Assembly: GCF_000337215.1 (NCBI RefSeq)
Contig: NZ_AOHZ01000041.1
Location: forward strand, 205,843 to 269,842
DNA length: 64,000 bases
Origin: Natronolimnohabitans innermongolicus JCM 12255
Lineage (GTDB): Archaea; Halobacteriota; Halobacteria; Halobacteriales; Natrialbaceae
Direction of reading: 5' to 3'
Position numbers and translations under genes: made by a program. Within the stretch, counting starts at the first letter, position 1. The number at the start of each line of letters is the position of its first letter. Shown piece by piece: positions 1-64,000 of this stretch. The notes beneath the pieces were generated by a model that searched no databases, was not told the origin of the DNA, and worked only from the letters and a program-made list of their open reading frames with translations.

Positions 1-649
1 GATCTCGACGTATTACGTCATCTACAACCGACAGATCTACGCGCGCGTAAAGCCCTATCTCGAGCGATTCGAGCGCGAGGATACCATCGACGCCCAGCCC
101 GTTGAGTACGAGGATCACGCCGTCGTCGTCGGCTACAGCCGGTTGACCGGCGAACTCGCGGACGTCCTCGAGCGAGCGGACGCCGTCGACGAGATCGTCT
201 TCGTCGAGGACCGCGCCGAGTACGTCGAGGAACTGAACGACGCCGACGCCGGCTTCATCTTCGGCAACGCCAGACACGGTGACGTCAGACAGGACGCGAA
301 CCTCTCCGGCGCCGACGTCGTCGTCAGCGCCGCCGAGCGGACGGACGTCAACCGCCGGCTGCTCGAGGACGCCGAAGACGCCCTCACGATCGTCACGGCG
401 CCGACGGAAGCGGCGGCGACGCGACTCGCCGAAGAGGGCGCCGACTACGTCGTCGTCGGCCGCGGCCTCGTCGGCGCGGAACTCGCCGACCTGCTCGCCG
501 ACCTCGACGATCCGGACGCCCTCGAGTCGCGGCTCGCGGCGCTGAACGACCGCGCCCGAAGCGGGTCGCCGCGGCTCGCCGACGAGGCGGCGGGCGATCG
601 CGGAATCGAGGACGAGCGTGAGAGAGACGGAGGTGAGACCGATGTATGA
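1..649 (+). CDS. CPA2 cation/proton antiporter, A-type subunit, C-terminal part (5'-truncated by window edge)
   Basis: The reading frame is open from base 2 and gives the end of a membrane segment (STYYVIYNRQIYARVKPYLE) followed by a TrkA-N/RCK-like cytosolic domain. The matching stretch of the A-type gene at 4644 (STYLIAYNHAIYERLEPW) sits directly after its last membrane helix, so this is the C-terminal third or so of a paralogue. The Rossmann turn reads GYSRLT instead of the canonical GxGxxG, so nucleotide binding is doubtful. The last ~30 residues are acidic and low in complexity. It overlaps the next gene by 8 bp (ATGTATGA). The transport domain lies outside the window, so its ion-site residues cannot be read. 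Confidence 0.85.
   Translation, partial: ISTYYVIYNRQIYARVKPYLERFEREDTIDAQPVEYEDHAVVVGYSRLTGELADVLERADAVDEIVFVEDRAEYVEELNDADAGFIFGNARHGDVRQDANLSGADVVVSAAERTDVNRRLLEDAEDALTIVTAPTEAAATRLAEEGADYVVVGRGLVGAELADLLADLDDPDALESRLAALNDRARSGSPRLADEAAGDRGIEDERERDGGETDV
629..636 (+). promoter_or_regulatory. Shine-Dalgarno GGAGGTGA for the B-type antiporter at 642
   Basis: GGAGGTGA ends five bases before ATG 642, inside the end of the upstream gene. It decides the start: an in-frame GTG at 618 has no such site. The same octamer with the same 5-base spacing recurs at 6435 and, on the minus strand, at 10671. Confidence 0.85.
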
Positions 650-2288
650 GATCCTGTTCGCGCTGACGTTGATTTTCGTTCTCGCGTCGATCCTGCTGAT
701 CGTCGCGGCCCAGAAAGGGCTCCCGGTGATCCCCTTTTACCTGCTCGCGGGGATCGTCGCCGGTGCGGTGATCGACGAGACCGAACTGCTCGACCTGGCC
801 CAGTGGGGGATCGCGTTCCTCGTGTTCCTCTTCGGGGTTCACGTCGATTTCGAATCGGTTCGCGAACGCGGTCGCATCAGCGTCGCGGTCGGGACCGCAC
901 AGGCGCTTCTCGTCGGCGCGCTCACGTTCGGCGTCGGAACGCTGCTCGGCCTGGACGCGCTGAACGCGGCGTACGTCGCGATCGCCGCCGCATTGAGTTC
1001 GTCGCTCGTGGCGACCAGCTACCTCGACGGAATTCGGTCCGCCCGCCCGACCTACGAACGCCTCGCCGAGTCCATCCACTTCACCGAGGACGTCATCGGC
1101 GTCCTCGTCATCCTCGGCCTGAGCGCGTTCGTCTACGCCGAGACGCCGGCCGTCGAGCAGTTCGGCGTCGCGGCCGGCCTCCTCGCGCTCGCGTTGCTGA
1201 TTCGGTACGTCGTCTTCCACCGCCTGACGGCGAAGCTCCGCGGCGACTCCGAGGTGTTGATGCTCGTCGGCATCTCCTTCGTCGTCGGCTTCATCGCCCT
1301 CGCCGAACTCGCGAACCTCTCGATCATCGTGGGTGCGTTCGCCGCGGGGATCGCCGTCGCCGACGACTACCCCCACTCCCTCGAGCTAGTCGACACCGTC
1401 GACGACCTGGAGGACTTCTTTACGCCCATCCTCTTCGTCACCGTGGGCGCGTTGCTCACCGTCCCCTCCCCCGAGTCGCTCGGCTACACGGCCGTGTTGC
1501 TCGCGGCGGTGCTCGTCGTGAACCCCCTGTTCGTCGCCGCGATCCTCGTCCGGAGCGGCTTCGACGGACGAACGGCGATTCTCACCGGGCTGACCCTCGA
1601 TCAGCTCAGCGTCTTCTCGCTGTTCGTCGCGATCGAGGCGCTCGCGGCCGAGACGATCGCAAGACCGGTGTTCGACGCGATCGTCCTCGCCGCCGCGGCG
1701 ACGATGGTCGTCGCGACCTACACCGGTCGTCACGCCGACGTGATCGCCCGCCGGCTTCGCGACCGCGGCGTCGTCGACGCGCTCGGCGAGTCCGTCGACG
1801 ACCGCGCGCAGGTCGCCGACGGGATTACCGACCACGTGATCGTCGTCGACGTCGAACACGGCGGCTGGAGCGCCCTCGAGGCCTGCGACGCGCTCGACCG
1901 ACCGGTCGTCGTCATCGAGGACAACCCCGCCACGTTCGAGACGATCCAGGACGAGTGCGACAACTACGTCTACGGCGACGTCGCCGACGAGCGCGTCTGG
2001 GAGCTGGCGCGCCTCGAGGAGGCCGCGGCCGTCGTCTCGCTGACGCCCGAACGCGACCGAGCCGAGGCGATTCTCGACCTCGAGACGGACGTCCCGCGGA
2101 TCGTCCGCGTCGAGGAGACCGACGCGGCCGAGGAGTTCGTAGAACGCGGCGCCGCCGGCGCCATCTACCCCGACGCGATCGCGGCCGAACGCGTCGGCGA
2201 CGACCTCGAGGCGCTGCTCGCGGGCGAGATCTCCCGCGAGGAGTTCGCGGAGCGCGGTCGGCGACACCTCGAGAGGGCGTCGGAGTAG
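642..2288 (+). CDS. CPA2 cation/proton antiporter with degenerate RCK domain, B-type subunit of module 1
   Basis: The 548-residue protein has about 12 hydrophobic helices (residues 1-365) and then a TrkA-N/RCK-like domain (about 395-545). It belongs to the CPA2 (KefB/NapA) exchanger family, which swaps Na+ or K+ for protons across the cytoplasmic membrane. The ion-site aspartate on the helix after IHF is preceded by glutamate (TED, 148-150), where the other B-type copies have FDD and IQD. The usual VSEF motif in a late helix is LSVF here (322-325), so its glutamate is lost. The Rossmann loop reads DVEHGG (403-408), so the glycine motif is also lost. Start ATG 642 is chosen for its strong Shine-Dalgarno site. 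It overlaps the preceding A-type gene by 8 bp and is probably translationally coupled to it. This is the most divergent B copy; its ion and even its activity are open. Confidence 0.88.
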   Translation: MYEILFALTLIFVLASILLIVAAQKGLPVIPFYLLAGIVAGAVIDETELLDLAQWGIAFLVFLFGVHVDFESVRERGRISVAVGTAQALLVGALTFGVGTLLGLDALNAAYVAIAAALSSSLVATSYLDGIRSARPTYERLAESIHFTEDVIGVLVILGLSAFVYAETPAVEQFGVAAGLLALALLIRYVVFHRLTAKLRGDSEVLMLVGISFVVGFIALAELANLSIIVGAFAAGIAVADDYPHSLELVDTVDDLEDFFTPILFVTVGALLTVPSPESLGYTAVLLAAVLVVNPLFVAAILVRSGFDGRTAILTGLTLDQLSVFSLFVAIEALAAETIARPVFDAIVLAAAATMVVATYTGRHADVIARRLRDRGVVDALGESVDDRAQVADGITDHVIVVDVEHGGWSALEACDALDRPVVVIEDNPATFETIQDECDNYVYGDVADERVWELARLEEAAAVVSLTPERDRAEAILDLETDVPRIVRVEETDAAEEFVERGAAGAIYPDAIAAERVGDDLEALLAGEISREEFAERGRRHLERASE

Positions 2289-2408
2289 CGCGATCGAACC
2301 GACAGACCGTGTGCTCTCCGGGTCCACTCTTTTGCCGATCCGCGTGGAACGAGACCTACTGGCCGACAGTACGGTGACGACGCCGAATCACGCATCCGTT
2401 TCGCATCC

Positions 2409-4511
2409 ATGGACGACGAATTCCTTCCCATCGATTCCTACGGCGTTATCGGAAACGACGACCGCTGTGCCCTCGTCGGGCGCAACGGATCGATCGACTG
2501 GTGTTGCTTCCCGCACGTCGAGTCGCCGAGCGTGTTCGCGGCGATCCTCGATCCCGAGGCCGGCGGCCGATTCGCCGTTCGCCCCGCCGGCGAGTACGAG
2601 GCGAGCCACGAGTACGTCGAGCGGACGAACGTCCTCGAGACGACGTTCGAGACCGACGACGGTGCGGTGACGGTGACGGACTTCATGCCGATGGCGGGAG
2701 CCGAGGCCGTGCGCCACTCGAAGCACGATTCCAACGGCGACGGCGGCGAGGCCGAATCGACCGACGAACGGTTCCAGCACGCGATCTATCGCAAGGTCGA
2801 GGCCGTCTCGGGTGCCGTCGAACTGGACGTCGTTTTCGAACCGCGGTTCGGCTACGGACGGTCGACGACCCTCCTCGATCGCACCGACGACGGCGACCTC
2901 GTGGCCCTCGAGGACGTGGACGATCGCGAAGATAGGGTGGACGTGCCGAGAAACGGCGACGAGGGCGACTGGGCGCCGACGCCCGAAGACGACCGGACGC
3001 AAGATCACGAACGCGGCGTGCTCTACCTCCACTCGACTCCCGCCCTCGACCTCGAGATCGAGTCCGGCGGCGAGGGCGGGACCGAATCCGAAAACGAAGA
3101 CGACGAGGGCGAGGCGCGAACCGAGCGCGGCGACGGGGTCGCCACGGCGACGGTGACCGTCGAGGACGGAGCGACCGAGTGGCTCTGTCTCCAGTACGGC
3201 GCGCCGAACCGGCGGTCTCCGGACGAGTACGAGACGCTGCGCGAGGAGACGATCGAGTTCTGGCGAATGTGGCTCGACAACTGCGAGGAGTCGGCGACGG
3301 ACATCTTCGAGTTCGAGGAGAAGTGGCGGGACGTCCTCGTCCGCTCGGCGCTCGTGCTCAAGCTGTTGATCCACGACGAGACCGGCTCCATTCCGGCCGC
3401 GCCGACGACGTCGCTCCCCGAGGAGATCGGCGGCGAACTCAACTGGGACTACCGGTACAACTGGATCCGGGACGCGAAGTTCACCATTCAGGCGCTCCAC
3501 AGCGTCGGCCAGACGACGGAGGCCGAGCGCTACTTCGAGTGGTTCCGAGAGATCGGCCACGAGACGCCCGCGGAGATCCAGCCGCTGTACGGCCTCCACG
3601 GCGAGTCCGACCTCGAGGAAGAGTACCTCGAGCACCTCTCGGGGTACCGCGACTCGACGCCGGTCCGGATCGGTAACGCCGCCGCGGAACAGAAACAACT
3701 CGACATCTACGGGACGATCGTCCAGGGGATCTACGAGACGATCCGCTACGAGAACGGGCTCACCGACTACGACTGGGAGTCGGTCCGCGCGTTAGCCGAG
3801 TACGTCTGTGACCACTGGGACGAACGCGGCGAGGGCATCTGGGAGTTCCGAGACCTCAACGAACACTTCGTCCACTCGAAGCTGCTGTGCTGGGTCGCCC
3901 TCGACCGCGCGATCCGGCTGGCCGACGAGTACGACCGCGAGGCGCCCCTCGAGCGCTGGCAGCGAGAGCGCGGCGAGATCCGGGACGCGATCGAACAGCG
4001 GGGGTACGACGAGGACCGCGAGAGCTTCGTCCAGTTCTTCGGCGCGGACGAGGCGCTGGACGCGACCGCTCTCCTGATTCCGATCTACGACTTCCTCCCG
4101 GCCGACGACGAGCGCGTCCAGAACACGATCGATACGATCCTCGAGGAGCTGACGACCGACGACGGGCTCGTGTTCCGGTTCGCGGACAGCCCCGCGCGGC
4201 CGCGAGAGCCCGGCGGGTTCGTCCTCTGTTCGTGCTGGCTCGTCGACGCGCTGGTCCTCTCGGGACGGATAGAGGAGGCAAACGAGATCTTCGAGAGCCT
4301 CCTCGAGCACACGTCGCCGCTCGGCCTCCTCTCCGAGATGGTCCACGCCGACGACGGCACCCTCCTCGGAAACTACCCGCAGGCGTTCAGCCACATCGGG
4401 CTGCTCAACAGCGCGATCTACCTCGCGAGCGCGAACGACACCGACCAGCTTCCACCCGAGGAACTCGAGCGCGGCGCGGCGTCGCCCCTGTTCCAACAAC
4501 ACGGCTCTTGA
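2409..4511 (+). CDS. Glycoside hydrolase family 15 protein (glucoamylase/trehalase-like)
   Basis: The 700-residue protein starts with the GH15 N-terminal beta domain signature (PIDSYGVIGNDDRCALVGRN, residues 8-27) and continues into the (alpha/alpha)6 barrel. Recognisable motifs are NWDYRYNWIRDA (about 345-356), GIWEFRDLNEHFVHSK (about 475-490, with the family's likely general-acid Glu) and LLSEMVHADDG near 637, followed by NYPQAFSH. Family members hydrolyse alpha-glucosidic bonds in glucans or trehalose; in archaea many are cytosolic, and no signal peptide is seen here. A very acidic Glu/Asp-rich insertion (about 217-240) sits inside the N-terminal domain and looks like a haloadaptive loop. 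It stands alone between antiporter modules 1 and 2, so it could act on storage glucan or trehalose as an osmolyte; that link is inference. Substrate cannot be assigned from sequence. Confidence 0.9.
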   Translation: MDDEFLPIDSYGVIGNDDRCALVGRNGSIDWCCFPHVESPSVFAAILDPEAGGRFAVRPAGEYEASHEYVERTNVLETTFETDDGAVTVTDFMPMAGAEAVRHSKHDSNGDGGEAESTDERFQHAIYRKVEAVSGAVELDVVFEPRFGYGRSTTLLDRTDDGDLVALEDVDDREDRVDVPRNGDEGDWAPTPEDDRTQDHERGVLYLHSTPALDLEIESGGEGGTESENEDDEGEARTERGDGVATATVTVEDGATEWLCLQYGAPNRRSPDEYETLREETIEFWRMWLDNCEESATDIFEFEEKWRDVLVRSALVLKLLIHDETGSIPAAPTTSLPEEIGGELNWDYRYNWIRDAKFTIQALHSVGQTTEAERYFEWFREIGHETPAEIQPLYGLHGESDLEEEYLEHLSGYRDSTPVRIGNAAAEQKQLDIYGTIVQGIYETIRYENGLTDYDWESVRALAEYVCDHWDERGEGIWEFRDLNEHFVHSKLLCWVALDRAIRLADEYDREAPLERWQRERGEIRDAIEQRGYDEDRESFVQFFGADEALDATALLIPIYDFLPADDERVQNTIDTILEELTTDDGLVFRFADSPARPREPGGFVLCSCWLVDALVLSGRIEEANEIFESLLEHTSPLGLLSEMVHADDGTLLGNYPQAFSHIGLLNSAIYLASANDTDQLPPEELERGAASPLFQQHGS

Positions 4512-4643
4512 TCGCGCGGTGGACCGGAAATCGAGAGCGAACGTCGCCGCTCGAACCATCGGATGACAACGCCGAACAACCGATTCCGAGAAGACAACGT
4601 ATAACCGACGGTTGCCCGAACACGAAGAGGAACCCGTTTCTCC

Positions 4644-6455
4644 ATGAGCGAAATCGCCCTCGCGGCCGACTTCGCGATCATCGTCGTCGTGGCGACGCTC
4701 ATCGGTCTGATCGCCCGTCAGACCGGCCAGCCGACGATCATCGCGTACATCCTCACGGGGATTATCCTCGGCCCGGTCGCGTTCGATATCGTCACCGAAG
4801 AGGGACTCGTCGAACTGATGGCCGATCTCGGTTTCGCATTTCTCCTCTTCTTGCTCGGACTGAAGATGCGCTTCGAGGATATCCGCGAGATCCTCCCCGC
4901 GGTCACGAACGTCGCGTTCGGACAGACGGTCATGCAGACGGCGCTGGCCTTTCTGGTAGCGTGGGCGCTCGGCTTCGGCACCACCGAGATTCTCGTCATC
5001 TCGCTTGCGACCGTTTTCGGCGCGACGCCGATCATCGTCAAGATCCTCACCGACAAAGACGAGATCACCAGCCTCCCCGGAAAGATCGACGTCGGCGTCC
5101 TCATCGTCCAGGACATCTACCTCGTGATCGTTCTCGCGCTCTTTGCGGCCGACGACCTCGGCGGCGCGGGCGACATCGCCTCGACGCTCGGCGTCATCCT
5201 CGTCATGATGTCCTTTATCGGCATCTTCTCGCTGCTCTCCTCTCGGTACATCCTCCCGAAACTGTTCCGTCGCATCGCCGACAACAAGGACGTCTTCCTC
5301 ATCGTCGCCATCGCCTGGGCATTCCTCTTCGTCGCCATCGCCGAAGGCGCCGACCTCGATCCGAAAGTCGGCGCCTTCCTCGCGGGCATCAGCATCGCGC
5401 AACTGCCCTACAGCAAGGAACTCGAGGATCGAATCACGCCGATCACGGACTTCTTCATCCTCGTGTTCTTCGCCACCATCGGCCTCCAGATCGACGGGCT
5501 CTCGAGCCTGCTTGCCTACTGGTGGGAGGCAATCGTCGCCTCGATCGTCCTGATGGTCGGGAACTTCTGGATCATGTTTTACCTCATCGACCGGGAGGGG
5601 TTCGACGTCGAGACCTCCTTCCTCGGCTCGCTCAACATGGTCCAGGTCAGCGAGTTCTCGCTGATCGTCGGCGCGCTCGCCATCGACCAGGGCTACATCG
5701 GTCCCGACGTGCTCGGCTACCTGAGCCTGATGGCGCTGCTGACGATGAGCGTCTCGACGTACCTCATCGCGTACAACCACGCCATCTACGAGCGCCTCGA
5801 GCCGTGGTTCAGTCGGTTCGAGTCCGGCGACGAGAAAGACGCCGAGATCAGCACGCACGAGAACCACGCCATCGCCATCGGCTACGACGAGATCACCGAA
5901 CGCGCGCTCCCGCTGCTCGAGGAGCTGTACGGCGAGGTCGTCATCATCGACCGCCAGACCGATCACATCGAGGAACTCGAGCGCGAGGGGCGCTACGAGT
6001 ACGTCTTCGGCGACTTCCGCCACACCGAAGTCCGCAAGGAGGCGAACCTGAAAGGCGCCGACTTCGTGCTCAGCTCGAGCGTCGAGCGCGAGGTGAACGA
6101 GGCGCTGCTCCGGGAGGTCGGCGAGGACGCGACCGTCTTCGTCGAGGCCGAGCGGATCGGCGACGCGCGAACGCTCTACGACCGCGGTGCGACCTACGTC
6201 ATCATGACTTCACACCTGGCCGCCGAGAAGCTAAGCGAGTACATCGAACTGTACGTCTCGGATCGGGCGTCGTTCGACGACGCGGTCGCTCGCGACGTCG
6301 AGGGGATCCGGGCGCGGAAACGGGGCGACGACGAGCGATCCGGGGGGACCGAAACGGCCGCCGAAAGCGATTTCGGCCTCGAGCGCGATTTCGGCGTCGA
6401 TACCGAAACCGGCACGGACGCCGACCGATCGTCCGGAGGTGAGTCCCGTGACTGA
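4644..6455 (+). CDS. CPA2 cation/proton antiporter, A-type subunit of module 2
   Basis: The 603-residue protein has a 12-13 helix transport domain (1-380) and an RCK-like cytosolic domain (about 407-540), then an acidic low-complexity tail. It opens with the family signature RQTGQPTIIAYILTGIILGP (25-44). The ion-site motif is VQD (Q156-D157), the Gln-Asp form found in Kef-type K+/H+ exchangers, and the late-helix motif is VSEF (335-338). The Rossmann turn is GYDEIT (413-418): the first glycine is kept and the other two are lost, as in the other two A-type copies. The start ATG 4644 precedes a typical membrane N-terminus. The gene ends by overlapping the next one by 8 bp (GTGACTGA), so the two are almost certainly co-translated. 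K+ preference is inferred from QD only. Confidence 0.92.
   Translation: MSEIALAADFAIIVVVATLIGLIARQTGQPTIIAYILTGIILGPVAFDIVTEEGLVELMADLGFAFLLFLLGLKMRFEDIREILPAVTNVAFGQTVMQTALAFLVAWALGFGTTEILVISLATVFGATPIIVKILTDKDEITSLPGKIDVGVLIVQDIYLVIVLALFAADDLGGAGDIASTLGVILVMMSFIGIFSLLSSRYILPKLFRRIADNKDVFLIVAIAWAFLFVAIAEGADLDPKVGAFLAGISIAQLPYSKELEDRITPITDFFILVFFATIGLQIDGLSSLLAYWWEAIVASIVLMVGNFWIMFYLIDREGFDVETSFLGSLNMVQVSEFSLIVGALAIDQGYIGPDVLGYLSLMALLTMSVSTYLIAYNHAIYERLEPWFSRFESGDEKDAEISTHENHAIAIGYDEITERALPLLEELYGEVVIIDRQTDHIEELEREGRYEYVFGDFRHTEVRKEANLKGADFVLSSSVEREVNEALLREVGEDATVFVEAERIGDARTLYDRGATYVIMTSHLAAEKLSEYIELYVSDRASFDDAVARDVEGIRARKRGDDERSGGTETAAESDFGLERDFGVDTETGTDADRSSGGESRD
6435..6442 (+). promoter_or_regulatory. 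Shine-Dalgarno GGAGGTGA for the B-type antiporter at 6448
   Basis: The octamer lies five bases before GTG 6448, inside the 3' end of the A-type gene. It makes GTG 6448 the start rather than the in-frame GTG at 6439, which overlaps the site itself. Confidence 0.85.
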
Positions 6456-8142
6456 GGATCTGGTCATCGCGCTGGCCGTCGTCTTCGTGACGGCCGGCGT
6501 GCTATCGCTAATCGCGAATCAGTTCGGTCTCTCGCCGATTCCGTTTTACATCATCGCCGGTCTGATCGCCGGGCGATTCGTCACCGAAGACGAGATCATC
6601 ATCCTCGCACAGTGGGGGATCGCTTTCCTCGTCTTCGCCTTCGCGATTCGGATCGACTTCAGCGACTTCGAAACCGTGCTTCGGGACGCCGAAGTCGCGG
6701 CGCTTACGCAACTGATCGTCGTCGCGCCGGTCGCGTTCGGCGTCGGCTACCTGTTCGGTGACCTCTTTGGCTTCGCCGATCCGGCGCGCAACGCCGTCTA
6801 CTTCAGCGCAGCCGTCGTCTTGAGCTCCTCGCTGGTCGGCGGCGTCCTCCTCGGAAGCGAAATCCGACAGAACCTCGTTCACGGACGGCTGGCGTCGTCG
6901 GTCCACTTCTTCGACGACCTCGTCGCGATCGCGCTACTGTTGATCCTCAGCACCGAGGTCGTCACCGCGGACGCCATCGCCGCCCAGATCGGCTACGGCG
7001 TCCTGTTCGTCGTCGCCGGCCTGTTTCTCTACCGGCACGGGTTCCCGCTGCTCGTCCGCCTGGCCGACGGTGACGGCGAACTCGTCCTCGTGGGCAGCAT
7101 CTCGATCCTGATCGCCTTTATCGCGGCCGCGGAGTACGTCGGCCTCTCGATCGTCGTCGGCGCGTTCGCGGCCGGCGTCGCCGTCCGAAGCGACGGGACG
7201 CAAGCCCTCGAGGTGCAAAACGGTATCAGCTCGATCACGGACTTCTTCGTCGCGATCTTCTTCGTGACGGTCGGCGCGCTCGTCGCGATTCCCGAGCCCG
7301 AAGTGCTCGTCATTGCGAGCGCGCTGATCGGACTCGTACTCTTCGTGAACCCGCTCGTTCACGTTCTCTCGTTCGTCTACGAGGGATACGACGCCCGAAC
7401 CGCGTTCCTGGCGGGCTCGAGTCTCAACCAGGTCAGCGAGTTCGCGCTCATCATCGCCATCCAGGCGCTGTTGATGGGGACGATCGCCGACCAGCTCTTC
7501 GACGCGATCATCCTCGCCGCCGCCGTGACGATGGTCCTGACGTTCCTCGGTCGGCGGACCGAAGACGTCGTCTACGAGACCGTCGTCGCCAGGCTGTTCC
7601 GGGGCCAGCGAACGCGAAAGGTCGACGAGCGCAGTTCAGTCGACGACCTCGCCGATCACGTCGTCGTGGTCGGCTACGGCCGGATCGGCCGCCGGATCGT
7701 CGAGAAACTCGAGGAACACGACACGCCGTACGTCGTCATCGAGAACGATCCGGTCCTGTGGGGCGAACTCGACGTCGAGTGTCGCAATTACATCCTCGGC
7801 GACGCGCTGGCCGACTATCCCTGGGAGAAAGCGCAGGTCGGAGATGCGGCGCTCGTCTGTGCGACCGTCGACCACCGGCCGGTTTCGGAGACGATCCTCG
7901 CCCTCGAGACCGACGCCGACGTCATGCTTCGATCCGAATCGGCCGACGAAGCGAGCGAGTTACTCGAGGCAGGATCGACCCACGTCGCCGTTCCGAACGT
8001 TCTCGCCGGCGAGCAACTGGTCGGAACCGTCGAAGAACTCGCCGCGGGCGAGACGACCCCGGAGACACTCGAGCGCGAACAACTGGCGTACTTCCAGACG
8101 CTCGAGCGGTACGGGTTCGCGACGCGGGACGAGCGGGTCTGA
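6448..8142 (+). CDS. CPA2 cation/proton antiporter with RCK domain, B-type subunit of module 2
   Basis: The 564-residue protein has a CPA2 transport domain (1-370) and a TrkA-N/RCK domain (from about 400). The ion-site motif after VHF is FDD (D156-D157). The Asp-Asp pair is the hallmark of electrogenic Na+(Li+)/H+ exchangers such as NapA and NhaA, unlike the QD of its A-type partner. The late-helix motif VSEF is intact. The Rossmann loop GYGRIG is near-canonical, so NAD(H) or a nucleotide could bind. The start is GTG, fixed by the Shine-Dalgarno octamer, and the first 8 bp overlap the end of the A-type gene. The gene converges with the universal stress protein gene, with a gap of only 12 bp. 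Na+ selectivity is inference from the motif. Confidence 0.92.
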   Translation: MTEDLVIALAVVFVTAGVLSLIANQFGLSPIPFYIIAGLIAGRFVTEDEIIILAQWGIAFLVFAFAIRIDFSDFETVLRDAEVAALTQLIVVAPVAFGVGYLFGDLFGFADPARNAVYFSAAVVLSSSLVGGVLLGSEIRQNLVHGRLASSVHFFDDLVAIALLLILSTEVVTADAIAAQIGYGVLFVVAGLFLYRHGFPLLVRLADGDGELVLVGSISILIAFIAAAEYVGLSIVVGAFAAGVAVRSDGTQALEVQNGISSITDFFVAIFFVTVGALVAIPEPEVLVIASALIGLVLFVNPLVHVLSFVYEGYDARTAFLAGSSLNQVSEFALIIAIQALLMGTIADQLFDAIILAAAVTMVLTFLGRRTEDVVYETVVARLFRGQRTRKVDERSSVDDLADHVVVVGYGRIGRRIVEKLEEHDTPYVVIENDPVLWGELDVECRNYILGDALADYPWEKAQVGDAALVCATVDHRPVSETILALETDADVMLRSESADEASELLEAGSTHVAVPNVLAGEQLVGTVEELAAGETTPETLEREQLAYFQTLERYGFATRDERV

Positions 8143-8154
8143 CCGGTGAATGGC

Positions 8155-8598
8155 CTACGGGCTCTCTTTTCGCTCCTCGACCGGCAGGGCGATGACGGGC
8201 CGCCGAGCCCGAGTCACGAGCTTGAGTGACCGATCGCCCGAGAGGAACTGGAGCAGCCGGTTCCCACCACGAGATCGGTACGCGATGGCGGTGGCGTCGA
8301 CCTCGTCGGCCGCCTCGAAGATCGCTTCGACGACGTTCCTGGCGTAGGCCGTGTGATCGTCGGCGTCCGGAAACACCCTGCGAACGGCGGCGAACGATTC
8401 CGCAGCGATCTCCTCGGATTGCTCGACCGGCGTCTTGTCCGGAGCCCCGCCGCCTTTCTCGACGACGTGCAGCGCGGTCACGCCAGTCGGATCGTACGGT
8501 TCGAGCGCACGGGCAGTTTTCGCGGCGTCATCCTCGTGTGCGACCGGGAGGAGGACCTTCTCGAGGAGGTCGCTGGATTCGGGAGCTGATCCGTCCAT
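8155..8598 (-). CDS. Universal stress protein (UspA) family
   Basis: A 147-residue single-domain Usp fold: the first strand is EKVLLPVAHEDDAAKTARAL (14-33), and the last third carries ATAIAYRSRGGNRLLQFLSG followed by SLKLVTRARRPVIALPV, the usual place of the phosphate-binding G-x-S/T region and final strand. Usp domains often bind ATP or AMP and are commonly encoded next to or fused to ion exchangers, where they are thought to tune transport; here the gene lies between antiporter modules 2 and 3. It is on the strand of module 3 and follows the 75-residue membrane gene by 110 bp, so it may be read through from that unit. Which transporter it serves is unknown. Confidence 0.88.
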   Translation of the reverse strand: MDGSAPESSDLLEKVLLPVAHEDDAAKTARALEPYDPTGVTALHVVEKGGGAPDKTPVEQSEEIAAESFAAVRRVFPDADDHTAYARNVVEAIFEAADEVDATAIAYRSRGGNRLLQFLSGDRSLKLVTRARRPVIALPVEERKESP

Positions 8599-8708
8599 AT
8601 CGGAACAACCGGGAGCGGTGCCAAAATAGTTCGCCGCCTACAGACGGTGACCGCCTCACAGCTGCGTCGCGAATCCGGAATTGCTGGCAGCGAGCCAGAA
8701 CGCGTCGT

Positions 8709-8936
8709 TCACACCGGGCCGCCGAAGTACTCGTGGACGATCAGTACGAGGAGCAGTCCGGCGACGAACAGCGGCGCGGCGACGGCCGTCGAAAGCTCGA
8801 TCGCGTCCGCGAGACCGAGCGCGGCGACGACGAGCAAACCGACACCGACGGCGTAGATCGCGAGGTTCCGTCCGACGCGAAGAACTCGTTCGGTTTCGAA
8901 CACGGATACGTCTACGTCTTTCTCGAGCGAGCGCAA
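8709..8936 (-). CDS. Small two-helix membrane protein downstream of antiporter module 3
   Basis: A 75-residue protein with an N-terminal soluble stretch (about 25 residues) and two hydrophobic helices (NLAIYAVGVGLLVVAALGLA and a second at about 52-67), ending HEYFGGPV. I do not recognise a named family. It starts 30 bp after the stop of the B-type antiporter on the same strand, which suggests a three-gene unit A3-B3-this gene. A small membrane partner of the antiporter pair is possible but only inferred from position. Confidence 0.65.
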   Translation of the reverse strand: MRSLEKDVDVSVFETERVLRVGRNLAIYAVGVGLLVVAALGLADAIELSTAVAAPLFVAGLLLVLIVHEYFGGPV

Positions 8937-8966
8937 AGAACTGCTGCTTCGAGCACCCGTCGCCGC

Positions 8967-10658
8967 TCAGCGCCGGTGCTGGAACTCGGGGTGGTCGATC
9001 GAGTTCAGTTCGGTCAGTTGCTCCTCGCGGAGGGCTTCCGGCGTCAGTTCGTCGTCGAGCACGCGACGAATCCGGGAGACCAGCTGCTTCCCGGCGAGGA
9101 CGTCCGGCTGACTGACGTACAGCGCGCCCGCCTCGAGCAGTTCGAGGGCGATCGTCCGGTCGCTCGCTCGCAGCGTGAGATCCGCGTCGAACTCGAACGA
9201 CAGGAGCCGTCGCGAGACGGGATCGGAATCGATCGTCGAGACGACGAGGCTCGCGTCGTCGACGTTCGCCTTCTCCCAGGTGTATTGCTCCATCGCGTCG
9301 CCGAAGACGTAGGCGTCACACTCCGCGACGACGGCCTCTCGACGGGCCGGGTCGTTCTCGATGACGACGTACGGCGTGTCGTCCGCGTCGCAGGCCTCGA
9401 CCAGCTTCTGCCCGTGTCGACCGTAGCCAACGATGATGACGTGATCCACGAGCGGTCCCGTCACGTCGCTCAGTTCGTCGACCTTCCCGTGGTTGGCCGG
9501 GAGCAACCCGCGGTCGGCCAGCACGCGGTAGATCCGTTCGTCGTAGCGCTTCGTGAGACTCGAGACGATCATCGTCACCGCGGCGGCGAGGATGATCGCG
9601 TCGAAGACGGACTGGGTCAGCAGGCCGAGCACCAGCGCTTCGATCGCGATGATGAGCGCGAACTCGCTGACCTGGTCGCTGCTGAGACTTGCCAGCGTCG
9701 CCGACCGCGGTTCGTAGCCGCGGTAGAGCAGGATCGCCGTCGTAATCGCCGGCTTCACCACGACGGTCAAGAGAGCGAGTCCGCCCGCGAGGACCAGCTT
9801 TTCGACCGATTCGGACCAGCCGATCTCGACGAACGGCAGGACGACGAGCGCGCCGACCGTCAGGAAGAAGATCGCGACGAAGAAGTCCTTGATCGACTCG
9901 AGGCCGTTGAACAGACCCAGATATTCGACGGGATCGTGACGGACCGCGAGTCCGGCGGCGAACGCGCCGACGGCGACCGAGACGCCGGCGTACTCGGCCG
10001 CGCCGACGAACACGGCGAGCAGCGAGACGACCCCGAGGATCATGAGTTCGTCCGAGTCGCCGGCGAGTCGACCGATAGCGTCGAAGAGGTACCGGTTGAC
10101 GAGGACGGCGGCGACGAGCAACGCCAGACCGGAGCCGAGCATCGTTGTGACGGGACCGGCGTCGAGGGTTTCGGCGCTCAAAACGAGCACGAACAGGATC
10201 GCGAGCAGGTCCTGGATGAAGTGGATCGACTGAGCCAACCGCCCCTGCAGGAGGTTCATGGTGATCTCCGTCCGCAACAGCGCGGTCCCGACGAGCGTCG
10301 ACGAGAGCGCCGCCGCGACGCCGAGGAACAGCGCCTCCTCGAGCGGAACCCCGAGAGCCAGGCCGAGCCCGACGCCGAGCGAGCCGACGACGGCGATCTG
10401 GGCGAGCGCGGCGACCTCGCTGTCGCGGATCACCGATCGAACGGCCGAGAGGTCGATGTCGACGCCGAAGGAGAACACGAGCAGCGCGATGCCGTACTGG
10501 GCGAGTTCGAGCGTGAGCGCTTCGTCGATGAAAAAGCCGACGATGGTCCCCGCGATCACCAACAGCGGCACCGTCGGAAGATCGAAGCGGTTGGCCACCA
10601 GCAGGAACGGCCCCGCCACGATGAACATGATCGAAATCGTGGTGAGCAGCTCAGTCAT
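8967..10658 (-). CDS. CPA2 cation/proton antiporter with RCK domain, B-type subunit of module 3
   Basis: The 563-residue protein has a CPA2 transport domain and a TrkA-N/RCK domain with an intact Rossmann loop, GYGRHG. The ion-site motif after SIHF is IQD (Q149-D150), the Kef-like Gln-Asp form, in contrast to FDD and TED in the other B copies. VSEF is present in the late helix. The start is ATG 10658, five bases after a perfect GGAGGTGA on the minus strand; an in-frame ATG at 10673 lies upstream of that site. The first 8 bp (ATGACTGA) overlap the stop of the A-type gene, as in modules 1 and 2. A small membrane gene follows 30 bp downstream. K+/H+ exchange is the likeliest activity. Confidence 0.92.
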   Translation of the reverse strand: MTELLTTISIMFIVAGPFLLVANRFDLPTVPLLVIAGTIVGFFIDEALTLELAQYGIALLVFSFGVDIDLSAVRSVIRDSEVAALAQIAVVGSLGVGLGLALGVPLEEALFLGVAAALSSTLVGTALLRTEITMNLLQGRLAQSIHFIQDLLAILFVLVLSAETLDAGPVTTMLGSGLALLVAAVLVNRYLFDAIGRLAGDSDELMILGVVSLLAVFVGAAEYAGVSVAVGAFAAGLAVRHDPVEYLGLFNGLESIKDFFVAIFFLTVGALVVLPFVEIGWSESVEKLVLAGGLALLTVVVKPAITTAILLYRGYEPRSATLASLSSDQVSEFALIIAIEALVLGLLTQSVFDAIILAAAVTMIVSSLTKRYDERIYRVLADRGLLPANHGKVDELSDVTGPLVDHVIIVGYGRHGQKLVEACDADDTPYVVIENDPARREAVVAECDAYVFGDAMEQYTWEKANVDDASLVVSTIDSDPVSRRLLSFEFDADLTLRASDRTIALELLEAGALYVSQPDVLAGKQLVSRIRRVLDDELTPEALREEQLTELNSIDHPEFQHRR

Positions 10659-12405
10659 CGAGATCACCTCCAAGTCGCTCGTACGTGTTCGGGAACGGAT
10701 CCGAACTCTCGAGCAGTTCGACGTCGTCGTTGATCGCGTCCACGAACCGTTCGTCCTCCGCGAGGTACGCCCGGAGGTAGGACGCGAGTCTGTCGCCCGC
10801 GAGGTACGGGGTCATGATCACGCAGTGGGCGCCCCTGTCGTAGAGGTCGTGTGCGTCGTCGACGCGCTCGGCCTCGACGAAGACGGTCGCGTCCTCGCCG
10901 ACCTCCCGGAGCAGCGCCTTGTTCACCGCGGGTTCGACCGACGACGAGAGCGCGAAGTCCGCCTTCTTTACGGCCGCATCCTTCCGGATCGTCGAGTTCC
11001 GGAAATCGCCGTAGATGGCGTCGTACCCTTCCTCCTCGAGGGTGTCGATGTGCTCGACCGTCCGGTCGACGACGACGACGTCCTCGTAGTGATCCGCGAG
11101 CAACGGCAGGGCGTTTCGCGTTACCTCGTCGTAGCCGATGACGACCGCGTGGTCGCGGTACTCCCGCTTGCCGCCCTCGAATTCGCCTTCGGACATCCAC
11201 TTCGACAGCGTCGGCTCGACGCGCTCGAACAGCGGGTGGCTGAACTCGATGAAGTACACCGAGACGGCCATCGTGAAGATGGCGAGCAGCGTCATGAAGC
11301 CGAGCACCTCCGCGTCGATGAAGCCGCCCTCGAACGCGACGGCGGCGACGATGATGCCGAACTCGCTGACCTGGATCATGTTGATGCTGCCGAGGAACGT
11401 CGTCTCCGTGTCGAAGCCCTGCCAGTCGAGCAGATAGAGGAAGACGAGAAACTTGACCGGCATCAACACGAGCGCGGCGATCATTGCCTCCTGCCAGTAT
11501 TCCAACAGCTGGGTCGCCTCGAGGTCGAGCGCGACGGAGACGAAAAACACCATGACGAACAGGTCGGTCAGCGGATTGACCCGGTCCTGGAGTTCTTTGC
11601 TGTAGGGCAACTGTGCGATGGCCAGCCCGGCCATGAACGCCCCCATTTCGATCGAGAGGTAGGCTTCGATGCCGAGCGGGGCCAGAAAGAGGTTGATGTT
11701 GTCGGAGACGAAGACGAACAGGAACGCCCAGGAGATGGCGATGAGGAAAAAGACCTCCTTGTTGTCGGCGATTCGTCGGAAGACGACAGGCAACACGGTC
11801 TGTGAAGCGACGACCGCCGCGACGGTGACGAGCGCGACGAGAACGAGCACGACGGCGAGCGTCGTCGCGACGTCGGCGAGTCCGTCAGGTCGTCCGGCGG
11901 CAAGCACCGCCAGGATAATGACGACGACGATGTCCTGGACGAGCAAGACGCCGACGTCGATCTTGCCGTGCAGCGAGGTCGCCTCGTCCTTGTCGGTGAG
12001 CATTTTGATAACGACGGCGGTGGAGCTGTACATCACGGCGAGACCGATCAGAAACGACTCGAGGGGATCGAAACCGAGCGCCAGCGAGAGACCAGCACCC
12101 GCAAGAAAGATCGCCGCCATCTGCGGAATCGAGATCTTGGCGATCGGCACGAGAATGTGCTGGATATCGTCGAGTCGCATCTTGATTCCGAGCAAGAAGA
12201 GCAAGAACGCGAGACCGAGTTCGGAGAGCAATTCGGTGAGTTCGCTGACTTCGACGACCCCGAGGGCCGCCGGGCCGAGCACCACCCCCGCCAGAATGTA
12301 GGCGATAATCGTCGGCTGGCCCGTCTGTTTCGCGACGAAGCCGGCGAGGGTCGCCCCCAGCAAAATAATCGCAAAGTCGACGGTGAGCACTATCTCGGAG
12401 ACCAT
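10651..12405 (-). CDS. CPA2 cation/proton antiporter, A-type subunit of module 3
   Basis: The 584-residue protein is closely similar to the A-type gene at 4644 over its length: KQTGQPTIIAYILAGVVLGP near the N-terminus, VQD at the ion site (Q157-D158), VSEF in a late helix, and a cytosolic RCK-like domain. The Rossmann turn is again non-canonical (GYDEVT), and the following core (DATVFVEAERVDDAHDLYDR) is nearly identical to that of module 2. It is divergently oriented from the TrkA-N-like gene at 12622, with 216 bp between the starts. It overlaps the downstream B-type gene by 8 bp, so synthesis of the two should be coupled. An electroneutral K+/H+ exchange role is inferred from QD. Confidence 0.92.
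   Translation of the reverse strand: MVSEIVLTVDFAIILLGATLAGFVAKQTGQPTIIAYILAGVVLGPAALGVVEVSELTELLSELGLAFLLFLLGIKMRLDDIQHILVPIAKISIPQMAAIFLAGAGLSLALGFDPLESFLIGLAVMYSSTAVVIKMLTDKDEATSLHGKIDVGVLLVQDIVVVIILAVLAAGRPDGLADVATTLAVVLVLVALVTVAAVVASQTVLPVVFRRIADNKEVFFLIAISWAFLFVFVSDNINLFLAPLGIEAYLSIEMGAFMAGLAIAQLPYSKELQDRVNPLTDLFVMVFFVSVALDLEATQLLEYWQEAMIAALVLMPVKFLVFLYLLDWQGFDTETTFLGSINMIQVSEFGIIVAAVAFEGGFIDAEVLGFMTLLAIFTMAVSVYFIEFSHPLFERVEPTLSKWMSEGEFEGGKREYRDHAVVIGYDEVTRNALPLLADHYEDVVVVDRTVEHIDTLEEEGYDAIYGDFRNSTIRKDAAVKKADFALSSSVEPAVNKALLREVGEDATVFVEAERVDDAHDLYDRGAHCVIMTPYLAGDRLASYLRAYLAEDERFVDAINDDVELLESSDPFPNTYERLGGDLDD
10664..10671 (-). promoter_or_regulatory. Shine-Dalgarno GGAGGTGA for the B-type antiporter starting at 10658
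   Basis: Read on the minus strand, GGAGGTGA ends five bases before ATG 10658, inside the A-type gene. It is identical in sequence and spacing to the sites at 629 and 6435. Confidence 0.85.
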
Positions 12406-12621
12406 TCGTTCGAATCTTCTGTCGAATTCGATTAAGGGTACCGAAAGCGGTTCCGGTCTGGGGATCGGAGTCGGCGGGAACGGGGCGCGTCTGTGACTGC
12501 CAGGTCCGAACGCGTGTCGGTGCTGTCCGGACGGTCACGGCTACGCGATCGGCGAGGACAGGACGGGACGCTCCGCAGCGAGCGAGATTTACGTCGGGCC
12601 GCCGTAGCGACACGAACACCG

Positions 12622-13089
12622 ATGGAAGACGCTCGGACGACCGACCTCACCGATCACGTTCTCCTCCTTGGGACCAGCGAGTTGACGACCATTATCGCCG
12701 ACGAACTCGAGTCGACGACGCCGTTTCTGATCGTCGCGAACGACGGCGCACAGTCGATCGATCTCGAGTCGTCCGCACCCGTCCTGACGGGTGATCCGGG
12801 AAGTCGAGAGACGCTCGAGCGCGCGGGCATCCACGACGCGGCGGCCGCGATCGCCGCGGCCGAGAGCGACGCGCGCGACGCGATGTCGGTGCTGACGGCC
12901 CGCAAGACCAACCCCTCGATTCGGATCGCCGCGGCCGCGAGCAACGACGAGAACGTCGCCAAACTGGAGCGGGCCGGCGCCGACGTCGTGATCAGCCCGA
13001 ACACGCTCGGCGGCCACCTGCTGGTCAAATCCGCCCTCACCGGAGCGTCGGCCGAAGCGGTGATGGACGGCTTCCTCGAGACCGATTGA
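12622..13089 (+). CDS. Free-standing TrkA-N/RCK-like protein
   Basis: A 155-residue soluble protein that matches a lone Rossmann domain of the TrkA-N type: LTDHVLLLGTSELTTIIADEL at the start, an acidic second strand, then ASNDENVAKLERAGADVVIS and a C-terminal region of the kind seen at the end of RCK domains. The glycine-rich loop is GTSELT, so like the A-type antiporters it has lost GxGxxG. ATG 12622 is chosen because the domain begins directly after it; the upstream open stretch has no conserved features. It is divergent from module 3. A regulatory role for the antiporters, like TrkA for TrkH, is inferred from fold and position. Confidence 0.82.
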   Translation: MEDARTTDLTDHVLLLGTSELTTIIADELESTTPFLIVANDGAQSIDLESSAPVLTGDPGSRETLERAGIHDAAAAIAAAESDARDAMSVLTARKTNPSIRIAAAASNDENVAKLERAGADVVISPNTLGGHLLVKSALTGASAEAVMDGFLETD

Positions 13090-13173
13090 CCACCGGGCGG
13101 ACCGAGACGGACTCGAGTCAGTCGGTCGACGAAAAGGGATACCTTCAATCTTCTCGAGTCCCCCGTGACGTGT

Positions 13174-13845
13174 ATGCCACAGGCGGTCGTCTTCGACCTC
13201 GATTACACCCTCGCCGTACCCACGCGCGACCGGGCGACGATTCTCCGGGAGGCGACGGCCGCCGCCGACGCGCCCGCCCTCTCCCGCGAGGAGTATCTCG
13301 ACGCACACCGTCGAAACCTCACGCGACAGAGTCGCGAGCCGATTTTCGCCGACCTCCTCGACGATCGGGAGACCGACGCGGATCCGTCGGCCGTCGCCGA
13401 CGCCTACCGCGAGACGATCGCGGAGACCCTCGAGCCGTTGCCGGGCGTCGAGTCGATGCTCGCGGAGCTCAGAGGCGAGTACCGCGTCGGCCTGCTCACC
13501 AACGGTCCCATCCGCGCCCAGCGAGACAAACTCGCGACGCTCGGCTGGGAGGACGCCTTCGACGCCGCGCTCGTGACGGGCGAACTCGAGGCCGGCAAGC
13601 CGGACCGTCGCGCCTTCGAGGCGATTCTCGCGGAGCTGAACGTCCCGGCCGAGGAAGCCGTCTACGTCGGCGACGAGGTCGAAGCGGACGTCCGCGGAGC
13701 GACCAACACGGGGATTGACGCCGTCCAGGTCCTCCTCGAGGACGGCCCAGCTCCCGATCCGCGGGCCGTCGACCACGTCGAGCAGTCGGCGATCGCAGCC
13801 GAACTGCCGGCGATCGTCGCCGGACTCGAGCGCGACGACCCGTAG
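13174..13845 (+). CDS. HAD-superfamily hydrolase
   Basis: A 223-residue protein with HAD motif I FDLDYTLA (DxDxT nucleophile, residues 7-11), an alpha-helical cap, motif II around LLTNGP (Ser/Thr position replaced by the common TNG form), the conserved lysine in ELEAGKPDRRAF, and motif III/IV YVGDEVEADVRGATNTG. The family hydrolyses phosphoesters or haloacids; the closest pattern is the phosphoglycolate-phosphatase or 2-haloacid-dehalogenase-like subgroup, but the substrate cannot be read. ATG 13174 is preferred to an in-frame GTG nine bases upstream because motif I lies at the usual distance. It follows the RCK-like gene by 84 bp on the same strand. Confidence 0.9.
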   Translation: MPQAVVFDLDYTLAVPTRDRATILREATAAADAPALSREEYLDAHRRNLTRQSREPIFADLLDDRETDADPSAVADAYRETIAETLEPLPGVESMLAELRGEYRVGLLTNGPIRAQRDKLATLGWEDAFDAALVTGELEAGKPDRRAFEAILAELNVPAEEAVYVGDEVEADVRGATNTGIDAVQVLLEDGPAPDPRAVDHVEQSAIAAELPAIVAGLERDDP

Positions 13846-13956
13846 CGCCCGCTGTTGGCGGGCCGTCGAGACCGGGCTGAGCCGCTTCTGGACTGTTCTG
13901 GTTTGAGACACACTCTCCCGTCTCGCTCGCAGTGCTGTGCCGCCGAACGCCAGGCG

Positions 13957-14000
13957 ACGTATAAATTATAGTGGCTATTTTACCACTCAAAATTATACGT
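13957..14000. promoter_or_regulatory. 44-bp symmetric dyad in AT-rich upstream region of the beta-helix gene
   Basis: Arms ACGTATAA (13957-13964) and TTATACGT (13993-14000) are exact inverted repeats. Inside them AGTGG (13970-13974) and CCACT (13983-13987) are also inverted, with equal 5-base spacers on both sides and an 8-base centre. The region 13960-14085 is AT-rich against GC-rich flanks. A TATA-like CTTATAT near 14054 lies about 30 bp before ATG 14086, so the message may be leaderless and the dyad would sit upstream of the promoter. It also follows the HAD gene by about 110 bp, so a terminator is the alternative. Confidence 0.6.
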
Positions 14001-14085
14001 ATAGTCACGAAATACAGAACATCTGTTTATTTTATTCATTTTATAGGGGAAAGCTTATATCGGAAACAGGGAATTACAGGATCGT

Positions 14086-16629
14086 ATGGCACGCGATACT
14101 GCGGTACCGGATGATGGCAAAAGCGGTGGGAACAGCCCTCGAGCAGGGGATAACGCGGATAATAACACGATAATTGACCGTCGGTCGTACCTGAAGCTAG
14201 CGGGTGCGACGACCGCGGCGGCGGCCAGCGCGGTCGGCGTCGCAAGCGCCGGCGGCGACGGCTACGACGTGATCACGACCCGCGGACAGACGATCAGACT
14301 CGGCAACGAGACCTGGGAGAACAAACTCATCGACTGCCGGAACGGTCGCGGAATCACGATCGTCGTCGAGGGAGCGGCGACCATCCGAAACGTCGGCCTG
14401 AAGGGGCTCTTCCGTGGTGGGAGCTTCATCTTCTCGATTACGAACACCGGCGGCACGGTCACGTTCGAGAACGTCTACCTCGGCGACGGAGCCAACAAGT
14501 CCGGCGAGAGCTTCGTCCACGGCCCGGGTGCGGTGTTCTACCACCGCTCGGCGAACTGCCGCGTCGAGTTCAAGCGGATGAACGTCCAGGGCTTCCCGAA
14601 CAACGGCTTCTACTGTTCCAACACCGCCCACGGCGGCAGCGTCCACTGGGAGGACTGTTACGGCAAGAACAACGGCGTCTCGACGTTCCGGTGTGCCGGT
14701 CGCAACGACAGCCTGAAAAACTGTGTTGCGTACAACGACGGCACCGACTACTCGACGAGCAACGGCAGCTGGGGTAACTACAGCGAATCCCACGGCCGTC
14801 CGCTGTGGGTCTGGTCGCCCGGGACGACGAACGTCGAGGACTGTCACTTCGACGCCGGCTCGTACCCGAGTGCGGTCATCACGCACAGCGGCGGGTCGGT
14901 CACGCTCAACGGCGGCGCCGTCTCCGGCGGCACCCAGGGCAGCGTCCGCCAGAACGGCGTCGGCTCCAACCCCGACCTCTCGGTTCCCGAGGGCGTCCCG
15001 ACGTCGGCCGAGGAGGCCGCCGGCGGCGAACCCTACGTCGAGCCGTGGACCGACCAGTACGGCGTCGAGTACATCTACGAGGTCGAAAACACCAGCGACG
15101 AACCCGTCGACTACTACCTCCAGGTCAGCGAAGGCGGCTTCCAGCGTCTCGACTACGAGGGCGCGGTCGTCGACGAGGACCTGACGTGGACCGGCGACGA
15201 CAAGGCCGCCGGCCGCGTCGAACCCGGCGACACCCACTGCTGGGGGCTCGACGAGTGGCTCGTCGACGTGACGATCGAGGACGCGGCGAACGCGGACGCC
15301 CGCGTCAACGAGTCCGCGTCCAGCCTCGAGTGGTACCCCCGCGACGGCGCGGACGGCGACGAGTGGAAGAACCTCGAAGCGTTACTCGGCCTCGAGGAAG
15401 AGACGGACGAAGACGAGGACGAAGACGAAGAGAAACCGCCGGAGTTCACGTACGAAGTCGAGGCTAACGAGGACGACGTCGAATACTTCCTCGAGGCCAA
15501 GGAGGGCGCCGATTTCCGCCACGACGAAAACTCCGAACTGATCTACGTCTCCGAGGACGGCACCCGCGCCGCCGGCCTCCTCGAGGAGGGTGAAACGCAC
15601 GCGTTCACGGGCTACAACGTCGACGCGCCCGCGATGCTCGACGTGACCATCCGCGGCGACGGCGCCGGCTACGTCAACGACGAGGAGTCTGCCCTCGGCT
15701 GGTATCCGCGTCCGGACGCCTCCGGCGACGACTGGAAGGACCTCGACGAACTGCTCGACCTCGACGATCAGCCGAAGTTTACCTACGCCGTCGAGGCCAA
15801 CGAGGACGACGTCGAATACTTCCTCGAGGCCAAGGAAGGCGCTGACTTCCGCCACGACGAGGACTGCGAACGACGCTACGTCTCCGAGGACGGCACCCGC
15901 GCCGCCGGCCTCCTCCGGGAGGGTGAAACGCACGAATTCACCGGTAACAACGTCGACGCGCCCGCGATGCTCGACGTGACCATCCGCGGCGACGGCGCCG
16001 GCTACGTCGACGGCGAGGAGTCAGCTCTCGGCTGGTACCCGCGTCCGGACGCCTCCGGCGACGGCTGGAAGGATCTCGACGAACTACTTGAGGAACCCGA
16101 CCGCGAGAACACGATCCTGATCGACGGCGTCGGCGCCCGCGGCGAAACGAAATACGAGTTCCGCGTCAGCGGCTCCATCGAGTCGACGTCGAAACAGGGC
16201 GCCTCGATCGACGGCGACACCGAGATCAACGGCGACACCGCCAGTGGCTACCTCAAGGGCTGGCGAGACGCCTTCGCGTTCAGCGGCGACCTCGAGTCGG
16301 TCACGGTCGACGGCGAGGCGAGCGTCTCCGTCAACGGCGAGGAGATCGACCCCAGCGAGTACGGCGACGAACACGACCACGTCCTGACGCTCGTCGGCGA
16401 CGGCTCGGAGACGGACTACGAGATCAGCGTCGACGGACACATCGAGACGATCGCCTGGGACGCTTCCTTCCGTAACGCCTCGATCGAAGGCGATCAGACG
16501 GCGGTCGGCTCGATCGAATCCGGCTACCAGCGGTTCCGCTACAGCGGCTCGATCACGGAACTCTCGTTCGAGAACGGCTCGCCGTCGGTGTACGCCGACC
16601 GCGAGCGCCTCGATCCCGACGACTACTAA
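14086..16629 (+). CDS. Tat-exported right-handed beta-helix protein with repeat modules
   Basis: The 847-residue protein begins with an unusually long N-region and a twin-arginine motif (DRRSYLKLAG, RR at 32-33), then an Ala-rich h-region ending near ASAGG, so it should be folded before export. Residues about 58-320 look like a right-handed beta-helix of the pectate-lyase-like class (ITIVVEGAATIRNVGLKG, FENVYLGDG, MNVQGFPNNGFYC, LKNCVAYNDG). After this come three copies of a ~105-residue acidic beta module (about 329-435, 454-564, 565-670) and two copies of a ~85-residue C-terminal beta module (676-847). Polysaccharide binding or cleavage is plausible, but no catalytic residues can be assigned. 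No transmembrane anchor is seen, so it is probably released or held non-covalently. Confidence 0.87.
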   Translation: MARDTAVPDDGKSGGNSPRAGDNADNNTIIDRRSYLKLAGATTAAAASAVGVASAGGDGYDVITTRGQTIRLGNETWENKLIDCRNGRGITIVVEGAATIRNVGLKGLFRGGSFIFSITNTGGTVTFENVYLGDGANKSGESFVHGPGAVFYHRSANCRVEFKRMNVQGFPNNGFYCSNTAHGGSVHWEDCYGKNNGVSTFRCAGRNDSLKNCVAYNDGTDYSTSNGSWGNYSESHGRPLWVWSPGTTNVEDCHFDAGSYPSAVITHSGGSVTLNGGAVSGGTQGSVRQNGVGSNPDLSVPEGVPTSAEEAAGGEPYVEPWTDQYGVEYIYEVENTSDEPVDYYLQVSEGGFQRLDYEGAVVDEDLTWTGDDKAAGRVEPGDTHCWGLDEWLVDVTIEDAANADARVNESASSLEWYPRDGADGDEWKNLEALLGLEEETDEDEDEDEEKPPEFTYEVEANEDDVEYFLEAKEGADFRHDENSELIYVSEDGTRAAGLLEEGETHAFTGYNVDAPAMLDVTIRGDGAGYVNDEESALGWYPRPDASGDDWKDLDELLDLDDQPKFTYAVEANEDDVEYFLEAKEGADFRHDEDCERRYVSEDGTRAAGLLREGETHEFTGNNVDAPAMLDVTIRGDGAGYVDGEESALGWYPRPDASGDGWKDLDELLEEPDRENTILIDGVGARGETKYEFRVSGSIESTSKQGASIDGDTEINGDTASGYLKGWRDAFAFSGDLESVTVDGEASVSVNGEEIDPSEYGDEHDHVLTLVGDGSETDYEISVDGHIETIAWDASFRNASIEGDQTAVGSIESGYQRFRYSGSITELSFENGSPSVYADRERLDPDDY
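15445..16095 (+). repeat. Tandem in-frame coding repeat (two ~330-bp units)
   Basis: Units 15445-15777 (333 bp, 111 codons) and 15778 to about 16095 encode almost the same module starting FTYxVEANEDDVEYFLEAKE. The similarity holds at the DNA level, including silent sites, which points to a recent tandem duplication. A more divergent third copy precedes them at about 15070-15390. Confidence 0.85.
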
Positions 16630-16697
16630 CGTCGACCGGTCGCTCGATCGCGCCACCGTTTCGGGTTCGATTCTGCGTTCGCTTTTCACCGATCGGG

Positions 16698-17090
16698 TCA
16701 GTCCGTCCGCGCCTCGAGCGACCGAGCGACGGCTGCGACGACGTCCGAGGCCCGTTTGACCGCGGCACCGCTCTCGACGAAAACGAGCGTCCGTGGCGGC
16801 TCGGTCGCCGTCGGACGAACGCGCAACTCGCCGTCCGCTGCGGTCTCCGCGGCGACGTCTTCCGCGGCGGTGACCTCGAGTCGGGCGCGTTCCTCGTGGA
16901 CGAACACCTGCGCGACGACGTCACCATCGTATTGTACATCGTACGCGCGCGAGCCGTCGACGGTCGGCTCGACGTCGCGGTCGGCGTTCGTGACGGCGAT
17001 CGACGCGAGGCCGCCGTCCTCGCGGCCGTCGAGTTCCGAGGCCAGCAGTTCGGCGATCCGTCGACCGTCGGTGATCCGAGATTCGACCAT
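16698..17090 (-). CDS. Uncharacterised haloarchaeal protein
   Basis: A 130-residue acidic soluble protein with predicted alternating helix and strand: RRIAELLASELDG near the start, a central beta-rich part (AYDVQYDGDVVAQVFVHEER) and a terminal helix (AAVKRASDVVAAVARSLEAR). No signal peptide, membrane helix or metal motif is seen. I do not recognise the family. It lies 60 bp before the DUF2240-type gene region and runs with it on the minus strand. Codon use resembles its neighbours, which supports a real gene. Confidence 0.7.
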   Translation of the reverse strand: MVESRITDGRRIAELLASELDGREDGGLASIAVTNADRDVEPTVDGSRAYDVQYDGDVVAQVFVHEERARLEVTAAEDVAAETAADGELRVRPTATEPPRTLVFVESGAAVKRASDVVAAVARSLEARTD

Positions 17091-17150
17091 ACGCTCACTC
17101 GAGTCGCCGGGGCCTAACGCGCTTCGACTCGGACCGCGTCAGAAGGCGGA

Positions 17151-17630
17151 CTACGCCGGGTTACCGTCGTCGCCGTCGCCGTCGCCGTCGACGATCGCCG
17201 AGCGAGCGACGGGAGCGAGGTCGTCCACCTCGAGTCCCTGCCGGCGGGCGTAGACGACCGCGGCCGTCTCGATCGTGACGCCGAGTTCGCCCTGCAACGC
17301 GTTGATCGCGCCGACCGCCTCGTGTTTCTCCATACCCTCCGCGACGAGCGCGTCGAGCACCCGTTCGAACGCCGACCGCTCCCGCAAGAGGTCTTCGTCC
17401 GGGACGAACTCCTCGGGAACCGTCACGTCGGCCGGGTCGAACGTCGCCGCCAGGGCGCCGTCGGACCGCTCGAGGAGCCCCTCGCGGGTCGCGACGTCGA
17501 TCAGGCGTTTCGCCTGGTCGGGCGAGAACCAGTCCCGGTCGAGCGAGAGCGCGACGACGAACTCGTTTTCCTGTAGCTGGCGGGTTCCACTCTGGATGAA
17601 CGGGGCGGCGACGGCGACGCGGAGGCTCAT
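17151..17630 (-). CDS. DUF2240 family protein
   Basis: A 159-residue protein of the archaeal DUF2240 type: MSLRVAVAAPFIQSGTRQL, then EFVVALSLDRDWFSPDQAKR and LIDVATREGLLERSDGAL, which resembles a winged-helix fold, then a second helical region (RVLDALVAEGMEKHEAVGAI). Its function is unknown. The start is ATG 17630; the open frame upstream contains no conserved sequence and would overlap the RNase H gene. The last residues are an Asp/Gly-rich tail. It follows the RNase H gene by 85 bp on the same strand, so the two may be co-transcribed. Confidence 0.82.
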   Translation of the reverse strand: MSLRVAVAAPFIQSGTRQLQENEFVVALSLDRDWFSPDQAKRLIDVATREGLLERSDGALAATFDPADVTVPEEFVPDEDLLRERSAFERVLDALVAEGMEKHEAVGAINALQGELGVTIETAAVVYARRQGLEVDDLAPVARSAIVDGDGDGDDGNPA

Positions 17631-17715
17631 CGAATGTGGATGACCGACGACGGCGAGATAACGGTGGCGGTTCGCTCGCCGTCGGGGGTCCACGAAACCG
17701 ACGCCCGGACCAGCG

Positions 17716-18360
17716 TCAGTCCGAGGCGCGGCCGCTACCGCCGTTTCGGTCGGCTCGAGACGGCGGCGGGAACTCCGCGGGGGTCGGGTCCGGCTCCGGC
17801 CGCTCGGGAAGGACACACCGTGGGGCTTCGCGGTTGACGTGGCGGTAGCGCTCGGGTTCGTTCGCGAGCGGGTGGGCCGGATTCTGGCTGCTGTCGATCC
17901 GCGCGGCTCTGACGGCGCCGAAGCCGCTGAGCCGGGCCTGAATGCCGCGCCAGTGATACCGCGACGCTTGCGGGATCGAGACGGGGCGAGGCGGCGTTCC
18001 GTCCGGGTGGTTCGCCGCGAGAATGGTGCTGTTGACGTTGCTGGCGAGCGCGTCGTGGTCGATGAGGACCCCGACGCGGGCGTCTCGCGGTGCGCGGGCT
18101 GCCAGTACGTCGAGCCCGAGGTGCAGCGCCCGGTACTCGGCAACGTTGTTGTCCGGCGGCGTGTCTGTAGTCGCGACGCGGGCGACGCGCGTCCCGTCGC
18201 GCGTTTCGATCACGGCGCCCAGTCCACCGCCCGACTCCCGAAAGGACCCGTCGGTAGCGACGTAGAAGTCCCGATGATGAGTTCGCGGGGGATGAGCGAT
18301 GTGTGGGGTGGGCGACTCGTCGAACAGATCCCGCAGTGCGGACCGGCCGTGAGCGGCCAT
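17716..18360 (-). CDS. rnhA: Ribonuclease HI-type protein
   Basis: A 214-residue protein with an RNase H fold: first strand FYVATDGSFRESGGGLGAV (catalytic Asp37), helix DNNVAEYRALHLGLDVL (Glu75), then VGVLIDHDALASNVN (Asp101 or Asp103), and a basic C-terminal part with RIDSSQNPAHPLANE where the family has its last acidic/histidine region. It should cleave the RNA strand of RNA-DNA hybrids. Residues 1-30 form a short N-terminal extension, and the final ~40 residues are Pro/Arg-rich and probably disordered. Start ATG 18360 is preferred to an upstream ATG at 18417 because the extra residues fall in the AT-rich intergenic region. Confidence 0.85.
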   Translation of the reverse strand: MAAHGRSALRDLFDESPTPHIAHPPRTHHRDFYVATDGSFRESGGGLGAVIETRDGTRVARVATTDTPPDNNVAEYRALHLGLDVLAARAPRDARVGVLIDHDALASNVNSTILAANHPDGTPPRPVSIPQASRYHWRGIQARLSGFGAVRAARIDSSQNPAHPLANEPERYRHVNREAPRCVLPERPEPDPTPAEFPPPSRADRNGGSGRASD

Positions 18361-18481
18361 ACGGCCGACTAAGTGATTGTCCAACTTAACTATTCTGTCC
18401 GTGATAACAACCAACACATTACTGGCCAGAATGGTTTACATCCTTTAGATTGGTGTTCGCATGGAAAATGTGATCCACTAG

Positions 18482-18488
18482 TTTTATA
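18482..18488 (+). promoter_or_regulatory. TATA-like element for the ABC importer operon
   Basis: TTTTATA lies 26-33 bp before ATG 18515 in an AT-rich stretch (18361-18514) between the divergent RNase H and importer genes. The distance suits a leaderless or very short-leader haloarchaeal transcript. No clear operator is seen. Confidence 0.55.
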
Positions 18489-18514
18489 ACATACTGGATT
18501 ATTTTCTATGTGGT

Positions 18515-20134
18515 ATGAAGGGTGTTACCAGCGGACGGATCGATCGACGAACGCTCCTACGGCTTACTGGTGGGGCGGGAGCGACGGCAGGGCTCGGTGC
18601 GCTTGCCGGCTGTCTCAGCGATCCCGACGGCGACGACGATGATAACGGCGACGAACTCGACCTGGATACGCTGACGATCACGCAGGGCGAGTTCCCGGAC
18701 GTCGAGGACCCGAACGACCACATTACGGGACCGTACTTCAACGTCTACGACCACGTTTACGAACCCCTCTTCGACGTTACGCCGGGCGAAGAACCCGAGG
18801 GACGCATCGTCGAAGACTGGGAACACGACGAAGACGAGCGGACGGTCGAACTCTCGATCCGCGACGACGTCGTGTTCCACCAGGGACAGGAGCTGACTGC
18901 CGACGACATCGCGTTTACCCTCGAGCGCCAGATCGATGGCGACGTCCCGCCGGCCTCGGATCAGGTTGCGGGGCTCGGCTCCATCGAAGGCGCCGAAGCG
19001 ATCGACGACACGACCCTCGAGCTGTCGTACGCCGGTGCGCCACAGCTCGCCGAATTCGAGTTCGGCAACTACCTCCGGGCGGTCAGCCAGGGGTGGTTCG
19101 AAAACGACGCCCCGACGGTCGACGGCGTCATCTCCGGAGACGACGAGGAGGCCTTCAACGGCACCGGTCCGCTCCAGGTCGTCGAGTACAACCCTGGACA
19201 GAACCAAATCGTCATGGAACCGTTCGACGATTACTGGGGCGAGGTGCCGAACGTCAACGAGGTTATCTTCGAAGGCGAATCCGACGACGGCGGTCGCGTG
19301 AACTCGCTGTTAGCCGACGAAACGAACTTCATCGACAACATCCAGCCCAATCAGGTCGGAAACGTCGACGAAGAGGACGACTATCGAGTCGAGCGGGTGG
19401 TCTCGTTCCGCAACATCTTCCTCGCGATGAAAAGCGAGATCGAACCGTTCGACAGCCAGGAGTTCCGGCAGGCGATGAACTACGCCGTCGATAACGAGAA
19501 TATCATCGACGAGATCCTCAACGGGCTGGGATCACCGATGTCACAGCCGACGCCACCCGAAGTCAACGGTCACAACCCAGATCTCGAGCCGTACGACCAC
19601 GACCTGGACGAGGCGGAGTCGCTCGTCGAGGACGCCGGCTACACCGAGGACGATCCAGCCGAAATCACGCTTACTGCGCCCGAAGGGCGATACTTAAATG
19701 ACACACAGGTCGGCGAACGCGCGGCCAGCCAGATCGACGAACTCCCCAACGTCGAGTGTGACTTCGAGGCCGTCCCGTTCGACGTGGTCTCCGATGCGAA
19801 CTCCACCGGGCCCGACACGGACGACATTCCGTTCTTCCTCATCGGATGGGGCGTGATCACCGGCGACGCGGACTACGGCATGTTCGGCTTCTTCCACGAC
19901 GACGGCGGCGTCCAGAACATCCGCGACGATGAGCTTCAGACCGCGCTCGAGGAGTCACAGGTCGAAGAGGATCCCGAGACCCGAGAGGAAATGCTCCAGG
20001 ATCTCAACGAACTCGCACGAGAGAAAGCGCCCTGGGTGTTCCTCCATCAACAGGAGAACGTCTACGGGATCGACGCCGACATCGAGTGGGAGCCCCGCGA
20101 GGACGAGAGCGTTTTCGTCTGGGAGATGAGCTAA
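18515..20134 (+). CDS. ABC transporter substrate-binding lipoprotein (peptide/nickel type, SBP family 5)
   Basis: The 539-residue protein carries a Tat motif (DRRTLL, residues 10-15) and lipobox LAGC (Cys33), followed by an acidic linker, as usual for haloarchaeal lipid-anchored binding proteins. The mature part has SBP-5 features: DHITGPYFNVYDHVYEPLF near the start, VEDWEHDEDERTVELSIRDD, FHQGQELTADDIAFTLER, and FRQAMNYAVDNENIIDEILN. It captures a peptide or similar solute outside the membrane and hands it to the permeases encoded next (20247, 21233) with ATPases at 22242 and 23516. The exact ligand, dipeptide, oligopeptide or sugar oligomer, cannot be told from sequence. Confidence 0.93.
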   Translation: MKGVTSGRIDRRTLLRLTGGAGATAGLGALAGCLSDPDGDDDDNGDELDLDTLTITQGEFPDVEDPNDHITGPYFNVYDHVYEPLFDVTPGEEPEGRIVEDWEHDEDERTVELSIRDDVVFHQGQELTADDIAFTLERQIDGDVPPASDQVAGLGSIEGAEAIDDTTLELSYAGAPQLAEFEFGNYLRAVSQGWFENDAPTVDGVISGDDEEAFNGTGPLQVVEYNPGQNQIVMEPFDDYWGEVPNVNEVIFEGESDDGGRVNSLLADETNFIDNIQPNQVGNVDEEDDYRVERVVSFRNIFLAMKSEIEPFDSQEFRQAMNYAVDNENIIDEILNGLGSPMSQPTPPEVNGHNPDLEPYDHDLDEAESLVEDAGYTEDDPAEITLTAPEGRYLNDTQVGERAASQIDELPNVECDFEAVPFDVVSDANSTGPDTDDIPFFLIGWGVITGDADYGMFGFFHDDGGVQNIRDDELQTALEESQVEEDPETREEMLQDLNELAREKAPWVFLHQQENVYGIDADIEWEPREDESVFVWEMS

Positions 20135-20246
20135 CCTCCGGAGAGACACGGAACTAACTTAACTTTGAACGCGAGATTCGAACGTGAGAGACGATGACAC
20201 TCGTAATCGACAGAGGAGAACGACGTAACTGCGATACGTGAGTTGA

Positions 20247-21236
20247 ATGTCTTCTGGAAAATTCTTCGTACGACGGCTCCTTCAGGGAGTGTTCGTCGTG
20301 TGGGGTGTAGTCACCATCACCTTCGCTTTGCGGGCGCTCTCCCCGGGCGATCCGGTAAATCTGATCGCGGGACAGGTTCCCGACCAGGCGACGCGAGATC
20401 AGATCGAACAGGATCTCGGGCTCGATCAACCGATATACGTCCAGTATTTCGACTATCTGGGTGATCTGCTGACGGGGAGCCTGGGCTATTCGTACAACCA
20501 GCGACGAGCGGTCTCGGATATCGTCGCCCAACACTTCGCGGCGACCGTCGAACTCGCCGTGGCGGCGACGGTCGTCGCGCTCGTTATCGCGATTCCACTG
20601 GGCGTCGTCAGCGCGACGCGCCGCAATCAACCAGCGGATTACGGCGCAACGTTTGGATCGCTCATCGGGATCAGCACCCCGAACTTCTGGCTCGGGATCA
20701 TGCTGATCCTGATCGTGGCCACGCAGGTCGGCTTCATTCCCACGTCGGGCCGCGGAATCGCGTTCCACGAGGCGGTGTACTCGATCTTCCGGTACGGATA
20801 CGTCGGCCACCTCTTCGAGTGGTTCACCTATATCATCCTGCCGGCGATCACGCTCGGAACGTACTTCACGGCGCTGATCACGCGGCTGACCCGAAGCGGC
20901 ATGGTCGACGAACTCGGGAAACCGTACGTGACGGCGACGGAAGCGAAGGGGCTGCCGAAAACGCTGGTCCGGTACAAACACGTCCTTCGGAACACGCTGA
21001 TCCCGATTATCACGGTGCTGGGGCTCCAGCTCGGAACGTTGATGGGCGGCGCGGTGATTACCGAAGAGGTGTTCAACTGGCCCGGATTAGGCCAGACGTT
21101 CATCACGGCGCTCAGAAACGGTGACTGGCCGGTCGTCCAGGGTATCGTCCTGTTCATCGCGGTCGCGTTCGTGGTGATCAACATCTTCGTCGACGCGCTC
21201 TACGCGCGGCTGAATCCGCAGGTGAGTGACGAATGA
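20247..21236 (+). CDS. ABC transporter permease, DppB-like
   Basis: A 329-residue membrane protein with the DppB pattern: N-terminal helix FVRRLLQGVFVVWGVVTITF, a large extracytoplasmic loop, then five more helices. The coupling-helix (EAA) loop contains VTATEAKGLPKTLVRYKHVL, which contacts the ATPases. It ends in an ATGA overlap with the next permease gene (21233-21236), so translation is coupled. The 112-bp gap after the binding-protein gene contains no obvious promoter, so the operon probably runs through. Confidence 0.93.
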   Translation: MSSGKFFVRRLLQGVFVVWGVVTITFALRALSPGDPVNLIAGQVPDQATRDQIEQDLGLDQPIYVQYFDYLGDLLTGSLGYSYNQRRAVSDIVAQHFAATVELAVAATVVALVIAIPLGVVSATRRNQPADYGATFGSLIGISTPNFWLGIMLILIVATQVGFIPTSGRGIAFHEAVYSIFRYGYVGHLFEWFTYIILPAITLGTYFTALITRLTRSGMVDELGKPYVTATEAKGLPKTLVRYKHVLRNTLIPIITVLGLQLGTLMGGAVITEEVFNWPGLGQTFITALRNGDWPVVQGIVLFIAVAFVVINIFVDALYARLNPQVSDE

Positions 21237-22240
21237 TTTCCGATCGAATCAAGGCAAATCTGACGAGCGAGTTTCGACAGAGCGTGCTCGCGAAACTGGG
21301 GGTCGTGCTCCTCCTTTCGATCCTGCTCATGGGACTGTTCGCGCCGGTGTTAGCGACGCACAACCCCCACGAGCAGGGCCACACCAACGACGCTGGCGCT
21401 TCGTACCCGCCGTATGGTCTCTCCGACGAAGTACCGATGTTCGAGGACGGTGACATCACGTACCACTCCGTCGACGGAACCAGCGAACACCTCCTCGGGA
21501 CGAACGATATCGGACAGGATATCTACTCCCGGTTCCTCTACGGCGCCCGGACGTCGCTGCTCGTCGGTCTCTCCGGGACCCTTCTCGCGACTGCGATGGG
21601 CGTTCCCGTCGGACTGGTAGCGGGCTACTTCGGTGGCCGCGTCGACGACGGTCTCATGCGGGTTGCGGACGTCATGCTGGCGTTCCCGTCGCTCGTCCTC
21701 GCACTGGCGTTGATGGGCGCGTTCGGCCGCGGAACGATCGGCATTCCCGATCCGATCGTACTGGCAGGGTTTGCCGATGGAATGCCCGAAACAGCGACGT
21801 TCCCGGGGATGGTCGTGGTGGTGGTCGCGCTCGTTACCTGGGTCTGGTTCGCACGCGTCGCCCGCGGCGAGGCGATGGCGATACGCAACGAAGAGTACGT
21901 CAAAGCGGCGCGGTCGCTCGGTGCGAGCCACGCCACGATCATGCGAAGGCACGTCCTACCGAACAGTCTCACGCCGATCATCGTGCTCGCGACGATCCAG
22001 GTGGCGGCGATTATCCTCCTCGAGAGTTCGCTCTCGTATCTCGGATTCTCGGGAACGACGCTCTCGTGGGGGTACGAGATTCAGCGCGGGTACGATTATC
22101 TGCCCAACCAGTGGTGGATTGCCACCATTCCGGGAATTGGCATCGTCCTCGCCGTGATCGGCGTCAACCTGATCGGCGACTGGCTACGGGATGCTCTCGA
22201 CCCGAACATCGAGGGCGAAGGCGGCGGAGGTGCTGGCTGA
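21233..22240 (+). CDS. ABC transporter permease, DppC-like
   Basis: A 335-residue DppC-type permease: an N-terminal helix (KLGVVLLLSILLMGLFAPVL), an acidic extracellular insert with the family signature HLLGTNDIGQDIYSRFLYGA, and a transport core with the EAA loop AMAIRNEEYVKAARSLGASH. It heterodimerises with the DppB-like protein to form the pore. The gene overlaps its neighbour by 4 bp upstream and ends one base before the first ATPase start. The tail EGEGGGGAG is low complexity. Confidence 0.93.
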   Translation: MISDRIKANLTSEFRQSVLAKLGVVLLLSILLMGLFAPVLATHNPHEQGHTNDAGASYPPYGLSDEVPMFEDGDITYHSVDGTSEHLLGTNDIGQDIYSRFLYGARTSLLVGLSGTLLATAMGVPVGLVAGYFGGRVDDGLMRVADVMLAFPSLVLALALMGAFGRGTIGIPDPIVLAGFADGMPETATFPGMVVVVVALVTWVWFARVARGEAMAIRNEEYVKAARSLGASHATIMRRHVLPNSLTPIIVLATIQVAAIILLESSLSYLGFSGTTLSWGYEIQRGYDYLPNQWWIATIPGIGIVLAVIGVNLIGDWLRDALDPNIEGEGGGGAG

Positions 22241-22241
22241 C

Positions 22242-23519
22242 ATGACTGAAGAGATTCTTCGAGTCGAGGGGCTGAAGACCAGGTTCTTCACCGACGAAGG
22301 GCAGGTGAACGCAGTAGACGGCGTCGATATCGCCATCGAGCGCGGCGACACGTACGGTATCGTCGGCGAGAGCGGGAGCGGAAAGAGCGTCACCGCTCGC
22401 TCGATCATCGATCTGATCGAGTCACCCGGCGAGATCACCGACGGCCGGATCTTGTATCGAAACCAGGAGTTCGCCGACGGAATCCGGGACGACAACCCGG
22501 ATGCGGTCGACGGTGCGTGGGTCGATCTCCGCGGCGTCTCGTCGTCGGTCCGACGCTCGCTCCGCGGATCGAACTTCAGCATGATCTTCCAGGATCCACA
22601 GAGCAGCTTCAACCCGACGATCACCGTCGGCGAGCAGATCGCGGAGGCCGTGGAGGTTCAGCGCCGCGCGAGCGCGAACCCGCGGTCGACGCGAGCCCGC
22701 TCGAAGGAGTACACGCTGACCTCGCTGGCTCTCGGGACCATCCTCCCGTCGAAACGGTACGTCACGCCGGCCAGTCGCGAGCGCGCGATCGAACTGCTCG
22801 AGTTAGTCGGCATCCCCGACCCCGTCGAGCGCGCCGACGAGTATCCCCACGAGTACTCCGGCGGGATGCTCCAGCGGGCGATGATCGCGCAAGCGCTCGC
22901 CGGCGAGCCGGACGTGCTGGTCGCCGACGAGCCGACGACGGCCCTCGACGTGACGATCCAGGCCCAGATTCTGGATCTGCTCGACGATCTGCAGGAGGAA
23001 CTGGGAATGACGATCCTCCTGATCACCCATAACCTCGGCGTCGTCGCCCGGATGTGCGATCGCGTCGGCGTGATGTACGCCGGTGAAATCGTCGAACGGG
23101 GGACCCTCGAGGACGTCTTCGACGATCACGTCCATCCGTACACCCGGGGACTCCTCGGCTCCGTTCCCGATCTCGAGGGGGCGAGCGACCGCCTCCAGCC
23201 GATTCCGGGGAACGTCCCGAGCCTGCTCGACCACGAGATGAACCGTCGCTGTCACTTCGCCGACCGCTGTCCGAAGGCCATGGAGGCGTGTCTCGAGCAT
23301 CCATCGGAGCATTCGGCTCGCGGCAGCGATCACCACGCCGCTCGCTGCGTGCTCACCCGGACGGAGTACGACGAAGCGAGGGCGCTGGCCGACGGGTACT
23401 TCGACGAGGCGGACCGTCCCGCCGGCGACAAGCACGTCGGTCCGGACGAGCGCGACGAGACGCTCGACGAGGACCGGCAACATCCGCCGGCCGAGACTAC
23501 CGGAGGTGAACACCAGTGA
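22242..23519 (+). CDS. ABC transporter ATP-binding protein, DppD-like
   Basis: A 425-residue ATPase with Walker [10 protein letters not shown] (43-51), Q-loop [16 protein letters not shown], signature SGGMLQR (206-212), Walker B VLVADEP and the H-loop in LLITHNLG. The C-terminal Cys-rich segment ([16 protein letters not shown]) is the oligopeptide-transporter C-terminal domain, which in related ATPases carries metal or Fe-S ligands. An extra ~40 residues (140-180) sit in the helical subdomain. ATG 22242 directly follows the permease stop and fits the family N-terminus; the longer open frame from 22191 would overlap the permease. It pairs with the second ATPase encoded next. Confidence 0.92.
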
Positions 23520-25123
23520 GCGCCGACGACCCCCTCGTTCGCGTCGACGGCCTCCAGAAGTACTTCTGGGAGAACGACTCGCTGCTCGACCGCCTGTTCG
23601 GTGACGATCCAGTCCCGGTGCGGGCCGTCGACGGCGTGAGCTTCGACATTCGCGAGGGCGAGACGCTCGGGCTGGTCGGCGAGTCCGGCTGTGGCAAGTC
23701 GACGACCGGCGAGACGCTGCTGGGACTCCAGGATCCGACCGACGGCCGCGTCGAGTTCGAGGGCGAGAACGTCTACGACCTCTCGGGCGACGATCTGACC
23801 GACTTCCGGCGCAGCGCGCAGGTGGTCTTTCAGGACCCGTTCTCGAGTCTCGACCCGCGGATGACGATCGGCGACATCGTCACCCAACCGCTCTCGATTC
23901 ACGACTGGCCGTGGACCGACGGCGACGTCGAGACGACAGTCGACGTCCGAACCGACGGCATCTCGAGGGACATCGTCACCGCCACCGCGGCCGACGACAT
24001 CGACACGGTCGTCGATCCGGTCGACGGCGTCGCGACGGCTCACGTGACGGTGCGAGCGATCGACGACGAAAGCGCGGCCGACGTCGACGCGGACGGCCGG
24101 TCCGTCGACCTCGCGAGCGGCGTCGTCGCCGAAGTCGAGGAGGACCTCGCCGTCGCGGTCGACCGCGACGACGGAATCGTCGTTCGCGTCTCCGTCGACC
24201 GCTCGACGGCGCAGCTTCGACGGGACCGCGTGACCGATCTCGTAGAGCGCGTCGGACTCTCGGCCGACCAGCTCGATCGGTACCCCCACGAGTTCTCCGG
24301 CGGGCAGCGCCAGCGGATCGGCATCGCCCGCGCGCTGGCACTGGAACCGGAGTTCGTCGTCCTCGACGAGCCAACCTCGGCGCTCGACGTCTCGGTGCAG
24401 GCCCAGGTGTTGAACTTGCTCGACGACCTGCAAGCCGAGTTCGACCTCACCTACCTGCTGATCAGTCACGACCTCTCGGTCATCCGCCACGTCTGTGACC
24501 GCGTCGCCGTGATGTACCTCGGCGAAATCGTCGAGGTCGGCCCCGTCGACGACCTGTTCGAGGACCCGAAACATCCCTACACGAACGCGTTGCTCGAGAG
24601 CGTCCCCCGCGCCTCAACCGACGAGCGCGACCGCGACCGGGAGACCCTGAGCGGCGACGTTCCCTCGCCGCGGGACCCGCCCAGCGGCTGTCGGTTCCGG
24701 ACGCGGTGTCCGAAGGTGATTCCACCCGAGGACCTCGAGATCGAACAGGAGACCTACCGCGACCTGATGAGCCTGCGCGAACGCGTCGAGCGACGCGACG
24801 TCTCGCTCGAGTCGGTCGGCGACGACGGACAGTTCGACCTCGAAGACGGCGTTTCGGACGAGAAGCGCCCGGCGTTTGTCGCGGCGTTGAAAGATCGGTT
24901 GCTCGAGCGCGACCTTCCGGCGCGCCACGACGAAATCGTCGAGACGGCTCTCGCCGAACTGGCTACCGAAGATTGGGACGCCGCCGCGGCGCGTCTTCGG
25001 GAGCACTACGAGAGCGTCTGCGAACGGAAACAGCCGCACCTCGGGAACGGTCATCATCCGGTCGCCTGTCACCTGTACGGGGAGGCGAGCGAACGAACCG
25101 AGACGCCGCGTTCGGACCCCTGA
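23516..25123 (+). CDS. ABC transporter ATP-binding protein, DppF-like, with large insertion and C-terminal extension
   Basis: A 535-residue ATPase, well above the usual ~330. Walker A is GESGCGKST (55-63), Q-loop [16 protein letters not shown], signature SGGQRQR (261-267), Walker B VVLDEP (281-286) and H-loop LLISHDLS. Residues about 132-232 form an acidic, Val/Asp/Thr-rich insertion in the helical subdomain, where homologues have only a short link. The Cys-containing oligopeptide C-terminal motif ([16 protein letters not shown]) is followed by a ~140-residue acidic extension including a helical stretch and NGHHPVACH. The GTG start overlaps the first ATPase stop by 4 bp and has GGAGGTGA six bases upstream. 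The insertion resembles no domain I know. Confidence 0.92.
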
Positions 25124-25181
25124 CCACTTCGTACTCGCCACCGAATACGACCGTCACCGTGATCGCGTTCATCACCCGGTA

Positions 25182-25210
25182 GTATTCTCGGTGGTACCAC
25201 TGAAGAATAC
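25182..25210. promoter_or_regulatory. Dyad with perfect GTGGTACCAC core after the importer operon
   Basis: GTATTCT (25182-25188) and AGAATAC (25204-25210) are exact inverted arms around the self-complementary decamer GTGGTACCAC (25191-25200). It lies 59 bp after the last importer gene and about 105 bp before the next gene, so it is either a terminator hairpin or an operator. No T-run follows, which slightly favours the operator. Confidence 0.5.
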
Positions 25211-25315
25211 GCCACTATCGGTCGAATTCGGGTATCTAGAGCCGTGACTGTCCGCTCGAGTTGGCCAATCTGTATTGGCAGCAGGTGTAATATCGGCAGG
25301 TTCCTTGACTGGGAT

Positions 25316-25681
25316 ATGACCGACGCGACCGCAGCCCGGATGGCGGACGCCTGCTCGCTGCTTTCCGAGTCCGAACGGCGGTTCTTGCTCTATCAACTCG
25401 CCGAGCGCCGCGACGCGAACCTCGAGGACGTCGTCACTCAGATCGCCGCCTGGGAGCACGACGCTCACCCGATCGAGATCGACAAGGAGGTTCGCCAGCG
25501 CGTCTACGTCTCGCTAGTACACAACCACCTGCCGCGGCTTCAGGACTACGGTATCATCGAGTACGATCTCCGAAGCGGCGACATCGTGCTCGACGACGGA
25601 TTCGAGGATATCAAGCCGCTGTTAGAGCAGTTCAGGCAGACCGAAGAAGAATCCGAAATTCGCAAGCTTCCGTCGCTGTGA
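25316..25681 (+). CDS. Small winged-helix-like regulator (DUF7344 type)
   Basis: A 121-residue protein with a helical N-terminal part (ACSLLSESERRFLLYQLAER) and a wing-like segment after VRQRVYVSLVHNHLPRLQDY and GIIEYDLRSGDIVLDDG. This is the common haloarchaeal small wHTH layout annotated DUF7344. It is probably a DNA-binding transcription regulator acting in the cytosol. ATG 25316 is chosen over a longer open frame because the conserved helix follows directly. It sits downstream of the importer operon on the same strand, but control of that operon is only a guess. Confidence 0.82.
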   Translation: MTDATAARMADACSLLSESERRFLLYQLAERRDANLEDVVTQIAAWEHDAHPIEIDKEVRQRVYVSLVHNHLPRLQDYGIIEYDLRSGDIVLDDGFEDIKPLLEQFRQTEEESEIRKLPSL

Positions 25682-25831
25682 GCGCGAGTCATCGATAGTT
25701 TCGTCCGCTGATCGCGTCGTCCGCACATCGGGGCTGTTCCCGTTCTCGCTTCTCGGCTGATTCGTTCCACATAGCGCGCCGTCTCGCCGGCAAATCGAAA
25801 GACGCAGGGTCTCGCCGGCGAACACGTCGCT

Positions 25832-26758
25832 GTGACCCGCTTTCGGAACGTCGGGCTGTTTCTCGTCCTCGCGGCCCTCTGGGGATCGGCGTTCGTCGCG
25901 ATCAGGGCCGGCCTCGAGTACTTCCCGCCCGTCCTGTTCGCCGCCCTGCGCTACGACGTCGCGGGCGTACTCATGCTCGCGTACGCCGTCGCCACCGTCG
26001 ACCGCTGGCGGCCGCGAGACCGCGGCGAGTTGCTGCTGGTCGCCGTCGGCGCCACGCTGTTGATCGCCGCCTACCACGCGTTTCTCTTCGTCGGCCAGCA
26101 ACACGCGACGGCGGCCGCGGCAGCCATCGTCGTGAGCCTCTCGCCCGTCCTCACGACCGGGTTTGCGCGAGCGTTGCTCCCCGCCGACGCGCTCTCTCCG
26201 GTAGGCGTGGCCGGATTGCTCGTCGGATTGGCCGGCGTCGCCGTCATCGCCCGCCCCGATCCGTCGAATCTGTTGGCGACCGACAGCGTCGCCATCTTGC
26301 TCGTCTTCTGTGCCGCCGTCGCGTTCGCGCTCGGGAGCGTCCTCACGCGGACCCTCGAGGCCTCGCTGCCGATCGAAACGCTCGAAGCGTGGTCGATGCT
26401 CGGCGGGGCGGCGCTCCTCCACGTCGTCAGCATCGCGCTCGGCGAACCGCTCGAGCCGTCGGCGTGGATCCACCCCGAGGCCGTCGGCGCGCTCGCCTAC
26501 CTGGCACTCGGTGCGAGCGCGATCGGCTTTCTGCTCTACTTCGACCTGCTCGAGCGGCTGGGCGCCGTCGAGATCAACATGGTCTCGTACGTCGCGCCGG
26601 TGTTTACCGCGATCACGGGCTGGCTCTATCTCGGCGAGGTGATCGACGCGGCAACCGTCGTCGGCTTCGCCCTCATCGCCGTCGGCTTCGTCCTCGTCAA
26701 ACGCCGGGCGCTGTCGCGCGAACTGCGCCACGGCTGGCGTCGACTCTCGAGCGATTGA
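25832..26758 (+). CDS. EamA/RhaT-family (DMT) transporter
   Basis: A 308-residue membrane protein with ten predicted helices in two EamA halves, beginning GLFLVLAALWGSAFVAIRAG (the family's first helix) with the second half from about residue 155 (AVAFALGSVLTRTLEASLPI). These proteins export amino acids or other metabolites; the substrate cannot be given. GTG 25832 is the start, with the first helix directly after. A short basic tail (KRRALSRELRHGWRRL) faces the cytosol by the positive-inside rule. It stands alone with 150 bp upstream. Confidence 0.88.
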   Translation: MTRFRNVGLFLVLAALWGSAFVAIRAGLEYFPPVLFAALRYDVAGVLMLAYAVATVDRWRPRDRGELLLVAVGATLLIAAYHAFLFVGQQHATAAAAAIVVSLSPVLTTGFARALLPADALSPVGVAGLLVGLAGVAVIARPDPSNLLATDSVAILLVFCAAVAFALGSVLTRTLEASLPIETLEAWSMLGGAALLHVVSIALGEPLEPSAWIHPEAVGALAYLALGASAIGFLLYFDLLERLGAVEINMVSYVAPVFTAITGWLYLGEVIDAATVVGFALIAVGFVLVKRRALSRELRHGWRRLSSD

Positions 26759-26830
26759 TTCGGTCTGCGGCGTCGATCCGTCCGAACGGAAAACGCTGGT
26801 CGTCGATCGTCGATCGCCGACCGCCGACCG

Positions 26831-27145
26831 TTACGTCCGGTCGTCTCGACGGTGTGCGTGACCCACGTACAGCGCGAGGAGGTGGACCGTGACGAGGACG
26901 AGGAAGACGACGAGCAGGAACGACGAGGAGAGCCCGTAGGCTAGAAGCGGCAGATACGCGATCGGCAACACGATCGCTCCCCAGAATCCGGTCTTGCGAA
27001 TTCCCGCCGCGTGCTGGGGCAGGACCTGCTCGAGCGTGTACCCGAGTCCGACGTCGCGCTCTCGCTGTTCGGCGGGCGGTTCGGGAGGCGCTTCGTCGTG
27101 CTGATCGCCCTTGGTCTGCTCACCAGCGGGAGATGGATTCGACAT
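26831..27145 (-). CDS. Small two-helix membrane protein
   Basis: A 104-residue protein with a Pro/Glu-rich N-terminal soluble part (about 55 residues) and two hydrophobic helices (GAIVLPIAYLPLLAYGL and SSFLLVVFLVLVTVHLLAL), ending in a His/Arg/Asp tail. I do not recognise a named family. It is convergent with the EamA gene. A perfect dyad overlapping a TATA-like sequence lies 31-48 bp upstream of its start, so its promoter may be under direct control. Confidence 0.7.
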   Translation of the reverse strand: MSNPSPAGEQTKGDQHDEAPPEPPAEQRERDVGLGYTLEQVLPQHAAGIRKTGFWGAIVLPIAYLPLLAYGLSSSFLLVVFLVLVTVHLLALYVGHAHRRDDRT

Positions 27146-27480
27146 CGGTTCGAAGTCTGGAAGATACGTTCGACCGCCACTACATATAGTGGCTCGAGCG
27201 TTTCGAACAGATGGGGCGAGTTATGTCGGATTCTAGCTCGGCGAACGACGCGACGATCGATTCACTCGAGCATACTGCCGATTGCTCGAGAGAGAACGGC
27301 GAGTCAAGTGCCTGGTACCGTTGCTAACCACATCTTACGGCGCGTTCAATCTGGGGATTCGAGTCGTTGGCACCGAACGAGTTCGGGACGGATAACCGGT
27401 GTGTCGAGTTACGGATTAGCTCCGAACGACCGATGCGAAAACGGAAAGGAAACTGGAGGGTTGCGAGCGAAGTGCGAGCG
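27146..27480. other. 335-bp gap: promoter dyad and no clear gene
   Basis: The only strong signal is a dyad, GCCACTA (27176-27182) and TAGTGGC (27187-27193) around CATA, which covers a TATA-like CATATA upstream of the minus-strand gene at 27145. An open stretch of 34 codons starts at ATG 27223 (plus strand) but has no Shine-Dalgarno site or recognisable product, so I do not call it. The rest looks like ordinary intergenic DNA between two minus-strand genes. Confidence 0.5.
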
Positions 27481-29712
27481 TTACTGGAAGCCGATCCGGC
27501 TGTCGCGACGGCCCGTCGGACCGGGGCCGCCCGAGCCACCGCCCTGGAACTCCTCTTCGATCTGCTCGTAGTAGTCCAGGATGTCGTCGGTGATCGTCGG
27601 CCGGACGTTCTCCATCGCCTGCCGGAAGTGGCGCATCTCGACGACGTCGGCCTCGTGGTCCTCACGGAGGGCTTCGATGGCCGCCTCGCGGGCGATCGAC
27701 TCGAGGTCGCTGCCGACGTAGCCGTCCGTGATCTCGGCGATCTCGCGCAGCGTGACGTCCGCGGCCAGCGGCGTATCCTGCGTGTGGATATCGAGGATCC
27801 GTTCGCGACCCTCGACGTCGGGTTCGCCGATCATGACGAGCCGGTCGAATCGACCCGAGCGCAACAGTGCGGGGTCGATCATGTCCGGTCGGTTCGTGGC
27901 GCCGATGACCATCACGTTCTCCATCTCCTCGAGCCCGTCCAGTTCGGTCAGCAGCTGGTTGACGACCCGCTCGGAGACGTTCGAGCCGGTCTCGCCGCCG
28001 CGACCCGGTGCGAGCGCGTCGAGTTCGTCGAAGAATATCACCGTCGGCGAGACCTGCCGTGCCTTGCGGAAGGTCTGACGGATGGCCTTCTCGGACTCGC
28101 CGACCCACTTGCTGAGCAGTTGCGGGCCACGCACCGAGATGAAGTTCGCGTTGGTCTCGTTGGCGACGGCTTTCGCCATCAACGTCTTCCCGGTCCCCGG
28201 CGGTCCGTACAGCAAGACGCCGGCCGGCGGGTCGACGCCGAGCCGGTCGAACCGCTCGGGATTGTTCAGCGGCCACTCGACGGACTCCTGGACCTGCTCT
28301 TTGGCGGTGTGGAGGCCGCCGACGTCGTCCCAGGAGATCTTCGGCAGTTCGACGAGGACCTCCCGCATCGCCGACGGTTCGACCTCGTTCAGAGCGCCAC
28401 GGAAGTCCTCGCGCTTGACGATCATCCGATCGATCAGGCTCGGCGGGATGTCCTCCTCGTCGAGATCGATCTCGGGGAGGTACCGTCGCAGGGCCTTCAT
28501 CGCGGCCTCTTTCGTCAGGCTCTCGATGTCAGCGCCGACGAAGCCGTGGGTCTCGTCGGCCAGGTGGGAGAGATCGACGTCGTCGGAGAGGGGCATCCCG
28601 CGGGTGTGAATCTGCAGGATCTCCTCGCGGCCGACCTCGTCCGGCACGCCGATCTCGATCTCGCGGTCGAAGCGGCCGGGACGTCGGAGCGCAGGGTCGA
28701 CGGAATCGACGCGGTTCGTCGCCGCGATGACGATGACCTGCCCCCGGGCCTCGAGGCCGTCCATCATGGTCAGCAACTGGGCGACGACGCGGCGTTCGAC
28801 CTCGCCGGTGACGTCCTCGCGTTTGGGGGCGATGGAGTCGAGTTCGTCGATGAAGATGATCGCCGGCGACTCCTCGCTTGCGTCCTCGAAGATCTCCCTG
28901 AGTTGTTGTTCGGACTCGCCGTAGTACTTCGAGATGATCTCCGGCCCCGCGATAGAGAAGAAACTCGCGGAGGTCTCGTTGGCGACCGCCTTGGCGAGTA
29001 GCGTCTTCCCGGTGCCCGGCGGGCCGTGGAGCAAGACGCCCTGTGGGGGCTCGATCCCCAGTTTCTTGAAGATCTGGGGGTGTTTCATCGGCAGTTCGAC
29101 CATCTCGCGGACCCGCTGGATCTCGCCTTGAAGGCCGCCGATGTCTTCGTACGTAATTCCGCCGCCGGTCTTTTCGAAGCCGCTGATCGGCTCCTCGCGC
29201 AGTTCGACGTCGGTGTCCTCGGTGACGAGAACGACGCCCTCAGGCTCGGTTTCGACGGCGATCAGGGGGATCGCCTGTCCCGGCGAGCGCATGAAGGGAT
29301 GGTTCGTCGAGGACATGACGGGGACGATGTCGCGTCCGACGACCGGCCGCTTGAGAATCTGGCGTTTGACCATGCCGGCGGCGTCGGAACCGAACTGAAC
29401 CGACGCCTCCTCCGGCGGCGCCAGGGTGAGCGAATCGGCCTTCGTGGCCTCGGCTTTCCTGATCGTTACCCGCTCGCCGATCCCCACGTCGGCGTTCTGT
29501 CGGGTGAAACCGTCGATGCGGACCGTATCCGTGTTCCAGTCCTGCCGGTCGGCCCGCCAGACCTTCGCGGCGGTGGTGTCCGCGCCTTCGATTTCGATGA
29601 TGTCGCCCGGACTCAGCTTCAGATGCAACAGCGTGTCCGGGTCGAGTCGGGCGATACCACGACCCGAGTCGTTCGGGTATGCCTTCGCAACCTCCAGTTG
29701 AACTTCGTTCAT
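27481..29712 (-). CDS. cdc48: CDC48/VAT AAA+ ATPase
   Basis: A 743-residue archaeal Cdc48 with the full layout: N-terminal double-psi barrel and four-strand domain (1-180), D1 ATPase with Walker A GPPGTGKT (230-237) and Walker [10 protein letters not shown] (285-293), and D2 ATPase with a second GPPGTGKT (503-510) and FFDELDA. Arginine-finger regions (RRPGRFDR in D1, RSGRFDR in D2) are present. The hexamer unfolds ubiquitin-like (SAMP)-tagged or damaged proteins and feeds the proteasome. The tail ends [15 protein letters not shown], then a charged end ending in FQ, like the C-terminal hydrophobic-x motif used for proteasome docking. Haloarchaea often have several Cdc48 paralogues. Confidence 0.96.
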
Positions 29713-29923
29713 GATTCGGAATGGACGGCGATGTCTGTCACTCCGCTACGTGAGCGGATAGTTTTTTTGCTAGCCCTCATCGTTACCTGTGCTAGGTGCT
29801 ACCACATCAATCTCCGTGAGGCGGACACATAGCTGTACCGGCATCGGTCGGTTTTGGTGGTACCGACACCGAATCTCAGAATCGATACTCGGCCGGCGGC
29901 GCTAGTGGCGGTCCAAGCCTGAA

Positions 29924-29967
29924 CTGATGGGGCGAATCACGTGGTGTGATCCGATTCGTCCCATCAG
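29924..29967. promoter_or_regulatory. 15-bp inverted repeat between divergent cdc48 and larC
   Basis: CTGATGGGGCGAATC (29924-29938) pairs with GATTCGTCCCATCAG (29953-29967), with one G-T mismatch across 15 positions, around a 14-base centre. The gap 29713-30075 separates two divergent genes, so a terminator is not expected and an operator or a structured leader is likelier. The rest of the gap holds an AT-rich patch (29760-29770) near the cdc48 start and no gene. Confidence 0.6.
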
Positions 29968-30075
29968 TCGACGGTTGGAACGGGACTAGACCGAGCGACA
30001 ATTCGAGCCGATCCCACCGCTCGAGGCACTCGCTCGGTCGAAACCCTTCAGTGAGAACCGCCCGTCCGTACGGTC

Positions 30076-31443
30076 ATGCGTACACTCGCGTTCGACGGCC
30101 GGATGGGTGCCAGCGGCGACATGATCCTCGCCGCCCTGCTCGATGCCGGCGCCGACCCCGACGCCCTCGAGCCCGTCACCGACGCCCTCGAGGTGGAGTA
30201 CCGAATCGACGAGACGGTCAAGAGCGGCATCTCGGCGACGACGGTCGACGTCTTCCTGACTGGTGGCGACGCACGTGACTATCGTCACGCCCGAGACAGT
30301 CCGCACGGTCACGGCCACGACGACCACAGCCACGACCACGACCACGATCACGATCACGACCATGACCATGACCACGATCACGGCCGCGACCCCAATGCAG
30401 ACGCCGTCCACGCCGAGGGCCACGGCCCCCACCGCAGCTACCTCGAGGTCCGCGACATCGTCGAATCGATGGCCCTCGAGCCGCCCGTCGAAGCCGACGC
30501 GCTCGCTATTTTCGACCTGCTCGGCGAGGCCGAGGCGAGCGTCCACGGCAAGTCACTCGAGGACATTCACTTCCACGAGGTCGGCGCCGACGACGCCATC
30601 GCCGACGTCGTCGGAGCCGCCCTGCTGATCCACGACCTCGAGCCCGACGAGATCGTCACCACGCCGCTGTCGACCGGCGGCGGATCGGTCTCGATGAGCC
30701 ACGGCGAGTACCCCGTTCCGACGCCGGCGGTCGTCGAGATCGCCGAACGCGCCGACTGGTCGCTTCGCGGCGGCCCCGTCGACGCCGAACTGCTGACGCC
30801 GACGGGTGCGGCCGTTCTCGGGCACTTCGCGGACGGCGCGGAATCCCTGCCGTCGCTCTCCCTCGAGTGCTCCGGCTACGGGGCCGGCGGCTACGACCTC
30901 GATCCCCACCCGAACGTCCTCCGAGTGCTGGTCGGCGACGATGGCGACCGCAGCGCGCTCGCGACAGACGATATCGCCGTCCTCGAGACGAACCTCGACG
31001 ACGCCACGCCGGAGGTGCTCGGCAGCCTGCAGGAAACGCTCTCACACGCGGGCGCGCGTGACGTTTCGATTCTCCCGGCCACGATGAAGAAGTCCCGGCC
31101 GGGCCACCTCGTGAAGGTGATCTGCAAGCCCGCGGATCGAGAACGGGTGGCTCGAGCGCTGATCGAGGAGACGGGAACGCTGGGCGTTCGCGATACGGGA
31201 ACGACGCGTCGCTGGATCGCCCGCCGGGAGTTCGAGACCGTCGAACTGGACCTCGAGGGCGACACCTACGAGGTGACGGTGAAAGTCGCCAGCGACAGCG
31301 ACGGCGTGGTCTACGACGTGAGCGCGGAGTACGACGACGCGCTGGCGGTGGCTCGGTCGACGGCCCTTCCGGTTCGCGAGGTTCTCCAGCGAGCAGAAAC
31401 GAGTGTCGCTGATTCGTTTGCGGGTAACGAACGCCAAGTCTGA
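30076..31443 (+). CDS. larC: Nickel-pincer cofactor biosynthesis protein LarC with polyhistidine segment
   Basis: A 455-residue LarC: it opens with LAFDGRMGASGDMILAALLD, the family's N-terminal signature, and has IHFHEVGADDAIADVVGAAL in the middle and VLETNLDDATPEVLG and ATMKKSRPGHLVKVICKP in the CTP/Mn-binding C-terminal half. LarC inserts nickel into the pincer cofactor used by lactate racemase (LarA) and other enzymes. Residues about 75-115 are a His/Asp-rich run with alternating HD, which could hold nickel. The gene is intact; haloarchaeal genes do not show the frameshift of the Lactobacillus gene. No larA, larB or larE is seen in the window. Confidence 0.92.
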   Translation: MRTLAFDGRMGASGDMILAALLDAGADPDALEPVTDALEVEYRIDETVKSGISATTVDVFLTGGDARDYRHARDSPHGHGHDDHSHDHDHDHDHDHDHDHDHGRDPNADAVHAEGHGPHRSYLEVRDIVESMALEPPVEADALAIFDLLGEAEASVHGKSLEDIHFHEVGADDAIADVVGAALLIHDLEPDEIVTTPLSTGGGSVSMSHGEYPVPTPAVVEIAERADWSLRGGPVDAELLTPTGAAVLGHFADGAESLPSLSLECSGYGAGGYDLDPHPNVLRVLVGDDGDRSALATDDIAVLETNLDDATPEVLGSLQETLSHAGARDVSILPATMKKSRPGHLVKVICKPADRERVARALIEETGTLGVRDTGTTRRWIARREFETVELDLEGDTYEVTVKVASDSDGVVYDVSAEYDDALAVARSTALPVREVLQRAETSVADSFAGNERQV

Positions 31444-31468
31444 TAAAAAATCCGTGGGAGCGGCCCCG

Positions 31469-31789
31469 TTAGGTGCCGACACCGAGGACGAACAGGTCCT
31501 CGAAGTTAGTGTTCGTTTGCTCGACCGTTGTGTTCTGCGTATTCGTGGTGTCCTGCGTTACGGAGCTCCCGGTGTTGGCCTCGGCATCGTCACCGACGGC
31601 TACCGCGAAGCTCCCGTCGCTCGAGGACGTTGCTTCTTGCGTGACGGTTTGGCTCTGGCTCACGCCGGCAGTGTTCGACTGCTCGTCACCGTTGTCGGCC
31701 ACGCCAGCGGCGGCCGTTCCGGCGAACCCCATGAACATGAGGCTACCGACCAGCGCAACTGTCAACAGCATCGAGAACGCTCGATTCAT
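31469..31789 (-). CDS. Small secreted Q/N/T-rich protein, paralogue 3 of a tandem trio
   Basis: A 106-residue protein with a Sec-type signal peptide (MNRAFSMLLTVALVGSLMFM, Ala-rich cleavage region TAAAG). The mature part is low in aromatic residues and rich in Q, N, T, S, A and D, with spaced Q/N positions (QSNTAGVSQSQTVTQ, NTGSSVTQDTTNTQNTTVEQ), and ends NTNFEDLFVLGVGT. It is a paralogue of the two genes upstream (31793, 32134); the signal peptides and the central NTGxSVxQ motif are shared. It starts 3 bp after the stop of the second paralogue, so the three form one operon. Function unknown; the spacing resembles curlin-like amyloid repeats. No metal or catalytic motif. Confidence 0.82.
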   Translation of the reverse strand: MNRAFSMLLTVALVGSLMFMGFAGTAAAGVADNGDEQSNTAGVSQSQTVTQEATSSSDGSFAVAVGDDAEANTGSSVTQDTTNTQNTTVEQTNTNFEDLFVLGVGT

Positions 31790-31792
31790 CGC

Positions 31793-32125
31793 TTAGATCC
31801 CTCCGAAGTCGAGGAACAGCGAGTCTTCGACGTTCTCGTTAGTTTGGGTGACTTCTCCGGTCTGTTCGTTCGTGGCGTTCTGGGTCACCGAGTTGCCGGT
31901 GTTAGCGACGGGACCATCGTCGTTGTCGTTATCGTTGTCGTCGAAATCGAGCGCTATCGCGAAGCTATCGTCGCTCGACGCTTCGGCGACTTGAGTGGTT
32001 GACTGATCCTGATCGAGTTCGGCGTGGTTCGACTGATCGCTCGCTGCTGCTGTTCCGGCAAACCCCATAAACACGAGGCTACCGACCAATGCGACGGTCA
32101 ACAGTACTGAGAGTGTACGATTCAT
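31793..32125 (-). CDS. Small secreted Q/N/D-rich protein, paralogue 2 of a tandem trio
   Basis: A 110-residue paralogue: signal peptide MNRTLSVLLTVALVGSLVFM, then QSNHAELDQDQSTTQ, an acidic insert of D/N (DFDDNDNDNDDG) not present in the other two, the shared NTGNSVTQNATNEQ motif, and the end NENVEDSLFLDFGGI. It lies between paralogues 1 and 3, with gaps of 8 and 3 bp, on the minus strand. The acidic insert could bind Ca2+ or just be haloadaptive. The secreted, Q/N-patterned sequence fits a fibre or adhesin subunit, but this is inference. Confidence 0.82.
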   Translation of the reverse strand: MNRTLSVLLTVALVGSLVFMGFAGTAAASDQSNHAELDQDQSTTQVAEASSDDSFAIALDFDDNDNDNDDGPVANTGNSVTQNATNEQTGEVTQTNENVEDSLFLDFGGI

Positions 32126-32133
32126 CGTATCAC

Positions 32134-32451
32134 CTAGATGCCGAGGTCCAGGAAGATGGAGTCCGCGATGTTGGTGTTATCCTGGTCAACAGTCGCGTCC
32201 TGGGTGTTCTCGCTGGTTTGTTCGACCGAATTACCAGTGTTAGCAGTGGCATCGTCGCCAAACGCTAGCGCGACGCTGCCGTCACTGGAAGCGGAGGCGC
32301 CCTGTTCAACCTTCTGTGTCTGGTCAACTATCGCGGTGTTCGACTGTCCGTCGTCTTTGTGGTCCGCTGCAGCTGCTGTTCCGGCAAACCCCATAAACAT
32401 GAGGCTGCCGACCATTGCAATCGTCAGTAGCATCGAGAGTGCACGGTTCAT
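32134..32451 (-). CDS. Small secreted Q/N/D-rich protein, paralogue 1 (first gene) of a tandem trio
   Basis: A 105-residue paralogue with signal peptide MNRALSMLLTIAMVGSLMFM and mature sequence QSNTAIVDQTQKVEQ, DGSVALAFGDDATANTGNSV, then EQTSENTQDATVDQDNTN and the end IADSIFLDLGI. The alternation of small residues with Q/N every few positions matches the repeats of the 505-residue protein encoded divergently at 32957. ATG 32451 is used because it gives the same signal peptide as its paralogues; the open frame extends upstream without support. A long leader of perhaps 170 bases is possible if the AT-rich element near 32651 is the promoter. Confidence 0.82.
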   Translation of the reverse strand: MNRALSMLLTIAMVGSLMFMGFAGTAAAADHKDDGQSNTAIVDQTQKVEQGASASSDGSVALAFGDDATANTGNSVEQTSENTQDATVDQDNTNIADSIFLDLGI

Positions 32452-32956
32452 GGTTTGATATTCGCGTGTGGGCACCCACGAACGCCACGGACGACCCACA
32501 CTGTGTCGTCGCCCCGCCAGTAGCTCATCATCTCCGCGGCGTCTTGCCCGGTCGTTCCTGTCACTGGTTGCCCATTTCAACCCATGAATCCGTTTCATAC
32601 CGAATTACGGCACTAGGCTGGTTGAGGGACCCCCTATCAGCACTAGCCAGATTATTTATTGAGGTATAACGGAAAACTATCCGAGAGAGAGGACCTTATC
32701 TTGTTCTATCCAGTTGTTGTTTTGGCAACAAAACAATATCTCAAACAGGCCAGCCGGTCGACGCACTCGGGCGAGGCTTTCAAGCCTCCCTGGGCATGGT
32801 AGTAGGTGATTTCTCTCCCGAAGTGGCTGCATTCCGCTGAGTAGCCGCTTTCATACTTCATTCAACCTGTTGATAACAAAGGTGATAATCGAGATAGAGT
32901 CGTTCGCGTTGAACCGTTCAACAACAAACACAGTCAGCACACGAAATCAGAGATAC
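32452..32956. promoter_or_regulatory. 505-bp divergent control region of the Q/N-repeat locus
   Basis: The region separates the trio (minus) from the repeat protein (plus). It is AT-rich in the centre, with a TATA-like ATAAATAAT read on the minus strand at about 32651-32661. It has an 8-bp inverted repeat, TTGTTTTG (32717-32724) and CAAAACAA (32729-32736), with a GCAA loop. A GC-rich patch with two hairpins follows (32773-32850). No open frame with coding character is seen. Regulation of both units from here is inferred. Confidence 0.6.
32773..32850 (+). ncRNA. Candidate structured RNA or leader with two hairpins
   Basis: Hairpin 1 pairs GAGGCTT (32773-32779) with AAGCCTC (32782-32788) across two bases. 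Hairpin 2 pairs AAGTGGCT (32821-32828) with AGCCGCTT (32843-32850), with one G-U pair. They lie in a GC-rich patch inside AT-rich DNA, 107 bp before the repeat protein. A small RNA, a 5' leader element or the scar of an inserted repeat are all possible. Confidence 0.3.
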
Positions 32957-34474
32957 ATGACAGACACAGCCAGCAGACGATCACGCTATACGACACTCTT
33001 AGTGGCCTGTATCGTTTCCATATCAATGCTCGCCGGCGCGCCAGCGGCGATGGCCGGCGGCGCCGACGACGTCCAGGCAGACTCAGTCCACGCGCTCGAG
33101 AACGGCGAGGACCTCTACCTGGCGTTCGGTGCCGACCTCGAGGACCAGTCACTCGATGAATTCATCGAGGCCCACGCACACGGTGACATCGAGCAAGAGA
33201 GCAACGCCGAAGTCGTCCAACACCAGGACGTCGATCAGGTCAACATCAACGAGCAAGGGGATGCGGTCTCGATCTCGATCGATGGCGGTGAAGCGACCGC
33301 TGTCCAGGAGTCGAACCAGCTCAACGCCAACGATCAGACCGGAACGGTCTCCGCAGAAAACGAAGTCGCGACCGCCTACGAGACGCAGTTCGAGGACGTC
33401 GGTAACGTCTACCTCATCGTCGGCAACGGCGACAGCCAGCAGTACGACGGCTGGGGCGTCACCGACGAGAAAGGCGACAAAGAGACGGTGACGCAGTCGG
33501 CCGAAGCCGTCGTGACGCAGAGTCAGGACGTCGCACAGGCGAACGTCAACGAACAGAGCACGGCCCTCGCGATCGCGAACAACGGCAGCGAGGCGACGGC
33601 CATCCAGCAAACCGACCAGTACAACGAGAACCGCCAGGAAGGTGCCGCCGAGTCGACCAACGTCTACGCCGGCGGCGGCGACTACGTCGAACAGAGCGCG
33701 AGCGCCTTCCTCGGACAGGAGCAGGTCGTCGAACAGACGAACGTCAACGAACAGGGTGCAGCGGTCGCCATCGCCGTCGGCGAGGACTCGGTCGCAACGG
33801 CGATTCAGGTCACCGACCAGACGAACGTCAACGAGCAACTCGGCGCCGCCGAAGCCGCGAACGTCTACGCCGGCATGCCCGGCATGAACGTCGCAACCGC
33901 GGGCGACGACGTCGAGAGCAGCACCGTCGAGACGCAGGTGCCGAGCGACGACAAGAAAGACGACAAGGACGAGGGGCAGACGGCGACCTCGAGCGTCGAC
34001 CAGGAGCAGTCCGTCGAACAGCTCAACGTCAACCTGCAAAACAGCGCGGTCGCACTCGCCGACAACGGCAGCGAGGCCAGCGCGGTCCAGCTGGCCCACC
34101 AGCACAACTACAACGCCCAGATCGGCTCCGCTGCCGCGCTCAACGTCTACGCAGGACCGAGCCTCGACTTCGACAGCGAGGCCATGACGTCGAGTACGAC
34201 CGTCACTATCGGCGGCGACGACCTCGAGGACGCACCGGGCGTCTCCTACGACTACGACACGAACGCCGAGCAGACCAGCGACGTGACCCAGGATGCGACG
34301 GCCGCACTCGAGCAGTCGCAGTTCGTGACCCAGAACAACGTCAACGAACAGCACTCCGCGATCGCCATCGCCGAAGACGGCGGCGACGCGAGCGCGACGC
34401 AGGTCTCCATGCAGGAGAACGAGAACGTCCAGATCAGCGCCGTCGCGGCGACGAACGTCTGGATCGATGCGTAA
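32957..34474 (+). CDS. Secreted protein with five curlin-like Q/N repeats
   Basis: A 505-residue protein with a Sec signal peptide (hydrophobic core 12-30, cleavage near AMAGG). The mature part has five copies of a ~55-residue unit at about 86-141, 186-239, 251-306, 346-400 and 449-505. Each reads Q-x-Q-x-V-x-Q-x-N-V-N-x-Q, then an A-rich strand (xALAIAxxG), G-x-E-A-S/T-A-x-Q, Q-x-N-x-N-x-Q and mostly N-V-Y-A-G. The regular Q/N ladders with small residues between them match the strand-turn-strand logic of CsgA/CsgB curlin repeats. The linkers are acidic (DDKKDDKDEG). No membrane anchor or sorting signal is seen, so it is released or polymerises outside. ATG 32957 starts the signal peptide; the longer frame is rejected. 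It is divergent from the small paralogue trio, which carries similar motifs. Confidence 0.88.
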   Translation: MTDTASRRSRYTTLLVACIVSISMLAGAPAAMAGGADDVQADSVHALENGEDLYLAFGADLEDQSLDEFIEAHAHGDIEQESNAEVVQHQDVDQVNINEQGDAVSISIDGGEATAVQESNQLNANDQTGTVSAENEVATAYETQFEDVGNVYLIVGNGDSQQYDGWGVTDEKGDKETVTQSAEAVVTQSQDVAQANVNEQSTALAIANNGSEATAIQQTDQYNENRQEGAAESTNVYAGGGDYVEQSASAFLGQEQVVEQTNVNEQGAAVAIAVGEDSVATAIQVTDQTNVNEQLGAAEAANVYAGMPGMNVATAGDDVESSTVETQVPSDDKKDDKDEGQTATSSVDQEQSVEQLNVNLQNSAVALADNGSEASAVQLAHQHNYNAQIGSAAALNVYAGPSLDFDSEAMTSSTTVTIGGDDLEDAPGVSYDYDTNAEQTSDVTQDATAALEQSQFVTQNNVNEQHSAIAIAEDGGDASATQVSMQENENVQISAVAATNVWIDA

Positions 34475-34696
34475 CGCTGTTTCATAACCGATCGCTTTTT
34501 CTCTTCGTCCGCGGTGACGGTCGCATCGTCGATTAGGTGTGGGTCAAGAAGTAGCGTCAGTTCAGCGCGCACTCGACAACGGACTGCGTCCGTGGATAGA
34601 TTCTCCGTGGATTGATACGCTCGTGAATTCGTACAGTGGACGAACCACTACGTCGAGAGCACAGTACCAACGACCACGACCCACGAGTGGACCGAA

Positions 34697-35482
34697 CTAC
34701 TCCGGATCGTCGTTTCGACGCTGTCGTGTCGCGCCGTCGTCTTCGTCCGTCGACCCGTCGTTTCGATGCGCCGACAGCGCCTCGTCGATCGTCAACTCTC
34801 CCGCCGCGACGCGGCGAGCCAGCACCTCGTCGATGGCCCGATTTTTCTCGCTTCGCTCGCGCGAGCGGTCCTTGATCACCTGTAACTCGCCCGCGGTCGG
34901 CTCGATGTCGCGGGAGTCGACGACCTCGCCCTCGAGTCGGGCGATGTTTACGGCCGCGAGCACGTCGCCCATCCCTCGAGAGCCCGTGCCCAGATAGGGC
35001 GTCGTCCCCGTCTCGTCGACGAGTTCGACCGTGACGTCCTCGAGGTCGTTGACCAGCGTCGCGCCCTCGAGTCGGGAGCCGTCGCCGATCCGAACCACCG
35101 GGTTCGCGGCTTCGTCGGCCTCGCGCTGGATCGCCTCGACGGCGTCCGTGAGCGGGACCTGAAACGCGGCGACGATCATCTCGCCCGCGAGAACGGCGAT
35201 GCCGGGTTTGTGTCCCGGATCGACGCCGATGACAGTTCGGCCGCCGTCGCCGCGGACGGCCGCCAGCGCCTGATCGACCGCTCGTCGGGGGGCGTCGGGA
35301 TCGGCGACGATCGTCGTCGCGCTCGCGAAGTCGTCGGCGTGGTCGGCGTCGGTAACGACGACCGCGGTTCGTTCGGGAAGCGTCGCGTCGGGTTCGACGG
35401 TGGTAAACTCCGTTCCCCGGTCGCGAAGCTCGTTGACGACGCCGTGGTACACCTCGAAGTCTGACGTGGCGACGACGATCAC
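34697..35482 (-). CDS. Predicted RNase H-fold protein (RuvC/YqgF-like), uncharacterised
   Basis: A 261-residue cytosolic protein. The N-terminal ~85 residues form an alpha/beta domain (IVVATSDFEVYHGVVNELRD). The middle begins TVIGVDPGHKPGIAVLAG, the D-x-G-x4-G-I-A-V start of an RNase H-like nuclease fold as in RuvC and YqgF. A second acidic centre may be VVDSRDIEP. The last ~60 residues are charged and helical with an acidic, Arg-containing tail. Nuclease activity is an inference from the fold motif only; the protein family is conserved in haloarchaea and otherwise unnamed to me. Gap 34475-34696 holds no gene. Confidence 0.75.
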   Translation of the reverse strand: MIVVATSDFEVYHGVVNELRDRGTEFTTVEPDATLPERTAVVVTDADHADDFASATTIVADPDAPRRAVDQALAAVRGDGGRTVIGVDPGHKPGIAVLAGEMIVAAFQVPLTDAVEAIQREADEAANPVVRIGDGSRLEGATLVNDLEDVTVELVDETGTTPYLGTGSRGMGDVLAAVNIARLEGEVVDSRDIEPTAGELQVIKDRSRERSEKNRAIDEVLARRVAAGELTIDEALSAHRNDGSTDEDDGATRQRRNDDPE

Positions 35483-35637
35483 GCGTCGACGTTCGTTCCC
35501 GGGCGGAATAAACGGTACGCGAACTCGCAGGACGTCGCTCGGGCACTCGTCGTGACTCGGCGTCCGAAACCGTCGTCACTCAGCGCCCGAAATCGACTCA
35601 AGCTATACGGCGGTCGATCGGGAAGTCTCCGGTATCG

Positions 35638-35790
35638 ATGATTCCGCGCGAGATCGAGTACTGTCCCTTCTGCGGGAGCGACGAAATAGAGCGGGCCGAA
35701 ACGGTGACTCGAGGCCCCGAAACCTACTACGACTGTCCGACCTGCGGCCGGGTCGGAACGACCGGGATCGGCGTCCAGCCCTCCAGCTGA
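35638..35790 (+). CDS. Very small zinc-ribbon protein (50 residues)
   Basis: The 50-codon frame starts MIPREIEYCPFCGSDEIERA and has two CxxC knuckles, CPFCG (residues 9-13) and CPTCG (33-37), separated by 20 residues, the pattern of haloarchaeal CPxCG-type small zinc fingers. One Zn2+ would be bound by the four cysteines. Codon use and the acidic composition fit a real gene, and its stop (TGA 35788) precedes the next coding region by 131 bp. Such proteins act in stress and motility control in Haloferax; a specific role here is unknown. Confidence 0.8.
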   Translation: MIPREIEYCPFCGSDEIERAETVTRGPETYYDCPTCGRVGTTGIGVQPSS

Positions 35791-35921
35791 GCGGGAGTCA
35801 CGCTGAAAATCGATAGCTGAACCCAGGGTAGACGCTCACCAGAGACTCGGTCTCGCCGGCCCGCTTCGACCGTCCGAACCGGTTCCGGGGCCTTTTTGCC
35901 CGCAACCTGCCAACTCCGAGC

Positions 35922-36629
35922 GTGAACGACGAGGCGATCCCGACCGGCTGTAGCCCGGTCGACGAGTTACTCGGCGGGGGGTTCGACCGCGGGACCGTCA
36001 CGCAGCTGTACGGTCCGCCGGCGGCCGGCAAGACGAACCTCGCGCTCTCGGCGGCCGTCGAGGCGGCCGTCGGCGGCGGTACCGCGGTCTACATCGACAC
36101 CGAGGGCGTCTCGGTCGACCGCTTTCAACAACTGCTCTCGGCTCGCGTCGAGGAGGACGACGTCGAGGCCGTCGCCTCTCGAATCGTCATCGAGGACGCG
36201 CTCGACTTCGAGGAACAGGCCGAAGCCGTCCGCGACGCCGAGGAGTTCGCCGAACGGGCGGATCTGATCGTCCTCGACAGCGCGACCGGCTTCTATCGCC
36301 TCGAGCGAACGGGCGACTCCGACGGCGGCGAAGCCCTGCGACGCGTCACCCGGCAGGTGACCCACCTGCTCTCGCTGGCCCGCAAACACGACCTCGCGGT
36401 CGTCCTGACGAACCAGGTGTTCTCGGATCCGGACGCCGACCGCACGCGCGCGCTCGGCGGCAATACCCTGGAGCACTGGACCGGCGTCGTGCTCCGCCTC
36501 GAGCGCTTTCGTGGCGGCAACCGTCGGGCGACCCTCGAGAAACACCGCTCGAAGCCGGCCGGGGACTCGGTCCAGTTCCGGATCACGGACCGCGGGCTCG
36601 AGGGGGGCGAAGACGGGCCGAGACCCTGA
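35922..36629 (+). CDS. radB: DNA repair and recombination protein RadB
   Basis: A 235-residue RecA-family protein without the N-terminal HhH domain of RadA, the size and layout of RadB. It has IPTGCSPVDELLGGGFDRG near the start, Walker A GPPAAGKT (31-38), a Walker B region around LIVLDSATG, and the L2/ATPase-end segments TRALGGNTLEHWTGVVLRLE. RadB is a cytosolic accessory (mediator-like) factor for RadA in homologous recombination. The GTG 35922 start fits the family. A strong hairpin follows 10 bp after the stop. Confidence 0.94.
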   Translation: MNDEAIPTGCSPVDELLGGGFDRGTVTQLYGPPAAGKTNLALSAAVEAAVGGGTAVYIDTEGVSVDRFQQLLSARVEEDDVEAVASRIVIEDALDFEEQAEAVRDAEEFAERADLIVLDSATGFYRLERTGDSDGGEALRRVTRQVTHLLSLARKHDLAVVLTNQVFSDPDADRTRALGGNTLEHWTGVVLRLERFRGGNRRATLEKHRSKPAGDSVQFRITDRGLEGGEDGPRP

Positions 36630-36638
36630 GACGATTTA

Positions 36639-36700
36639 CTGTACGTCAGTTCCGGCGCAACCGCGACCCGGGCGGCGGTTGCGCCGGGACATCGGTACAG
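36639..36700. terminator. Bidirectional terminator-like hairpin between convergent radB and CBS gene
   Basis: CCGGCGCAACCGC (36652-36664) pairs exactly with GCGGTTGCGCCGG (36675-36687) around a 10-base loop. Outer arms CTGTAC (36639-36644) and GTACAG (36695-36700) extend the dyad with equal 7-base spacers. It lies between two convergent genes, so it can end both transcripts. No T-tract follows. Confidence 0.7.
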
Positions 36701-36755
36701 CAATCCGAATGAGACGACGCAGTACGGGTGAAACGAAAACGGACGGCGACGCTCG

Positions 36756-37913
36756 CTACAGTTCGTTCAGCTTCCGCAGGAGCTGGCCGCGGTACTCCTC
36801 GTCGCTGGTGACGCCCTTGACCTCTAAGACGTTGCGCTCGAGTTTGTCGACGGCGACGCGGAAGGCGTTCTCGGCGCCGTAGCCCTCGCCGGTGCCGGCG
36901 ACCTGGCCTTTGTTCGTCCGGAGGCGGATCTGGCAGTGAACCAGCGGCGTTCCGCGGAGTTTCTCCTGGTGTTCTTTGAACCGGACGTGAGCGTGCATCA
37001 CCTGCATGTCCTGGTACTTATCGGAGACGCTCTGGATGCTCTCGACGATCGACTCCCGGGTGATCGTATCGAGCATCGAGATGTTGGTAATCTGGACGTC
37101 CATGTGCTCTTCTTCGGTAAACGTCAGCGCCCGCAGCACGTCGGTTTTGGTGACGACGCCGATGACGACGCGGTCGTCGTCCTCGGGCGTGACCATCAGC
37201 CCGGCGTAGTCGAGGTCGAGCATCTGCTCGACGGCGTCCTGGGCCGTGGCCCCGAGCGTCGTCGTCTCGACGGGGCTGTTCATGATGTCGTAGACGGGCA
37301 CGTCGAGCATCCGCTCGTTGTCGCCGACGCGGTCGCCGGTGGTCATCCGCTCGTTCTCGCGGATGACGAAGTCCGCGATGTCGTGCGTGGTGACGACACC
37401 CGTGAGGTAGCCGTTCTCGTTCAAGACCGGGAGACGGGAGATACCGTTCTCGCGAAGCTTGTTGATCACCCGCCCGATCCCGTCGTCTTCCTGCACCGTG
37501 ACGGGATCGTCCGAGTAGACGTCCTCGACGGTGAGCGTATCGAGGTTCTCGAGGACGGCCTCGAGGATCGCGTCGTCGCTGATGACTCCCCAGAGATCGC
37601 CGTGTTCGAAGACCGGCGCGACCTTCGCGTTGCTCTCGATGAGCATTCGTGCGGTCTCGCGGACGTCCTCGTCGCGATCGATCTTCGGGGCCGGCGAGCT
37701 CCGACTGGGTTTGATCAGCGCCGACACCTTGGCGTCGTCCTCGACGTGGGACTGGAGGACCTCCCGCTCGCTGATGACGCCCTCGTACTCCCCGTCGTCC
37801 ATGACGATAATTCCCTTCGGGTTACCGTCCTCGAACGTAGAACGGACCTTCCCCATGCGCTGACCGACGTCGACTTCGATGAACTCCTTGGTGGCGATAT
37901 CAGCGATATTCAT
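36756..37913 (-). CDS. Four-CBS-domain protein with C-terminal HPF/RaiA-like region
   Basis: A 385-residue cytosolic protein with four CBS motifs in two Bateman modules, about 3-60, 70-130, 135-190 and 205-270 (for example GVISEREVLQ, GVISDDAILE, GVVTTHDIADF, GVVTKTDVLRAL). CBS pairs sense adenine nucleotides. The C-terminal ~105 residues (VRFKEHQEKLRGTPLVHCQI, then RLRTNKGQVAGTGEGYGAEN) resemble the S30AE fold of ribosome hibernation factors (HPF/RaiA). A nucleotide-sensing ribosome-associated role is inferred, and I rate the HPF match as likely but not certain. ATG 37913 fits the first CBS; the frame extends 13 residues upstream with no support. Confidence 0.85.
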   Translation of the reverse strand: MNIADIATKEFIEVDVGQRMGKVRSTFEDGNPKGIIVMDDGEYEGVISEREVLQSHVEDDAKVSALIKPSRSSPAPKIDRDEDVRETARMLIESNAKVAPVFEHGDLWGVISDDAILEAVLENLDTLTVEDVYSDDPVTVQEDDGIGRVINKLRENGISRLPVLNENGYLTGVVTTHDIADFVIRENERMTTGDRVGDNERMLDVPVYDIMNSPVETTTLGATAQDAVEQMLDLDYAGLMVTPEDDDRVVIGVVTKTDVLRALTFTEEEHMDVQITNISMLDTITRESIVESIQSVSDKYQDMQVMHAHVRFKEHQEKLRGTPLVHCQIRLRTNKGQVAGTGEGYGAENAFRVAVDKLERNVLEVKGVTSDEEYRGQLLRKLNEL

Positions 37914-38017
37914 CCTTCTATGGCTGTATACTGCGGCCGGGCTTTTGAACATACCGCACGTTTTAGCCGGGTGGGTGCAGGGGCGGCCTTTAGGGTGCGG
38001 GCGTGGTATCGCGCGAT

Positions 38018-38317
38018 ATGCGACCCGACATCAGCGTCTTCGGGCGATACACGTACCTCCTCACCGAACTGTTCTGGGGCACCGTCGCCGCCGTTCTCCT
38101 CCATCGGGCCGGCGCCCTTCGAAAGGCCGCCGTCACGATCCTCGCGCTGTACCCGATCGCCTACGTCTGGGACCGCTACACCCTCGCCGTCGGCGTCTTC
38201 GATATCAAACTCCGGACCGGCATCGAAATCGCGGGCATCCCGCTCGAGGAACACCTCTTCATGGCGGTCGTCCCCGGACTCGTCATTGGCTTTCACGAAA
38301 CTATCTTTGGAGAGTGA
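38018..38317 (+). CDS. Lycopene-cyclase-like half-domain membrane protein
   Basis: A 99-residue protein with three hydrophobic helices. It carries YPIAYVWDRYTLAVGVFDIK and GIPLEEHLFMAVVPG, the paired signature of the CrtYc/CrtYd lycopene-cyclase domain, which normally occurs twice (about 200-230 residues). It has one copy only, so by itself it may be inactive, or it may pair with itself as CrtYc and CrtYd do in actinobacteria. Haloarchaea make bacterioruberin and retinal, for which a full cyclase is needed elsewhere. ATG 38018 is preferred over GTG 38003, but both are possible. Confidence 0.8.
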   Translation: MRPDISVFGRYTYLLTELFWGTVAAVLLHRAGALRKAAVTILALYPIAYVWDRYTLAVGVFDIKLRTGIEIAGIPLEEHLFMAVVPGLVIGFHETIFGE

Positions 38318-38395
38318 GTATCAGCCGATTTGAGGGGTGTCAGCTGCTGCAATCGACCACGAGCGTCTTATTTCTCACGCCCGTTCGTCGGGACG

Positions 38396-39199
38396 ATGGA
38401 CGACCGCCGCTCCAGCGCCGCAGCGCGCGACGATCGTACCGACCGTACCGATCGTGCCGTGTTGCGGTCGCTCTTGCGTCTGCTCACCATCGTCGCCCTG
38501 ATCGGCGTCCTCGCGTTCGGCACCGCGATGATCGCCCCGTCGATCCTCGAAGACGCCGGCATCGACGGCGACGGATTCGAAGGACCGGGCGGCATCGACG
38601 GCGGCTCGAGTCCGCCCCCGAGTTCCGAGTCGCCGTCGGTCGGCGACCGCGAGCCGAACGTCACCGATCCAGACGATCCCGGCGCCTCGAGGTACGAGAC
38701 CGACGTCGAGACGATCGACTCCGAGACGGTCGAGGAGTTCGTCCACGCCGAAGTCAACGACCGCCGGGCCGACCACGACGACGACCTCGAGGCCCTCGAG
38801 TGGGACGGCACGGTCGCGTCGGTCGCTCGAGCCCACAGTGGCGACATGGCCGAGCAGGACTACTTCGATCACGTCAACCAGGAGGGCGACGCCCCGATGG
38901 AGCGATTCCAGGACGTCGACGACTACTGCCGGGGGTACGGCGAGAACATCGCTCTGACCTACGTCGACCGGACCGTCCAGGACTCGGCGTCGGACGGCAC
39001 CGTCCACTATCAGACCGCGGAAGAACTCGCGGAGGGGCTCGTCAACCAGTGGATGAACTCGACGTCACACCGCGAGGCGATCCTCGAGGAAGGCAGCGTT
39101 CCCGACTGGGATCGCGGCGGCGTCGGCGTCTACCTCACCGACGACGGTTCGGTCTACGCGTCGCACAATTTCTGTCAGGAGCGAACGGGGCTGTTCTGA
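38396..39199 (+). CDS. CAP/SCP-domain protein, membrane-anchored
   Basis: A 267-residue protein with one membrane helix (about 26-46, RLLTIVALIGVLAFGTAMIA) after an Arg/Asp-rich N-terminus, a Gly/Pro/Ser/Asp-rich linker, and a C-terminal CAP domain. Domain motifs include VHAEVNDRRADHDDDLEAL, ARAHSGDMAEQDYFDHVNQ, YGENIALTYV and NQWMNSTSHREAIL, with the CAP-type histidine and glutamate residues (ARAHS, GENIA). It probably faces outward. Function is unclear; bacterial CAP proteins have been linked to spores, sterol binding or peptidase roles. ATG 38396 gives the normal N-terminal membrane anchor. Confidence 0.85.
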   Translation: MDDRRSSAAARDDRTDRTDRAVLRSLLRLLTIVALIGVLAFGTAMIAPSILEDAGIDGDGFEGPGGIDGGSSPPPSSESPSVGDREPNVTDPDDPGASRYETDVETIDSETVEEFVHAEVNDRRADHDDDLEALEWDGTVASVARAHSGDMAEQDYFDHVNQEGDAPMERFQDVDDYCRGYGENIALTYVDRTVQDSASDGTVHYQTAEELAEGLVNQWMNSTSHREAILEEGSVPDWDRGGVGVYLTDDGSVYASHNFCQERTGLF

Positions 39200-39329
39200 C
39201 GCTCGGTTCGACGCTGACGCTCGGTTCGACGACTCGAGTCCGAAACCGTGCTCGGTTCACGACTGGTTCGGTATCCAGACGATGAGAGAAATTGATAGCC
39301 ATTTAGGCGAGGCTCGTGTGCGTGATCGT

Positions 39330-40112
39330 ATGGACGCTCGCGAGACGCTCGTCTCGGTCTACCGAACGGCGAGCGACCGTGATATCTCCTTTCTGGCGGC
39401 CGCCTTCGCCTACTACGCGTTCGTCTCGCTGATCCCGCTGGTGTTGCTCGCGCTCGTCGTCGGCTCCCTGCTCGGCGGCGAAGACGTCGCCGAACGGTTG
39501 GTGCTGGTCGCCGGCGATTTCCTGCCGGAAGCCGGCGAAGACCTCGTCGCCGAGGCGCTGACGACCGAATCAGGGCGAACGCAGGCGACCGCCGTCGCAC
39601 TCGCCGTCTCGGCGTGGGGCGCGCTGAAGGTCTTTCGCGGCCTCAGCCTCGCCTTCGACAAGGTCTACGACGAGGTCGCCGAAACGACGCTCGTCGGCGA
39701 GCTTCGAAACGGCGTCGTCGTCATCGTCGCCGGCGTGGTGGCGATCGTGCTGATGGTCGTCGTCGGGACGATTCTCGGACTCGCTGCCGACGTCGTTCCG
39801 TTCGCCGGCCTCCTGAGCTGGATCACGCTGTTGATCGGCCTCGTTCTCGTCTTCCTGCCGATTTACTACGTGTTGCCGCCGATTCCGGTCACCGTCGCCG
39901 AGATCCTCCCCGGCGCTGCGTTCGCTGCCGTCGGCTGGACCGTGCTGCAGATCGGCTTCCAGATCTACGCCGCCAACGCCGGTCAGTACGAGGCCTACGG
40001 CGCCGTCGGCGCCGTTATTCTGTTCGTCACCTGGCTCTACTTCGCCGGGATGCTCATCTGCTTCGGCGCGGTACTCAACGTCGTTCTCTCGGCCGAGTCG
40101 CTGGCCGAGTAG
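39330..40112 (+). CDS. YihY/BrkB-family membrane protein
   Basis: A 260-residue membrane protein with about six helices and the family signature SFLAAAFAYYAFVSLIPLVL near its start. The C-terminal part (AAFAAVGWTVLQIGFQIYAA, then YGAVGAVILFVTWLYFAGML) has the conserved G-rich segment. Once labelled ribonuclease BN, this family is now held to be a membrane transporter-like or unknown protein. ATG 39330 is chosen because the sequence from there matches the family; 16 residues upstream have no support. It follows a short intergenic stretch with two copies of TGACGCTCGGTTCGACG (39195-39235). Confidence 0.88.
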   Translation: MDARETLVSVYRTASDRDISFLAAAFAYYAFVSLIPLVLLALVVGSLLGGEDVAERLVLVAGDFLPEAGEDLVAEALTTESGRTQATAVALAVSAWGALKVFRGLSLAFDKVYDEVAETTLVGELRNGVVVIVAGVVAIVLMVVVGTILGLAADVVPFAGLLSWITLLIGLVLVFLPIYYVLPPIPVTVAEILPGAAFAAVGWTVLQIGFQIYAANAGQYEAYGAVGAVILFVTWLYFAGMLICFGAVLNVVLSAESLAE

Positions 40113-40218
40113 GGGGACCCGTGCGACCAGTTGCTCGCTGCTCTCGTTACCCGCCCCACGACCGTAGCCTGCACACATTGGAGAAAGATTATGTTCTCGG
40201 CACGGCCAGCCCTCCACA

Positions 40219-41055
40219 ATGAGCGACGAGTCTTCGAACCAAACCGCGCCGGGCGCCGGCGAGTCGACGGACGCGACTGACGCCGACGCCGACACCGGCG
40301 ACTCGAGTGGTCCATCCGAACCGGGTGGCGGGCCCCGACGCGTCGTCTCCGAGCAGAGCGTCGACGACATTCTCGACTCGCTGGGGGAGACGAAGGCCGC
40401 GGCCGAAGCGAACGCGGATTCGGGTGCGGACGATTCGCAACCACGGGCACAGACACGATCGCGGTCGAATTCGGAGACCGGTGCCGACGCCGAATCCGGC
40501 GCCGAACCGTCAGCCGACACCGACGGCGTGACGACCGAGTTCGACGAGCGCGACGTGCCCTCGAGCGACGGCCTGGACGACGCCGAGACCAACGCCGACA
40601 GTGACGATGGTAGCGACGGGGTCGGTGTCGGGGGCAGCGACGGAGACGGTGGCGAGAATAGCGAGGGTATCAGGGACGGCGACACGACCCCGACAATCGA
40701 CGACGCCGCGTCGTCGCTCCCCGACGTGGACGACGACGCCTCCCTCGAGGACCTCGCCGCGCGCGTCGAAGACGGCGCCGTCACCGGCGCCGACGTTCGG
40801 GCCGCCGAGGCCGGCACGGGCCGCGAGTCGACGCCCGAGGTCGACGAGATCGAGCTCTCGATGGACGACCTCGAGGCAACACAATCGAGCAGCGGTCCCG
40901 ACGGTAGCACGGGGGTCGGCGACGACGCCGGCCCGCTGGCGGGGTCGATCGGCGCTGACGCCGACGCGGGCGCTGGCGACGACTCGGACGAGGACGAGAC
41001 CGACGCCGACTCGCCGGGGCTGCTCGGTCGGATCAAGCGCTTTTTCGGCGGGTAG
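40219..41055 (+). CDS. Long acidic low-complexity protein with a basic C-terminal helix
   Basis: A 278-residue protein made almost wholly of D, E, S, T, G and A, probably disordered. Two short ordered segments stand out: VVSEQSVDDILDSLGETKAA (residues about 42-61) and, further on, an acidic helix EDLAARVEDGAVTGADVRAAE. The end, GLLGRIKRFFGG, is a short basic amphipathic helix that could touch membrane or nucleic acid. I do not recognise a family. Coding bias is strong and the acidic composition fits the host. A scaffold or chaperone-client linker role is a guess and not claimed. Confidence 0.72.
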   Translation: MSDESSNQTAPGAGESTDATDADADTGDSSGPSEPGGGPRRVVSEQSVDDILDSLGETKAAAEANADSGADDSQPRAQTRSRSNSETGADAESGAEPSADTDGVTTEFDERDVPSSDGLDDAETNADSDDGSDGVGVGGSDGDGGENSEGIRDGDTTPTIDDAASSLPDVDDDASLEDLAARVEDGAVTGADVRAAEAGTGRESTPEVDEIELSMDDLEATQSSSGPDGSTGVGDDAGPLAGSIGADADAGAGDDSDEDETDADSPGLLGRIKRFFGG

Positions 41056-41145
41056 AACGGGTACGGCTCGAAGATTTCGACAACAACACGGATTGACCGT
41101 GATTCTCGAGGCTTCGGACTCGAGTCCCCGGTTCGAGTCGCGGGC

Positions 41146-41469
41146 TCAGAACTGGTAGCGTCGCTCGTCGTCCATCGTCGGGTACTGGTCGGCGCCGGTC
41201 ATCTCCTCGAAGGTCATCCCCGAGAGATACTCGTCGTAGGTGACGTCGTAGCCCGAGCGCAACTGGAAGTCGAGCTTGCCGGTGTCGACCGTCGACTGGA
41301 ACAGCATGTGGATCGCCCGCCGAACGAGTTCGTCCGTCTCCTCGGGCTCGAGGGCGGCATCGAGCAGGGCGAGTTCGTTTCTGGTCTCCCGATCGAGCGA
41401 GATCGAGAGTTCGTCGTCCAGGTCGCCGTAGGCGTCCGTCAGGTCGTCGTTGAGATCGTCGAGACTCAT
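41146..41469 (-). CDS. Uncharacterised small acidic haloarchaeal protein
   Basis: A 107-residue acidic protein: a short N-terminal helix, LSISLDRETRNELALLDAAL and a helix TDELVRRAIHMLFQ, then a C-terminal loop region DVTYDEYLSGMTFEEMTG. It resembles small haloarchaeal proteins seen as conserved hypotheticals. No metal, membrane or catalytic motif is visible. It is convergent with the acidic protein gene. I do not recognise the family; a DNA- or protein-binding helical role is possible. Confidence 0.7.
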   Translation of the reverse strand: MSLDDLNDDLTDAYGDLDDELSISLDRETRNELALLDAALEPEETDELVRRAIHMLFQSTVDTGKLDFQLRSGYDVTYDEYLSGMTFEEMTGADQYPTMDDERRYQF

Positions 41470-41913
41470 ACGGGAGGGGACTCGAGCCGAGGGGATAGGG
41501 CTTTCGTGGTCGACTCGTCGCTCGTCGCCCGTCGCTCGTCGATGCTACGGCGTTCGATTCTGAGACGAGCGCGTTGGAGAGACGCGTGGCGATTGAAATT
41601 GGAGATCTGCGTGGCGATTGAGATGGTCGTACAACGCACGCTGGTCGAAATGGTTGTGCGCTGACGCTGGCAGCGAGGGTTTCCACATCCTCCCCAGCCG
41701 ATTCGCTCGCTTCCCTCGCTCATCCCTCGCGCGTCGGAATCGGACGTCCTCGCTTCCGCTCGGCCGACCGACAGCGCGCGCCACAGCGCATGACTCGGCA
41801 ACTGCATCGCGGAACCGCGCCAACTGCATCGCAGAAATGCGCGCTTCGTCGCTGACGTCGTCGGCCGGTCGCGAACCGCCACCAGTAAGACGCCCCGTTC
41901 GCTAGGACGACCG
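41470..41913. repeat. 444-bp intergenic with two 13-bp direct repeats; likely dispersed repeat, no clear gene
   Basis: GCGTGGCGATTGA occurs at 41584-41596 and 41609-41621, a period of 25 bases. The stretch also has runs rich in CGCTCGC and CATCCTCC. Open frames on both strands lack conserved features and are not called. From memory, similar intergenic sequence recurs in related haloarchaea, so it may be a dispersed repeat; this has not been checked. Confidence 0.35.
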
Positions 41914-42885
41914 ATGAGTGAGAGCGATGGCGACGGCGGCGCCGGCGCCGACACCGACGGGGGCGAGGAGTGGACGCTCCCCGACGACCTCGAGTCGGTC
42001 CAGGAGGCCCTGATCGCGTGGTACGAGGGCGACCACCGCGAGTTCCCGTGGCGTCGGACGGACGATCCCTACGAGATCCTCGTCAGCGAAGTGATGAGCC
42101 AGCAGACCCAGCTGGATCGCGTCGTCTCGGCCTGGGAAGCATTCCTCGAGCGCTGGCCCACCACGGCCGAGCTCGCCGACGCGGACCGGGCGGACGTCGT
42201 CGGGTTCTGGACCGACCACAGCCTCGGGTACAACAATCGGGCGAAGTACCTGCACGAAGCGGCCGCGCAGGTGGAAACGGAGTACGACGGCGAGTTCCCG
42301 ACCGAACCCGACGAACTACAGGAGCTCATGGGCGTCGGCCCCTACACCGCAAACGCCGTCGCGAGCTTCGCGTTCAACAACGGCGACGCGGTCGTCGACA
42401 CGAACGTCAAACGCGTCACCTACCGCACGTTCTCGATCCCGGACGACGATGCGGCCTTCGAGTCGGCCGCGAACGACCTCATGCCCGACGGCGAGTCGCG
42501 CGTCTGGAACAACGCGATCATGGAACTGGGCGGCGTCGCCTGTACGCAGACGCCCCGCTGCGACGAGGTCGGCTGCCCCTGGCGCGAGTGGTGTGGCGCC
42601 TACGCCAGCGGCGATTTCACCGCGCCCGACGTCCCCACGCAGCCGAGCTTCGAGGGCAGCCGCCGCCAGTTTCGCGGCCGCGTGATCGGTACCCTGCGGG
42701 AGTACGACGAACTCGAACTGGACACCCTCGGTCACCGGATCCGCGTCGACTACGCGCCCGGCGGCGAGTACGGCCGCGAGTGGCTCACCGGCTTGCTCAC
42801 CGACCTCGAGGACGACGGACTCGTCGATATCGACGACCCCGAATCGGGCGCCGAGGACGAACTCGTCGCCCGACTCCGTCGGTAA
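41914..42885 (+). CDS. mutY: A/G-specific adenine glycosylase
   Basis: A 323-residue MutY-type base-excision glycosylase. The catalytic Glu is in SEVMSQQTQ (Glu59), the helix-hairpin-helix is LMGVGPYTANAVAS (139-151) and the catalytic Asp lies in VVDTNVKRV (Asp162). Four cysteines at 210, 216, 221 and 227 (CTQTPRC...CPWREWC) form the [4Fe-4S] cluster; the spacing C-x5-C-x4-C-x5-C differs from the classic C-x6-C-x2-C-x5-C. The Nudix-like C-terminal domain of bacterial MutY is replaced by a short winged region (RGRVIGTLREYDELELDTLG). It removes adenine opposite 8-oxoguanine. Confidence 0.93.
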   Translation: MSESDGDGGAGADTDGGEEWTLPDDLESVQEALIAWYEGDHREFPWRRTDDPYEILVSEVMSQQTQLDRVVSAWEAFLERWPTTAELADADRADVVGFWTDHSLGYNNRAKYLHEAAAQVETEYDGEFPTEPDELQELMGVGPYTANAVASFAFNNGDAVVDTNVKRVTYRTFSIPDDDAAFESAANDLMPDGESRVWNNAIMELGGVACTQTPRCDEVGCPWREWCGAYASGDFTAPDVPTQPSFEGSRRQFRGRVIGTLREYDELELDTLGHRIRVDYAPGGEYGREWLTGLLTDLEDDGLVDIDDPESGAEDELVARLRR

Positions 42886-42975
42886 CGGTCGACTCGAGCG
42901 CTCGAGTCCGCGCGACGAAGCGCCGGCCGTGGCGCTTGGCCCGCTTATTTGACGCCCGCTGTCGTCGGTGTGGGC

Positions 42976-43629
42976 ATGGCAGACTCCGACAGCGGTTCCG
43001 ACTCCGCCGGCGGCGACGTCGATACCGACGCCGGTGTCGCCGCGGACCCCGTCCGCGTCGTCGCCGTCTGTGGCAGCCTCCGGGAAGAGAGCACGACGTG
43101 CGTCGGGCTGGAGCGCGTCCTCGAGGCCGCCGACCGCGCCGGCGCCGAAACCGAGTTGCTCGACCTGCGCGAGTTCGAGTTACCGACCTTCGACGCCGAC
43201 CGCGACCGCGAGGACGCCGGCGACGCCGAAGCGTTGGCGGCCCGTCTGCGCGGAGCCGACTCGATCGTCCTCGGCTCGCCGATGTACCACGGCTCTTACT
43301 CCTCGCCGCTGAAGACCGCCATCGACTACTGCGGGTTCGACGAGTTCCGCGACAAGACGGTCGGCTTGCTCGCGGTTTCGGGCGGCGCCTTCCCGGTGAC
43401 CACCCTCGAGCACATGCGCTCGGTCTGTCGCGCGCTGAACGCGTGGGTGATCCCCCACGAGGCCGCGGTTCCGAACGCCGGCTCTGCCGTCGCGGACGGC
43501 GAGTTCGTCGACGACAAACTCGAGGAGCGCGTCGCGACGCTCGGCCGGCGCGCGGTGCAGTACGCGACGATCGAGCCGGATCCGGACTCCTTCGAGAGCG
43601 ACCAGAACGTCGGCGCCGAAGGGAAGTAG
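42976..43629 (+). CDS. NAD(P)H-dependent FMN reductase family protein
   Basis: A 217-residue flavodoxin-fold protein. After an acidic Ser/Asp/Gly-rich N-terminus (residues 1-30) come the typical strand and loop RVVAVCGSLREEST (FMN phosphate loop), ELPTFDADR, and SIVLGSPMYHGSYSSPLKTA with the family's PxYHGxxxxxLK motif. It reduces FMN with NAD(P)H, or acts as an azo/quinone reductase in the cytosol. ATG 42976 is chosen; the acidic N-terminus is common in haloarchaeal homologues. It is one gene downstream of mutY, with a 90-bp gap, and possibly co-transcribed. Confidence 0.9.
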   Translation: MADSDSGSDSAGGDVDTDAGVAADPVRVVAVCGSLREESTTCVGLERVLEAADRAGAETELLDLREFELPTFDADRDREDAGDAEALAARLRGADSIVLGSPMYHGSYSSPLKTAIDYCGFDEFRDKTVGLLAVSGGAFPVTTLEHMRSVCRALNAWVIPHEAAVPNAGSAVADGEFVDDKLEERVATLGRRAVQYATIEPDPDSFESDQNVGAEGK

Positions 43630-43686
43630 CGACTGAGAGGCGACCACGATCCGTTGTCACGGTCGGTCACGGCCGGTCGCTCACGC

Positions 43687-44331
43687 TCAGGGCTCGAGCA
43701 GCCGTTCGAACCGCCGCTGATGGGCGAGGAAGGCGAACAGTCCGAACAGGACGAGTCCGACGTGGAGGGCGTCGACCCGGAGGACGACCGTCGTCGCCTC
43801 GAGGGGGATCGGCGGCGTCGCGAGGGTGACGTCGACGAACCAGACGGCGGCCAGCAGCGCCGACGCGCCGGCTGCCAGCAGGCAGCCGGGGACGAGGGGC
43901 GTGCGGGTCGTCAGATACGTCGAGCGGAGACAGAAGACGCGGCGTTCGACGAACAGCTGTGCGGTGAGCGCGCCGGCGAGCACCACGCCGGCGACGACGA
44001 TGCCGCCGACGCCGCCGATCAGTTCGGCGACCAGCAGCCAGACGAGCCAGCTGCCCGTCAGGAGCAGCGCCGCCGAGAGCCGCTCGGGCTTGAGGAGGTC
44101 GCCGACCTCGTTGACCGTCGCGCCGAAGACGATCGCGCGCACCAACGCGCCACAGAAGAGGATACCGAGTCCGGCCAGCGCCGTCGAAGTCGTCCGAGAG
44201 CCGGCGACGAGGGAAAACCAGACGCCGACGGCGACGGCTTCGACGGTGGCGGCCGAGAGCGCCGCGGTCACGCCGACCACCCGCCGCCGAGCCGTGCGGC
44301 CGAGGATGCCGGGTTGCCGAATGACGCTCAT
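43687..44331 (-). CDS. Uncharacterised multi-pass membrane protein
   Basis: A 214-residue protein with about five or six predicted helices (for example ALSAATVEAVAVGVWFSLV, ALLLTGSWLVWLLVAELIGG, IVVAGVVLAGALTAQLFVE and LLAAGASALLAAVWFVDVTL), and an Arg-rich C-terminus (AHQRRFERLLEP). It has no transport or catalytic signature I recognise. ATG 44331 gives a better N-terminus than the longer frame. It converges on the FMN reductase gene, which ends 57 bp away. Confidence 0.75.
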   Translation of the reverse strand: MSVIRQPGILGRTARRRVVGVTAALSAATVEAVAVGVWFSLVAGSRTTSTALAGLGILFCGALVRAIVFGATVNEVGDLLKPERLSAALLLTGSWLVWLLVAELIGGVGGIVVAGVVLAGALTAQLFVERRVFCLRSTYLTTRTPLVPGCLLAAGASALLAAVWFVDVTLATPPIPLEATTVVLRVDALHVGLVLFGLFAFLAHQRRFERLLEP

Positions 44332-44797
44332 ACCACACCCCCTCACACGCAAGGGGCTTCGTTATGGAAGTCATTATCTCACACGGTAACGGTCGCGTAC
44401 AGCGCCGATTCTTCGAGTCGGTGGGCGGAAACAGCTAATATTCTGTTTCAGCGACCGTTTTTCGCCGCCCAGAGACGTGAAGAACGGTCGATCTCTCAAT
44501 AGATTGTAGGTCGTTCTCGTTCAGTACGGAACCGAGACGTGTGTCTCGAGCGTTCACTGCCGAACGAGTCGACACGCGGTCAGTTTCAGTGCGAGAGACG
44601 ACGGCGGCCGATTCGAAAACGAGCGATCAGAGCGCGACAATCGTCCGTCTCGAGGGCCTCGAGCGGTCGGTCGCGTCGTAAGTGGTGGCTACAAGACCGT
44701 TCGATGGCTCGTAGTCAGTCCGTAACTGTCGAGAGACCGATTCGAATACTGGAAACGTTGGACAGAATTATTTACGCGGGTGTGGACGTGGCCGATT
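44332..44797. promoter_or_regulatory. 466-bp divergent region: inverted repeat and TATA element
   Basis: GAAACAG (44428-44434) and CTGTTTC (44443-44449) form an exact 7-bp inverted repeat around an AT-rich octamer. A TATA-like ATTATTTAC at 44766-44774 lies about 25-30 bp before ATG 44798, consistent with a leaderless message for the acidic protein. The rest shows no gene. Confidence 0.55.
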
Positions 44798-45475
44798 ATG
44801 GCCGAAAGCGAGCAACAGGAGCAGACGTTGTCGGAGCTGGTCGTCAAGGAAGCGGTCGGAATCGGGATGGAATCGCCGCTGCGCGACTCCATCCTCGAGG
44901 CCGTCGAGGAGTCCGAAGGGACCGCCTCGAGCGGGTCGCGCCTGCCGCTTGCCGGCGCGCTCTTCGGAATCGGCGCCGCGGTCGGCTTCCTCGCGGGACG
45001 GCAATCCGAGGCGCTCGAGGACACGTCGCTCGACGACGTCGAGGAACCGGAGATCATCGAAGACGTCATGGACGGTCGCGGCGAGGAGATCGGGTCGACC
45101 GCCGAGGAGGCCGTCTCGTCGGTCACCGGGGACGACGACAGCGAGACCGACGCCGACGCCGGCACGGCCGCCGAGTCCGAAGCCGAGCCGGAAGTCGACG
45201 TCGAGGACGAGGGCGGCTCGAGTCGACTCCCGAAGCTCCTGTTGCTGGTTGGTGCCGTCGCCGCGATCGCGGTCGCCCGGCGCCGCTTCGCCGGCGGCGA
45301 AGAAGAGGAGTGGGAGCCGATCGAAGAGTTCGAACCAGCGGCGACCGACGACCTCGAGGACAGCGAGACGGACGAGTTGACGACCGGCGGCGCCGAAGCG
45401 GAGACGGACGACGAGGACGACGAGGACGACGAGAGCGACGAAGCTGATGCGGACGCGGAAGCGAAAGGCGAGTAA
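44798..45475 (+). CDS. Uncharacterised acidic protein with two membrane helices
   Basis: A 225-residue protein. The N-terminal 45 residues are helical and charged (QTLSELVVKEAVGIGMESPL). A Gly-rich hydrophobic helix follows (LAGALFGIGAAVGFLAG), then a long acidic Asp/Glu linker, then a second helix, KLLLLVGAVAAIAVARRR, with a flanking basic cluster, and a long acidic tail. The GxxxG-like pattern in the first helix could promote dimerisation. It is a typical haloarchaeal conserved hypothetical. The promoter lies directly upstream. Function unknown. Confidence 0.75.
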   Translation: MAESEQQEQTLSELVVKEAVGIGMESPLRDSILEAVEESEGTASSGSRLPLAGALFGIGAAVGFLAGRQSEALEDTSLDDVEEPEIIEDVMDGRGEEIGSTAEEAVSSVTGDDDSETDADAGTAAESEAEPEVDVEDEGGSSRLPKLLLLVGAVAAIAVARRRFAGGEEEEWEPIEEFEPAATDDLEDSETDELTTGGAEAETDDEDDEDDESDEADADAEAKGE

Positions 45476-45660
45476 CGGGACGGACGCCGTACGTTTCGAT
45501 CTCGGACCCCGTCGATCAGTTTCGGATCGGTTGTGACGACGACCGCGAGCGACTGCGCTACCGATTCGATCGACTCGGCGGCGACGGGGAGCGGACGGGT
45601 CACCCATCGCGGGCGCTCCCGACGAAGGAGCTAAGGGGTCGTCGCCGCCACAGTCATCCA

Positions 45661-46746
45661 ATGGAGACGACCCACCGCGTCTTCGTCGGCGACTCCCGAG
45701 ACCTCGGGGCGGTCGACGACGCGTCAGTCGAACTCGTCGTCACGTCCCCGCCGTATCCCATGATCGAGATGTGGGACGACCTCTTTACCCGTCTCGACCC
45801 CGCGATCGGCGACGCGCTCGAGTCGGGCGACGGTCGCGAGGCCTTCGACGCGATGCACGCCCAGCTCGAGCAGGTCTGGGACGAGATCCAGCGCGTGCTC
45901 GTCGACGGCGGCATCGCCTGTATCAACGTCGGCGACGCGACCCGGTCCGTCGACGACAGCTTCCGGGTGTACGCCAACCACGCCCGCGTCCTCGAGGCCT
46001 TCGAGTCCCGCGGGTTCGACCCGCTGCCCGATATCCTCTGGCGCAAGCCGGCCAACAGCGCCGCGAAGTTCATGGGCAGCGGGATGATCCCGCCCAACGC
46101 CTACGTCACCTTAGAACACGAGTACGTGCTCGTCTTCCGGAAGGGCGCGGACAGCCGGTCGTTCGAGCCGGGGGCCGACCACCGCTACGAGGCCGCCTAC
46201 TTCTGGGAGGAACGCAACCGCTGGTTCTCTGACGTCTGGACCGACGTGCAGGGTGAGCTACAGGCGCTCGCCGGCGACGACCTGCGGGATCGATCCGCGG
46301 CCTACCCTCTCGAGATTCCCTACCGACTGATCTGTATGTACTCCGCCTACGGCGACACCGTCCTCGACCCCTTCTGGGGGACCGGAACCACGTCGCTCGC
46401 CGCGATGTGTGCCGGCCGAGACTCCGTCGGGGCGGAACTCGAGCCCTCGTTCGTCGAGGTGTTCGACGACCGGACCGACGAGGTTCCCGGGCTGTCTCGA
46501 TCGATCGGCCGGCGGCGACTCGAGCGCCACCGGGAGTTCGTCAGCCGTCGCCGCGAGGAGGGGAAGTCCTTCGACTACGAGGCCGCCCACTACGATACGC
46601 CCGTCGTAACGAAGATGGAACGTGACCTCCGCCTGCGCGAGGTAACCGACGTCGCGGACGTCGGCGCCGACGTCGACTACGCCGACGCGACCGAAGACAC
46701 CGAGTACGCCTATCGGACGACCCACGAGCCGCTGGCGCCCGAGTGA
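45661..46746 (+). CDS. zim: DNA (cytosine-N4) methyltransferase, Zim-like orphan CTAG methylase
   Basis: A 361-residue beta-class N4/N6 DNA methylase with motif IV TSPPYPM (28-34) near the N-terminus and the SAM-binding motif I near residue 235-250 (TVLDPFWGTGTTSLAAMCAG). The order IV then I is the N4-cytosine class. Size and layout match Zim, the widespread haloarchaeal CTAG methylase (Haloferax HVO_0794); I am fairly but not fully sure of this identity. No restriction enzyme gene is next to it, so it is an orphan methylase, which suits a housekeeping role. The target would be CTAG. Confidence 0.85.
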   Translation: METTHRVFVGDSRDLGAVDDASVELVVTSPPYPMIEMWDDLFTRLDPAIGDALESGDGREAFDAMHAQLEQVWDEIQRVLVDGGIACINVGDATRSVDDSFRVYANHARVLEAFESRGFDPLPDILWRKPANSAAKFMGSGMIPPNAYVTLEHEYVLVFRKGADSRSFEPGADHRYEAAYFWEERNRWFSDVWTDVQGELQALAGDDLRDRSAAYPLEIPYRLICMYSAYGDTVLDPFWGTGTTSLAAMCAGRDSVGAELEPSFVEVFDDRTDEVPGLSRSIGRRRLERHREFVSRRREEGKSFDYEAAHYDTPVVTKMERDLRLREVTDVADVGADVDYADATEDTEYAYRTTHEPLAPE

Positions 46747-46802
46747 TTCGAGAGACGACCATCGACTCGAGATTTATGACGTCGCGCGACGAAACGGCGC
46801 CC

Positions 46803-47132
46803 ATGACGCTCGACGAATATCCCGCAGCGGTCGACGACCTGGATCCCGCGGAAGGCGCGGTCGAAACGGCGGAGTTAGTCGTCACCGACGACGTGCTCGT
46901 CAAAGCGTTCGCGCTTGGTCCGGACGCCGAACTCGAGCCCCACGACCATCCGAACAGCACGAACGTCTTCCACGTCCTCGAGGGGACCGTCACGGTCGTC
47001 CGAGGCGACGACAGCGAGTCGGTCGAGGCGCCGGGAGTCGTCCACCACGAGCGCGGAGACGTCCACGGGGCGCGAAACGAGACCGACGAGCGAGTCGTGT
47101 TTACGGCGAGTCTTTGCCCGTTGCCGTCGTAG
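46803..47132 (+). CDS. Small single-domain cupin protein
   Basis: A 109-residue cupin: motif 1 is HDHPNSTNVFHVLEGTVTV (approximately residues 42-60, with the two metal histidines and later Glu), and motif 2 is VVHHERGDVHGARNE, with the last metal histidine. Metal-binding and small-molecule binding are expected; the substrate cannot be told. ATG 46803 is preferred because the cupin core starts soon after; an in-frame ATG at 46743 would overlap the methylase stop. It lies 56 bp after the methylase gene and may be co-transcribed. Confidence 0.87.
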   Translation: MTLDEYPAAVDDLDPAEGAVETAELVVTDDVLVKAFALGPDAELEPHDHPNSTNVFHVLEGTVTVVRGDDSESVEAPGVVHHERGDVHGARNETDERVVFTASLCPLPS

Positions 47133-47210
47133 AACGGATTCCGTCCGAAACGACGGGACGTTTCGACTTTTTTGCACGACATTTTTATCCGTACCCGTTC
47201 ACCGAGGGGT

Positions 47211-50200
47211 ATGCATCGCGGTCTCGAAGTTCCTGATACCACGGCGATTCGAGCGCTCGCCGTCGGTTCGTCGGCGTGGTTGCAGACGACGGTAACGGAG
47301 TTCGACGACGGCGACGTCGCACTCCGCGGACCGATCGATCCGACGACCGAACTCGAACCGATCGACCTCGATTCGTTCGACTGCGTACTCGCCGACGACT
47401 GCGCGGCGCTCGACGCGATCGACGCGATCGACGCGTGTCCGGTCGTCGTCGCGATCGACGCCGCTTCGTCCGACTGTGACCGCGTCGAGGACCTCTGTGA
47501 CGCCGGGGCGCTCGACGTCGTCGGTCAGCCACCGGCCGAACGTCCGTCGTTGCTCGCCCACCGACTGCAACGAACCGTTCGAGCGGAGCGCGAGCGGCGG
47601 ACGACCCGGCAACGGGACGAGTGGTACCGAACGCTGCTCGAGCACACCTCGGATCTGGTGCTCGTCGTCGACGCCGACGGCACGATCACGTTCGTCGGGC
47701 CATCGACCGGGCCGACCGGCGGGTACGACGACGAGGCGCTGCTCGGAACGCACGTCCTCGAGTACGTCCACCCCGACGACGTGGCGACGGTCCGGACGAC
47801 GTTCGAGACCCTCCGCGCCGACGGCCCCGGTACGACCGCGACGGTCGAATACCGGTGTCGCCACGCTGACGGAGCCTGGTACGTCCACCGAGCCGTCCTC
47901 ACTAATCGACTCGCCGACGGAACCGAACGGTCTGCCGACGGGATCGGCGGCATCGTCGCGTCGATTCGCGACGTGACGGCCTCCCATCGGGCCGAGCAGA
48001 AACTCGAATCGTCGCTCGAACGGATCAGCGACGCGTTCTACGCGCTCGATTCGGACGGTCGGTTTACCTACGTCAACGAACAGGCGGCCGACCGTCTCGA
48101 TATCGATCCCTCGGCTGCCCTCGGTCGCCGCATCGTCGACCTCTTCCCGGCTCTTCGGGAAACGCCCTTCCACGACGCGGCGCTGGAGGCGTTGCGAACC
48201 GGCGACCCGAGGACGGTCGAACACTACTACGAACCGACCGACCGCTGGTATCACGTCCGCCTGTATCCGTCCGACTCGGGGCTCTCGGTGTACTTTCGGG
48301 ACGTCACCGAGCGCGTCGACCGCGAACGAGCGCTCGAGAAACGAACCGAACGACTGGAGACGCTGGTACGGAACGTCCCCGTCGCCCTCTTCGTCCTCGA
48401 CGGCGACGGGACGATCACGCTCGCCGAAGGACACGTCCTCGATCGGATCGATCGGTTCGCCGACGGCGTCGTCGGCGAGTCGGTGTTCGACGTCTTCGCC
48501 GACCACCGGCCGATCCGCGCGGACTCGAGGGCGGCACTGGCCGGCCAGCGGATTCACTCCTCGGTAACGCTCGCGGATCGCGTCTTCGAATCCTGGTACC
48601 GTCCGATCGTCGAAGACGGCGCGGTCGAGCGCGTGATCGGCATCGCCGTCGACGTCACCGAGCGCGCCCAGTACCAGGAGACGCTGAACACGCTCCACGA
48701 GGCGACGAGCCACCTACTGACCGTCGAGTCCGAGCAGGCCGCCTGCGAGTACATGGTCGACGTCGCAGCCGACGTCCTGGACCTCGAGGCGGTCGTCTAT
48801 CGCTACGACGAACGCCGGAACGAACTCGTGCCGACGGCCTACTCGCCGGCGCTCGAGTCGATCGTCGGGCACCCCTCGCGCCTCCAGCCGGACGGAAACA
48901 CTGTCTGGCGGGCGTTCGTCGACGAAACGGCCGTTCGATTCGACAACGTCCAAGCGGTCTCGCGGGCGTTCGATCGACCCGCGAACGCCGAGAGCGCGCT
49001 GTACGTCCCGATCGGAGAACACGGATTGCTAGCCGCGTACGATCCCGAACCGGGTCGGTACGACGACGAGACACTCGAGTTGGCGACCCTGTTCGCCCGA
49101 ACCGCCGAAGCCGCCCTCGACCGAATCTCTCGGACGCGACGACTCCACGGCCACGAATGGGAACTCGAACGACAGAACGCCCACCTCGAGCAGCTCCACG
49201 AGGCCAGCCAGGTGCGCCAGAACGTCGAGGAGTTACTGCTGATGGCCGACTCCCGCGACGAAATCGAGCGCGGCATCTGCGAGTTGCTCACCGATCTCGA
49301 GGTCTGTTCGTTCGCCTGGCTGGGCGAACCGGATCCGGGCGGGAGTCAGCTCCGTCCGCAGGCTACTGCCGGCCAGGAACGGGGATATCTGGACGCGGTC
49401 ACGGTGACGGCCGTCGACGACTCCGCCGCGGAACCCGCCGGACGAGCCGCACACACCAGCGACCCGGTTTCGGTCGCGAACGTCGGCGAGTCGATCCGCG
49501 ACGGCGCGTGGCGCGGCGCCGCCCTCTCGCGAAACTTTCAGTCGGTCTACGCCGTTCCCCTGGTCTACGAGGGGTTCCTCTACGGCGTCTTGACCCTCTA
49601 CAGCGACGATCGAGACGCGTTCGACGATCCACTCCGCTCGATGCTGTCGGAACTCGGCGAAACCGTCGGCTACGCCATCGACGCGGTCAAGCGAAAGGGA
49701 GCGATGGAGAACGACCGATCGATGGTCGAACTCGAGTTCGGACTCGAGGCGGCGACGCCGCTCGCTCGGCTCGCCGACCACCTCGACGCGCGCGTCGAAC
49801 TCGAGGGGGCGACGACGAGACGCTGCTCCAACTCCGGTATACGGCGCAGTTCCTCGGGAGCGTCATCGATGCCCACGGCGGCGTGCTTCGGTCGCTGATC
49901 GGCGACGGCGACGAGACGCGAGCGATCGCCGCCGTCCCGGAAACGGTCGAAGTGCGCGAACTGCTGGAGGAACTCGACCGTCGCGGATTCGCGGTGTCGC
50001 TCGTCGCCCGTCGCGAGCGGACGACCGACACCGAACCGACGATCGACGTCGCCACCCGCAACGGCCTCCTCGAGGAGCTGACGGAGAGACAGCGGGAGGT
50101 CGTTCGAACCGCCTACCACGGCGGCTTCTTCGAGTGGCCCCGACGGGCGACCGGGGAATCGATCGCCGAAACGCTGGGGATTTCGTCGCCAGCCTTCCAC

Positions 50201-50269
50201 AAGCACGTGAGAGCGGCCGAGAACAAGCTTTTCACAGCGCTGTTCGGCGGAACTTCGGATCGGGGTTAA
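47211..50269 (+). CDS. PAS/GAF/HTH_10 (Bat-type) regulator, frameshifted
   Basis: The frame from ATG 47211 encodes a receiver-like N-terminal part without a phospho-acceptor, three PAS domains (about 145-265, 265-380, 385-485) and two GAF domains (about 500-640, 680-830), and breaks near residue 866. The +1-shifted frame continues the Bat domain and ends in an HTH_10 helix-turn-helix (LTERQREVVRTAYHGGFFEW, then SIAETLGISSPAFHKHVRAA). The junction is a GGGGG run (49805-49809); one more G would join the frames as VELEGG-DDETLLQLRY, the usual Bat sequence. So the gene has a one-base deletion, from sequencing error or mutation. Intact, it would be a ~1020-residue sensor and transcription regulator. 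The TATA-like element TTTTTATC (about 47181-47188) lies upstream. Confidence 0.85.
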
Positions 50270-50382
50270 CTGTATAACCGTTTCCAAGCGGTATAGTTAA
50301 CACGTTAACAATCAGCTTCTTTACTCGGAACCGTGAAAGGCACTTGTCTTTCAACGGATAGCACTGGGGGGGCGCAAAAGAC

Positions 50383-50682
50383 ATGACAGAAATGACTTCA
50401 CGATCTTCGTCCGCACAAACGGCGGACACACACGTTGTGCAGTACGATCGCCTCGATGCCGAACCACTGAGCGTCGCCGTCGTCAACGCCGTTGCGACGT
50501 TCAGCGACGAACCTGTGACCGATCTCGAGCCGCTTCACTACACCATCGATACCGACGCGCTCGAGCGACTGTTCGAGCCGCGTGCGGACGGCGTTCGAGC
50601 CGGCGGTTCGGTTACCTTCGAGTACACCGAGTGCCTGATAACCGTCTCTGCCGACGGGCAGATCCGGGTCGAATCGGCCTAA
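50383..50682 (+). CDS. HalOD1-domain protein
   Basis: A 99-residue protein. After a short Ser/Ala-rich start it has SVAVVNAVATFSDEPVTDLE and VTFEYTECLITVSADGQIRV, the two-part pattern of the haloarchaeal HalOD1 output domain, found alone or at the end of regulators. It is cytosolic and has no signal peptide. It lies 113 bp after the frameshifted regulator, on the same strand, and may belong with it. Either ATG 50383 or ATG 50392 could start. Molecular role is unknown. Confidence 0.85.
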   Translation: MTEMTSRSSSAQTADTHVVQYDRLDAEPLSVAVVNAVATFSDEPVTDLEPLHYTIDTDALERLFEPRADGVRAGGSVTFEYTECLITVSADGQIRVESA

Positions 50683-50992
50683 CTGGACGCGTCATACTAC
50701 GTTCTTTCTTGGATCGTCCTCGATAGCGATAGTAGCCACTGAACCGATTTCCAGCCGATCGCGACGCCGCCCTGCGACCAGGAGTACGTCGGCTTCCAGT
50801 GGCGACGATGGGCGACGATCCCAACCAGCACAGCCCTCACGAGTGGACCGCCCGAACGATGAACTCGCCGCTCGGTTCGTCGTCGGTACTCGCCGTTCCG
50901 TCCTCTGGCGCGCGATAGCCATCGCGACCGGAGCGGAGACTCGAGGCGCGATGGACCGGACTCGAGAACTTGCAGGGAGGCCTCCGAACCAC

Positions 50993-51117
50993 GGAAATCC
51001 CTCCGGGATTTCCTGCCTCACGCTCGCTGGCGCTCGCGTGAGACCTACCGGGTTCTCCGCCTCCCTGGGTATTTTCGGCGTTGCCACTCGTCTTCGACTC
51101 GTGGCGTCTTCGAAAAT
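50993..51117. repeat. Cluster of three perfect hairpins beside the tRNA gene
   Basis: From the plus strand: GGAAATCCC (50993-51001) with GGGATTTCC (51005-51013); CTCACGC (51017-51023) with GCGTGAG (51036-51042); ATTTTCG (51071-51077) with CGAAAAT (51111-51117), which contains a second pair GCCAC (51083-51087) with GTGGC (51101-51105) and equal 5-base spacers. The last one abuts the tRNA 3' end on the minus strand. The group could be a terminator region, a dispersed repeat or an RNA. The rest of 50683-50992 holds no gene I support. Confidence 0.6.
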
Positions 51118-51270
51118 GCCCGGGGAGGGCTCCGAACCCTCGATCTCCGCATGTCCCAGGTCCGAGGCTCGGCAGAGTCCTCGAGGGGACACGGAGGCTT
51201 CCAAGGCGAAACCGCACCGAATCTCTGAACCCTATGAGTGCGGCGCTATGTCCAGCTAAGCCACCCGGGC
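51117..51270 (-). tRNA. tRNA-Met(CAT), elongator, with 80-nt intron
   Basis: On the minus strand exon 1 is 51270-51233 (acceptor GCCCGGG, anticodon loop CTCATA) and exon 2 is 51152-51117 (anticodon-stem TGCGG, T-arm GAGGG/CCCTC with loop TTCGGAG, acceptor CCCGGGC, discriminator A). The intron, 51232-51153, sits after position 37, the canonical archaeal site. The acceptor, D-arm and A73 match the haloarchaeal elongator tRNA-Met, which is known to carry an intron. The CAT anticodon could also mean tRNA-Ile2, but the acceptor identity argues for Met. A TATA-like TTTAAC on the minus strand lies near 51296-51303. Confidence 0.9.
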
Positions 51271-51372
51271 TCACTCTCCGGTAGTCGCCTGTCTTTCTTT
51301 AACCTTCTCATTCCCGACGGGCGTGTAATCCCGACCCACGGATTTATCATACGGCCTTCCCAACACCCGCGC

Positions 51373-52899
51373 ATGAGCGTTCCCGGCATCGTCCACTCTA
51401 CTCTCGACGGCGACGAAATCGCGGCTCGAGTCTCTCTGGGCGGCGACGACGAACTTTTCATCACCCCGTCAGCCACACTCGTCTATCGCTCGGACGGGCT
51501 CTTGAGCGACGAATCGGTCGACGAGTTCCCCCACGAAGCCGAGCGGCTGACCCTCTCGGAAGGGCGACGGAAGACCAAACTCACCCTCGAGTATCCGCTC
51601 GAGGGGACGAAACAGTTCTCGATCCCCGGCGACAAGACCGACGACGTCCTCCACCCCGTGCTGGCCGGCGTCCTCAACGGCAACGGGATCACCGACCCCG
51701 GAGAAACCGTCGTCAAGACCTACCGCTTCAGCGAGCTGACGCTGATCGTCACGAGCGACCGTCTGGTCAAGCACATCGGCGCGGCGGTCTGGGACGGCGA
51801 CTACGAGGAGTACCACTTCGAGGACGTGACGCAACTCGCCTTCGAGGACGGCAGCGTCGCCACCCAGATCGTCCTCACGGTCGACGGCCGCCCGCAGCGG
51901 ATCAAAGCCCCTAACGAGGAGGCGAACGACCTCCGCGAACGACTCAAGCGCGCGCTCTGTTCCTATCACGACGTCGCCTCGCTCGAGGAACTCAACCGCA
52001 CGCTCGGAACTGACGAGGACGACGGCCGCAGCCGCGGCGCCGTCGACTTCGGCGACGGCGTCGACCCGCTCGACGCTAACCCGCCGGAGCTGGACGCCGA
52101 CGAGACATCCGAATCCGACGCAACCGGCGATACGACCCGGACGCCCGGGCACGGAGGCGATCCGCTGGCTGCCGGAGAACCGACCGACTCGCGTCCAGCG
52201 AACGCGAACGGAGACCGAACGGCGACCGATCCGTCGGCCGGGACCGAGGCCGAGGCCGAGGTCGCACAGTCCGAACGGGAAGGGGAACGAAAACAGAACA
52301 TCGAACAGAAACAGGACCTCGAGCAGTCCTCCGCTCGGTCGACTCATCGATCCGAAGCCGACCAGCAGTCGGCCCAGTCACGGTCCCAGCCGCAGTCGCA
52401 GTCTCACACCCACTCTCAGTCTCAGTCTCGACAGTCAGCTACGCGGGACACACAGCAGACGGCACAACAAGGCGGGTCGCAATCTACCGCTCACAACCGC
52501 CGTGACGGGAACTCGCACTCGAGCGCGACAACAGAGACGCTCGATACGGAAGCCGGCGGCGACGCGGCGTCTACTGCGGTCGACGACGTCGAAACCGCGC
52601 TCGACGAAACACAAGCGGCGGCGGAGTCGACGGGAGCGACGAGTAAGACGCCCGAGACAACACCGGAAGACGACGCCCTCGACTACGGAGCTGCCGGCGC
52701 TGCGCCGGTCACCGACGAGTCCGGCGCCCTCGAGCCAGGTAGTGATGAAGACGTTGATCGGGAGGCAACGCCGACCGATTCCGAACTCCTCGAGCGGGTC
52801 GAATCCCTCGAGGCCGCCGTCGACAGGCAGACCGAACTCATCGAAAAACAGCAGGCGACGATCGAGCAGTTAGTGTCCGAACTCCGTTCGAACCGCTGA
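51373..52899 (+). CDS. Haloarchaeal DUF7115-like protein with coiled-coil C-terminus
   Basis: A 508-residue protein. The N-terminal ~220 residues form an ordered beta-rich domain (SVPGIVHSTLDGDEIAARVS, DELFITPSATLVYRSDG, TLIVTSDRLVKHIGAAVWDG) that resembles a PH-like or haloarchaeal DUF7115 fold. The middle is a long low-complexity part, acidic then Gln/Ser-rich (QSQSHTHSQSQSRQS). The end is a ~38-residue coiled coil (SELLERVESLEAAVDRQTEL and on). ATG 51373 lies about 30 bp after a TATA-like TTTATCA, so the mRNA is probably leaderless; the upstream frame overlaps the tRNA and is rejected. Function unknown; a scaffold is possible. Confidence 0.82.
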   Translation: MSVPGIVHSTLDGDEIAARVSLGGDDELFITPSATLVYRSDGLLSDESVDEFPHEAERLTLSEGRRKTKLTLEYPLEGTKQFSIPGDKTDDVLHPVLAGVLNGNGITDPGETVVKTYRFSELTLIVTSDRLVKHIGAAVWDGDYEEYHFEDVTQLAFEDGSVATQIVLTVDGRPQRIKAPNEEANDLRERLKRALCSYHDVASLEELNRTLGTDEDDGRSRGAVDFGDGVDPLDANPPELDADETSESDATGDTTRTPGHGGDPLAAGEPTDSRPANANGDRTATDPSAGTEAEAEVAQSEREGERKQNIEQKQDLEQSSARSTHRSEADQQSAQSRSQPQSQSHTHSQSQSRQSATRDTQQTAQQGGSQSTAHNRRDGNSHSSATTETLDTEAGGDAASTAVDDVETALDETQAAAESTGATSKTPETTPEDDALDYGAAGAAPVTDESGALEPGSDEDVDREATPTDSELLERVESLEAAVDRQTELIEKQQATIEQLVSELRSNR

Positions 52900-52985
52900 C
52901 GCGCGACAAACGGACGACCACCACCGATTGCCCACGTCTCGTCTTCGACCGCCCCGGCGTCGACGCCGCTCTCGTTCCCGTCCGA

Positions 52986-53384
52986 TCAGTCGTCCCGCCC
53001 CGTCACCTTCCGAATACACGACGAGCCGAACGGCCCCAGTTCGCCGGCGTCGAGATTGATGAAGTGACCCGTCGAGAGACTCGAGCCACAGCGCCGGCAG
53101 GTAAACTCGCCTTCCTTGGTGATCACGTCCTGTTCGAAGCTGACGTACTGGCGACTCTTCGGGCGGATAATCCCGTCCTCGCGGTCGATGATCCCGCGGA
53201 GTTCCGCCTCGTCGAGAATCGTCCGCGTCACGGCGGGATCGCTCGTCACCGTCTCGATCCGATCGACGACGTCGGGCAGTTCGAGTGACTCGTGTTCCAG
53301 GCGCTCGAGCAGCGCCAGACCGAGCGCAACTCGGTCGTCGTCGGCGTCGACGGCCGTCGCCATTCGTCGCTCCTCGCGGTCCAT
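52986..53384 (-). CDS. DUF5830-family small zinc-finger-like protein
   Basis: A 132-residue protein with an N-terminal helical half (DRVALGLALLERLEHESLEL), a winged-helix-like centre (TRTILDEAELRGIIDREDGI) and a C-terminal part with CRRCGSS and SSCIRKV, so three cysteines and a nearby His (GHFINLD) could bind Zn2+. This is the layout of haloarchaeal DUF5830. It could be a transcription or RNA-binding factor, but no function is known to me. Starts at 53384 or, less likely, at the ATG seven codons on. Confidence 0.8.
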   Translation of the reverse strand: MDREERRMATAVDADDDRVALGLALLERLEHESLELPDVVDRIETVTSDPAVTRTILDEAELRGIIDREDGIIRPKSRQYVSFEQDVITKEGEFTCRRCGSSLSTGHFINLDAGELGPFGSSCIRKVTGRDD

Positions 53385-53482
53385 CGGTGAGTGGTGCCCG
53401 TTCCGGCCGAATAAACGTTCCGTCCCGATTCAGTCGAGACAGAAAAGTTTCAACGCTGGAGGGGAAACGGCGATCGAAACCG

Positions 53483-54271
53483 ATGTCGCTTCCGTCGGCG
53501 CGAACGCGAGCGCTGCTCGCCGTCACCGTGATCGGCGCGATCCTCGCTGCGGGCGCGCTCATCTCGCCGTCGTCGCTGCTGGGCCGACTGGAGGCGACGG
53601 CGGCCGATCCCGCGCTGTTCGCGCTTGTCGTCGCCGGCCTCTATCTCGCCCGGCCGCTGTTCGCGCTTCCGACGACGCCGCTCGCCGTCGTCGTCGGCTA
53701 CGGCTTCGGCGTCGCACTCGGCGTTCCGATCGCGTTGCTCGGCGTCGTCGTCACCGTGATCCCCGTCTTCCTCGCCGCTCGCTGGATCGCGGGGGCCGAA
53801 CCCCAGCCGACGGCAGAACGCGACCCGGGCGCGACGTCACGCGCCTCGAGTTCCGCGTCCGCAGCGTCTACACCGCGTACATCGCTCGGGCCGCTCGATA
53901 CCGTTCTCGAGCAGGCGAGCGACGCCGTCGACCGATACTACGAGACGGCGGGGCCGACCCGCGGCGTCGTCGCCTCGCGGCTGGCACCGATCCCCTCGGA
54001 CGTCTCAACGTGTGCGGCCGCGACGGCCAGCGGCGTTCGTCTGCGCCATCTCGTTCTCGGAACGGCGATCGGCGAACTGCCGTGGACGGTCGCCGGCGTC
54101 GTCGTCGGCGCGTCGGCCGCGACGATCCGAACCGACGGCCTGGGAGACCTCGGATTCGCGCTCACCGCCGCGTGTCTGTTCGCCGCCGCCGTCCTCCTGG
54201 CCGGACCGGCCTACCGACTCGTTCGAACGCGACGCGGCGCTCGAGCGGGTGGACAGATGACGGACCGATAG
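53483..54271 (+). CDS. DedA/TVP38-TMEM64-like membrane protein
   Basis: A 262-residue membrane protein with about six helices. The central segment (RPLFALPTTPLAVVVGYGFG, then VPIALLGVVVTVIPVFLAARW) matches the VTT (TVP38/TMEM64/DedA) domain, with a later PxPxD/SxxxxxxAG-like stretch (APIPSDVSTCAAATASGVRL). A Ser/Ala-rich loop (about 105-135) is inserted between. VTT proteins act as lipid scramblases or transporters in other lineages. ATG 53483 is used; upstream residues are basic and unconserved. The gene diverges from the DUF5830 gene. Confidence 0.8.
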   Translation: MSLPSARTRALLAVTVIGAILAAGALISPSSLLGRLEATAADPALFALVVAGLYLARPLFALPTTPLAVVVGYGFGVALGVPIALLGVVVTVIPVFLAARWIAGAEPQPTAERDPGATSRASSSASAASTPRTSLGPLDTVLEQASDAVDRYYETAGPTRGVVASRLAPIPSDVSTCAAATASGVRLRHLVLGTAIGELPWTVAGVVVGASAATIRTDGLGDLGFALTAACLFAAAVLLAGPAYRLVRTRRGARAGGQMTDR

Positions 54272-54351
54272 CGCGGAGAGAACGTCGCACGTCGAACACC
54301 AGCTGCCGGACGGTAAACGCCGACCGCGGACCGCCGAGCAACAAGATGCGC

Positions 54352-54888
54352 TCAGCGAGGCCGATGTGGCGCCGGCTCGGCGTCGACCAGCGAATCGCTC
54401 AGTTCCGTGAGATCGTCCTCGAGTTCCTGGTAGGCCGCCGACTCCTCGACGTTCTCGAGGGGCGCCTCGTCTTCCAGCGTCTCCATCTTGTTCGAGAGCG
54501 CGGCCAGCTCCCGGCGGCCGTCGCCGGCGTACCGCGACTGGACGCGAAGGTTTTCGATGATACGGGTCAGTTGCGCCCTCGAGACCGGCTTCGTCACGTA
54601 GTCGTCGATGTCCAGTTCGACGATATCGAGCCCGGGATCGACCGCCGTCACCATGATTACCCAACAGTCGTGACCCGCCGCTCGAATCCGCTCGAGCACC
54701 TCGTCGCCGTTGAGGTCCGGCATGTGGCGATCGAGCAGGACGACGTCGACCGCGGCGCTCATTTGCTCGAGCGCCGAGCGGCCGTCGTAGGCGGTCAGTA
54801 CGTCGTAATCCTCGTCGACCCACGTCGCATAGAGATCAGTGAGTTGACGCTCGTCGTCGACGACGAGGATCGTCGGTTTCGAAGACAT
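54352..54888 (-). CDS. Response regulator with HalX output domain
   Basis: A 178-residue protein. The receiver domain has Asp11/Asp12 (VVDDER), phospho-acceptor Asp53 (VVLLDRHMPDLNGDEVLER) and Lys near YVTKPVSRAQ. The C-terminal ~70 residues are the helical HalX output domain (NLRVQSRYAGDGRRELAALS, NKMETLEDEAPLENVEESA). HalX regulators occur mostly in haloarchaea and are linked to phosphorelay signalling. No histidine kinase is next to it, so the partner is elsewhere. It converges with the VTT-domain gene. Confidence 0.92.
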   Translation of the reverse strand: MSSKPTILVVDDERQLTDLYATWVDEDYDVLTAYDGRSALEQMSAAVDVVLLDRHMPDLNGDEVLERIRAAGHDCWVIMVTAVDPGLDIVELDIDDYVTKPVSRAQLTRIIENLRVQSRYAGDGRRELAALSNKMETLEDEAPLENVEESAAYQELEDDLTELSDSLVDAEPAPHRPR

Positions 54889-54970
54889 GCGATTGCTGGC
54901 CGAAAACAGACGCTATCGGGTTGTATCAGTACCGGGAGACTCACGGGCTGAGTCGGGCGGTGAGTCGCCG

Positions 54971-55144
54971 CTAGCGGAACGGATCGCTACAATCGATTAT
55001 CGGTCCGTGTTGCGGACAGACGTACTTGCAGTGGCGTTTGTACAGCGGTGCCTCGCAGTGCGGACAGGTCGGGGCACCACTCGAGGCGGTGTCCACTGTC
55101 GATTCGCTCGCTCCCGTCCCACTGTCCTCGTCGTCAGCGGCCAT
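54971..55144 (-). CDS. Very small zinc-finger protein (57 residues)
   Basis: Translation from ATG 55144 gives a 57-residue protein with an acidic Ser/Thr-rich start and a conserved-looking end: CPHC (27-30), then HCKYVCPQHGPIIDCSDPFR to the terminus. Four or more Cys plus two His give a likely Zn2+ site; the HCKYVCPxHG...DCSDPFR tail is typical of a widespread haloarchaeal small zinc-finger family. It is read on the same strand as the response regulator, 82 bp upstream of it. Function unknown. Confidence 0.85.
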   Translation of the reverse strand: MAADDEDSGTGASESTVDTASSGAPTCPHCEAPLYKRHCKYVCPQHGPIIDCSDPFR

Positions 55145-55270
55145 GGGACTGCTATCGGCCGACCGCGGCTAAGTTCTGGTGGTCGGACTCGAGTGTCACG
55201 TCGGTCGTCGCGAATCGAGAAATGAAATCGAAAAGTCCCAAAACGGGAGACTACGCGCTTCTACCGTCGC

Positions 55271-58200
55271 TCAACATTCGCTCCAGCCACAGGACTCACA
55301 GGTTTTGCACCCTTCCGAGAAGTACAGCGACATCGAACCGCAGTCGGGACACTCCGGCGACTCGCCGGCGTCGATGAGGTCCTGCGTCGCGTCGCTGTCG
55401 GCGTCGGTGGCGCCCCCGCTCTGGGCTGCCGCGCCGCCGTCTGTCTGCGGGCCGTCGTACTCGACCTCGGCGTCTGCCTCGGTCTCAGCCGACTCCTCGA
55501 GCGTCTGCTGTTTCGGGTACGGCTTGTCGATCTCGCCTTCGAGGTAGCGACGCATCGCGGTGCCGATGGCGTCCGGGATGGACTGGATCTGTTCGCCTTT
55601 GTCCCAGGCGACCTTCGGACTGCGCGTGCCACAGAGTTCGTCGACGATCTCCTCGGGATCGACGCCCGAGCGCAGCGAGGTCGAGATGACCTTCGCGAGC
55701 GCCTCGGTAAAGGAGTTCGTGAAGCCACCGGAGTGGCCGATGTTCGCGAACAGTTCGAACGGCTGGCCGGTCTCGGGGTCCTCGTTGATCGTCACGTAGA
55801 CCTTGCCGTAGCCGGTATCGATGCGCTGGCTAACGCCCTGCAAGGCGTCGGGTCGCTCGCGCTTCTCGGTGAAGTCGACCTGAACGGGCTCGGTGACGTC
55901 GTCCTCGGCGACCAGCGAACCGACATCCGCCTCGAGGACGTCCTGGACCTCCTCGCTCTCGAGGAAGGCCTCGAGACCGCCGAAGATCTCGTCGATCTGG
56001 TCGGCGAGCGCTTCCGCGGCTTCGGTCTCGTCGGCGAAGTCGGCGTTGTCGGCGCGGGTGGTCAGCACCTGCTTCGAGCGGGTGCCGTCGCGGTAGTAGG
56101 TGACGCCCTTGCCACCGTGCTCGTAGACCCACTCGAAGACTTCCTTGGCGTCCTCGAGCGTGGAGTCGTTGGGCGCGTTGACCGTCTTCGAGATGGCGGA
56201 GTCGACGCCCTCCTGGCAGGCACACTGGACGGCGGCGTGTTGTTTCGCCGAGAGATCCGACGTGATGACGAACAGTTCGCCGATCGAGTCGGGGACCGTC
56301 GAGAGCCCCTCGACGCCGTCGAACTGGTTGGTCGCCATCTGCTCTTGGGCCTCCTCCTTGACGGCGTCGACGTCGATGTCGTTGTCCTCCAGGACGCGCA
56401 GGAAGTAGTCGTCGAACTCGACTAACATCTCGTCGCCCTGAACGTCGTCGGTGACGTTCTTGTAGTAGGCGACGTTGTAGATGGGTTCGCAGCCGCCCGT
56501 GGTGTTGCCGACCATCGACGTCGTGCCGGTCGGGGCGATGGTCGTCACGTTGTGGTTGCGAATCGGGTAGCCGTCCGCCCAGTCGTCGGCGTCCTCGCCG
56601 GTCTGTTTCTCGAACCACTCGCGGTACTCCGTCGGCTCGGCGTACTTCGAGTCCTCCCAGTCGGCGAACGAGCCTCGCTCCGTCGCGAGCTCGTGGCTCT
56701 TTGCTTTCGCACCGTTGTTGATGTGGGTCATCAGCTGGCGGGCGACCTCGTTGCCCTCCTCGCTGCCGTACTTGATGCCCAGCTGGATGTACAGCTGTGC
56801 GAGACCCATGACGCCGAGGCCGATCTTGCGCATCTCCCGGACCTTCTGCTCGATCTCGGGGACCGGGAAGTCGCTCATCGTGACGACGTTCTCGAGGAAG
56901 CGCGTGCCGTACTCGATGCGATCGTCGAATTCCTCGTAGTCGATAGCCTCCGCTAAGAAGGCGTCGACGGCGTCTTCGAAGGAATCGTACTCGTCGGCGT
57001 GCTCCTCGGACCAGACGCGCCAGTCGGGTGCGCTCCGGTCGGCGAGCGTCGAGAGGTTGATGTGGCCGAGGTTACAGGCCTCGTGCTCCTCGAGGGGCTG
57101 TTCCCCGCAGTTGTGAACGATGAGACCGTTCGCGACGAACGAGTGCGTATCTGGCTCTGTTAGGTCGTAAACGGATTCGTGTCCATCGTGCTCGACGGTG
57201 TGAACAGTGGCCTCGAATCGCTCGCTGTACGGGCCACGGTCGTACTCCGAGAGACGCTGCTCGAGCGCTTCGCTCTTGTAATCGAGCAGGAACCCAATCT
57301 CGTCGGCGAACCGCTCGAGGTTGTCTTTGACGATAACGAGTTCGTGTTGTGCTTTCGTCTCGTACTCTTTTGTCCCGCCACGGCCATCGGAGAGCTCCCG
57401 ACTGCCAGCTTCCTTACGGTCTTTGTAGATCTTGCTTGCGATGCCGAAGTTGAGGAGTAACTGCTGAACTTCGCCGAGAAGATCGGAATCGGAACTCCAC
57501 AGACGAACCGAGACGCCCTTTTCGACGTTGCCCTGAACGCAACCATCCGCAGTGAACAGCGACTGAAGGAAACCGCGCGCCATCTCCTCGCTGCCGCGCA
57601 TCACTTCATCGGGAACCTGAAGCTTGTTTTCCGTCAGACCGACTTCTTCGGCGTACTCGTACAGACGAGTCGACCGAATTCGCTGCTCGATTGCCTGCGC
57701 ACCGCGGTAACCGTCGTCGCGGGAAATCGAGTTGACTCCAATCTCGTAGTTCGCGTTACCGAGCGGCTCACGAACGACTTCATTAACGTCATCAGCGAGC
57801 GCTTCGGATATTTCGGCATCGTCGTCGTAGAAGTTCAAGACGGCCCGCTCTTCACCGTGTTTGAGGTGGCCATCGCCGACGAGCCAGCCGAGTGTTCGAC
57901 CTTCTTTAGCGGTTCCGTGCTGACCGAATCCGCCTTTCCGGTTCTGTATATGAACCGTATCACCAGCATCGAGGTCCTGTGCTTCGACCCAGCCGTCGTC
58001 AGTCATGACGCGGTGGTCTGCAGTAAGTCGAAGCTCGTACCCTTCTTCGGTCGTCAGTTTGTAGACGTCTTTCTCGCCGGTTTTGTAGACGCTACTGGCT
58101 TCTTTGACCGAATCCTCGCTGAGCCGGCCGTCGACAACGACATCAGTTGCGACACCCTGCTCGTACAGCTCTTCTGCAGGGACGAGACCACGCTCGGTGC

Positions 58201-59524
58201 TTATGAGCGTATCACCAGTGACACACGGATTGGTCGCGAGAATTCGGTGGTCGTCCTGTTTCTCGACGTCGAAGGAGTGTTCCTTGTTCACTCGCTCGAG
58301 ATAGATCACTCCCGGTTCGCCGTTTTCGTGGGCGCCTTCGACGATGCGCTCCCAGACGAGTTCGGCGGGGATCGACAGCGGCTCGCCGACCTCGACGTGT
58401 TCGCCGAGGTCGTAGCGGCTGTACATTTCCTTGGTCTCTTCCGTCGCGATGTGGGGCTCTTCGGTTCGCGGGTTGGTGAAGGTGTACTCCTCGTCGTTGA
58501 GGACGGCCTCCATGAAGTCGTCGGTGACGCCGACGGAGATGTTGAAATTCGAGAGGTGGCCCTCGACGGCGTTTCGCAGGTGCTTTGGCACCCGACCGTC
58601 CTCGTCGATGAGGCTGCGGGCCTCCTCTAAGGCTTCGCTGAAGGAGGTGTAGGTGTAGTCGTCGGGGTCGTTGAGTCGCAGACAGTGAGCCAGCGAGACG
58701 TCCTTGTTCTTGGCGTGGATGAACTCGATGACGTCGGGGTGGGAGATACGCATGATGCCCATCTGGGCGCCGCGTCGGGTGCCTCCCTGGGCGATGGTCT
58801 CACAGAGCTGGTCGTAGGTCCGCATGAACGTGATCGGTCCCGAGGCGATGCCGCCCGTCGAACCGACCGCGTCGCCGTAGGGACGAAGCTGCCAGAAACC
58901 GTAGCCGACGCCGCCGCCGGACTGGAAGACCTCCGCGGCCTTCTTTGCCGTCTCGTGGATGTCCGAGAGGTCGTCGTCGGGGCTCATGACGAAACAGGCA
59001 GAGAGCTGCTGAAGCTCGTCGCCCGCGTTCATCAGGGTCGGCGAGTTCGGCATAAAGGAGAGACTCTCCATTCCCTCGGTGAACGTGTCGGCGACGTCCT
59101 CGACGTGTTCGCGAACCTCGTCGGGGAGTTCGGGGACGACGGTGTCGTAGGCGAACTTGTTGACGTTGTACTCGGTCAGTGTCGTCTCCGCGTCCGAGTC
59201 GGCCGTTACGCCGGTACCGAAGACCTCCTCGGCGAGTTCGTCTCGTCGCGGGTGGTCGGGTTTGAGCTGGTCGGGCGTGACCGTGATCTCGAGGTCGCGT
59301 TTTTCGGCCTCGTAGACGGCCTCCGCGAGGGCGATATTCTTGCCGACGCGATCGAAGAGATCTTCCTGCTCTTCGATGAGTTCGCCGTCCGCGTCCTTGC
59401 GGAGATACCGCGCCGGCAGAATGTTCTGGTAGGCGTTGTCGGTCAGGCGCTCCTCGAGCGTCTCGCCCTCGGTGCGCTTGATCGGGAGGGTCAGTTCTTC
59501 CGCGGAGAGTTCCGAGCCGCTCAT
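55271..59524 (-). CDS. nrdJ: Adenosylcobalamin-dependent (class II) ribonucleotide reductase containing an intein
   Basis: The 1417-residue precursor (1044 after splicing) starts like class II NrdJ (LPIKRTEGETLEERLTDNAY, FMPNSPTLMNAGDELQQLS) and ends with the zinc-ribbon-like tail CPDCGSMSLYFSEGCKTCES and CGWSEC. It makes dNTP precursors from ribonucleotides with B12 radical chemistry and works in air or without it. An intein (residues 433-805) interrupts the active-site motif NP-CGEQ, directly before the catalytic Cys. Other conserved parts are GIASGPITFMRTYDQLC and APTGTTSMVGNTTGGCEPIY. The promoter region upstream has repeat boxes. Confidence 0.95.
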   Translation of the reverse strand: MSGSELSAEELTLPIKRTEGETLEERLTDNAYQNILPARYLRKDADGELIEEQEDLFDRVGKNIALAEAVYEAEKRDLEITVTPDQLKPDHPRRDELAEEVFGTGVTADSDAETTLTEYNVNKFAYDTVVPELPDEVREHVEDVADTFTEGMESLSFMPNSPTLMNAGDELQQLSACFVMSPDDDLSDIHETAKKAAEVFQSGGGVGYGFWQLRPYGDAVGSTGGIASGPITFMRTYDQLCETIAQGGTRRGAQMGIMRISHPDVIEFIHAKNKDVSLAHCLRLNDPDDYTYTSFSEALEEARSLIDEDGRVPKHLRNAVEGHLSNFNISVGVTDDFMEAVLNDEEYTFTNPRTEEPHIATEETKEMYSRYDLGEHVEVGEPLSIPAELVWERIVEGAHENGEPGVIYLERVNKEHSFDVEKQDDHRILATNPCVTGDTLISTERGLVPAEELYEQGVATDVVVDGRLSEDSVKEASSVYKTGEKDVYKLTTEEGYELRLTADHRVMTDDGWVEAQDLDAGDTVHIQNRKGGFGQHGTAKEGRTLGWLVGDGHLKHGEERAVLNFYDDDAEISEALADDVNEVVREPLGNANYEIGVNSISRDDGYRGAQAIEQRIRSTRLYEYAEEVGLTENKLQVPDEVMRGSEEMARGFLQSLFTADGCVQGNVEKGVSVRLWSSDSDLLGEVQQLLLNFGIASKIYKDRKEAGSRELSDGRGGTKEYETKAQHELVIVKDNLERFADEIGFLLDYKSEALEQRLSEYDRGPYSERFEATVHTVEHDGHESVYDLTEPDTHSFVANGLIVHNCGEQPLEEHEACNLGHINLSTLADRSAPDWRVWSEEHADEYDSFEDAVDAFLAEAIDYEEFDDRIEYGTRFLENVVTMSDFPVPEIEQKVREMRKIGLGVMGLAQLYIQLGIKYGSEEGNEVARQLMTHINNGAKAKSHELATERGSFADWEDSKYAEPTEYREWFEKQTGEDADDWADGYPIRNHNVTTIAPTGTTSMVGNTTGGCEPIYNVAYYKNVTDDVQGDEMLVEFDDYFLRVLEDNDIDVDAVKEEAQEQMATNQFDGVEGLSTVPDSIGELFVITSDLSAKQHAAVQCACQEGVDSAISKTVNAPNDSTLEDAKEVFEWVYEHGGKGVTYYRDGTRSKQVLTTRADNADFADETEAAEALADQIDEIFGGLEAFLESEEVQDVLEADVGSLVAEDDVTEPVQVDFTEKRERPDALQGVSQRIDTGYGKVYVTINEDPETGQPFELFANIGHSGGFTNSFTEALAKVISTSLRSGVDPEEIVDELCGTRSPKVAWDKGEQIQSIPDAIGTAMRRYLEGEIDKPYPKQQTLEESAETEADAEVEYDGPQTDGGAAAQSGGATDADSDATQDLIDAGESPECPDCGSMSLYFSEGCKTCESCGWSEC
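57110..58228 (-). mobile_element. Intein with LAGLIDADG homing endonuclease in nrdJ
   Basis: Intein residues 433-805 (373 aa). It begins with CVTGDTLISTERGLVPAEEL (block A, Cys1), has a block-B-like TADHRVMTDDG, two LAGLIDADG-type endonuclease helices (LGWLVGDGHL and GFLQSLFTADGCV), and ends with HSFVANGLIVHN (blocks F and G), followed by the extein C of CGEQ. So it is a full, probably active, bifunctional intein. It sits at the radical Cys, a known hot spot for ribonucleotide reductase inteins. Confidence 0.93.
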
Positions 59525-60041
59525 GCGCGGGTCACCTCGGCGTTGCCCCGCCGGAGGGTGGCGATTCTGGCGTGAATCCGGGTCCTGGGTCTCATTGTTC
59601 GTGACGAAGGTTCGGTAGTCATCGAGCCATCTTAAAACCGGGTGTTGTTGTCCTGCTTTTCTTGTATTAGGACAATTCTGGTTGTATAGATGACTCTGTT
59701 GTCCTGACGTTTCGAGTCCGACCGTGACGTCCGACTCGGTCGTGACCGTGGTTGTACGCCACTACAACGCGGACGGTCTTAACGATTTTCAGAGCGAACT
59801 GAAAGTAGTCCCAACCGCCAGATACGTGACTCGTTCTGGTAGTCACAGTTTCATCGTGTCGGCGCTCTCTCGTCGGATGTAGTGGCCGCTGAACGTCACT
59901 GCACACCGATCGTCGGATCACGTCGCGATCGATGCGTACTCGTCTCGATGGTGACGATACCTTCCCCAGTAGAACTGTGTTTGTGACTGATCACTCATCA
60001 CATCCAGAAAGATTACGTAGCTGTAGGACAGGGGGTATCGT
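59525..60041. promoter_or_regulatory. nrdJ upstream region: TATA box, three TTGTCCT boxes and a dyad
   Basis: Read on the minus strand, TTTTAAG (59631-59637) is a TATA-like element about 110 bp from ATG 59524. TTGTCCT occurs at 59648-59654, in inverted form AGGACAA at 59669-59675, and again at 59699-59705, just upstream of TATA, as expected for an activator or repressor site. Further up, GTTGTA and TACAAC (59752-59769 region) form another dyad. The rest (about 59780-60041) holds no gene I support; open frames on the minus strand lack conservation. Confidence 0.6.
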
Positions 60042-60224
60042 ATGCTCGATCCGTTGACTTCATCGACCGCCCTGCTGGTCCTCGCAGCCCTGGCCGCCTT
60101 CGCCGTCGCGATTATCGCGATCCGTATTGCGATCAAACTGGCTATCCGCGTCGGCCTCGTCGCCGCCGTCGTCCTCGCCGCCCTGTGGGCGACCGGGACC
60201 CTCGAGTTGCTCCCCGGCGTCTGA
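60042..60224 (+). CDS. Small hydrophobic membrane protein
   Basis: A 60-residue protein that is mostly two hydrophobic stretches (LLVLAALAAFAVAIIAIRIA and LVAAVVLAALWATGTLELL) separated by a short basic hinge IKLAIRVG. The function is unknown to me, and such short open frames can be chance; the even codon bias and a preceding AT-rich region make it plausible. It is divergent from nrdJ and convergent with trpG. Confidence 0.55.
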   Translation: MLDPLTSSTALLVLAALAAFAVAIIAIRIAIKLAIRVGLVAAVVLAALWATGTLELLPGV

Positions 60225-60353
60225 ACTGCCAGACGGCCATCGAACGCGCGATAGATCTGACTCGACTATCTCGATTCGTTTTTTCGCCGTCCCTACTCGA
60301 GCGCTGCGACTCGAAGTCGGCGCTACCATCGCCAAAATCAGAGCAAAACCGGA

Positions 60354-61079
60354 CTATTCGATGGTGGCGTCGTGACACGCACTCACGGACGCGAGGAAAT
60401 TTTCGATTACGTCGTGGCCCGCGGCCGTGAGGACGCTCTCGGGGTGGAACTGCACGGCCTCGATCGGATGCTCTCGGTGGCGGACGCCCATCACGAGCGT
60501 CTCCCCGTCGTTTTGTGACGCCGCCACAGAGCCAGCGTCGCTGTCTCTCGAAGGACTGTGTTCCGCGCTGTGTTCGGCCGTCGCCGTGACCTCGAAACAG
60601 TCGGGTACCTCGGTCGCGACCAGCGAGTGGTACCGTCCTGCGCGCAGCCCCTGCTCGAGGCCAGCGAAGACGCCCTCGCCGTCGTGGTCGACCGCGGAGG
60701 CCTTGCCGTGGATCGGATCCGGCGCCCGACCGATCGTGCCGCCGTACTCGTAGACGGCCGCCTCGAGCCCGAGGCAGACGCCAAGCGTCGGGACGTCGGG
60801 GCTCACCTCGCGGAGAACGTCCATCGTGACGCCCACGTCGCGGTCGTTCTTCGGATGGCCCGGCCCTGGACTGATGATGATCGCGTCCGGATCGACGGCC
60901 CGAACCGCCTTGAGCGAGGCGGTGTTTTTCAGCACCTCGGTCTCGGTTCCCTCCTGCTGGCTGACGTACTCGACGAGGTTGTACGTAAAGGAGTCGTAGT
61001 TGTCGATGAACAGAACCGAAAGTGGCTCCGCGTCGCTCGATTCGGCCTCGCCAGCATCCGTTTCGACGGGCGGACTCAT
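60354..61079 (-). CDS. trpG: Anthranilate synthase component II (glutamine amidotransferase)
   Basis: A 241-residue class I amidotransferase: VLFIDNYDSFTYNLVEYVSQ at the start, ISPGPGHPKND, the nucleophile Cys in GVCLGLEAA (residues about 98-106) and the histidine in AVQFHPESVLT. It supplies ammonia from glutamine to TrpE. The His of the usual CLGHQ motif is Leu here (CLGLE). An acidic Ser/Asp-rich insert (about 180-200) precedes the last strands. It overlaps trpE by 4 bp (ATGA) and ends the trpD-F-E-G operon. Confidence 0.94.
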   Translation of the reverse strand: MSPPVETDAGEAESSDAEPLSVLFIDNYDSFTYNLVEYVSQQEGTETEVLKNTASLKAVRAVDPDAIIISPGPGHPKNDRDVGVTMDVLREVSPDVPTLGVCLGLEAAVYEYGGTIGRAPDPIHGKASAVDHDGEGVFAGLEQGLRAGRYHSLVATEVPDCFEVTATAEHSAEHSPSRDSDAGSVAASQNDGETLVMGVRHREHPIEAVQFHPESVLTAAGHDVIENFLASVSACHDATIE

Positions 61080-62839
61080 CGACCCACCTCCGGCGCGGAT
61101 TCGGACTCGTGGGCAGCGTCGTCCCCGTTATCACCACTCCCGCCCGGCAGTTCGATCGCCTCGAGCGCCGCCAGTACGCCGCCCATCTTCTGTTCCGTCT
61201 CCTCGTACTCGGCGGTCGGATCGCTGTCGGCGACCAGGCCGGCGCCGGCCCGGACGGTGATCCGATCCAGTTCGCCACCCGGCCGGCTCCCGTCCGTCCG
61301 CTCGGCTGTCTCGGGTGGCGCCACACCGCCCTCGACGGTCGCGGTCCGGATCACGATCGCGAAGTCCGCGTCGCCACACCAGGAGTAGTAGCCGACACCG
61401 CCGCCGTAGAGACCGCGAGGCTCGAGTTCGAGATCGTCGATGATCTCCATCGCACGGACCTTCGGCGCGCCCGAGAGCGTCCCCGCGGGGAACGAGGCGC
61501 GGGTCGCGTCGAAGGCGTCCGCGTCCCCAGCTAACTCGCCCGTCACCGTCGACTCGATGTGCTGGACGTGGCTGTACTTGAGGACGTTCATGAACTCGTC
61601 GACGCGGACCGATCCCGCCTCCGACACTCGGCGAACGTCGTTTCGTGCCAGATCGACGAGCATCGTGTGCTCGGCGCGTTCCTTCTCGTCAGCCAGCATC
61701 TCGCCGGCGAGTCGCCGATCTTCGACCGGACTCGTGCCGCGGTCGCAGGTCCCGGCGATCGGATTCGACATGACCTCGCGACCGCGGACGGAGACCAGCG
61801 TCTCGGGACTCGCGCCGACGACAGTTAGGTCGTCGTGCTCAAGTAGGTACATGTACGGCGACGGGTTGACTTCCCGCATCGCCTCGTAGAAACCGAGCGG
61901 ATCAACATCGCCGTAGAGTTCTCGCGTCCGGGAGACGACGCCCTGGTAGATGTCGCCGTCCAGAACGTGCTCTTTGGCCCGGCGGACGCTCTCTTCGTAC
62001 TCGTCTTTCGGCCCCGCGACTTCCGTCTCGCGAACGAATCCGCCCGTCTCGGGCGCCTCGGCTTCGCGAAGCGTTTCGGCGACCGCGGCGGCCTCCTCGA
62101 GCAGTGCGTCGTAGACCGCATCCGGATCGTCGTCGGCCTCGATAATCGGCGTACAGTCGAACGAAATCGTCCCGTCGCGCTCGTCGAACGCGAGCGTCTT
62201 CGTCGTCAGGACGAACTGCGCGTCCGGGAACCGCGAATCGGGACGTTCGAGTCCGACCTCCTCGAGCCAGAGGTCGTAGACGGCGTCGTAGGCGAGAAAC
62301 CCGACGAGTCCGCCGGTCAGGTGCTGACGGTCGTGGTCGGGCGCGTTCGCGAAGTGAACGTCGGGCATCGCCGCGCGCAACGCGTCGACCGTATCGTCCT
62401 CGTCGGCGTCGGTCGTCTCGATCAACTCGAGCGGCGCGTCGGGATCCAGCGCGTCGACGGTCGTCCCGTCGGGTTCGACCGTCACGACGGCGTCCGGATC
62501 GTAGCCGACGTACGAGTAACGCGCATGACGATCCGCCTGCGCCGAACTCGGACGGAAGGCACCGTCGGGGTCACTCGAGGCCGTCTTTTCCGCGCTCTCG
62601 AGGAGGAACGCGTACGGTGAGCGCTCGCAGTCGCTCGACGCCGAACGTCCGGTGAGTGCGGCGTAGGCCGACAGCGGAGTCGTCTCGACGTCCAGCGTCG
62701 CAACGGCCCGAACGACGACGGGGTCGTCTCCCGCCGTCTCCGCATACTCTCGGAACGTCTCGCGGTCGATGTCGAACGCGGAATCAGCCGCGCGGTCTCC
62801 GCGTCTCTCTTCGTCGGCGGCGCTATCTGCGTTCGTCAT
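61076..62839 (-). CDS. trpE: Anthranilate synthase component I
   Basis: A 587-residue chorismate-utilising enzyme. Motifs include FLAYDAVYDLWLEEVGLERP in the N-terminal part, VLDGDIYQGVVSRTRELYGD, SPYMYLLEHDD, PIAGTCDRG, LVDLARNDVRRVSEAGSVRV and LSGAPKVRAMEIID. It converts chorismate and ammonia (or glutamine with TrpG) to anthranilate. The N-terminal ~40 residues are acidic and extra. It overlaps both neighbours by 4 bp, so trpF, trpE and trpG are tightly coupled. A feedback (tryptophan) site is likely but not mapped here. Confidence 0.95.
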   Translation of the reverse strand: MTNADSAADEERRGDRAADSAFDIDRETFREYAETAGDDPVVVRAVATLDVETTPLSAYAALTGRSASSDCERSPYAFLLESAEKTASSDPDGAFRPSSAQADRHARYSYVGYDPDAVVTVEPDGTTVDALDPDAPLELIETTDADEDDTVDALRAAMPDVHFANAPDHDRQHLTGGLVGFLAYDAVYDLWLEEVGLERPDSRFPDAQFVLTTKTLAFDERDGTISFDCTPIIEADDDPDAVYDALLEEAAAVAETLREAEAPETGGFVRETEVAGPKDEYEESVRRAKEHVLDGDIYQGVVSRTRELYGDVDPLGFYEAMREVNPSPYMYLLEHDDLTVVGASPETLVSVRGREVMSNPIAGTCDRGTSPVEDRRLAGEMLADEKERAEHTMLVDLARNDVRRVSEAGSVRVDEFMNVLKYSHVQHIESTVTGELAGDADAFDATRASFPAGTLSGAPKVRAMEIIDDLELEPRGLYGGGVGYYSWCGDADFAIVIRTATVEGGVAPPETAERTDGSRPGGELDRITVRAGAGLVADSDPTAEYEETEQKMGGVLAALEAIELPGGSGDNGDDAAHESESAPEVGR

Positions 62840-63510
62840 AGGTTGACTGGTGTCTCGTGGTCCGCCGTTCGCTGTGCGGCTTTCGCACGGTCGACGAACG
62901 CGGACACGGCGTCGTGATCTTTCACACCCCCGCTCGCCTCGACGCCGCTCGCGACGTCGACGGCGAAGGGATCGACCGTCCGAACGGCGTTCGCGACGTT
63001 CTCGGGCGTCAGCCCGCCGGCGAGGATCAACGGCGACTCGAGTTCGGCCGCCACGTCTCTCGTCCGATCCCAGTCGTGCGTCTCACCGGTTCCTCCACCG
63101 CCGTCCGCTGCGGGCGTATCGACGAGCACGCCGTCGACGAGTTCGTCGTAGGCCGCGAGCTCGAGTTCTGGGACATCGTCGGCGCCGACGGCGAGCAGGA
63201 ACTGCGCGTCGATCGACGCATGGAGTTCGGCGACCTCGTCGACTGCAGGCGTTCCGTGATGCTGGATCGCGTCCGGCTCGACACGCTCCTCGAGGTCGGA
63301 TACCTTCGTCGGATCCTCGCCCATCGTCACGAGTACGCTCGTCACGAACGGCGGGACACTCGCAGCGAGCTCGCGCGCCCGATCGATCGACACTTCGCGG
63401 GGCGTCTCGACGGGCACGTCACAGATGATCCCGACCGCGTCAGCGCCCGCGTCGACGGCTGCCTCGAGGTCGTCCTCGCGCGTGAGTCCACAGACCTTGA
63501 CGCGAGTCAT
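62836..63510 (-). CDS. trpF: Phosphoribosylanthranilate isomerase
   Basis: A 224-residue (beta/alpha)8 barrel with MTRVKVCGLTREDDLEAAVD (KVCG motif with catalytic Cys), ADAVGIICD, DAIQHHG and GVLVDTPA...GGTGETHDW, LILAGGLTPENV and VDVASGVE (catalytic Asp region). It turns phosphoribosyl-anthranilate to CdRP in tryptophan synthesis. ATG 63510 is used since it gives the family N-terminus; it follows trpD by one base. Confidence 0.95.
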   Translation of the reverse strand: MTRVKVCGLTREDDLEAAVDAGADAVGIICDVPVETPREVSIDRARELAASVPPFVTSVLVTMGEDPTKVSDLEERVEPDAIQHHGTPAVDEVAELHASIDAQFLLAVGADDVPELELAAYDELVDGVLVDTPAADGGGGTGETHDWDRTRDVAAELESPLILAGGLTPENVANAVRTVDPFAVDVASGVEASGGVKDHDAVSAFVDRAKAAQRTADHETPVNL

Positions 63511-63511
63511 C

Positions 63512-64000
63512 TCATCGACCTCCCGGTCCCGGCTCGGCGACTTCACCGCAGAGTCGCTCGAGTTTCGCCGCCGCGTCACCCGACTCGATCGCCTCGCGCG
63601 CGGCGTCGGCACCTTCCTTGAGCGAGTCTACCTCGCCGGCGACGTAGACCGCCGCGCCCGCGTTCGCGAGGATAACGTCGCGCTTTGCACCCGTGATATC
63701 CCCCTCGACGATCCCGCGCATATCCGCCGCGTTCTCCTCTGGAGAGCCGCCTGCGATGGCTTCAATCTCGTACTCCTCGAGTCCGAGGTCGGCCGGCTCG
63801 AGGGTGTACTTCTCGACGCTCTCGCCGGAAACCTCCGCGACGACGCTCTCACCGTGGATGGCGATTTCGTCCGTACCGGCACCGTGGACGACCAGCGCGC
63901 GCTCAACGTCCATCCGCGCGAGCGCATCCGCGAGAACGGGGACGAGGTCCGGATCGTAGACGCCGACGACCTGACCGTTGGCACCGGCTGGGTTGGTCAG
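63512..64000 (-). CDS. trpD: Anthranilate phosphoribosyltransferase, C-terminal part (window edge)
   Basis: The last 162 residues of TrpD: LTNPAGANGQVVGVYDPDLV at the window edge, ADALARMDVERALVVHGAGT, EISI-like EIAIHGESVVAEV and ILANAGAAVYVAGEVDSLKE. It transfers phosphoribose to anthranilate. The N-terminal half, with the PRPP motif, lies beyond base 64000. It is the first known gene of the trpD-F-E-G run, and the gap to trpF is one base. Confidence 0.94.
   Translation of the reverse strand: MTNPAGANGQVVGVYDPDLVPVLADALARMDVERALVVHGAGTDEIAIHGESVVAEVSGESVEKYTLEPADLGLEEYEIEAIAGGSPEENAADMRGIVEGDITGAKRDVILANAGAAVYVAGEVDSLKEGADAAREAIESGDAAAKLERLCGEVAEPGPGGR

Follow-up and report, generated by a model that had tools for sequence, protein, structure and literature searches.

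The locus lies in a 64,000-nucleotide stretch of the genome of the haloarchaeon Natronolimnohabitans innermongolicus JCM 12255 (the window) and consists of a gene for a large secreted repeat protein (BIG), the divergently transcribed genes of three small secreted paralogues (sm1, sm2, and sm3), and a leader upstream of each transcript (Table 1). The sequence-only reading had proposed a 505-residue secreted protein divergent from a three-gene operon of secreted paralogues of about 105 residues, and the positions of these open reading frames were confirmed. The small genes are separated by gaps of 8 and 3 bp (sm1-sm2-sm3) and are therefore operon-like. The BIG start was assigned to the ATG at 32957, since the N-termini of the homologues (M....RSR.TT) align there; an in-frame TTG upstream, at 32870, would give a protein of 534 residues. 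The EDLYLAFG sequence noticed earlier near the start of BIG belongs to a motif, EDLYL.FGADL, conserved among the BIG homologues. The RR pair in the BIG signal peptide is not conserved among them.

Table 1. Genes, protein segments, and leader elements of the locus (positions in the window).
Feature	Position	Strand	Evidence
sm3, secreted single-unit paralogue, 106 aa	31469..31789	-	ORF list, alignments
sm2, secreted single-unit paralogue, 110 aa	31793..32125	-	ORF list, alignments
sm1, secreted single-unit paralogue, 105 aa, operon gene 1	32134..32451	-	ORF list, alignments
Small-operon leader; pairing between a GGGCAAC-containing 5' arm (about 32550-32575) and a 3' arm (32468-32497) shortly upstream of the ATG	32452..32601	-	Hairpin conserved in homologues
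BIG conserved leader, about 95 nt, core GATAACAAAG at 32872-32881	32862..32956	+	Core with 0-1 mismatch in 60/73 distinct BIG genes
BIG, secreted five-unit Q/N-repeat protein, 505 aa	32957..34474	+	ORF list; homologues in 99/125 family genomes
BIG signal peptide, residues 1-33, ...GAPAAMA/GG (cleavage at the slash), Sec-like	32957..33055	+	Homologue alignment, sequence inspection
BIG N-terminal non-repeat motif EDLYL.FGADL....LDEFIEAHA, residues 46-76	33092..33184	+	Invariant Y54, L55, F57, G58, D60, L61
BIG repeat unit 1, residues 80-138	33194..33370	+	Unit alignments
BIG insert between units 1 and 2, FEDVGNVYLIVGNG...DGWGV..EKGD	33371..33493	+	Invariant E146, V148, G149, V151, G156, G165, W166, G173
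BIG repeat unit 2, residues 180-238	33494..33670	+	Unit alignments
BIG repeat unit 3, residues 246-304	33692..33868	+	Unit alignments
BIG repeat unit 4, residues 341-399	33977..34153	+	Unit alignments
BIG repeat unit 5, residues 445-503	34289..34465	+	Unit alignments

BIG and the small proteins are acidic (88 D/E and 6 K/R residues in mature BIG), contain no cysteine, and are built from one unit of 57-59 residues. The five repeat units with regular Q/N positions that had been claimed for the large protein were all found. Q/N pairs occur 35 times at lag 2 (16.6 expected) and 21 times at lag 27 (9.3 expected), and neither count was reached in any of 5000 shuffles; the same shuffle test detected no excess at lags 26 and 28. 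The unit therefore consists of two 27-residue rungs. The rungs are alternating ladders of Q, N, A, and V, and the five units of BIG amount to about ten of them. Positions 9, 11, 15, 17, 38, 42, 44, 46, and 48 of the unit are Q or N in 98-100% of cases (362 units from 73 homologues). The alignment of 17 BIG proteins has 119 invariant columns, 45% of them Q or N at a spacing of 2 and 27 residues; these columns are enriched in Q (29% vs. 10%) and in N (16% vs. 8%). The Q/N columns keep their strand register, with the 27-residue period, across units and homologues.

The small proteins each consist of one copy of this unit. Nine columns (Q1, Q9, Q11, Q15, A34, Q42, N46, Q48, and N56) are identical in all eight units, five from BIG and one each from sm1, sm2, and sm3. 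A profile of the mature small proteins matched 73 of 73 BIG homologues with 48-168 bits, gave no match to shuffled or reversed copies of them, and marked every BIG unit separately in the genome scans. What had been described as similar Q/N spacing is therefore something stronger, a repeat common to BIG and the small proteins, which is most simply explained by common descent. The "common ends" of the small proteins (DSIFLDLG, DSLFLDFGG, and EDLFVLGVG) fared less well, being confined to the three paralogues of the window; in other species the ends are FEFDVF, DDFFGGIFS, AFNVLG, and others. A role of these ends as a docking motif common to the small proteins was rejected, since they are lineage-specific and not kept in the homologues.

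BIG was detected in 99 of the 125 genomes of the host family (Natrialbaceae), representing 26 of its 29 genera. Outside this family, clear matches were limited to two other families among 293 genomes of the order, and a sparser sample of the phylum gave no match beyond the host family. According to plasmid records, Haladaptatus and Halomicrococcus belong to the BIG carriers, and the extra-family relatives resemble these two only. The divergent arrangement is conserved: at most loci the BIG gene adjoins one to four divergent single-unit protein genes, usually with a larC-like gene on one side and a RadB/CBS-domain gene on the other. Other BIG loci adjoin genes named by sequence inspection as sugar biosynthesis or metabolism genes, for instance, a DegT-type aminotransferase and an acetyltransferase. 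Exactly five units are present in 71 of 73 distinct BIG homologues, and in 94.7% of comparisons between species the best match of unit i is again unit i; judging from these alignments, the BIG architecture is therefore old and fixed.

The genes belong to an undescribed and unannotated haloarchaeal extracellular protein family. NCBIfam and PDB-sequence searches with the locus proteins produced chance-level matches only, and a PDB sequence search with BIG and the unit alignments gave no match. A phage origin was not indicated by the search of 50,697 phage records, in which the BIG locus had no match. The family is not described in the literature searched, where only the dye-positive Haloferax biofilm matrix and the amyloid-like methanogen sheaths turned up.

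The proposed secretion and extracellular or surface location agree with the Sec-like signal peptides of BIG and the small proteins and with the PGF-CTERM-type tail that ends BIG homologues of several genera; together, these features support such a location for the family. The tail is the tripartite anchoring tail of haloarchaeal surface proteins (PF18204). Among the 17 aligned BIG proteins PF18204 had one match, with the homologue L055 above the curated cut-off, and two proteins encoded near other BIG loci (L084 and L086) are PGF-CTERM proteins above cut-off and bear a short Q/N stretch resembling the one in the small proteins. Unlike these surface proteins, BIG of the window has no PF18204 match, and most Natrialbaceae versions are also without the tail; all of these would probably be released from the cell. 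In a 40%-identical class of BIG paralogues the signal is of the Tat type (RRGYLK) and the tail is rich in Lys. Adjacent small genes are missing for 6 of 13 PGF-CTERM-bearing BIG genes, 5 of 33 other BIG genes, and 5 of 5 Tat-signal paralogues. The PGF-CTERM tail and the absence of adjacent small genes show no more than a suggestive association (Fisher p = 0.05, without correction for relatedness). The fixed number of repeats in BIG fits a discrete folded protein and does not require polymerization.

Two leader elements, both new here, were detected at the locus, a hairpin found only before the small genes and the BIG leader element found only before BIG. The longer BIG-leader pattern was matched in 28 genomes, never more than once in any of them and in no case away from BIG, with no match for the reversed-pattern control; RNAalifold detected no conserved RNA structure in the BIG leader. 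In the small-gene leader, the GGGCAACGCG... arm pairs with the ...GTGNTGCCC arm shortly upstream of the ATG. One form of this pattern gave 30 matches in 24 family genomes, all near BIG where the position is known, and the reversed control gave none. An alignment-free arm-swap test was used because 3'-arm bulges of varying length defeated column-wise covariation. Native arms had a mean pairing energy of -32.0 kcal/mol versus -25.9 kcal/mol for arms swapped between diverged loci, and 35 of 41 native pairs beat the median swap, the loci not being independent; compensatory change is therefore indicated. The fold of the whole leader reaches a z of about -5 against shuffles in some relatives, and z is -0.28, no better than shuffles, in the copy of the window. 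The Rfam search with the leaders gave nothing above chance. The leaders are consistent with dedicated regulation of the two divergent transcripts; our guess is that they might serve the regulation or the protection of a highly expressed transcript.

The low-confidence structure prediction shows stacked beta strands. The AF2 model of BIG from the 17-homologue alignment is of low confidence (mean pLDDT 53.5, pTM 0.43) and has strands in every unit, where pLDDT is mostly 60-80; the small protein was predicted with no fold (pLDDT 50). The model weakly suggests that BIG may be one continuous stacked beta-solenoid with the inserts looped out. In the VIA comparison of this low-confidence model, residues 87-496 aligned over 150 residues to the beta-helix of SufB/SufD (Z 8.4, rmsd 2.7), a Z of about 8 being in the middling range on VIA's own scale. 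Pontibacter CsgA (8c50) scored lower, at Z 5.6 with an rmsd of 8.5, as did FapC at Z 3.0. Foldseek of the model against the PDB and viral models gave nothing significant (E >= 2).

On balance, we lean towards the locus encoding an undescribed haloarchaeal extracellular structural system, in which a BIG solenoid and small two-rung partners would give a fibre or a surface or matrix layer. BIG would be exported by Sec and fold outside the cell as a flattened parallel beta-solenoid, with inward Q/N side chains forming the ladders and the inter-unit inserts looped out. Each small protein would be a free two-rung solenoid piece, joining edge-to-edge with BIG or with other small proteins as a cap, nucleator, or extender, and the assembly would yield a fibre or a cross-linked surface or matrix layer; in some lineages BIG itself would be tied to the cell by its PGF-CTERM tail. 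Assembly, amyloid nature, a role in biofilm, and the nucleator or cap roles are what we infer for these proteins. A more specific version, which we put forward tentatively, is a curli-analogous archaeal functional-fibre system of independent origin, with polymerization of the ten-rung BIG seeded or capped by the two-rung small proteins, archaeosortase-anchored variants, and the dedicated leaders.

The main rival is that BIG is a discrete, non-polymerizing beta-solenoid adhesin or matrix protein of the cell surface and that the small proteins are soluble partners or caps stopping growth. We consider it possible, at a fairly low probability. The constant number of five units, each keeping an identity of its own, and the conserved inserts speak for it, as do the PGF-CTERM-anchored BIG proteins that can be without adjacent small genes and the best structural likeness of the low-confidence model, which is to the closed beta-helices of SufB/SufD and not to amyloids. 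However, the divergent single-unit genes beside most BIG genes are easiest explained by co-assembly, and free edges at the ends of a solenoid will usually stack if no cap covers them.

It is rather unlikely that the proteins lack an ordered fold and are secreted, low-complexity, intrinsically disordered Q/N-rich proteins such as a glycosylated component of slime. Low AF2 confidence, the acidic composition, and the small protein predicted as unstructured would fit such proteins, but the 119 invariant columns among 17 homologues, the exact 27-residue register, the unit-specific conservation, and the inserts with invariant Trp and Gly argue against disorder.

Like BIG and the small proteins, curli (CsgA/CsgB) are secreted repeat proteins that place Q/N at fixed, alternating positions of the strands and combine a larger subunit with smaller paralogues; according to the model, BIG also has candidate stacked beta strands. 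The curlin-family membership suggested by the sequence-only reading was not borne out, and curli serve as an analogy only. The PF07012 profile, which detected the E. coli curlin used as control, had no match in the proteins of the window at E <= 10, nor at the locus in any of the 125 family genomes. BIG is not detected by an HMM from the repeats of E. coli CsgA/CsgB together with a haloarchaeal curlin-repeat protein, nor are these proteins detected by the unit HMM. QxGxxN (minimal motif X6-Q-X-G-X2-N-X10) was not found in BIG, sm1, sm2, or sm3, and at least one copy occurs somewhere in 55 of 73 BIG homologues. CsgG (PF03783) was not found in the genome of the organism; this absence weighs little on function, because archaea have no outer membrane. 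BIG further differs from curli in its 57-59-residue unit of two 27-residue rungs, compared with repeats of about 22 residues, and in its five fixed units, each with its own identity, whereas the repeat number of CsgA homologues varies widely, up to 22 (PMC3521004). True curlin-repeat proteins of haloarchaea (L088 and relatives) were detected in only 4 of the 125 genomes; they are secreted, come from the same family of organisms as BIG, and have Q/N repeats of the NDADVDQ..A.V.Q type, but they match PF07012 above cut-off, have repeats of about 19 residues, and lie at an unrelated locus. A true curli system, with CsgA/CsgB homologues acquired by haloarchaea, is thus highly improbable despite the Q/N ladders in register, the smaller paralogues, and secretion, and curlin homology was rejected on the negative Pfam, two-way HMM, and CsgG searches. 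The BIG/small system may work like curli and is not a curlin member.

Functional amyloid is known in Archaea from the sheath proteins SH and MspA of Methanospirillum and Methanothrix (PMC10593813, PMC6242892), which are extracellular and beta-rich and stack by edge-to-edge strands, as is proposed here for BIG and the small proteins. SH is set apart from BIG in that its 40-kDa chain combines a cap domain with an amyloid-like domain of two sheets and builds cell-wide rings, and, unlike for BIG and the small proteins, the descriptions of SH and MspA mention no Q/N ladder repeat and no single-unit partners. Haloferax biofilms stain with Congo red and ThT, showing the presence of an amyloid-like matrix in a haloarchaeon, for which only a candidate gene has been named (PMC4180959).

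If true, the curli-analogous fibre reading could give a genetic basis for an amyloid-like matrix in haloarchaea of the host group. If the proteins form fibres, secreted Q/N-ladder fibres would have had an independent origin in Archaea, built from a subunit of fixed length and separate single-unit partners, and comparing them with curli would be useful for understanding curli nucleation. Should they not polymerize, BIG and the small proteins still represent an unannotated surface protein family in most of the sampled Natrialbaceae, and they provide a specific conserved gene set for knockout, expression, and imaging.

Both leaders of the locus are conserved elements. The hairpin leader preceding the divergent operon of small genes, each encoding one glutamine/asparagine-ladder (Q/N) unit, shows co-variation of its arms between species, and matches to it are situated at loci of BIG, the secreted five-unit Q/N-repeat protein; it had no match in Rfam. 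No genome has more than one copy of a longer form of the BIG leader element, and this form is sited upstream of BIG only. Natronorubrum bangense carries the BIG locus on the chromosome and on a plasmid (L032 and L033), with identical gene coordinates and matches, apparently a recent duplication.

A class of BIG paralogues has a Tat-type signal (RRGYLK) and a Lys-rich C-terminus, and no divergent small genes lie alongside. The protein with true curlin-type repeats was detected in 4 of the 125 Natrialbaceae genomes, at a locus unrelated to that of BIG.

Features detected at the window and at related loci (own coordinates)
Feature	Position	Strand	Remarks
Hairpin leader 5' of small operon	window 32452-32601	-	other examples L025 817-985, L078 8337-8469
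BIG leader	window 32862-32956	+	core GATAACAAAG; sequence conservation
BIG paralogue class	L068 6119-7651		also L072, L077, L085
Secreted haloarchaeal protein, ~11 true curlin-type repeats	L088 1300-2037	-	PF07012 over cut-off
Secreted protein near small genes, extra ~90-residue domain	L035 788-1498		
Same	L039 1279-1956		
Same	L044 188-808		
PGF-CTERM-type tail and short Q/N tail segment, near small genes	L084 9524-10729	-	
Same	L086 10060-11328	-	
Same	L061 2475-3533	+	

The extra domain (..DSITFYNDDG..ATWTGDEF..) is accompanied by the Q/N unit in some of its three proteins and not in others. The short Q/N tail segment of the PGF-CTERM-type proteins resembles the small proteins, and these proteins may serve as a membrane tether.
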